25,184 nt of DNA from a virus. A program made the position numbers and the translations under genes. This document shows positions 1 through 25,184 of this stretch, in pieces; within the stretch, counting starts at the first letter, position 1; each line of letters opens with the position of its first letter. The stretch is from positions 1-25,184 of the IMG/VR virus record IMGVR_UViG_3300017952_000095, one strand, 5' to 3'. The notes below the pieces were generated by a model. That model ran no database searches. It was not told the DNA's origin and saw nothing but the letters and a program-made list of their open reading frames with translations.

Positions 1-294
1 GATTCATTCTCTGAGGGTGAGAAGCAACGTATTGACCTTGCTCTGTTGTTTACTTGGAGACAGATCGCCAAGATGAAAAATAGTGTTGCGACTAATCTTC
101 TTATATTAGACGAAACATTTGATTCATCTTTAGATCATGACGGTATTGACAATCTCATGAAAATCATTTATACTTTAGGAGAAAGTACGAATGTATTTGT
201 TATATCTCATAAGGGTGAGATGTTAGAAGGTAAATTCGAACGTAAACTTGAAATAGTGAAAGATAAAAACTTTAGTAAGATAAAAGGTAATTAA
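1..294 (+). CDS. 46: gp46-like recombination endonuclease subunit, C-terminal fragment
   Basis: The reading frame is open from base 1, so this is the 3' end of a gene that begins before the window. It encodes the last 97 residues. The first residues DSFSEGEKQRIDLALLFTWR are the ABC-ATPase signature of the SbcC/Rad50 family, close to T4 gp46 from memory. The Walker B/D-loop segment LLILDETFDSSLD follows, then the switch histidine in VFVISHKG. In T4, gp46 with gp47 forms the Mre11/Rad50-type complex that resects DNA ends for recombination-dependent replication. The clamp gene follows after 2 nt, as expected for a T4-like replication cluster. An internal ATG at about 73 is not a start. Confidence 0.93.
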   Translation, partial: DSFSEGEKQRIDLALLFTWRQIAKMKNSVATNLLILDETFDSSLDHDGIDNLMKIIYTLGESTNVFVISHKGEMLEGKFERKLEIVKDKNFSKIKGN

Positions 295-296
295 TT

Positions 297-971
297 ATGG
301 AAATCAGTTCTAATACGGTAAACGTTCTAAAGAACTTTGGTACAATCAATAGTAATATTGTTATCAATCCTGGTAACAAACTTATGACTATTGCAGAAGC
401 CAAGAATGTGTTAGCAGAAGCGATTGTTGACGAAACATTTGATCAAACATTAGGTATCTATGACCTCAATGAATTTCTAAATGTATTGAGTCTGGTGGAT
501 AATCCTTCTGTTAAGTTTGGTGAACAATCAATGCAGATTGGTGGTAATGCAGGTCGAGCATCTGTTAAGTATTATTACTCTGACACGGATATCTTGACAA
601 GCCCACAAAAGCCTATTATTATGCCCGATCCTGATGTTTGGTTTACTCTAGATCAGGATACACTTACTAATATTAAACGTGCTGCGATGTCATTAGGACA
701 TTCTCAGATGTTGATTGAACCAGATGATGGTGTTATACTATTAACAGTAGTAGATACAGAGAACACAACATCCAATTCATATTCTATTTCAGTAGACGGA
801 GGATACAACGAAGACTCATTCAAATTTATTATTAACATCTCTAACCTAAAGATGATATCTGATAGCTATGATGTTAAGATATCTAAAAAATTAATTTCAC
901 AATTTACAAGTTCAGACGAGAAACTCAACTACTGGGTTGCTCTAGAGAAAAATTCAACATATGGAGACTAA
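297..971 (+). CDS. 45: gp45 sliding clamp (DNA polymerase processivity factor)
   Basis: This 224-residue protein matches T4 gp45 in length (about 228) and in scattered motifs: the N-terminal LKNFGTINSNIVINPG, the IYDLNEFLNVLSLVD segment, FKFIINISNLKM and the C-terminal YWVALE. It should form a trimeric ring that tethers gp43 to DNA and, in T4, also activates late transcription with gp33 and gp55. It starts 2 nt after gp46 and lies upstream of the clamp loader genes, the standard order. The stop overlaps an in-frame upstream Met of the next gene, but the better start of that gene is at 973. Confidence 0.93.
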   Translation: MEISSNTVNVLKNFGTINSNIVINPGNKLMTIAEAKNVLAEAIVDETFDQTLGIYDLNEFLNVLSLVDNPSVKFGEQSMQIGGNAGRASVKYYYSDTDILTSPQKPIIMPDPDVWFTLDQDTLTNIKRAAMSLGHSQMLIEPDDGVILLTVVDTENTTSNSYSISVDGGYNEDSFKFIINISNLKMISDSYDVKISKKLISQFTSSDEKLNYWVALEKNSTYGD

Positions 972-972
972 T

Positions 973-1200
973 ATGTCTAAAAAAGACGAAGTAAAAATGG
1001 CACACGAATCACATGCACCAGTATATGATCTTGCCAATCGGGTGTGCCGTTCATCTATCGCGGTTATTGATACTATGGTACAGCGTGGTGCTGTTAAAGG
1101 TGAAGAACTATCTACACTTGGTACACTACGTGATCAAGCCGTACAACTAATTCAGATGTCCGAAACATACCAACAAGATCAAGCTGCTGAAGCTGAATAA
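973..1200 (+). CDS. Small conserved phage protein between clamp and clamp loader
   Basis: A 75-residue protein of unknown function. I place the start at the ATG at 973 (MSKKDEVKMA) rather than the in-frame ATG at 961 inside gp45, because 973 sits one base after the gp45 stop and has GGAG at 963-966 as ribosome binding site. The protein looks helical and ends in an acidic, glutamine-rich tail (QQDQAAEAE). It has two helical stretches around NRVCRSSIAVIDTMVQRG and LRDQAVQLIQMSETY. Its place between genes 45 and 44 suggests a replication accessory role, but this is only context. It lacks the hydrophobic C-terminal clamp-binding tail expected of a gp33-type coactivator. Confidence 0.75.
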   Translation: MSKKDEVKMAHESHAPVYDLANRVCRSSIAVIDTMVQRGAVKGEELSTLGTLRDQAVQLIQMSETYQQDQAAEAE

Positions 1201-1217
1201 GGATACCTTTTTATATT

Positions 1218-2156
1218 ATGAGCAAAGATTTTCTTTGGGTTGAAAAATATCGTCCTAAGAATATATCCGAAACGATCCTTCCTCCTTCTCTTAAAAAAAC
1301 GTTTCAGGATATGGTGGCAACCGGTGAATTGCAGAATATGCTTTTCACCGGTACTGCTGGCTTAGGCAAAACAACAGTGGCCAAAGCTCTATGCAATGAG
1401 CTTGACCTTGATTATATTCTTATTAATGGATCAGAAGAGGGCAACATTGATACTCTTCGTGGTAAGATTAAACAATTTGCCTCTTCTGTATCCCTGCAAG
1501 GTGGTTATAAGGTTGTCATCCTCGACGAGGCTGATTATCTAAACCCCCAGTCTACACAACCTGCCTTGCGGGGATTTATCGAAGAGTTTAGTAATAACTG
1601 TCGATTTATTCTTACATGTAATTTTAAAAATAGAATCATTGAACCATTACATTCCCGTTGTGGTGTATATGAATTCAATACCTCTAAAAAGGAAATGGCT
1701 GAACTTGCTGGTCAGTTCTTTAAACGATTTGTATATATACTAGGACAGGAAAGTATATCATATGATCAGAAAGAGGCAGCTGATCTGATTATGAAACACG
1801 CACCAGACTGGAGACGGGTTTTAAATGAAGCACAGCGATATTCTAATACCAATTCTTACCTTAGTATTCCTAATTCAAATAATAATTCTGGCAACTTTGG
1901 AGACCTAACTAAAATACTTAAAGATAAAAACTTTAAGGCCATGAGACGTTGGGTCGTTGATAATATGGATATGGACACTACAGCTATATTCCGCGGTCTG
2001 TATGATTCCATGTATACATATGTAGATTCACATAGTATACCTCAATTGGTTTTGTTGTTGGCTGATTATCAATATAAAGACGCCTTTGTTGCTGATCATG
2101 AACTTAATATGGTTGCCTGTCTTACTGAAGTTATGCGAGACATTCAATTTAAATAG
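1218..2156 (+). CDS. 44: gp44 clamp loader ATPase subunit
   Basis: This 312-residue AAA+ ATPase matches T4 gp44 (319 residues). The N-terminus FLWVEKYRPKNISE is the classic RFC/clamp-loader opening. Walker A is GTAGLGKT at residues 45-52, Walker B is VVILDEADYL with Asp103 and Glu104, and the SRC arginine-finger motif is at residues 146-148. It should load the gp45 ring onto primer-template junctions together with gp62. Unlike T4, where 44 and 62 adjoin, a glutaredoxin gene separates them here. An AAGGA at 1199-1203 lies rather far upstream of the ATG, so the start rests mainly on homology. Confidence 0.95.
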   Translation: MSKDFLWVEKYRPKNISETILPPSLKKTFQDMVATGELQNMLFTGTAGLGKTTVAKALCNELDLDYILINGSEEGNIDTLRGKIKQFASSVSLQGGYKVVILDEADYLNPQSTQPALRGFIEEFSNNCRFILTCNFKNRIIEPLHSRCGVYEFNTSKKEMAELAGQFFKRFVYILGQESISYDQKEAADLIMKHAPDWRRVLNEAQRYSNTNSYLSIPNSNNNSGNFGDLTKILKDKNFKAMRRWVVDNMDMDTTAIFRGLYDSMYTYVDSHSIPQLVLLLADYQYKDAFVADHELNMVACLTEVMRDIQFK

Positions 2157-2164
2157 GAGGTACT

Positions 2165-2455
2165 ATGGCCATAACACTTTATACACAACCACGTTGTACG
2201 TATTGTGAAATAATGAAATCAAAGCTTGACAAAACAGGATATGTGTATTATGTTATTAATATACAAGAAGATCCTAAAGCTTTGGCTTTTATGAAAGCTC
2301 AGGGCCATATAACCGTACCTCAATTATATGTTAATGATAATCATATTAATAAAAAGAATACACAAGACTATACCTCAGAAGAATTATATAAATTGATATC
2401 CGAGAGCCTTGATAGATGGGCTTGGCAGGATAGTGGAGTTGAGCAAGGTATTTAA
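2165..2455 (+). CDS. Glutaredoxin
   Basis: A 96-residue glutaredoxin/thioredoxin-fold protein. The N-terminus ITLYTQPRCTYCEIMK carries the CxxC redox motif (CTYC), and HITVPQLYVND gives the cis-proline loop (TVPQ). In T4 the equivalent, NrdC, reduces ribonucleotide reductase to supply dNTPs; that role is inferred here because no reductase gene is in the window. A good Shine-Dalgarno (TAGGAGG at 2154-2160) lies just upstream and overlaps the gp44 stop. The stop overlaps the gp62 start as TAATG, so it is translationally linked within the clamp-loader operon. The C-terminus after about residue 80 is extended and tryptophan-containing. Confidence 0.9.
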   Translation: MAITLYTQPRCTYCEIMKSKLDKTGYVYYVINIQEDPKALAFMKAQGHITVPQLYVNDNHINKKNTQDYTSEELYKLISESLDRWAWQDSGVEQGI

Positions 2456-2832
2456 TGAACCCTTTTAATTATGTTACTAGTATCAATGATACTAAAAAAG
2501 ATATTATGATTGATGATATGGCTGAGAAGTCATATAATAGTTTTATGGTCAATAGATCATTAAGCTACTTTAATGACACGGCGGTCTTGGCCAATGTCAT
2601 GAATCAATACCACCATTGTGATAATAAACTTCAATATCATTTTTTGATAAATACCATCAGAAAGCGTAAACGATTTTCGAAATGGATGAAACCAGAAACT
2701 GAGAGTGATATTGAGGTGATTAAACAATACTATGGCTATAGCAATGAGAAAGCCAAACAAATACTTCATCTCCTATCACCTGAACAAATAACTATAATAA
2801 AACAGAAGGTGAGTAAAGGTGGAAGAGGCTAA
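2455..2832 (+). CDS. 62: gp62 clamp loader small subunit
   Basis: A 125-residue protein resembling the short gp62 of marine T4-like phages; T4 gp62 is longer (187). Recognisable segments are PFNYVTSINDTKKD, the NRSLSYFNDTAVLANVMNQYHHCDNKLQYHFLI stretch (split here by context), KRFSKWMK and IKQYYGYSNEKAKQIL. It completes the gp44/gp62 loader. It has no ATPase motif, as expected. The start overlaps the glutaredoxin stop (TAATG), and the end overlaps the regA start by 14 nt, so gp62 and RegA are probably translationally coupled. Confidence 0.88.
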   Translation: MNPFNYVTSINDTKKDIMIDDMAEKSYNSFMVNRSLSYFNDTAVLANVMNQYHHCDNKLQYHFLINTIRKRKRFSKWMKPETESDIEVIKQYYGYSNEKAKQILHLLSPEQITIIKQKVSKGGRG

Positions 2833-3229
2833 CTTAATTCAATGGAGTCCAACAGAGATGTTGGAAGTGACTTTAAATGATCCAGAAGATTTTTTAAAGG
2901 TAAGAGAGACACTAACACGTATTGGTGTAGCATCTCGCAAAGATAAAAAACTATTTCAATCATGTCATATCTTACATAAACAAGGGCGTTACTTTATTGT
3001 CCACTTTAAAGAGTTGTTTATGTTAGATGGTAAAAAGGCTAATCTCGAAGAATCAGATATTCAAAGACGCAATACTATTGCTACACTAATGAGTGATTGG
3101 GGATTGGTCGAAATACAGGACACATCTAAAGCAGCAGATTGTGCTCCTTTGAGATTGATTAAAATATTACCGTTTAAAGAAAAGGATGAGTGGGAGTTAT
3201 GTCCCAAATATAACATTGGCACGAAATGA
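2819..3229 (+). CDS. regA: RegA translational repressor
   Basis: This 136-residue protein resembles T4 RegA (122 residues), the RNA-binding repressor that blocks translation initiation of many early phage mRNAs. Family-like segments are LEVTLNDPEDFLKVRETLTR IG near residues 16-36, the LFQSCHILHKQGRYFIVHFKELF strand region and the C-terminal RLIKILPFKEKDEW. The start is the GTG at 2819 inside the end of gene 62; AAGGTGAG about 10 nt upstream can serve as ribosome binding site. RegA commonly represses its own mRNA, so this overlapping start may itself be a target, which is inference. Its position after 62 is the T4 order. Confidence 0.88.
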   Translation: MEEANLIQWSPTEMLEVTLNDPEDFLKVRETLTRIGVASRKDKKLFQSCHILHKQGRYFIVHFKELFMLDGKKANLEESDIQRRNTIATLMSDWGLVEIQDTSKAADCAPLRLIKILPFKEKDEWELCPKYNIGTK

Positions 3230-3251
3230 ATAACAGAAGTTCAAATAAATC

Positions 3252-3280
3252 GTGACTAATGGTCCAGATCCTATTATAAT
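3252..3280 (+). promoter_or_regulatory. Sigma70-like promoter upstream of hsp20
   Basis: GTGACT at 3252-3257 (4 of 6 with TTGACA) and a perfect TATAAT at 3275-3280 are separated by 17 bp. It lies in the 121-nt gap after regA and would start transcription around 3287. Confidence 0.65.
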
Positions 3281-3285
3281 TTAAA

Positions 3286-3293
3286 TATAAATA
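3286..3293 (+). promoter_or_regulatory. T4-type late promoter box
   Basis: TATAAATA at 3286-3293 is the exact T4 late-promoter consensus recognised by gp55-RNA polymerase. I saw no other copy in an intergenic position. It overlaps the expected start of the sigma70-like promoter just upstream, so hsp20 may be read early and late. The site is in a very AT-rich stretch, so chance occurrence is possible. Confidence 0.5.
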
Positions 3294-3297
3294 ATGT

Positions 3298-3321
3298 TGC
3301 AATGCGGATGGTCCGGTTGCA
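3298..3321 (+). promoter_or_regulatory. Leader hairpin 5' of hsp20
   Basis: TGCAA at 3298-3302 pairs with TTGCA at 3317-3321, and CGGA (3305-3308) pairs with TCCG (3312-3315) around a TGG loop. It lies between the promoters and the ribosome binding site. It could be the upstream hairpin of a thermosensor leader or simply stabilise the mRNA 5' end. A terminator is less likely, because the following tract (ATTTATTCTT) is a broken T run and the gene begins 30 nt later. Confidence 0.45.
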
Positions 3322-3325
3322 TTTA

Positions 3326-3346
3326 TTCTTGCTTGTAAAAGGAGAA
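3326..3346 (+). promoter_or_regulatory. Putative ROSE-like RNA thermometer hairpin masking the hsp20 RBS
   Basis: UUCUUGCUU (3326-3334) can pair with AAGGAGAA (3339-3346) around a GUAA (GNRA-type) tetraloop, leaving G3331 bulged. The pairs are U3326-A3346, U3327-A3345, C3328-G3344, U3329-A3343, U3330-G3342, C3332-G3341, U3333-A3340 and U3334-A3339. The Shine-Dalgarno AAGGAG is fully inside the stem, 6 nt before the ATG at 3351. UUGCU opposite AGGA with a bulged G is the hallmark of ROSE thermometers, known in front of small heat-shock genes of Alpha- and Gammaproteobacteria. The fold is read by eye; stability was not computed. Confidence 0.5.
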
Positions 3347-3350
3347 AACT

Positions 3351-3815
3351 ATGACAGGCGTACAATCACTATTTCCACGTTCATCTTTTGTTGGCTTTGA
3401 CCATCTACTCAATGAACTGGACTATGTAGCTAAACACTCATCAGATAACTATCCCCCACATAATATTCTTAGAACAGGTGATCACGATTACCTAATTGAA
3501 TTGGCTGTGGCTGGATTTAGTAAGGACGAACTTAACATTGAAGTTAAGGATCGTACACTTACTGTTAGAGGTGAACATGTAAGTAAGGGTCGCGAATACA
3601 TTCACCGTGGTATTTCCACCAAGAAGTTCAAACGCACCTTTAGGCTGTCCGAACACGTAAAAGTAAACGGAGCAGACTTAGTAGACGGAGTATTGTCAGT
3701 AGAACTGAAATATGAAGTTCCAGAAGAACTGCGTCCTCGTAAAATCGAAATCGGTCATTACGAGGAATTAACAAATGACACAGACACTAAAGAGCTTCTT
3801 CAAGAAGCTGATTAA
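3351..3815 (+). CDS. hsp20: Hsp20-family small heat-shock protein
   Basis: A 154-residue alpha-crystallin-domain chaperone of the IbpA type. The N-terminus LFPRSSFVGFDHLLNEL is IbpA-like. The crystallin core runs from about residue 36 (NYPPHNI) to 130, with DYLIELAVAGFSKDELNIEV, YIHRGISTKKFKRTFRL and the conserved A-x-x-x-(D/N)-GVL equivalent ADLVDGVLSVEL. The usual C-terminal I-x-I tail may be IEIGH. Small heat-shock proteins hold unfolding proteins soluble; marine T4-like phages carry hsp20 at this same place between regA and 43, where a role in capsid or replisome assembly is suspected. It is preceded by its own promoters and a leader hairpin over the ribosome binding site. Confidence 0.93.
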   Translation: MTGVQSLFPRSSFVGFDHLLNELDYVAKHSSDNYPPHNILRTGDHDYLIELAVAGFSKDELNIEVKDRTLTVRGEHVSKGREYIHRGISTKKFKRTFRLSEHVKVNGADLVDGVLSVELKYEVPEELRPRKIEIGHYEELTNDTDTKELLQEAD

Positions 3816-3999
3816 CGACTATCAGATGGCCAAAGCCGTTCGTCAAACTGAAAACGAATTGCGTAAGCTAACTGATCAAGAATTGAACGATATTGGTATT
3901 GCAAGGGGTGATATTTATTCTATCGCCAGACAAGATATTGATATGAAAAAATCACATCTTATCTCACCTTTTAATCCTAACCTAAAAGGATTTGTCTAA
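3775..3999 (+). CDS. DUF1127 (YjiS-like) small protein
   Basis: A 74-residue protein with the DUF1127 core: RQTENELRKLTDQELNDIGIARGDI at about residues 22-46, matching the family pattern of an Arg/Leu-rich helix followed by L-x-D-x-x-L-x-D-I-G-(I/L)-x-R-x-x-I. The family is mainly alphaproteobacterial; some members affect RNA-linked stress or phosphate responses. The start at 3775 overlaps hsp20 by 41 nt and has GAGG at 3762-3765 as ribosome binding site. A phage copy points to acquisition from an alphaproteobacterial host and perhaps interference with host regulation; the last idea is inference. It is followed by another short gene starting at its stop codon (TAATG). Confidence 0.85.
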   Translation: MTQTLKSFFKKLINDYQMAKAVRQTENELRKLTDQELNDIGIARGDIYSIARQDIDMKKSHLISPFNPNLKGFV

Positions 4000-4178
4000 T
4001 GTTTTATACAGAAACAGTTACTATCGATCATCGTTCATTTGCTCAAAAACTTTGGGCTGGGTTTCAAACCTGGTGTGAGGTTGTTGGGTATAGCAGAGCG
4101 GCTGTACATCTTGCATCTCTTGGCTATCATAAAGAAGCTAAAGAATGTATGATGCAAATCGCAAAGCTGAAAAGCTAG
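3999..4178 (+). CDS. Small 59-residue protein after DUF1127 gene
   Basis: An ATG at 3999 overlaps the DUF1127 stop (TAATG), opening 59 codons to the TAG at 4176-4178. The product begins MFYTETVTIDHRSFAQKLW and contains GYSRAAVHLASLGYHKEAK, an amphipathic helix-turn-helix-like pair, then a basic tail (AKLKS). It has two Cys residues. It looks like a short host-type protein rather than a phage structural one, and its overlap suggests joint expression with the DUF1127 protein. I do not recognise its function. Confidence 0.7.
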   Translation: MFYTETVTIDHRSFAQKLWAGFQTWCEVVGYSRAAVHLASLGYHKEAKECMMQIAKLKS

Positions 4179-4195
4179 TAGAAAAGTCTTAGCAG

Positions 4196-4213
4196 AGGGG
4201 CCTACGGGCCCCT
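4196..4213 (+). promoter_or_regulatory. GC-rich hairpin with UACG tetraloop
   Basis: AGGGGCC (4196-4202) and GGCCCCT (4207-4213) form a perfect 7-bp stem around TACG, giving the very stable C(UACG)G tetraloop. There is no T run after it (TAGATCACAC follows), so a simple intrinsic terminator is unlikely. It sits in the gap between two gene pairs and may protect the upstream mRNA 3' end or attenuate read-through. Confidence 0.6.
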
Positions 4214-4244
4214 TAGATCACACACAACACACAGGAGACATAAA

Positions 4245-4478
4245 ATGTCGAACCCATATCAAATCCGCTATGATGTATTAAACATGGCAAAAGACATGCT
4301 AGATAAGCAATATGACATGCAAATGGAAGTTGCTTATAAAGCCATGGAAATGTTTAAAGACAATGCTGAAGAAGCATTAGAAGCATATAAGAAATATATT
4401 CCCAAAGCTATCACTCCCGATGAGATTAAAACTCAAGCTGACAAACTTTATGAATTTGTTACAGATAAGGAGAAATAA
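4245..4478 (+). CDS. Small conserved phage protein upstream of gp43
   Basis: A 77-residue, helical and charged protein: YQIRYDVLNMAKDMLDKQYD, then a long helix through EVAYKAMEMFKDNAEEALEAYKK and an acidic end. AGGAGA at 4232-4237 is a good ribosome binding site. I recall similar short proteins in marine T4-like phages near gene 43 but no function. Its stop overlaps the next start (TAATG), so the two are probably co-translated. Confidence 0.75.
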   Translation: MSNPYQIRYDVLNMAKDMLDKQYDMQMEVAYKAMEMFKDNAEEALEAYKKYIPKAITPDEIKTQADKLYEFVTDKEK

Positions 4479-4771
4479 TGTCGATAAAGGTTTTAAAATT
4501 ATTTGATGGTCTTGAAGTAGTAGCAGAGGTTGTAGAAGAAACAGATGCGGATTTTACTGTCCGTAAACCTTCCGCACTCAGAATGGTTAGTCATGATCAA
4601 ATAGGCTTAACAATCTTTTCACCTCTTATTGATCCAGAAGATGATATTAAATTCTATAAGCATGGTTTGATTGCTGTTATGGATCCAACTCAAGAAATAA
4701 AAAATGAGTTTGAACGTATGCATAGCAAGTTAATGACACCACCTGATGCTAAGAAGAAATTAATAGTTTAA
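4478..4771 (+). CDS. Small beta-rich protein, possibly Sm-like
   Basis: A 97-residue protein. The N-terminal pattern IKVLKLFDGLEVVAEVVEETDADFTVRKP reads like the first strands of an Sm/LSm-type barrel (a short strand, G-x-x-(V/I)-x-(A/G)-x-V turn, another strand), as in Hfq-like phage proteins. The C-terminus is a charged helix (QEIKNEFERMHSKLM) and a Pro/Lys tail. If Sm-like it could bind RNA or form rings, but the assignment is from pattern only. It ends directly at the terminator stem at 4770 and is the last gene before gp43. Confidence 0.7.
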   Translation: MSIKVLKLFDGLEVVAEVVEETDADFTVRKPSALRMVSHDQIGLTIFSPLIDPEDDIKFYKHGLIAVMDPTQEIKNEFERMHSKLMTPPDAKKKLIV

Positions 4772-4793
4772 AAGGGGCGTTGCCCCTTTTTTT
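4770..4793 (+). terminator. Rho-independent terminator upstream of gp43
   Basis: AAAAGGGGC (4770-4778), loop GTT, and GCCCCTTTT (4782-4790) form a perfect 9-bp stem followed by a T run. The stem overlaps the stop codon of the preceding gene. It separates the hsp20 block from the polymerase gene. Confidence 0.85.
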
Positions 4794-4808
4794 ATTTTAT
4801 AATATAAT
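4780..4808 (+). promoter_or_regulatory. Possible promoter for gp43 operon
   Basis: TATAAT at 4803-4808 lies 17 bp after TTGCCC at 4780-4785 (4 of 6 with TTGACA); a second TATAAT is at 4798-4803. The -35 lies inside the terminator stem. It would restart transcription for gp43, whose GGAGG ribosome binding site is at 4828-4832. Confidence 0.45.
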
Positions 4809-4836
4809 AAAAGCTTAATGTAAGTTCGGAGGTATT

Positions 4837-7488
4837 ATGAACTTTTACACTAGCGTAAATCGTTATGGCAATAACATACTATATCGTGGAATCGAAGACG
4901 GCCAAAAGGTTGCTAAGAAGATTCCCTACATGCCAACATTATATGTAAACTCTACACATGAGACTGGTTGGTATAACCTACAGGGCGATCCTGTTCTCCC
5001 CAAATGCTTTGACTCAATGCGTGATGCAACAAACTATATGAAAACATATGGTGAAGTAGATGGTATGACTATCTATGGTACAACCAATTATATCACACAA
5101 TTCATTGCAGATAAATTTAGACCTGACAAAGAAGTAAAGTTTGATCAGGATAAGGTAAATATAACATATATTGATATCGAGGTTGCTTCTGATGAGGGCT
5201 TTCCATTTCCAGAATCAGCTGCTCATCCAGTAACTACCATATCAATGAAGAATAATCAATCAGACACCTATTGGGTGTGGGGGCTATACGACTACGATGA
5301 AGACAAATGTGAAGTTGAAGGTATTGAGCACATCCATTATAAAAAATGTAAGGATGAAGTTGAACTGCTATTGGATTGGTTATCTTATTGGTCGGATCCT
5401 AGGTGGTCTCCGGACATTGTCACCGGCTGGAATACTAGGGGCTTTGATCTTCCTTATCTGGTTAATCGTATACGGAACGTCATCGGAGGAGATGTCTACA
5501 GAAAGCTTTCTCCGTGGGGATTGGTCGAAGACCGAACAATAAACATTGCTGGTCGACCTCATCTCTTCTATGACTTTGCCGGTATTCAACAATTAGACTA
5601 TCTAGAATTATTTCGTAAGTTTGGATTTCAGTATGGTGCACAAGAGTCATATAAGTTAGATCATATCGCACATGTTGTATTAGATGAACGTAAATTAGAT
5701 TATGAAGAATATGGTAACCTTAATAGTCTCTACAAGTATGATTACCAGAAGTATGTTGACTATAACCTAAAAGATGTTCAATTAATTGAGAAGCTAGACA
5801 AAAGATTAAACCTTATTAACCTTGCCATGACCATGGCCTATAGAGGTGGTGTTAATTATGCTGAGACCTTTGGTACTGTGCAGATTTGGGATGCTATCAT
5901 TTATCGTATTCTATTAGTACAACAGATAGCCATACCTCCTAAAAGACCTCAAACTAAAAGAGAATATGAAGGTGCTTATGTAAAAGAACCTCAAAAGGGT
6001 ATGCACGATTGGGTTGTATCCTTTGACCTTAATTCTCTATATCCAAATATTATTGTTCAGAATAATATGTCACCTGAAACAATTATACCAGGTATTGAGT
6101 TTGGTATGTCAGTTGATAATGTTCTTAACGGTCATATACCCGATCCTAAAGAAGACGTTGCTATCTCTGCTACTGGTATGAGATTTAGAAAAGACGTTGA
6201 TGGTATTATTCCAAGTGTCATTAAACAGTATTATGATGAACGCCGTGTTATTAAAAATAAAATGTTACGGGTATCCCAAGATTTAGAGGATATGGGTGAT
6301 TATGATTCTGCGATTGCTTTAAGAGAACATCAAACCAGATTGTCTAAAGACAGTGGTGGAGTGGTAGGTGATGCAACCAAGGCATCCGAATTTGTATTAA
6401 AACAATTAAAATTGTACGGTACTCGTAGGTCTTGGGATGGTCGGATTGGAGCCATCAAAGCACAGATTGCTGACTTAACAAACCAGCAGATGGCCATTAA
6501 GATTCTTATGAACTCTTTATATGGTGCCTATGCTAATAACTATTTTAGATACTTTGATCATCGTATTGCTGAATCGATTACATTGACTGGCCAGCTGGCT
6601 ATTCGTTGGGCCGAAAAGTCTATTAATGAATATCTTAACTCTACATTAGATACATTGGGTAAAGACTACGTAATAGCTATTGATACTGATTCTCTCTATG
6701 TTAATATGAGTTCATTGGTAGAAAAGTTTAATCCCAAGAAGCCAATAGATTTTTTAAATATTATAGCACAAGAGAAGATAGAACCTATCTTAGAGAATGC
6801 ATATAATAGTCTATTTAAGGTTTTAAACTCTAAAGAGAATCGTATGGAGATGTCTCGTGAAGTTATAGCTGATCGTGGTGTATGGATTGCAAAAAAGAGA
6901 TACATCCTTAATGTTTGGGATAATGAAGGTGTTCGTTATAAAGAACCTAAGATTAAGATGATGGGTGTTGATGCAGTACGATCATCTACTCCTCAGGTGT
7001 GCCGAGACAAGTTTAAAAAGATCTTTAAGATTATTCTAGAAGAAGGCGAACAGGCCACACAAAACTTTATTGCGGAATTCCGAAAAGAGTTTAAGGCTCT
7101 GAGACCAGAGGAGATATCCTTTCCTCGAGGTTGTAAGGGTCTAGACAAATGGTCAGACAATCGCGATATATATTTAAAAGCGTGTCCCATACACGTACGA
7201 GGATCTCTTCTCTACAATCATCATATAAAACGTATGGGTCTAGAACAGAAGTATGAGATGATTAATAATGGTGAGAAGATTAAGTTCTGTTATCTAAAGA
7301 TGCCAAACACTATTAAAGAAAATGTTATTGCATTTCCTGCGGTTTTACCAAAAGAGCTTGACGTACATCGATTTGTAGATTATAATAAGATGTATGATAA
7401 ATCTTTTGTTGATCCTATCCAACACTTACTTGACGCTGTCGGTTGGGATGTTGAACCTAGAGCAACGCTAGAGGACTTTTTTGGATAA
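4837..7488 (+). CDS. 43: gp43 family B DNA polymerase
   Basis: An 883-residue replicative polymerase with proofreading exonuclease, like T4 gp43 (898). Exo I is DIE at 113-115, Exo II is NTRGFD with Asp204, Exo III is YNLKD with Tyr309 and Asp313. Polymerase motif A is FDLNSLYP from Asp397, motif B is K555-ILMNSLYG with Asn559, and motif C is DTDS from Asp616. All catalytic residues are present. The C-terminus LEDFFG is a plausible clamp-binding peptide for gp45. GGAGG stands 5 nt before the ATG. The gene is uninterrupted (no intron or intein) and its stop overlaps the next start (TAATG). Confidence 0.97.
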
Positions 7489-8453
7489 TGTATTCTTTGA
7501 CTATATTTGAATCACCTAGGTGGTGGGAGAAGCAACAACGCTTTGTATATGATAACAAGACGCATCGTCGTCTGAACTTTGACTCTTGGGATAAGTTACA
7601 AAACTTTTTCTATAAACTTAGTGAGAGGCCACTAAATGATAAACAAGATGCTGCACTTATTTCGCCGGCTATATTTAAACCTGATTCTACTAGAAAGAAC
7701 GACAATGTCATTGCTTGGGCTGGTTGGGCTGCTGTTGATGTTGATGACATTGAAATTACTGGAGACATAGAAAATGAGCTTCGTAACCGTTTTGGTCATT
7801 GGACCTATATTTGTTACTCTACTGCTAGCTCTACCCCTGCTCATCCTAAGTTTCGTTTGGTTTTCCAACTTAGTGGTCAGGTTACGCAAGATCGCATCAA
7901 ACACTTCTGGTATGCCCTTAACACCGAGCTCGAAGACATCGGAGATAAACAGACTAAGGATCTTGCTCGGATGTACTATATTCCTGCAAGCTATGCTGAT
8001 GCTTATAATTTTTTCTTCGTTAACCGCGCTGAGCCTATGGACATCGATTACATACTAGCACGATGGCCATATGATGATAAGAGAGATGCCAAGGACTTTA
8101 TGGATAGACTACCTCCAGCATGGCGAGAACAAATTGTTGAGTATAGAAAAGGCAAGCTAGATAACACTGACTTTACTTGGACCGGATATAGAGATTGTCC
8201 GTTCTGGCCCAAATCTTTGGCAACAGAATATCTTACTATATCATCTACAGGTTGGTATCGTCAGATGTATAAGATAATGATTGCAGTTGCCGGTAAGGCT
8301 GTAGAGAAGGGATATCCTATTAATGCTACACAGATAGTAGAATTGTGTAGAGAGTTTGATAGAGAGACAGGTAATTGGTATGAGAATAGACCAATGGATC
8401 TAGAAGCCAACAATGCATTAGAATATGCCTATAAGAACGGAGTAATAGGTTAA
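7488..8453 (+). CDS. Putative AEP-type primase/replication protein
   Basis: A 321-residue protein. Three segments resemble archaeo-eukaryotic primase (AEP) motifs: an acidic strand WAAVDVDDIE (Asp84, Asp86, Asp87), then YSTASSTPAHPKFRLVF at 110-126 with a basic/polar S-x-H-like motif, and KDLARMYYIPAS at 157-168. This is the pattern in many phage and plasmid primase-polymerases (for example NrS-1-type), where two acidic positions bind metal. The C-terminal part (residues 230-321) is helical. It is translationally joined to gp43 by TAATG, fitting a replication role. Assignment is by eye; gp61-type primase is not in the window. It could instead be a catalytically inactive relative. Confidence 0.5.
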   Translation: MYSLTIFESPRWWEKQQRFVYDNKTHRRLNFDSWDKLQNFFYKLSERPLNDKQDAALISPAIFKPDSTRKNDNVIAWAGWAAVDVDDIEITGDIENELRNRFGHWTYICYSTASSTPAHPKFRLVFQLSGQVTQDRIKHFWYALNTELEDIGDKQTKDLARMYYIPASYADAYNFFFVNRAEPMDIDYILARWPYDDKRDAKDFMDRLPPAWREQIVEYRKGKLDNTDFTWTGYRDCPFWPKSLATEYLTISSTGWYRQMYKIMIAVAGKAVEKGYPINATQIVELCREFDRETGNWYENRPMDLEANNALEYAYKNGVIG

Positions 8454-8611
8454 TGTTACCAGACGAGATGGAAGCCGAAAAGAATCGTAAAATTATTGTG
8501 TCGCAGGCCAATACAATTGATATTCTTCAACGTAATGTAAAAGAGTTACAAGAGCAATTGCAGAATGCTCTTAAACGTATTGCCAAACTAACTGAGGATA
8601 ATAAACTATGA
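8453..8611 (+). CDS. 52-residue coiled-coil microprotein
   Basis: An ATG at 8453 overlaps the previous stop (TAATG), and its own stop overlaps the next start (ATGA at 8608). The product is one long helix with heptad-like spacing: VSQANTIDILQRNVKELQEQ, then LQNALKRIAKLTEDNKL. It resembles a SlyX- or leucine-zipper-like microprotein. The tight coupling at both ends makes it a real gene; its role is unknown. Confidence 0.7.
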   Translation: MLPDEMEAEKNRKIIVSQANTIDILQRNVKELQEQLQNALKRIAKLTEDNKL

Positions 8612-9036
8612 AAGCTGGAAAAGTATGGGGCACTACAGAGCTGATTGAGGCAAACGGTGCATTAGAGTTTCATCGTATTGAAATGGAAGAAGGTGGTGTG
8701 TGTTCGAAGCATTTGCATCGCTATAAATGGAATGGGTTTTATGTAGAGTCGGGTAAGATGCTTATTCGTACATGGCAACAGGATTATGATCTTTGTGATA
8801 TTACTCGTCTTAGTGCCGGTGAATATCATAAGGTAAAGCCAGGACTATACCATCAGTTTGAATGTCTAGAGTCTGGTGTTGCTTATGAATTATATTGGGC
8901 AGAGTTTAATCACCATGACATTGTAAGAGAGACAGTAGGTTATATGGATGATGAATATACGGAATATGAATTTGGCTTAGGTCAATTAGATAGTGCTACT
9001 AGTCCAGTTTCTATGTCAATAAGTATAGAAAAATAA
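8608..9036 (+). CDS. Cupin-domain protein, sugar-metabolism-like
   Basis: A 142-residue single-cupin protein. The segment GGVCSKHLHRYKWNGFYVESGK holds the metal-binding HxH (His35, His37), and the second cupin motif is PGLYHQFECLESG near residues 78-90. The start KVWGTTELIE and the CSKHLH phrase resemble the C-terminal cupin of type II mannose-6-phosphate isomerase/GDP-mannose pyrophosphorylase and related sugar cupins. It starts the sugar-nucleotide module that follows (phosphomannomutase, cytidylyltransferase, UDP-sugar dehydrogenase), so a sugar-phosphate isomerase role is plausible but unproven. The gene is followed by the mutase after 1 nt. Confidence 0.82.
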   Translation: MKAGKVWGTTELIEANGALEFHRIEMEEGGVCSKHLHRYKWNGFYVESGKMLIRTWQQDYDLCDITRLSAGEYHKVKPGLYHQFECLESGVAYELYWAEFNHHDIVRETVGYMDDEYTEYEFGLGQLDSATSPVSMSISIEK

Positions 9037-9037
9037 A

Positions 9038-9748
9038 ATGAAGATACAATATATTTTTGATGTTGATGGTACACTCACCCCATCTCGTCAACGTATAGAT
9101 ACTGAATTTAAATTTTGGTTTAGAACATTTTGCCAATATAATGATGTTTATGTTGTTACTGGTTCGGATAGAGAAAAAACATTAGAACAACTGACACATG
9201 ACATTTATTATAGATGCAAGCGAGCATATCAATGTTCTGGGAATGATGTGTGGGAACAAGACAACCATATTAGGTCTACTGAATTTAAATTAACAGATCA
9301 TCTTTATAAAGATCTAAACGAAGAAGTATCTAATAGTAAATTTTATCAAAAGAATGGAAAGCATATTGATGAGCGAGTAGGCCTAGCTAATTTTAGTATT
9401 CCAGGTAGAGGTATAGACCTAGAGCTTAGATCTATGTATCGGCAATGGGACGAACATAAGAATGAACGTTATGATATAGCCAAAAGACTTACAGAAAAAC
9501 ATCCTGAATATGAATTTAAGGTTGCAGGCGAGACCGGAATTGATATATCATATAAAGGTAATAATAAGTCTATAATTCTAAATGATTTTAATTATACGGA
9601 TACTATATATTTCTTTGGTGATAAAACATTATTGGGTGGTAATGATCATGAGATTGCATTAGCAGTCAGTGATCGTTTAGGAAAGAACAAAACATTTACA
9701 GTAAGTGATTGGCGACATACATGGAAACTTCTAAGATCGTTGGAATAA
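9038..9748 (+). CDS. Eukaryotic-type phosphomannomutase (HAD family)
   Basis: A 236-residue protein close in plan and length to human PMM1/PMM2 (about 250). HAD motif I is FDVDGTLTPSRQ with nucleophile Asp8 and acid/base Asp10. The cap carries NFSIPGRG, matching the substrate-binding N-x-S-x-x-GR of PMMs, and GETGIDISYKG. The C-terminal FFGDKTLLGGNDHEIALAV matches the FGDKT-x-x-GGNDHEI signature exactly. It should interconvert mannose-6-phosphate and mannose-1-phosphate (or glucose phosphates). Most bacteria use the unrelated ManB/AlgC type, so this family in a phage is unusual. It overlaps the next gene by 28 nt. Confidence 0.85.
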   Translation: MKIQYIFDVDGTLTPSRQRIDTEFKFWFRTFCQYNDVYVVTGSDREKTLEQLTHDIYYRCKRAYQCSGNDVWEQDNHIRSTEFKLTDHLYKDLNEEVSNSKFYQKNGKHIDERVGLANFSIPGRGIDLELRSMYRQWDEHKNERYDIAKRLTEKHPEYEFKVAGETGIDISYKGNNKSIILNDFNYTDTIYFFGDKTLLGGNDHEIALAVSDRLGKNKTFTVSDWRHTWKLLRSLE

Positions 9749-10170
9749 CATTTAGCACCTTTGATTTATTACATGCCGGTCATGTATCAATGCTTAGAGA
9801 AGCCAAAACAGTATGTGATCATCTAATATGTTGTATTCAGGTTGATCCATCAATTGATAGACCAGAAAAGAATAAACCTGTACAAACATTAGTAGAACGT
9901 TGGACACAACTACAAGGTGTCAAATACGTTGATGAGATTATTCCATATCAGACTGAAAATGATGTAGAAGACATCTTGCAATTATTTAATATTAATGTTA
10001 GAATTATTGGTGAAGAATACAAACATGGTAAATTTACGGGCAGAGCCATTTGTTCTGCTAGAGGTATAGAAATATACTATAATAAAAGAGATCATAGATT
10101 CTCTACAAGTGACTTGCGTAATCGTGTACATGGTATAGAATTAAAGAAGGATATCGGAGGATTGGAATGA
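9721..10170 (+). CDS. Nucleotidyltransferase of the TagD/cytidylyltransferase family
   Basis: A 149-residue protein with the family hallmarks: FSTFDLLHAGHVSMLREAK, holding the HxGH-type CTP-binding motif (His18, His21), and RFSTSDLRNRV near residue 130, equivalent to the ISTT-type motif. The closest known reactions are glycerol-3-phosphate or other phosphate cytidylylation (TagD, HldE/RfaE C-terminal domain). I chose the ATG at 9721; an in-frame TTG at 9709 is further upstream but less likely. It sits inside the sugar module and ends in ATGA overlap with the dehydrogenase, so it probably activates a sugar or polyol phosphate; the substrate cannot be read from sequence. Confidence 0.82.
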   Translation: METSKIVGITFSTFDLLHAGHVSMLREAKTVCDHLICCIQVDPSIDRPEKNKPVQTLVERWTQLQGVKYVDEIIPYQTENDVEDILQLFNINVRIIGEEYKHGKFTGRAICSARGIEIYYNKRDHRFSTSDLRNRVHGIELKKDIGGLE

Positions 10171-11039
10171 AGATAATGATTATTGGCCATGGCTTTGTGG
10201 GCCAGGCTGTTGATTATGGATTTACACATCCTAAGGTTGAGAAAATGATCATTGACCCAAAATATGGTCATACACATCCTATTCATTATGATATATTTTA
10301 TCCAAAAGATCTATTAGATTATAATATGATATTTGTATGTGTACCAACTTCTATGGCAGACGATGGAAGTGTAGATACAAGTATATTAGATAAGATAGTA
10401 AACAGAATTGTAAGTGATGGGCCTATTGCATGTCCTGTGGTTATCAAATCTACGGTGACACCTGATTGGTTAAAAAAATTGGAGACTGATTCTTTATACA
10501 GCAACTTTGTTTATAATCCTGAATTCCTCACAGAAAAAAATGCTAATGAACAGTTTGTTAATCCCGAATTTCATTTACTGGGTGGGAGGGTAACCGCAAC
10601 ACAGACCGTGCAATATCTTTATAGTGAATACAGTATTATGAATGATGCACCATTTCTCCATTGCACTATGCAAGAAGCCAGCTTTATTAAATATGCTATT
10701 AATACTTTTCTTGCAACCAAGGTTACATTCTTTAATAATCTTTACGATGCTGTTAATGATTATGATGGCAATGTTAATTGGTCCTCAGTTCTTAAAGGCA
10801 TTTCATTTGATAAGAGAATTGGAAAAAGCCACACCTCAGTACCAGGATTTGATGGTAAACAAGGTTTCGGTGGAGCTTGTTTTCCTAAAGATACTTCCGC
10901 GTTTACTAAGTTCAGTAACCGGTTGCCATTGCTAGAAAAAGTTATTAAAATTAATAATGAATATAGAAGCAATTACGAACTAGATACAAGAGAGATTGAA
11001 CAACATGTCAATTATGGACAAACTAAAGAAGAACAGTAA
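10167..11039 (+). CDS. UDP-glucose/GDP-mannose dehydrogenase family protein (short form)
   Basis: A 290-residue NAD-dependent nucleotide-sugar dehydrogenase. The Rossmann start MKIMIIGHGFVGQA gives GxGxxG (residues 7-12). VPTS, NPEFLTEKNA, the helix with Lys175 (ASFIKYAINTF) and the catalytic Cys238 in GFGGACFPKDTSAF are all in place. Normal members run about 390-450 residues; this one stops after the central domain, so the C-terminal nucleotide-sugar-binding domain is missing. It should oxidise UDP-glucose or a related sugar to the uronic acid if active. It may be a streamlined phage form, act with a partner, or be truncated. Its end overlaps uvsX by 35 nt. Confidence 0.85.
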   Translation: MKIMIIGHGFVGQAVDYGFTHPKVEKMIIDPKYGHTHPIHYDIFYPKDLLDYNMIFVCVPTSMADDGSVDTSILDKIVNRIVSDGPIACPVVIKSTVTPDWLKKLETDSLYSNFVYNPEFLTEKNANEQFVNPEFHLLGGRVTATQTVQYLYSEYSIMNDAPFLHCTMQEASFIKYAINTFLATKVTFFNNLYDAVNDYDGNVNWSSVLKGISFDKRIGKSHTSVPGFDGKQGFGGACFPKDTSAFTKFSNRLPLLEKVIKINNEYRSNYELDTREIEQHVNYGQTKEEQ

Positions 11040-12051
11040 GATCAAGACAACTGAGGTTTTAGCTGATTCTAAATTTTTTAATGAAAAAGATATGGTGGCT
11101 ACAGATGTGCCAATGGTCAACGTAGCATTATCAGGATCTGTTGATGGTGGAGTATCACCTGGTCTTACGGTATTGGCAGGGCCTTCTAAACACTTTAAGA
11201 CATCCTTTGCTTTACTTATGGCCTCTGCATATCTCAATGCAAAGAAAGATGCTATTATTTTATTTTATGATTCTGAGTTTGGTTCACCACAATCATACTT
11301 TCAACAATTTGGTATTGATCCTGCTAGGGTATTACATACGCCTGTAGCTAACGTAGAAGAATTAAAATTTGATCTTATTAATCAATTAGAAGAAATTGAT
11401 CGTAAGGATGATGTAATTGTAGTTATTGACTCTATTGGTAACCTAGCATCCAAAAAAGAATTAGAAGATGCTATCAATGAAAAGTCAGTGGCAGACATGT
11501 CACGTGCTAAAGCTCTTAAGGGTTTATTCCGCATGTGCACACCATATCTTACTATGAAGAATATTCCAATGCTTGCGGTTAATCATACTTATCAAGAGAT
11601 TGGATTGTTTCCTAAGGCCGTTGTATCAGGTGGTACAGGCATTTATTATTCCGCAGATAACATTTGGATCTTAGGTAGACAACAAGATAAGAAAGGTACG
11701 GAGGTTCAAGGTTATCACTTTGTTATTAATGTTGAGAAGAGCAGATATGTTAAAGAGAAGTCTAAGATTCCTATTACTGTTTCCTGGGACGGTGGTGTTC
11801 GCAGTTATTCTGGCCTGCTTGACGTGGCTCTTGCTGGTGGGTACGTTGTTAAACCTTCCAATGGCTGGTATGCAACGGTCGATATGGAGACTGGTGAGAT
11901 CGGTGGCAAGGTTAGGTATGATCAAACTCTAGAGAAAGAATTCTGGGATCCTATCTTTGATAACACTGACTTTAAGGATTTTATTAAGAAGCAGTATTCT
12001 ATTGGTCACCAGTCTTTGGTTGATATGGATGAAATTGTAGTAGAAGCATGA
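11005..12051 (+). CDS. uvsX: UvsX RecA-like recombinase
   Basis: A 348-residue recombinase with strong T4 UvsX likeness: SKFFNEKDMV, GPSKHFKT as Walker A (residues 59-66), FYDSEFG, VVVIDSIGNLASKKE as Walker B, SRAKALKGLFR, AVNHTY and NVEKSRYVKEKSKIP. It forms filaments on ssDNA and drives strand invasion for recombination-dependent replication and repair. It is a little shorter than T4 UvsX (391), missing the acidic C-terminal tail. I start at ATG 11005 (MSIMDKLKK) instead of the TTG at 10996. The start lies inside the dehydrogenase gene and the end overlaps the next start (ATGA). Confidence 0.95.
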   Translation: MSIMDKLKKNSKIKTTEVLADSKFFNEKDMVATDVPMVNVALSGSVDGGVSPGLTVLAGPSKHFKTSFALLMASAYLNAKKDAIILFYDSEFGSPQSYFQQFGIDPARVLHTPVANVEELKFDLINQLEEIDRKDDVIVVIDSIGNLASKKELEDAINEKSVADMSRAKALKGLFRMCTPYLTMKNIPMLAVNHTYQEIGLFPKAVVSGGTGIYYSADNIWILGRQQDKKGTEVQGYHFVINVEKSRYVKEKSKIPITVSWDGGVRSYSGLLDVALAGGYVVKPSNGWYATVDMETGEIGGKVRYDQTLEKEFWDPIFDNTDFKDFIKKQYSIGHQSLVDMDEIVVEA

Positions 12052-12323
12052 TAGAAAACGAACATTATGAATTAATCCCAAATGATAATGATGGTTGGGA
12101 TATCAGAATAATGCAGGGTGATTTTACAGAAACCGTTTTTAATTTTGGCGCTATCAAAGTGGCAGAAAATGGTGAGAGCCTTAATTATTCAACTGAAATA
12201 ATTTATAGTCCCGTAGAAGAAGATTATGATAATAATTTAGAATGGCACCAGTTGACAGGAAACATTTTACTTAGTATAATAGATCAAATGATTGAACAAG
12301 AGGCAAAGACTGGTGAATCATAA
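12048..12323 (+). CDS. Small conserved phage protein between uvsX and 41
   Basis: A 91-residue acidic protein: HYELIPNDNDGWDIRIMQGDF, then ETVFNFGAIKVAENGESLNYSTEI and a helical C-terminus (ILLSIIDQMIEQEAK). Small proteins of this look occur between uvsX and 41 in marine T4-like phages from memory; the function is unknown. It is joined to uvsX by ATGA and overlaps the helicase start by 11 nt. Confidence 0.75.
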   Translation: MIENEHYELIPNDNDGWDIRIMQGDFTETVFNFGAIKVAENGESLNYSTEIIYSPVEEDYDNNLEWHQLTGNILLSIIDQMIEQEAKTGES

Positions 12324-13683
12324 CATCGAACAAACGGTATTGCGAAATATACTTACTAATGAACCTTACATGCGTAAGGTTTTGCCTTTTATAAAGGTTG
12401 AATACTTTGAAGGAGTCTATAGACAGTTATTTAATCAAGTTGCTAAGTATGTAGCCAAGTATAATAAACTTCCATCGTTAGAAGCCTTTCAGATTGAAAT
12501 AAATCAATCAGACAAGTTTAGTGATGAACAGTATAGACATGCAATTGAAATACTACCTAACATATTTCATGTCGAAGATGTAAATGGTGATTGGTTATAT
12601 GATACTACAGAGAAGTGGTGTCAGGATAGAGCCATACACAATGCTATTATGGAAAGCATAAGTATTATTGATGGTAAACATAAATCACTTACCAAGAATG
12701 CATTACCTACTTTATTACAGGATGCTCTATCCGTTACCTTTGATCCATCAGTAGGCCACGACTATATTGAAGATGTAGAATCTCGATATGATTTTTATCA
12801 TGCCGATGAAGATCGTATACCATTTGATTTGGATTACTTTAATACCATTACTAAAGGTGGTTTGCCAAATAAAACTCTTAATATTTGCCTTGCTGGTACT
12901 GGTGTGGGTAAATCTTTGTTTATGTGTCATGTCGCTGGTTCTGTATTGAGTCAAGGTAAAAATGTACTATATATTACAATGGAGATGGCCGAAGAACGTA
13001 TTGCAGAACGTATTGATGCTAACCTACTTAACATACCATTAGATCAACTACAACATGTGTCTAAAGCGATGTTGACTACCAAGGTAGATGATATTGCATC
13101 TAGAACTAATGGTAAATTAATTATTAAAGAGTATCCAACTGGTTCTGCTCATTGTGGTCATTTTCGTGCATTGCTTAATGAGTTAAAACTTAAACGCAAC
13201 TTTGAACCTGATATGATTTTTATTGATTATCTTAATATATGTGCTTCAAGTAGAATGAAGGGCTTAGGAGGATCTATTAACTCTTACACATATATTAAGG
13301 CTATTGCAGAAGAGTTAAGAGGACTTGCAGTGGAGTTTGATGTGCCAATTGTATCTGCTACTCAGACCACACGTTCTGGCTTTACGAGTTCTGATCCTGG
13401 GCTGGAAGATACGTCTGAATCATTTGGTTTACCTGCAACAGCAGATCTTATGTTTGCTTTGATATCATCAGAGGAATTAGAATCTCTTGGTCAGGTAATG
13501 GTAAAACAATTAAAGAATAGATATAATGACCCTAATAATAAAAAACGATTTGTATTGGGTATTGATCGATCTCGTATGAGATTGTTCGATGTAGATAATC
13601 CCGAAGAAGGTGTAGTTGATGACAGACCTGCGTTTGACAAATCAGAGATGAATGAAAGATTTAAGGATTTTAAAATACAATGA
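12313..13683 (+). CDS. 41: gp41 replicative DNA helicase (DnaB family)
   Basis: A 456-residue helicase like T4 gp41 (475). The N-terminal half resembles gp41 (YFEGVYRQLFNQVAKYVAKY, SVTFDPSVGHDYIEDVESRYDF by parts). Walker A is AGTGVGKS at 194-201, H1a continues with LYITMEMAEERIAERIDANLL, Walker B is MIFIDYLNIC, and the C-terminus has GLPATADLMFALI and KQLKNRYNDP. It unwinds DNA 5'-3' ahead of the replisome. The start is taken as GTG 12313, which has an AAGAGG site about 9 nt before it; a TTG at 12292 would add 7 residues. Its stop overlaps the next start (ATGA). Confidence 0.95.
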   Translation: MNHNIEQTVLRNILTNEPYMRKVLPFIKVEYFEGVYRQLFNQVAKYVAKYNKLPSLEAFQIEINQSDKFSDEQYRHAIEILPNIFHVEDVNGDWLYDTTEKWCQDRAIHNAIMESISIIDGKHKSLTKNALPTLLQDALSVTFDPSVGHDYIEDVESRYDFYHADEDRIPFDLDYFNTITKGGLPNKTLNICLAGTGVGKSLFMCHVAGSVLSQGKNVLYITMEMAEERIAERIDANLLNIPLDQLQHVSKAMLTTKVDDIASRTNGKLIIKEYPTGSAHCGHFRALLNELKLKRNFEPDMIFIDYLNICASSRMKGLGGSINSYTYIKAIAEELRGLAVEFDVPIVSATQTTRSGFTSSDPGLEDTSESFGLPATADLMFALISSEELESLGQVMVKQLKNRYNDPNNKKRFVLGIDRSRMRLFDVDNPEEGVVDDRPAFDKSEMNERFKDFKIQ

Positions 13684-14240
13684 GTAATCCAATGCAATTT
13701 ATGGGAATGATGGATCAGATGTTAAATGCTTCTCCTGTTGTTGAAAAATATGAACAACTTCTATCAGAGGAGCAAATAGTTGACATTGAAGAAATTGTTA
13801 AACATCAAAGATGGATAATTGCTGATGGAGTAGATTTTCCCGGTGATGGAAAATATATGAATGTTCATGATGTTTATTATCATGGTTTTTGGTATACAGA
13901 TGACGAAAGAATAAAACTTATATGTAATGATATTTTAAAGGCTTTAAATGATGGAAAAGAACCAACCGCTATACAACGTATTAAAATTAATTGTACTTTT
14001 CCAACAGATGAAGTTACAGAATTTCAATATCATGTAGATGAACATGCAGCTTCACCAGATATAAAGTCCGCTGTATATTATGTTAATACTTGTGATGGAT
14101 ATACACGTTTAAAAGATGTGCAAGAGACATTTCCAAGTGTAAGTGGTTCAGCGATTAAATTTGCTCAAGACACTGAACATAAAGGCACTACATCAACTAA
14201 GGTGCCACGTTATGTAATTAATCTTAATTTTATTCCATAG
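13680..14240 (+). CDS. 2-oxoglutarate/Fe(II) dioxygenase-like protein
   Basis: A 186-residue protein with the jelly-roll dioxygenase triad: His118-Val-Asp120 in FQYHVDEHA, a distal His167 in DTEHKGTTST and Arg177 in VPRYVINLNFIP, the last fitting 2-oxoglutarate binding. KSAVYYVNTCDGYTRL is the strand and loop after the HxD, as in phage prolyl-hydroxylase-like enzymes. Such proteins are frequent in marine T4-like phages; the substrate (protein, nucleic acid or small molecule) is unknown. It follows gp41 by ATGA, so it is co-translated with the helicase. Confidence 0.82.
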   Translation: MSNPMQFMGMMDQMLNASPVVEKYEQLLSEEQIVDIEEIVKHQRWIIADGVDFPGDGKYMNVHDVYYHGFWYTDDERIKLICNDILKALNDGKEPTAIQRIKINCTFPTDEVTEFQYHVDEHAASPDIKSAVYYVNTCDGYTRLKDVQETFPSVSGSAIKFAQDTEHKGTTSTKVPRYVINLNFIP

Positions 14241-14248
14241 GAGAGAGT

Positions 14249-14434
14249 ATGTGGGTTTTAGTATGGCTTGAATTAGCCGCTTCACAGAATATAAACTTCT
14301 ATCATTTAGGAAGTTATGAACAAGAACGAGATTGTAAGAATGCATACGAAGATGCTATTGTATTAGTAACTGGTAAGAACCAGAGTATGGAATGTTTGTT
14401 TATTGATATGGAGAACAGAAAGAATGGCCGTTAA
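14249..14434 (+). CDS. Small conserved phage protein
   Basis: A 61-residue protein with a hydrophobic start (MWVLVWLELAAS) and two Cys residues (Cys29 and Cys49 region). The start resembles a short signal-like or membrane-touching segment but is too short to be sure of secretion. GGAGAGAG precedes the ATG. Similar tiny proteins with an aromatic N-terminus and two spaced Cys occur in cyanophages. Function unknown. Its 3' end overlaps the next microprotein by 11 nt. Confidence 0.65.
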   Translation: MWVLVWLELAASQNINFYHLGSYEQERDCKNAYEDAIVLVTGKNQSMECLFIDMENRKNGR

Positions 14435-14540
14435 TCGTAACTATAAAAAGACCAGTATTGGTCAACGTAATGTAAAGATGTCTAGTATGAATAAAAGTAA
14501 GAAGCGTGGTTTTAAAAAGTATCGAGGCCAAGGCAAATAA
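14424..14540 (+). CDS. 38-residue basic microprotein conserved in marine T4-like phages
   Basis: ATG at 14424 to TAA at 14538-14540. The product starts MAVNRNYKKTSIGQRNVKM and ends NKSKKRGFKKYRGQGK: about one third Lys/Arg. I recall near-identical tails (FKKYRGQGK/R) in short proteins of marine T4-like phages, which supports it as a real gene. Strong positive charge suggests nucleic acid or ribosome contact. The stop overlaps the thyX start (TAATG). Confidence 0.75.
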   Translation: MAVNRNYKKTSIGQRNVKMSSMNKSKKRGFKKYRGQGK

Positions 14541-15229
14541 TGCATGCAAAGCTTATATCCTATAGCCAACCCGGCGGTCGTATCCACAGTGGAGAACCTG
14601 CATTCAAGGGGCTTGATAACATCCAAGACCTCATCGCGTATTGCGCCCGTGTCTCCAATCCAGCGAACCAGGCTAACACCAAAACAACACCAAAGCTACT
14701 TGACTACCTCATTAAACACAAACACTGGTCACCATTCGAAATGGCATCAGCCTGTATCGAAATCGAAACAACCAGAGATATCGCAAGGCAAATCCTCCGC
14801 CATCGTTCATTTTCATTTCAAGAGTTTTCTCAGCGGTATGCTGACATTCGCGATCTTGATGGCGATTTTGTTTTAAGGGATGCTCGGCTACAAGATCCTA
14901 AGAACCGCCAGAACAGTATTGATAATGAAGATTCAGAATTAGAAAACGAATGGTGGAATAAACAAATGGCTGTTATTGAAACAGCTAAAATGGCATACAA
15001 CTGGGCAATAGAAAATGGAATCGCAAAGGAACAAGCAAGAGCAGTCTTGCCAGAAGGTAACACAGTTAGTCGGCTCTATGTTAATGGTACCATTCGTAGT
15101 TGGATTCATTATATCGAGTTACGTTCTGCAAATGGGACACAAAAAGAACATATGGAACTAGCCGTCGAAGTAGCAAAGGCTATTAGTCAGATCTATCCCA
15201 AAGCAATAGATTTTATTAAGGAGGACTAA
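14540..15229 (+). CDS. thyX: ThyX flavin-dependent thymidylate synthase
   Basis: A 229-residue ThyX. The signature RHRSFSFQEFSQRY is at residues 87-100, within the normal family length. It makes dTMP from dUMP using methylene-tetrahydrofolate, FAD and NADPH, supplying thymidine for phage DNA. EQARAVLPEGNTVSRLYVNGTIRSW (read in parts) is the second conserved region. Base use changes within the gene: sampled 60-base lines at 14581 and 14641 are about 50 % GC with many C-ending codons, but the line at 14941 is about one third GC like the neighbours. This suggests a recombination join near 14830. Confidence 0.95.
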   Translation: MHAKLISYSQPGGRIHSGEPAFKGLDNIQDLIAYCARVSNPANQANTKTTPKLLDYLIKHKHWSPFEMASACIEIETTRDIARQILRHRSFSFQEFSQRYADIRDLDGDFVLRDARLQDPKNRQNSIDNEDSELENEWWNKQMAVIETAKMAYNWAIENGIAKEQARAVLPEGNTVSRLYVNGTIRSWIHYIELRSANGTQKEHMELAVEVAKAISQIYPKAIDFIKED

Positions 15230-15463
15230 ATGGGTAAACATCTATCTACATTTTATAAAGATGATGAATCAGAATATTGTGAAATACATGTTGACTATAA
15301 AGAAGAATTCTTTTATATTAAGTATTATAAAAAAGATGCTGCAAAATGGTTTCACACAGAAGAATTTATTGGTAAGTCTTTGCGTTATGTAGAAGATGCA
15401 GCTGAAAACTGGGCTCTAGGAATTAAGAAAATCGATCCACATTATGAAGGAACATTATTATAA
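15230..15463 (+). CDS. Small conserved phage protein
   Basis: A 77-residue protein rich in aromatic and acidic residues: STFYKDDESEYCEIHVDYKE, then FFYIKYYKK and the helix SLRYVEDAAENWALGIKKI. It reads as a small alpha/beta fold. It lies directly between thyX and queD, overlapping queD as TAATG, and AAGGAGG is just ahead of its ATG. Similar proteins ending in YVEDAAENW occur in marine T4-like phages; I do not know the function. Confidence 0.75.
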   Translation: MGKHLSTFYKDDESEYCEIHVDYKEEFFYIKYYKKDAAKWFHTEEFIGKSLRYVEDAAENWALGIKKIDPHYEGTLL

Positions 15464-15906
15464 TGCCATATCAATCAACTAAGACATACGGTCATAACAT
15501 TGGCCTGTCGGCATGCTTTCGACAACCAAAAGCGCATTCGCACTGTAGATTTTTACATGGATACAGTTTGGCGTTTCGTTTTACATTCCAAGCAGCAGAG
15601 CTTGATGAACGCAATTGGGTTGTAGACTTTGGTGGTCTTAAACCTCTAAAGGCCTGGCTAGAGGATACATTTGATCATAAGGTAGTATTAGATGCTGATG
15701 ATCCAGAAATGGTAAAATTTGAAATGCTAGCAGATGCAGGTCTAGCGGAACTTACTGTTTTAGACGGTGTTGGAGTAGAACGTTTTGCTAAGCATGCATA
15801 TGACTTTGCCGATAAGCTAGTGAGGGAAATGACGGATAATCGGTGTTGGGTAATATCAGTTGAATGCATGGAACATGGTGCTAACTCAGCAATCTATTAT
15901 GGGTGA
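15463..15906 (+). CDS. queD: QueD-like 6-carboxytetrahydropterin synthase (PTPS family)
   Basis: A 147-residue member of the 6-pyruvoyltetrahydropterin synthase family, second step from GTP to preQ0. The CRFLHGYSL motif at residues 28-36 aligns with Cys-x3-HGH of QueD; here the third ligand position is Tyr34 (HGY), and the first-ligand region is ACF instead of AAH. Nearby His25 and His27 could replace the zinc ligands. FDHKVVLD gives the catalytic Asp71-His72, and VECMEHGANSAIYY the C-terminal acid. The next gene is QueE, 3 nt later, which supports the QueD role. The altered ligands leave open a shifted activity. Confidence 0.82.
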   Translation: MPYQSTKTYGHNIGLSACFRQPKAHSHCRFLHGYSLAFRFTFQAAELDERNWVVDFGGLKPLKAWLEDTFDHKVVLDADDPEMVKFEMLADAGLAELTVLDGVGVERFAKHAYDFADKLVREMTDNRCWVISVECMEHGANSAIYYG

Positions 15907-15909
15907 TAT

Positions 15910-16779
15910 ATGTTTGGTCTAAATGAAATTGTAGGAAAAAAATATTTCGAAGATGCTGGTGACAAGTTATTTGTCACTAGTGTTTTTTATACTATGCAGG
16001 GAGAAGGTCCATATCGTGGTATGCCTGCATTATTTGTTCGTCTAGCTAAATGCAATCTTGGTTGCTCTTGGTGTGATGCATTCTTTGATGATGGTGATTG
16101 GATGACCGTCGAAGAAGTTATATTGGCCGGTGTACTAGAAGTAGAAAAGTATTATGACAATAATGTACCTGAAGGTATTTGGGATCGTATGGTATTTGTT
16201 GTTACTGGTGGAGAACCATCTCTGCAGAAGATTAAACCTCTATTAGAATATGCATCCGAGAAGTTTGGAGCCACACAGATCGAGTCTAATGGTGTATTTG
16301 CTCCTGATGTTCCAGATCGTACTACTGTAGTAATCTCTCCTAAGTGTAATGAGAAGGTTGATATCTCATTAGGCTTTAAGCGTTATATTCCTACAAAGTA
16401 TATGGAACCCAATAAGGATACATTGGCTCGTGCTGATTGTCTAAAGTTTATTGTAGAGGATCAAGATGAATTTGATTCTCCATATCAATCTATTCCTGAT
16501 TGGGCTCATGAATGGCATAAAGAGACTGGACGTGATATCTACATCTCGCCTATGAACATCTATAATAAAGAACCAGAGAAGGCTAAGGCCATACGAGCTG
16601 GTAAGAATAAGATGGATCTAGAAGAACGATCTACTGTAGATGAAGTTGTGTCTTGGTGGGAGAAAGATCTATTTAATATGGATGCCAATCAAAAGAACCA
16701 TGAACATGCAGCTCGTTATGCATTAGATCATGGTTACATCTTCCAAATGCAATTGCATCTATTTGCGAGCTTTGCATGA
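15910..16779 (+). CDS. queE: QueE 7-carboxy-7-deazaguanine synthase
   Basis: A 289-residue radical SAM enzyme. The Fe-S motif is C-x3-C-x2-C: CNLGCSWC with Cys48, Cys52 and Cys55, the usual QueE form. FYTMQGEGPYRGMPALFVRL is the QueE N-terminal phrase, and FVVTGGEPSLQ the SAM-binding GGEP. The C-terminal FQMQLHLFASFA resembles the QueE end (Q-x-H-K). It converts 6-carboxytetrahydropterin to 7-carboxy-7-deazaguanine. The body is somewhat longer than bacterial QueE (about 220), with an insert around residues 150-230. It sits between queD and the MazG-like gene, which it overlaps by ATGA. Confidence 0.93.
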   Translation: MFGLNEIVGKKYFEDAGDKLFVTSVFYTMQGEGPYRGMPALFVRLAKCNLGCSWCDAFFDDGDWMTVEEVILAGVLEVEKYYDNNVPEGIWDRMVFVVTGGEPSLQKIKPLLEYASEKFGATQIESNGVFAPDVPDRTTVVISPKCNEKVDISLGFKRYIPTKYMEPNKDTLARADCLKFIVEDQDEFDSPYQSIPDWAHEWHKETGRDIYISPMNIYNKEPEKAKAIRAGKNKMDLEERSTVDEVVSWWEKDLFNMDANQKNHEHAARYALDHGYIFQMQLHLFASFA

Positions 16780-17057
16780 TTCGAGACTTTGAGACACTTG
16801 AAGAAGAGATCGTAACTATTCTTGCCGAAGAGTCCGCAGAGCTCATACAAGAGATCATGAAGATGAAACGTAGGAATAGTTATCCTTCAAAACAATTCCA
16901 AGAAGAGCTTGGAGATGTGATGTGCTTGATTGATCTTTGCTTTGAATACAAATTGGCAAATAGGTCAATTGCAAATATGAGATCATATCAAAAGAAAGAA
17001 AAATTAAAAAAATGGTCAAAAATATTTGAGAAAGCCCGTGACTTCAAGTACGAATGA
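16776..17057 (+). CDS. MazG-like nucleotide pyrophosphohydrolase
   Basis: A 93-residue all-alpha NTP pyrophosphatase-type protein. The motif EESAELIQEI at residues 18-27 followed by FQEELGDVMCLID (ExxD at about 44-50) is the EExxE...ExxD magnesium site. MazG-type enzymes hydrolyse (d)NTPs to monophosphates; phage copies are thought to adjust nucleotide pools or (p)ppGpp levels. The start overlaps the queE stop (ATGA), linking it to the deazaguanine operon. Its 3' end holds the -35 of the next promoter. Confidence 0.85.
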   Translation: MIRDFETLEEEIVTILAEESAELIQEIMKMKRRNSYPSKQFQEELGDVMCLIDLCFEYKLANRSIANMRSYQKKEKLKKWSKIFEKARDFKYE

Positions 17058-17077
17058 TCCTATATTAATATTATAGG
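17038..17077 (+). promoter_or_regulatory. Promoter with -10 dyad upstream of 17091 gene
   Basis: GTGACT (17038-17043) and TATATT (17061-17066) are 17 bp apart. The -10 lies in a dyad, CCTATATTAATATTATAGG at 17059-17077, whose six-base ends CCTATA and TATAGG are perfect inverted repeats. Two other promoters in the window (near 18750 and 24722) share the same TATATTAATA core. Confidence 0.65.
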
Positions 17078-17090
17078 AACGGAGGACATC

Positions 17091-17654
17091 ATGGATAAGT
17101 ATCTTGGAGCTCATCTTATTTCTGCTTTGTTGACCAAGAAGGGTATCGTACCTGATAATAATTTAGCCAGAGCTGTCGGTACAATCATATATGAAGTATC
17201 GACAACTAAGTCAGGTTTAGTATCAAAGTCATTAGTGGATGAATATGGCTTTAGATCTTCTTCGTTCTGTGAAGAACATTATCATTCTCGTCAGCAAGTA
17301 GGTAAGCGTATAGTTGAAGAGAATCCATCGTATGATGATATAGTAAAGATACTAGGTGAATGTACTAAGGTTCACCTAGTAACATCCGAAGAGAATATTA
17401 GACTTTCTCCTATTCAAAATGGTCGAGACACAAGAGATAAATCTTGGCAAGATCAATATCTATTAGCAGGTATTGAATTAGTAAAAGATCAGGGCACAGC
17501 ACCTAGATACTTTTATAGCACTTATGTGATCGACGATTCTGTGTATGAGAATATCCAGCTAGCATCTGATGCTACCGGATTGCCTTGGGACATTATTAGG
17601 AAGCGCTGTTCTTCCAAGGCTCTTAAATGGCGCAACTTTGTGAGAAAGGGATAA
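17091..17654 (+). CDS. Conserved phage protein with possible DNA-binding C-terminus
   Basis: A 187-residue protein expressed from its own promoter, with GGAGG at 17081-17085. The middle has CEEHYHSRQQVGKRIV and the phrase VHLVTSEENIRLSPIQN. The C-terminus YENIQLASDATGLPWDIIRKRCSSKALKWRNF resembles the short modular helix-turn-helix repeat found near homing endonucleases (NUMOD1/IENR1-like), suggesting DNA binding. I see no nuclease motif in it. A GIY-YIG-like gene follows directly, so the two may act together, which is inference. Confidence 0.65.
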   Translation: MDKYLGAHLISALLTKKGIVPDNNLARAVGTIIYEVSTTKSGLVSKSLVDEYGFRSSSFCEEHYHSRQQVGKRIVEENPSYDDIVKILGECTKVHLVTSEENIRLSPIQNGRDTRDKSWQDQYLLAGIELVKDQGTAPRYFYSTYVIDDSVYENIQLASDATGLPWDIIRKRCSSKALKWRNFVRKG

Positions 17655-17656
17655 AC

Positions 17657-18046
17657 ATGTACAAAGTATACCTAGCAAAACTAAAACGTGAAATTCGTGA
17701 GAATGGATTACCGACCACAGTCTATAAGGTTGGTATAACATCATCTAATGATGCTGAAAGACGTTTACGATATACTGGAGAAGATGAACCTAACCCGGTG
17801 ACATCTGTCTTCCAAGATATTAAAATTATGACATCCACACAACGTGTTTATAGTAAAGAAGAAGCTGAATCTATCGAGAAGCGTATTATGGATAGTATTG
17901 CCAATACTGCGGGCGATAAGTATTTTCATAATTGGTATGAACCTCGTCAGATAAGTGGCATTACAGAAATGCGTAAATGGAATTATGACGAAATTCAAAC
18001 AATCTTTGAAATCTTTAAGGAATATAAAAACAATGCTAAAGACTAA
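17657..18046 (+). CDS. GIY-YIG-related protein (T5orf172/MUG113-like)
   Basis: A 129-residue protein. VYLAKL near the start and YKVGIT at residues 22-27 match the paired strands of the GIY-YIG fold; ERRLRYTG gives the conserved Arg region, and EEAESIEKRIMDSI the acidic helix with the metal-binding Glu. This is the short T5orf172-like form. GIY-YIG domains cut DNA; many phage copies are homing or repair nucleases, but small ones may be inactive. I chose ATG 17657 over an upstream start within the previous gene; AAAGGG is 7 nt ahead. It overlaps folE by 14 nt. Confidence 0.68.
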   Translation: MYKVYLAKLKREIRENGLPTTVYKVGITSSNDAERRLRYTGEDEPNPVTSVFQDIKIMTSTQRVYSKEEAESIEKRIMDSIANTAGDKYFHNWYEPRQISGITEMRKWNYDEIQTIFEIFKEYKNNAKD

Positions 18047-18725
18047 AGACACATCAGCCGTTATTCGTAAACGGATTGAGGATGCCAAGGGTAGATATTG
18101 GGCTGGAGATAATATCTCAGACTTTATTGAAGACGGTGAAAAAGAAAAACTAATTGAAGAGGCTACAGCAGCCTTTGAAAAGGTTCTTGATACATTATTG
18201 ATTGATCGGCATAATGATCCTAACTCTATGGGAACGGCTAAACGATTGGCCAAGATGTATTATAATGAAATTATGGCAGGTCGTTATGATCCTGCCCCAT
18301 CTGCTACAGCATTTCCTAATACAGGTAAGTCTGCTTATCATGGTATGCTTACGGTTCGTTCAGAACTAAAGTCCATGTGTAGTCATCATCACCAACCTGT
18401 TACTGGTGTTGCCTATATTGGTATTATTCCTACAGATAAGGTTATTGGTCTATCTAAGTATACACGTATTGCTCAGTGGTGTGCTCGTCGTGGTACTCTA
18501 CAAGAAGAACTATGTAATGATATTGCTCGTGAGATTATGCTAGCCACAGAATCAGAGAATGTGGCTGTTTATATTCAGGCTAAGCATGGTTGCTGTGAGA
18601 ATCGTGGTATCATGGCTACTAGCTCATTAACACAGACTACAGTTCTCAAAGGATTGTTTAATACGCCTCATGCTAAAGGTGAGTTCTTTGACAATGTGCG
18701 TATGCAGGAATTAAATTCAAAATAA
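18033..18725 (+). CDS. folE: FolE GTP cyclohydrolase I
   Basis: A 230-residue GTP cyclohydrolase I. MCSHHHQPVTGVAYIGIIP holds the zinc Cys116 and His119, VIGLSKYTRIAQWCARRGTLQEEL is the family core, and KHGCCENRGIM gives the third ligand (Cys187 or Cys188). It turns GTP into dihydroneopterin triphosphate, feeding both folate and the queuosine/deazaguanine branch. Here QueD, QueE and QueC are close by, so preQ0 is the likely purpose, although ThyX also uses folate. I start at ATG 18033, with AAGGA upstream; the longer frame overlaps the GIY-YIG gene too far to be likely. Confidence 0.93.
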   Translation: MLKTKDTSAVIRKRIEDAKGRYWAGDNISDFIEDGEKEKLIEEATAAFEKVLDTLLIDRHNDPNSMGTAKRLAKMYYNEIMAGRYDPAPSATAFPNTGKSAYHGMLTVRSELKSMCSHHHQPVTGVAYIGIIPTDKVIGLSKYTRIAQWCARRGTLQEELCNDIAREIMLATESENVAVYIQAKHGCCENRGIMATSSLTQTTVLKGLFNTPHAKGEFFDNVRMQELNSK

Positions 18726-18749
18726 ATTAAAAAATATCCTTTCTAACCC

Positions 18750-18785
18750 TTGACTTATCCTCTTTTTGGTATTATATTAATAATA
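18750..18785 (+). promoter_or_regulatory. Promoter with -10 dyad upstream of 18806 gene
   Basis: TTGACT (18750-18755) and TATATT (18773-18778) are 17 bp apart. TATTAT (18770-18775) and ATAATA (18780-18785) form a perfect 6-bp dyad over the -10. A strong AAGGAGG (18790-18796) and a T8 run precede the ATG at 18806. It is the main gap without a gene in this region (80 nt). Confidence 0.75.
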
Positions 18786-18805
18786 TCAGAAGGAGGATTT
18801 TTTTT

Positions 18806-19141
18806 ATGTTAGATGCTAAGACAGTAAAGGGTATGAATATTAAAGCAGTTGTTGATGATGCTGAATGGCAAGCTGTTCGTAAGGCTCTCATTGGCAATTG
18901 GAAAAATAATCATGTTCAGAATGTAAATCTGCTAAGAGAATACTTTGATAAATATAATGATAATCCTTTAGCGATTCGTCGTCTTGTAAATGTATTGACA
19001 GGATCTGTTCATCGTGTAGGCCATACAAAAGGTCAAAAAGAAACAGATGCTCTTCGTCGTGATGTTCGTATTGTATGGCGCAATATGCTTGGAGAAGAAT
19101 GGGATCCAGAAGATCCAAGATATAAGACAGGAGAGATCTAA
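18806..19141 (+). CDS. Conserved phage protein of unknown function
   Basis: A 111-residue, helical protein (VDDAEWQAVRKALIGNWKNN, VNLLREYFDKYND, then KETDALRRDVRIVWRNMLGEEW). It opens a transcription unit with the strongest promoter and ribosome binding site of the region, so it is likely made in quantity early. I do not recognise a family. Its stop overlaps the next start (TAATG). Confidence 0.75.
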   Translation: MLDAKTVKGMNIKAVVDDAEWQAVRKALIGNWKNNHVQNVNLLREYFDKYNDNPLAIRRLVNVLTGSVHRVGHTKGQKETDALRRDVRIVWRNMLGEEWDPEDPRYKTGEI

Positions 19142-19368
19142 TGAAGACGTTCAAGCAATTCTCAGAAGGGCCTAAGGATGCTGCTGGTAAGTCAGTCTTT
19201 GTAAAGAAGATAGCTAAGTCAGCCGGTGTTGATTATAAGAAAGCAGGTGCTATAGCAGCTGCTGCTGGTCGTAAGAGAATGGGCGCCGCTAAGTTTAATG
19301 CCAAGGCAGCAGCGGGTCGTAGAGCGAGTATACGCGCACGTAAGGCGGGTAAAGTATATAAAGGTTAG
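19141..19368 (+). CDS. Small basic protein with capsid-targeting-like N-terminus
   Basis: A 75-residue protein starting MKTFKQFSEG, very like the T4 capsid targeting sequence (MKTYQEFIAE) that directs internal proteins into the prohead and is cut off by protease gp21. The rest is rich in Ala, Lys, Arg and Gly (KKAGAIAAAAGRKRMGAAK, then RRASIRARKAGKVYKG) with almost no acids, a histone-like composition fitting packaged DNA-binding protein. I cannot show cleavage; the residue before the expected cut is Glu (FSE), but the T4 rule prefers Leu or Ile two before it. MKTF starts also occur in other phage proteins, so an ordinary small basic protein remains possible. Confidence 0.72.
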   Translation: MKTFKQFSEGPKDAAGKSVFVKKIAKSAGVDYKKAGAIAAAAGRKRMGAAKFNAKAAAGRRASIRARKAGKVYKG

Positions 19369-19370
19369 TT

Positions 19371-19832
19371 ATGGTATATGTGTTATTAAAGAACAAAGGC
19401 GGACAAGTTCTTAAAGACATTAAGTTGAAAGATCCTAAAGGCAAGACTTGGACAGTCACAGGAACATCTCGTAAAGGTATTAATCGTTATTCAATTGGTT
19501 TGAAATCAAGTGATGGTTCTACAAGAACTGTTATGAATCATGATATAGCAAAAAAGAAAGATCCTAAGCATGAGCCTTGGTCAGTAGTAGGTGATTTTCA
19601 TTCACCATCAAAGATTGCTAAGATGTATGGTCGTAAGTTAGATCCTGATGCTAATAAACCAAGACCAGAACGTGCTTCATTTTGGAAAATGAAATCTAAA
19701 CCTGGTAGTCATAATTACAAGCAAAAGAAACGTCTCATGAAAGTGGCTCCTGATCAATACGGTAAGTTTAAAGAAGATTGGGAAGCAAATTTAGAATGGT
19801 TAATGGAGAATAATCTTAATGAAGAATCTTGA
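19371..19832 (+). CDS. Basic phage protein of unknown function
   Basis: A 153-residue lysine-rich protein. The N-terminal half reads as beta strands (VYVLLKNKGGQVLKDIKLKD, then TWTVTGTSRKGINRYSIGL), and the C-terminal half has KMKSKPGSHNYKQKKRLMKV and a Trp-rich acidic tail (WEANLEWLMENNLNEES). I see no known motif. It begins 2 nt after the previous stop and overlaps the next gene by 14 nt, in a run of small basic genes under the 18750 promoter. Confidence 0.65.
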   Translation: MVYVLLKNKGGQVLKDIKLKDPKGKTWTVTGTSRKGINRYSIGLKSSDGSTRTVMNHDIAKKKDPKHEPWSVVGDFHSPSKIAKMYGRKLDPDANKPRPERASFWKMKSKPGSHNYKQKKRLMKVAPDQYGKFKEDWEANLEWLMENNLNEES

Positions 19833-20031
19833 AGTATATGTTAATGCAGTGTTCGTAGCTCCTACTCTTGAAAAGAAAAAAGAAGCTATGTATCGTTTGA
19901 TTGAAACATCTCATGCAAAAAAAGAAACAAAAAAGCTTGCCAAGACTAAGGTAAGTATGTTAAAATCAAATAATCAGGTAGATAAGTATGCTACTAACTA
20001 TATGTTCTCGGGAGAAGGTCTAAGTGTCTAA
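19819..20031 (+). CDS. Small basic phage protein
   Basis: A 70-residue protein with a helical, lysine-rich middle (LEKKKEAMYRLIETSHAKKE, then TKKLAKTKVSML) and a short hydrophobic start. Overlaps at both ends (14 nt before, 8 nt after) indicate coupled translation in the same operon. No family recognised. Confidence 0.65.
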   Translation: MKNLEVYVNAVFVAPTLEKKKEAMYRLIETSHAKKETKKLAKTKVSMLKSNNQVDKYATNYMFSGEGLSV

Positions 20032-20431
20032 TAAGGCTAATAAGTTTAACATACATTGGCAGTTGACACGTACACAGGTACGTAAGATCAAAGATGTTGA
20101 TGCAAAGATTAAATATGTATTGAATTTTCTTAATCGTAATAAGAATGTTCATAATTATGGAAGAGTTCATAATTGGTTAAAGATGACAGGTGTTGCTTAT
20201 AAAGATGATAAGCGTCAGAAGTTTGTTGATGCTGTATCTAAGCTTGAGGCTAATAAGTCTAAGTATTCTAATACTGCTGATAATGAAAATGATCTTTCAA
20301 AGATGTCTAAGGATGATCTTAAATTAGTATATAAAGATCTATCTAAACGTAAGTATGGATTTCAATATAAGTCTGTACCTAAAGCACATACTGATTTTAT
20401 GGATAAGTTGAAAAAAGCTCTAGAGGATTAA
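20024..20431 (+). CDS. Small basic phage protein
   Basis: A 135-residue protein starting at GTG 20024 with GGAGAAGG about 8 nt upstream. Segments are NIHWQLTRTQVRKIKDVDAK, a YVLNFLNRNKNVHNYGRVHNWLK helix pair and LKLVYKDLSKRKYGFQYK. It is positively charged and probably helical; I do not know its role. The stop overlaps the nuclease start (TAATG). Confidence 0.68.
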   Translation: MSNKANKFNIHWQLTRTQVRKIKDVDAKIKYVLNFLNRNKNVHNYGRVHNWLKMTGVAYKDDKRQKFVDAVSKLEANKSKYSNTADNENDLSKMSKDDLKLVYKDLSKRKYGFQYKSVPKAHTDFMDKLKKALED

Positions 20432-20895
20432 TGTTTGCAAAGTGGACCGAAGTCAACGGTATTAAGTGTCAGGGTAAAACCGAAGCTCGTACCTGCCAGG
20501 CTTTATTTGATTTAGGATTCAAGGTTAAGAGAGGCAAGTTTGTAGAAACACCTCATGGTCGTTATACGCCAGACTTTGACATTGGATCAGTATATATAGA
20601 AGTAAAGGGTATTAATTCCTGGTATCAGGCTTGTGGTTTGGTACCAATGATGGAAAATGCAAGAGACCCCAAGCTTGCTAAGATTACAGATACATCTCTC
20701 AAAAAAATGTTACATGTTAATAAGATTAAGCCAGTCTATGTATTTGTGGACTTGACTTCTTCTAAAAAGGCTTTATTATCTATGGATAGGCCAAATACAG
20801 AACTTAATGTGCTATATGGTTATCCAAATGAATTGAAGGAATTTTTATATGAATTTACCGCTGATCTCTCACGAGATACCACACTCTTTAGCTGA
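20431..20895 (+). CDS. PD-(D/E)XK-type nuclease-like protein
   Basis: A 154-residue protein with a clear nuclease core in its first 60 residues: an N-terminal acidic helix position Glu18 in GKTEARTCQALFDLGF, then GRYTPDFDIGSVYIEVKG with Asp48, Glu57 and Lys59 (PD-x8-ExK). This is the restriction-endonuclease-like fold found in phage Holliday junction and transposon-type (TnsA) nucleases. It could act in replication or recombination, or as a modification-aware nuclease, since it lies directly before the DpdA-like gene and overlaps it by 47 nt. Substrate is unknown. Confidence 0.75.
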   Translation: MFAKWTEVNGIKCQGKTEARTCQALFDLGFKVKRGKFVETPHGRYTPDFDIGSVYIEVKGINSWYQACGLVPMMENARDPKLAKITDTSLKKMLHVNKIKPVYVFVDLTSSKKALLSMDRPNTELNVLYGYPNELKEFLYEFTADLSRDTTLFS

Positions 20896-21637
20896 GGCTG
20901 AACATGCTGGAGATTATGACATTAACGACTATCTTTTCGTTCTTTTACATCGTTATATGTCTGACGATCGTTATAGGAGTATTGTGGATTCTTATAAGGG
21001 TTTTACCATTCTTGATAATAGTTGCTTTGAGTTGGGTGCTGCTCTCTCTAATGAACTTATTGTAGAATATGTAGAAAAGATTAAACCTGATGTATTTGTA
21101 TTACCTGATGTGTTGGGTAATATGGAAGAGACAATTGATAGGTCACATGACTTCTTAAACAATTATCCTGAATTAGAATCCAAAGCAATGGCTGTGGTAC
21201 AGGGTGATACTCCAAAAGAGTTTAAAGACTGTTATGAATGGTTTGATGAGAATTGTCCAAACCTGGCAATGATTGGTATTCCGTTTTGTTTTAATTGGGC
21301 ATTTCGTAGAAACCTAAATCCCGTATCACATGCATTGGAACGCGTAGACCTTATTGATATGTTATTGAATGAGGGTGTAATTCGTAAGACAACTAAACAC
21401 CATCTATTAGGTACTTGGTGGGCTCAAGAGTTCGGTTATTATCATGAACAGGATTGGATATATTCTGTTGATACTTCTAATCCTATTGCAGCAGCCATTG
21501 ATGGCGATAGATATCCAATTGAGCATAAGCCTAAAATAAAATTTGATGAATTTGTAGATATGGGCTTGAAAGAAATCAATATTGATGATATAATTTATAA
21601 TGTAAAAGCATTTCGGGAGATCGTGAAACGTGACTGA
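20849..21637 (+). CDS. dpdA: DpdA-like DNA guanine transglycosylase (TGT family)
   Basis: A 262-residue protein of the TGT-like fold. LDNSCFELG at 55-63 with Asp56, VLPDVLGN at 84-91 with Asp87, VVQGDT at 116-121, HLLG at 185-188 and VDTSNP with Asp208 follow the order of TGT-like phage DpdA proteins, which swap guanine in DNA for a 7-deazaguanine. It is shorter than tRNA TGTs and lacks their C-terminal zinc motif. FolE, QueD, QueE and QueC nearby supply the base, which makes a DNA role much more likely than tRNA. AAGGA at 20836-20840 supports the start; the gene overlaps the nuclease by 47 nt. Confidence 0.82.
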   Translation: MNLPLISHEIPHSLAEAEHAGDYDINDYLFVLLHRYMSDDRYRSIVDSYKGFTILDNSCFELGAALSNELIVEYVEKIKPDVFVLPDVLGNMEETIDRSHDFLNNYPELESKAMAVVQGDTPKEFKDCYEWFDENCPNLAMIGIPFCFNWAFRRNLNPVSHALERVDLIDMLLNEGVIRKTTKHHLLGTWWAQEFGYYHEQDWIYSVDTSNPIAAAIDGDRYPIEHKPKIKFDEFVDMGLKEINIDDIIYNVKAFREIVKRD

Positions 21638-21875
21638 TAAAATTAATCCAGACCATTATAAAAGTATTGATGGTTACGAAGTAATTGATATTATCGAATA
21701 CTTTGATTTAAATTTTGCTAGAGGTAATGCAATTAAGTATTTGCTGAGAGCAGGAAGAAAAGCAGAACAAGGATATGATATGTCTGCCAAAGAGATAGAA
21801 GATCTTGAAAAGGCAGGATGGTATATCTTCCGTGAAATTAAGAAATTGAAAGGCCGTAATAATGAACCTGAGTGA
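21630..21875 (+). CDS. DUF3310 family protein
   Basis: An 81-residue protein matching DUF3310: INPDHYKSIDGYEVIDIIEYF, then ARGNAIKYLLRAGRK and DLEKAGWYIFREIKKL. The family is common in phages, including the C-terminal part of T7 gp1.7, which acts on nucleotides, so a nucleotide-metabolism or binding role is plausible. It starts at GTG 21630 with GGGAG about 11 nt upstream, overlapping dpdA by 8 nt and queC by 14 nt. This places it inside the modification operon. Confidence 0.88.
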   Translation: MTDKINPDHYKSIDGYEVIDIIEYFDLNFARGNAIKYLLRAGRKAEQGYDMSAKEIEDLEKAGWYIFREIKKLKGRNNEPE

Positions 21876-22602
21876 GGCATTAGTTAAATTACCAGATACA
21901 GATAAAAATGTATTGGCTGTATTATCCGGTGGTCTTGATTCTAGTATTATGACTATGATGCTGGTAGAAAAGTATGGACCTGATCGAGTGTATGCGTTAT
22001 CATATAATTATGGTCAGAAACAAAAAGTAGAATTAGAAAAGGCAGCAGAGCTGTGTGATAAATTAGGCATTGGCCATAAGGTTCTAGATCTAGGTATTCT
22101 AGGTGAGATTGCAGAACCTATCTCGGCTAATATTGGTGGCTCAGACGTAGCGATGCCAACCATTCATGATGTACTTGGAGATCCTCAACCGAAGACATAT
22201 GTTCCTTTCCGTAACATGATTCTCCTTTCTTTGACTATGGCACAAGCAGAAGCTTCTAACGCTTCTCATGTCTTTACGGGTCTTCAGGTACATGATGAAT
22301 ATGGTTATTGGGATACAAGCCAACGATTTGTGGATTCTATGAATGCAGTTGCTATTCAGAATAGAACACACCGCGTAGAAATCCTAGCTCCATTTAGTAA
22401 GCTTTCGAAGCTACAAGAAATTAAAATCTGCCAAGAGATGAATATGCAGCATCTATTGATACATACTCTTACCTGCTATGATCCAGACGATCAAGGGCGG
22501 TCTTGTGGTAAATGTCCATCATGTGCAGAACGTATTCAGAACTTTATGGGATCGGGTATGATTGATCCTATTCCTTATCAAATTGAAATTCCATGGGATT
22601 AA
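21862..22602 (+). CDS. queC: QueC 7-cyano-7-deazaguanine (preQ0) synthase
   Basis: A 246-residue ATP-pyrophosphatase-type enzyme. SGGLDSS at 22-28 is the PP-loop, YNYGQKQKVELEKA the adjoining helix, and YVPFRNMILLSL and GLQVHDEYGYWDTS are QueC phrases. Four zinc cysteines are at 205, 215, 218 and 221 (C-x9-C-x2-C-x2-C), as in bacterial QueC. It converts 7-carboxy-7-deazaguanine to preQ0 with ammonia and ATP. It overlaps DUF3310 upstream and the amidotransferase follows after 3 nt. Length is normal (about 230). Confidence 0.95.
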   Translation: MNLSEALVKLPDTDKNVLAVLSGGLDSSIMTMMLVEKYGPDRVYALSYNYGQKQKVELEKAAELCDKLGIGHKVLDLGILGEIAEPISANIGGSDVAMPTIHDVLGDPQPKTYVPFRNMILLSLTMAQAEASNASHVFTGLQVHDEYGYWDTSQRFVDSMNAVAIQNRTHRVEILAPFSKLSKLQEIKICQEMNMQHLLIHTLTCYDPDDQGRSCGKCPSCAERIQNFMGSGMIDPIPYQIEIPWD

Positions 22603-22605
22603 AAT

Positions 22606-23247
22606 ATGTGTTCTATTATAGGTACCTATGATTTAAAAGAACTAGAATATCTTGCGGAGGTAAATGCCTATAGAGGTACTATATCTCATTCTATTGCGGC
22701 CGTAGTAGATAATAAAGTAGTATACTTAGATAGAGGTGAAAATGGCCTAGAGGTATCTAATCATGAAAAAGATATACCTTCTGATGCATATTACATAGCT
22801 CATCAACAAGCACCTACATCAGCCGATGATAATAAAAATACAATACATCCAGCAGAATATGCGGGACGTTTATTATGGCATAATGGTATAATTAAAGAAG
22901 AACAGATTAAGAAGTTTAAAGAACATTTTAAAGAAGACATTAATTGGGATACGGCCTGGCTAGTTAGATTGATGGCTCAAAACAATCCTAGTCTTTTATC
23001 AGACGTTGATGGCGGTTTTGCTTGTATGTATTATAGTGAGGATGGCCTTTGGGTGTTTAGAAATGATCTGGTTGCCTTATGGCATAAGGGATCTACCGTT
23101 TCTTCTACTCGCTGGGATCATTATGACACTAGCATTACGTATGTACCATCTGGCAAGATACATAAATTAAGTGATAATAAAGAATGGATTGAATTGGAAC
23201 ATACGTTCCAAACAAAGGAAAAATATTTTTGGAGTGTGCCGTTATGA
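22606..23247 (+). CDS. Stand-alone class II glutamine amidotransferase
   Basis: A 213-residue Ntn-type glutaminase domain. The catalytic Cys is residue 2 (MCSIIG), exposed after Met removal; NAYRGTISHS gives the RG motif, AHQQAPTS and IHPAEY the substrate loop, WHNGII the oxyanion NG (Asn93-Gly94) and DVDGGFACMYY the late strand. It should release ammonia from glutamine. No synthetase domain is attached. In Gat-QueC fusions such a domain is joined to QueC for making G+ or amide bases; here it is a separate gene 3 nt after QueC, so it likely works with it. Its stop overlaps the next start (ATGA). Confidence 0.85.
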   Translation: MCSIIGTYDLKELEYLAEVNAYRGTISHSIAAVVDNKVVYLDRGENGLEVSNHEKDIPSDAYYIAHQQAPTSADDNKNTIHPAEYAGRLLWHNGIIKEEQIKKFKEHFKEDINWDTAWLVRLMAQNNPSLLSDVDGGFACMYYSEDGLWVFRNDLVALWHKGSTVSSTRWDHYDTSITYVPSGKIHKLSDNKEWIELEHTFQTKEKYFWSVPL

Positions 23248-23741
23248 GTATGATTAATATTGGTGGCAGTAATGCTACCTCTAATCTAACTAATATTTTA
23301 CCCAAAGATGTTCAGCCTAATGCTGTAGATCTACGTCTAGGTAAGGTATATAATATTAAAGATAATGTATTTACAATTGATGAAGACCATAAGGTTCATC
23401 GTGGATCTGAAGAATGGGAAGTATGGGAAGACGGATACTATTATTTGTATCCAGGCGCTTATGAAGTTATAATGGAGAATGAAATACATGTGGGACCAGA
23501 TGAAGCGGGATTTGTCATCACCAGGAGTACTCTTAATCGTAATGGGTGTTATATTACTTCAGGTCTCTATGATACTGGCTATCATGGGGTTATGGCTGGG
23601 GTCTTGCACGTAACAACTGGATTGATGCGGATTAAACCAGGAACTAGGATTGGTCAGTATCTAAACTGGAAGGCGGAAGCTTTAAGCAGTTATGACGGTG
23701 ATTACGGAAAGGGGAAGGAGCATGATCAAAAATATGGGTAG
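23244..23741 (+). CDS. dUTPase/dCTP deaminase-fold protein
   Basis: A 165-residue trimeric-fold nucleotide enzyme. QPNAVDLRLGKVY, ITRSTLNRNG and GLYDTGYHGVMAGVLHV match the shared core; Asp110 in YDTGYHG is the dUTPase catalytic position. The Glu that dCTP deaminase uses in its -VLEF-like strand is not at the equivalent place (VLHV), so dUTPase activity looks likelier than deamination. The C-terminal YGKGKEHD would be the nucleotide-closing tail. It would keep uracil out of DNA or supply dUMP to ThyX. I start at ATG 23244 (ATGA overlap), not at a TTG 15 nt earlier. Confidence 0.82.
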   Translation: MSMINIGGSNATSNLTNILPKDVQPNAVDLRLGKVYNIKDNVFTIDEDHKVHRGSEEWEVWEDGYYYLYPGAYEVIMENEIHVGPDEAGFVITRSTLNRNGCYITSGLYDTGYHGVMAGVLHVTTGLMRIKPGTRIGQYLNWKAEALSSYDGDYGKGKEHDQKYG

Positions 23742-23871
23742 AGGTATTCGCATGATGAAATCAGCAGCGGCACGGTTACGCCGCCGTGAAAATAAAAAAG
23801 TAGTAAAAGAACGACAAGAAAATTTTTATTCTAAGATGCGTAGATTGAGAAAGAAAAATGTTCACAATTGA
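23722..23871 (+). CDS. 49-residue very basic microprotein
   Basis: ATG 23722 with AAGGAG at 23714-23719, ending at TGA 23869-23871. The product reads MIKNMGRGIRMMKSAAARLR and continues with RRENKKVVKERQENF and RRLRKKN: about 40 % Lys/Arg. It overlaps the previous gene by 20 nt and the next by 14 nt. It may bind nucleic acid; no family recognised. Confidence 0.6.
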   Translation: MIKNMGRGIRMMKSAAARLRRRENKKVVKERQENFYSKMRRLRKKNVHN

Positions 23872-24094
23872 ATTTGATATGGATGAAACTCTTATCACTA
23901 TTATGGACAACACGGGAGAGCTCGAAGATGTTGGTGCTCTCCTTTATGAAGACTATTGTCATATAAGACAATGGAATGAAAAAACACAAAGATATGATGT
24001 CATTACAATGAAACCAGAAATGTATCTAAAACTTATGAAAGCATTTAACCTTGAAGAAGGTGCATATGACATCGTAACAGTTGAAAGAAATTAG
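23858..24094 (+). CDS. Small conserved phage protein
   Basis: A 78-residue acidic protein: MFTIEFDMDETLITIMDNTG, then EDYCHIRQWNEKTQRYDVITM and PEMYLKLMKAFNLEEGAYDI. From memory, close relatives of this exact layout occur in marine T4-like phages. The FDMDET opening looks HAD-like at first sight, but no other HAD motif follows and the protein is too short. Function unknown. Confidence 0.78.
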   Translation: MFTIEFDMDETLITIMDNTGELEDVGALLYEDYCHIRQWNEKTQRYDVITMKPEMYLKLMKAFNLEEGAYDIVTVERN

Positions 24095-24095
24095 T

Positions 24096-24725
24096 ATGCA
24101 AACAGTACCTTTATTTCCTGTATACTTTGCAAAAGATCAAGCTCCTGATGGACTCATTACAGAAGACATTACAAAGTTTATAGAACAAATACCCAGAAAA
24201 AATAATACATTAAATGGTGTTTCTAAGGATAACTATGTATTAGAAAGATATCCTGAACTTAGTCATATAAAGAGTTGGCTTCAAAATCAAATTAATAATG
24301 TATTTAAAAATGATTTTGCAGCGGATCCAAGACGTATTAAACCAGTGATTACACAAAGTTGGTTTACATATTCTAAAAGAGGTGAAGCTATGCATGGACA
24401 TACTCACCCCAATAGTATTTTAAGTGGCGTGTTATATATCAGAGCAAATAAAGATCTTGATGTTTTAAAACTTGGTAGACCCCATCAAGAAAAAATGATG
24501 AAATGGTACTATACTCATTTAGGTGAATTTACAGCCGCTGAATACTTGGAAAGTGTTGGTACAGGAGACTTTGTATTATTTCAATCTGATCTACATCATG
24601 AATTTGGTGAGGTAGAACATGATGATGTTAGAATTAGTTTGGCCTTTAATACCTTTGCAGAAGGTTATTGGGGCGATGATGACTTACTCACTGGACTTCA
24701 TATTAAATATGATTACCCGGGTTGA
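24096..24725 (+). CDS. Putative 2OG-Fe(II) oxygenase-like protein
   Basis: A 209-residue protein resembling the TIGR02466-type group of phage and bacterial putative 2OG-Fe(II) oxygenases. QSWFTYSKRGEAMHGHTHPN, then SILSGVLYIRAN are the first half-site, and FQSDLHHEFGEVEHDDVRIS, then LAFNTFAEGYWG the distal histidine and arginine strand. The acidic iron ligand is not obvious to me. The substrate is unknown; it is the second such protein in the window. I use ATG 24096 rather than a TTG at 24081. The stop overlaps the -35 of the next promoter. Confidence 0.75.
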   Translation: MQTVPLFPVYFAKDQAPDGLITEDITKFIEQIPRKNNTLNGVSKDNYVLERYPELSHIKSWLQNQINNVFKNDFAADPRRIKPVITQSWFTYSKRGEAMHGHTHPNSILSGVLYIRANKDLDVLKLGRPHQEKMMKWYYTHLGEFTAAEYLESVGTGDFVLFQSDLHHEFGEVEHDDVRISLAFNTFAEGYWGDDDLLTGLHIKYDYPG

Positions 24726-24750
24726 CATTTGACTTCATATGTCCTATATT
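24722..24750 (+). promoter_or_regulatory. Promoter with TATATTAATA core upstream of 24778 gene
   Basis: TTGACA (24722-24727) and TATATT (24745-24750) are 17 bp apart. The downstream bases continue AATAATATAAGGA, an imperfect dyad with TCCTATATTA. TTAGGAG (24765-24771) is the ribosome binding site. Confidence 0.75.
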
Positions 24751-24777
24751 AATAATATAAGGAATTAGGAGAATATT

Positions 24778-24993
24778 ATGAGTAATCAACGTGGTGGTAA
24801 ATGGAAGCCGGCTTCTTTAGATAATGGTACAAGTGATATGCGTATACGGAATTTCTTTCGTACATGTGTAAGAGCTTTAGAAGATGAACCTGATGCTCAA
24901 TTTTACTTTGAGCAGATAGTAGATCATATCAATCAAGGCGGTAGTATTATGACGGACGATCTTACAACCGTCCGCCGTATCTTAGGAGCTTAG
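24778..24993 (+). CDS. Small conserved phage protein
   Basis: A 71-residue protein: NQRGGKWKPASLDNGTSDMR, then IRNFFRTCVRALEDEPDAQF and IMTDDLTTVRRILGA. The C-terminal half is helical. It has its own promoter and ribosome binding site and is the last + strand gene here. Its stop overlaps the stop of the convergent membrane-protein gene by 3 nt. Function unknown. Confidence 0.72.
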   Translation: MSNQRGGKWKPASLDNGTSDMRIRNFFRTCVRALEDEPDAQFYFEQIVDHINQGGSIMTDDLTTVRRILGA

Positions 24994-25184
24994 TCTTTTT
25001 TCTCTCCGCTCTTGCCTTTTGAGTAGGCCTGAGCACCAAAGAATGCTGCAACCAAACCAGCAATAGCCACAAAGTAAGTAGGTGCGATATCACCTACGAT
25101 CTGAGCGGCGCCCTCTATTCCTAATACAGAGGTGATCATAATAAGGACCGGATACAAGAGCATGCCCCATAGTGCAAACCATGC
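24990..25184 (-). CDS. Small membrane protein, C-terminal part (runs off window)
   Basis: Reading the reverse strand from base 25184, 64 codons are open to the TAA at 24990-24992. The visible product begins AWFALWGMLLYPVLIMITSV and continues GIEGAAQIVGDIAPTYFVAI, then AGLVAAFFGAQAYSKGKSGE, ending KKD. Two hydrophobic spans (about residues 4-21 and 36-52) and a basic/acidic tail suggest a two-helix membrane protein. The start lies outside the window. It is the only gene I support on the reverse strand and marks a change of direction, perhaps toward a structural or lysis region; a holin-like role is a guess only. Confidence 0.75.
   Translation of the reverse strand, partial: AWFALWGMLLYPVLIMITSVLGIEGAAQIVGDIAPTYFVAIAGLVAAFFGAQAYSKGKSGEKKD

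Follow-up and report, generated by a model that had tools for sequence, protein, structure and literature searches.

Which base does the 7-deazaguanine locus of an uncultured marine virus write into DNA, and what does the gene lying directly downstream of its queC contribute? The locus lies on IMG/VR record IMGVR_UViG_3300017952_000095, a fragment of 25,184 bases that was analysed whole and is referred to here as the window. Its source virus is T4-like, an assignment based on genes for a DNA polymerase, UvsX and a replicative helicase; the closest polymerase relatives are those of Phage C48C1 (Kyanoviridae, 51%) and of cyanophages (44%), and comparison at the DNA level with annotated phages found no close one. 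An independent contig, L003, matches the window at 99.8% identity across 11.9 kb, which rules out an assembly accident as the origin of the gene arrangement.

Gene content and layout of the locus

A first-pass annotation had placed QueD, QueE, FolE, a DpdA-like transglycosylase and QueC within 8 kb. Profile searches (for DpdA, homology and fold) recovered all five at those places, all on the + strand, and the features of the locus are as follows.

15463 to 15906, + strand: QueD-like 6-carboxytetrahydropterin synthase with a variant zinc site, ACF...HGY (PF01242, E = 1.3e-16; phrog_2389, 6.3e-43)
15910 to 16779, + strand: QueE, 7-carboxy-7-deazaguanine synthase, radical SAM (phrog_2076, 1.4e-47; TIGR04322, 6.4e-21)
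17955 to 18725, + strand: FolE, GTP cyclohydrolase I (PF01227, 4.5e-38; phrog_2197, 1.8e-45)
20849 to 21637, + strand: DpdA-type DNA guanine transglycosylase of the immuto/CP220 family, 262 aa (homology, fold, invariant residues)
21630 to 21875, + strand: DUF3310 small protein, between dpdA and queC (PF11753, 1.3e-12)
21842 to 23243, no strand: segment exchanged as a unit, with queC plus gat in the window and one QueC without the zinc cysteines in the contigs L004 and L006 (borders by blastn at 21841 and 23244)
21862 to 22602, + strand: QueC of a distinct, GAT-associated class (PF06508, 4.9e-50; TIGR00364, over its curated cut-off)
22606 to 23247, + strand: class II glutamine amidotransferase (GAT), which is proposed to supply ammonia to QueC as its partner (profile, model, invariant residues)

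The genes form two tight groups, queD-queE and dpdA-DUF3310-queC-gat, with folE between them, so their earlier description as scattered is only partly apt; the position of the DUF3310 gene is kept in most window-like loci. The interval drawn at first pass ended at 23247, the last base of a further gene left unnamed there, the amidotransferase. In substance, the reading of the locus as a complete 7-deazaguanine pathway of a known type in a T4-like virus was right and is supported by profiles, homology and fold.

In other phages, FolE, QueD, QueE, QueC and DpdA together lead to dPreQ0 (PMC6884629), and the preQ0/DpdA pathways of CAjan and Rosebush likewise have all five in one phage (Hutinet et al. 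2019, PMC6884629). Compared with those two, the window has a QueC of another class with a GAT partner and a DpdA that is not of the 9g type, and it comes from a T4-like marine virus. What is new is that QueC belongs to a GAT-paired class and that the pair is exchanged as a module; the pathway itself is of a known type.

The enzymes had also been credited with their key residues throughout. QueE reads CNLGCSWC at the radical-SAM CxxxCxxC motif, and FolE has its catalytic and zinc motifs (CSHHHQPVTG, SKYTR and HGCCENRG); its real start may lie later than the GTG at 17955, as the domain starts at about residue 62-73. For QueD the statement is inexact, because the classical zinc ligand motifs AxH and HGH read ACF and HGY; in the motif alignment two of the three classical zinc histidines are missing, and the catalytic Cys, the Asp-His pair and the Glu are retained. 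Relatives of QueD with the same ligand loss carry an extra His directly before the catalytic Cys, and the QueD proteins of pf16 and L106 keep the first zinc His and have no such extra His. We infer that QueD is active.

We propose that a glutamine-fed, two-subunit preQ0 synthetase supplies DpdA and that a 7-deazaguanine is exchanged into the phage DNA, protecting it from restriction, an explanation that we consider probable, with real room for doubt. FolE, QueD and QueE would convert GTP to 7-carboxy-7-deazaguanine (CDG); a separate GAT subunit would free ammonia from glutamine for QueC, which would use it to take CDG through the amide to preQ0; the 20849 product would replace guanine in DNA with preQ0, exchanging the base in the manner of TGT; and the modified base would shield the phage DNA against restriction, a known strategy of phages. 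Counting against this explanation are the zinc-ligand loss in QueD, a Gln in GAT where GlmS has an Arg, and, in phage nt-1, the dG+ and dADG traces and the low level of dPreQ0 (~0.1%).

The transglycosylase encoded at 20849

Against Pfam and NCBIfam the 20849 product gave no match, and in PHROGs only phrog_19058 ("unknown") matched. In tblastn comparisons it is 36% identical to a protein of Flavobacterium phage immuto annotated as "DNA guanine transglycosylase" and 32% identical to a CP220 protein, and the alignments to the immuto and firehammervirus proteins span 96-97% of its length; the homologue in the Campylobacter firehammervirus (CP220) is a protein without annotation. A profile of the 20849 product matched CP220 at 1.8e-80 and immuto at 5e-124, whereas 9g DpdA and the DpdA2 proteins of nt-1 and pf16 were reached only at E values of 0.04, 0.22 and 0.0017 (maximum sensitivity, 14-sequence set), and hhalign of the DpdA profile against DpdA1 and DpdA2 gave no usable alignment. 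We take this immuto/CP220-type family to be the DpdA3 of the literature. The immuto phage and the firehammerviruses thus share their DpdA family with the window at near full length, but both are without GAT; the QueC of immuto is a cysteine-less form (QueC'), that of CP220 has the canonical motif, and immuto has QueF.

A sequence-based search for solved relatives of the 20849 product found none, and fold comparison alone linked it to TGT and DpdA structures. The AlphaFold2 model, built with 61 relatives, has a pLDDT of 95 and a pTM of 0.91, and the comparison with the TGT barrel that had been suggested as a check came out in favor of the assignment: the barrel is present, and the 50 PDB matches listed by Foldseek are all TGT, ArcTGT or DpdA (probability 1.00), including 7ui4, the solved DNA preQ0 insertase DpdA. 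Residues D56, D87, Q118-G119 and D208 are invariant in all 61 relatives; judged by motif order, D56, D87, Q118 and D208 presumably correspond to D102, D156, Q203 and D280 of TGT.

A TGT fold also invites a reading in which the Que genes supply a queuosine precursor for host tRNA, raising translation, and the TGT-like protein acts on tRNA. FolE, QueD, QueE and QueC are indeed common to tRNA queuosine synthesis, and such a role has been proposed for phages without DpdA (PMC6884629). However, the transglycosylase here is short (262 aa) and, with its four Cys at positions 59, 128, 136 and 147, has no CxCxxC zinc cluster like that of tRNA TGT. Functionally, the nearest proteins are annotated as DNA guanine transglycosylase, and CP220, from a genus in which all dG in the DNA is replaced, belongs to the same family; we therefore regard a tRNA role as very improbable. 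Full replacement, as reported for firehammervirus (CP220 type) DNA, is known only for CP220-type relatives (PMC10273834). Since the DpdA of the window belongs to the CP220 family, extensive guanine replacement is possible in this virus as well.

A GAT-paired class of QueC

The gene downstream of queC begins 3 bases after it. A profile of its product (64 relatives) matches GlmS at 9.6e-6, and the structural model (pLDDT 94) has the GlmS/GFAT/PurF glutaminase fold (Foldseek, 5.5e-9, probability 1.00). The protein has an N-terminal Cys and an Ntn fold, and the catalytic C2, N93, G94 and D115 are invariant in the 64 sequences. R73 of GlmS, the arginine that binds the glutamine carboxylate, aligns with an invariant Gln 68; R23 and R152 are invariant in GAT, at positions other than that of GlmS R73. 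An adjacent queC-gat pair also occurs in KVP40, nt-1, VH7D, 6E35.1a, pf16 and Vibrio phage 2.275.O. In those whose annotation was read, gat (VPFG_00173 in nt-1) is labelled hypothetical, except in 2.275.O, which has "nucleophile aminohydrolase."

The association of the two genes was assessed in loci fetched by DpdA, and so not selected for GAT, counting distinct QueC with room downstream. GAT is present with 24/24 QueC of the window class versus 0/9 QueC of other classes, rows that are related and do not amount to 33 independent events; in these loci GAT usually lies within 30 bases of QueC or overlaps it. QueC turns CDG into preQ0 through the amide and needs ammonia to do so. As the glutaminase always accompanies one QueC clade, it is most simply read as the ammonia donor of QueC. 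GAT could instead be an independent amidohydrolase acting on another phage metabolite or on the modified base itself, a reading favored by the presence of EgtC among its structural matches and by the Gln in place of the glutamine-binding Arg of GlmS. Against it, the coupling to one QueC clade is exclusive and mostly gap-free, the two genes are lost together, and the Cys, Asn, Gly and Asp of the GATases are invariant, which leaves this reading improbable. With GAT as the presumed ammonia donor, the analysis offers a likely function for an unannotated queC-adjacent gene found widely among marine T4-like viruses, the long-studied KVP40 being one of them.

The QueC of the window has the SGGxDS PP-loop and four zinc cysteines, invariant among 18 relatives, but the YPDCR motif on the substrate side of canonical QueC, which reads GYPDCRDEF in the proteins of known structure (2pg3, 3bl5), is replaced by YWDTS. 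Its class is marked by YWDT(S/T)Q and CPSC(A/S)ER, with the zinc cysteines kept, whereas the fused Gat-QueC of archaea and phage 9g has YPDN(E/T)xEF and CGPCxMR in all sequences read. Maximum-likelihood analysis resolved the window class, the fused class and QueC' as three clades, each with a bootstrap of 100. These sequence comparisons point to the window QueC as a third class beside canonical QueC and fused Gat-QueC, a glutamine-fed, two-subunit class that would be combined here with the DpdA of a guanine-replacing phage family.

In the Gat-QueC archaeosine synthase of crenarchaea and phage 9g, a class II GATase works with QueC as we propose for the window, but there the two are one polypeptide with GAT first, QueC is of another motif and clade, and Gat carries NxRAEPT where the window GAT has HxQAPT. 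Separate clades with bootstraps of 100 and different motifs argue against an origin of the pair by the splitting of a fused Gat-QueC. The queC and gat of the window are two open reading frames, each with its own stop, and a fused frame of this QueC class was absent from all loci examined. A broken-apart Gat-QueC was also rejected because GAT matched the 9g Gat domain only weakly in hhalign (17%) and a tblastn search with 9g Gat had no window-type GAT among the matches listed.

Product of the pair and its exchange as a unit

The schizotequatroviruses nt-1, KVP40 and 6E35.1a, which infect Vibrio, are T4-like and carry the same adjacent QueC-GAT pair; they use a longer DpdA2 where the window has the 262-aa CP220-type DpdA, and 6E35.1a adds QueF. 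The formation of dPreQ1 requires preQ0. The DNA of 6E35.1a, which encodes both the pair and QueF, contains 15% dPreQ1 (PMC12028318), and that of nt-1, in which QueF was not found, contains mainly dPreQ0, at only ~0.1%, with traces of dADG and dG+ (PMC6884629). Further, QueF lies near the pair in 43 of the 56 distinct GAT-sampled loci, and all three QueF proteins read have the NADPH motif and the catalytic Cys. By analogy with these phages, and given the proximity of QueF, the queC-gat pair probably makes preQ0. Neither the window nor two relatives of ~150 kb yielded a QueF, and we therefore predict dPreQ0 for this virus, although QueF or ArcS may lie elsewhere in its genome, of which the window is a fragment. 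A weak QueF match in G002 coincided with the FolE of G002 and was discarded.

The main rival product is dG+. QueC and GAT would then form an archaeosine synthase equivalent to the 9g Gat-QueC but encoded by two genes, adding ammonia from GAT to the preQ0 nitrile and yielding mainly dG+. The partner domains are the same as in Gat-QueC, the 9g Gat-QueC together with DpdA places dG+ in DNA (PMC6884629), nt-1 with its queC-gat pair has dG+ traces, and an exchange of queC plus gat for a single QueC could mean a change of product. However, the window QueC groups in a clade of its own and has neither the YPDN(E/T) nor the CGPCxMR motif of the fused proteins read, nt-1 has mainly dPreQ0 and 6E35.1a (with QueF) has dPreQ1, and QueF stands beside the pair in many loci. 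An archaeosine synthase is on this evidence unlikely, and we retain preQ0 as the favored product.

The pair is exchanged as a unit. Over 17953-21841, contig L004 matches the window at 95.5% identity, and over 23244-25184 at 83.4% (blastn); between 21841 and 23244 it has one different QueC in place of queC plus gat; the borders in L006 are identical to those in L004. This replacement, QueC', lacks all four zinc cysteines in 12/12 aligned examples, the immuto QueC falls within its clade, and none of the QueC'-bearing records of 160-167 kb has GAT. We dropped as a firm claim that a cysteine-less QueC leads to dADG "as in CP220," as the QueC of CP220 retains its cysteines and QueC' is found beside QueF too.

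The queC-gat segment might be an exchangeable chemistry module whose swap for QueC' changes the 7-deazaguanine written (e.g., dPreQ0 or dG+ versus dADG), a speculation that we put forward tentatively and hold to be rather doubtful. If it is true, near-identical phages would differ in the base they carry and in the host nucleases they evade. In any case, contigs that are nearly identical but differ in whether they have the pair constitute a natural allele swap, which makes the role of GAT directly testable.

Zinc-site variants of QueD and QueC

15463-15906, variant QueD
L004:3999-4805, QueC' (example)

The QueD variant, found in the window and in QueD proteins of relatives, has ACF in place of AxH and HGY in place of HGH, so that the classical zinc histidine is gone from both motifs. 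QueD sequences without the first zinc histidine carry a histidine immediately N-terminal to the catalytic cysteine; the QueD proteins of pf16 and L106 keep the first zinc histidine and have no histidine directly before the catalytic cysteine. A zinc ligand may have been relocated.

All four zinc cysteines are absent from the QueC' clade, which shows TSYKP...SDYKSSSSxER at the zinc-site region and retains the PP-loop and YPDCR despite this loss. Further carriers are the phage immuto, record G003 and contigs L006, L023, L024, L062, L064, L067, L070, L072 and L096. QueC' was found without the amidotransferase GAT, and QueF adjoins it in several phages.

DpdA relatives and the overlapping frame

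L012:11998-12774, CP220 gp056 (firehammervirus YP_009169190), annotated as hypothetical
20431-20895, 154-aa protein, 47-base overlap with the dpdA start

YP_009169190 clearly belongs to the same transglycosylase family as the window DpdA; a 2019 survey classed Campylobacter phages among those that lack DpdA (PMC6884629). QueC-GAT is present in G005, the 117-kb record behind contig L121, and a search of that record for a CP220-type DpdA found none.

The 154-aa protein is restricted to the closest relatives and had no match in Pfam or PHROG; judged by eye alone, its sequence resembles that of small PD-(D/E)XK nucleases.

Fused Gat-QueC and sugar-nucleotide genes

Beyond archaea and phages, fused Gat-QueC is also encoded in bacterial genomes or MAGs (contigs L230, Paraburkholderia adhaesiva; L203 and L231, an Anaerolinea MAG; L234, L236 and L237), where it may be prophage-borne or serve an unexplored bacterial use.

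The replication block of the window contains sugar-nucleotide genes:

8608-11039, cupin, eukaryotic-type phosphomannomutase (PF03332), cytidylyltransferase and UDP-glucose/GDP-mannose dehydrogenase

At the corresponding position, phage C48C1 encodes a UDP-glucose dehydrogenase and an epimerase.
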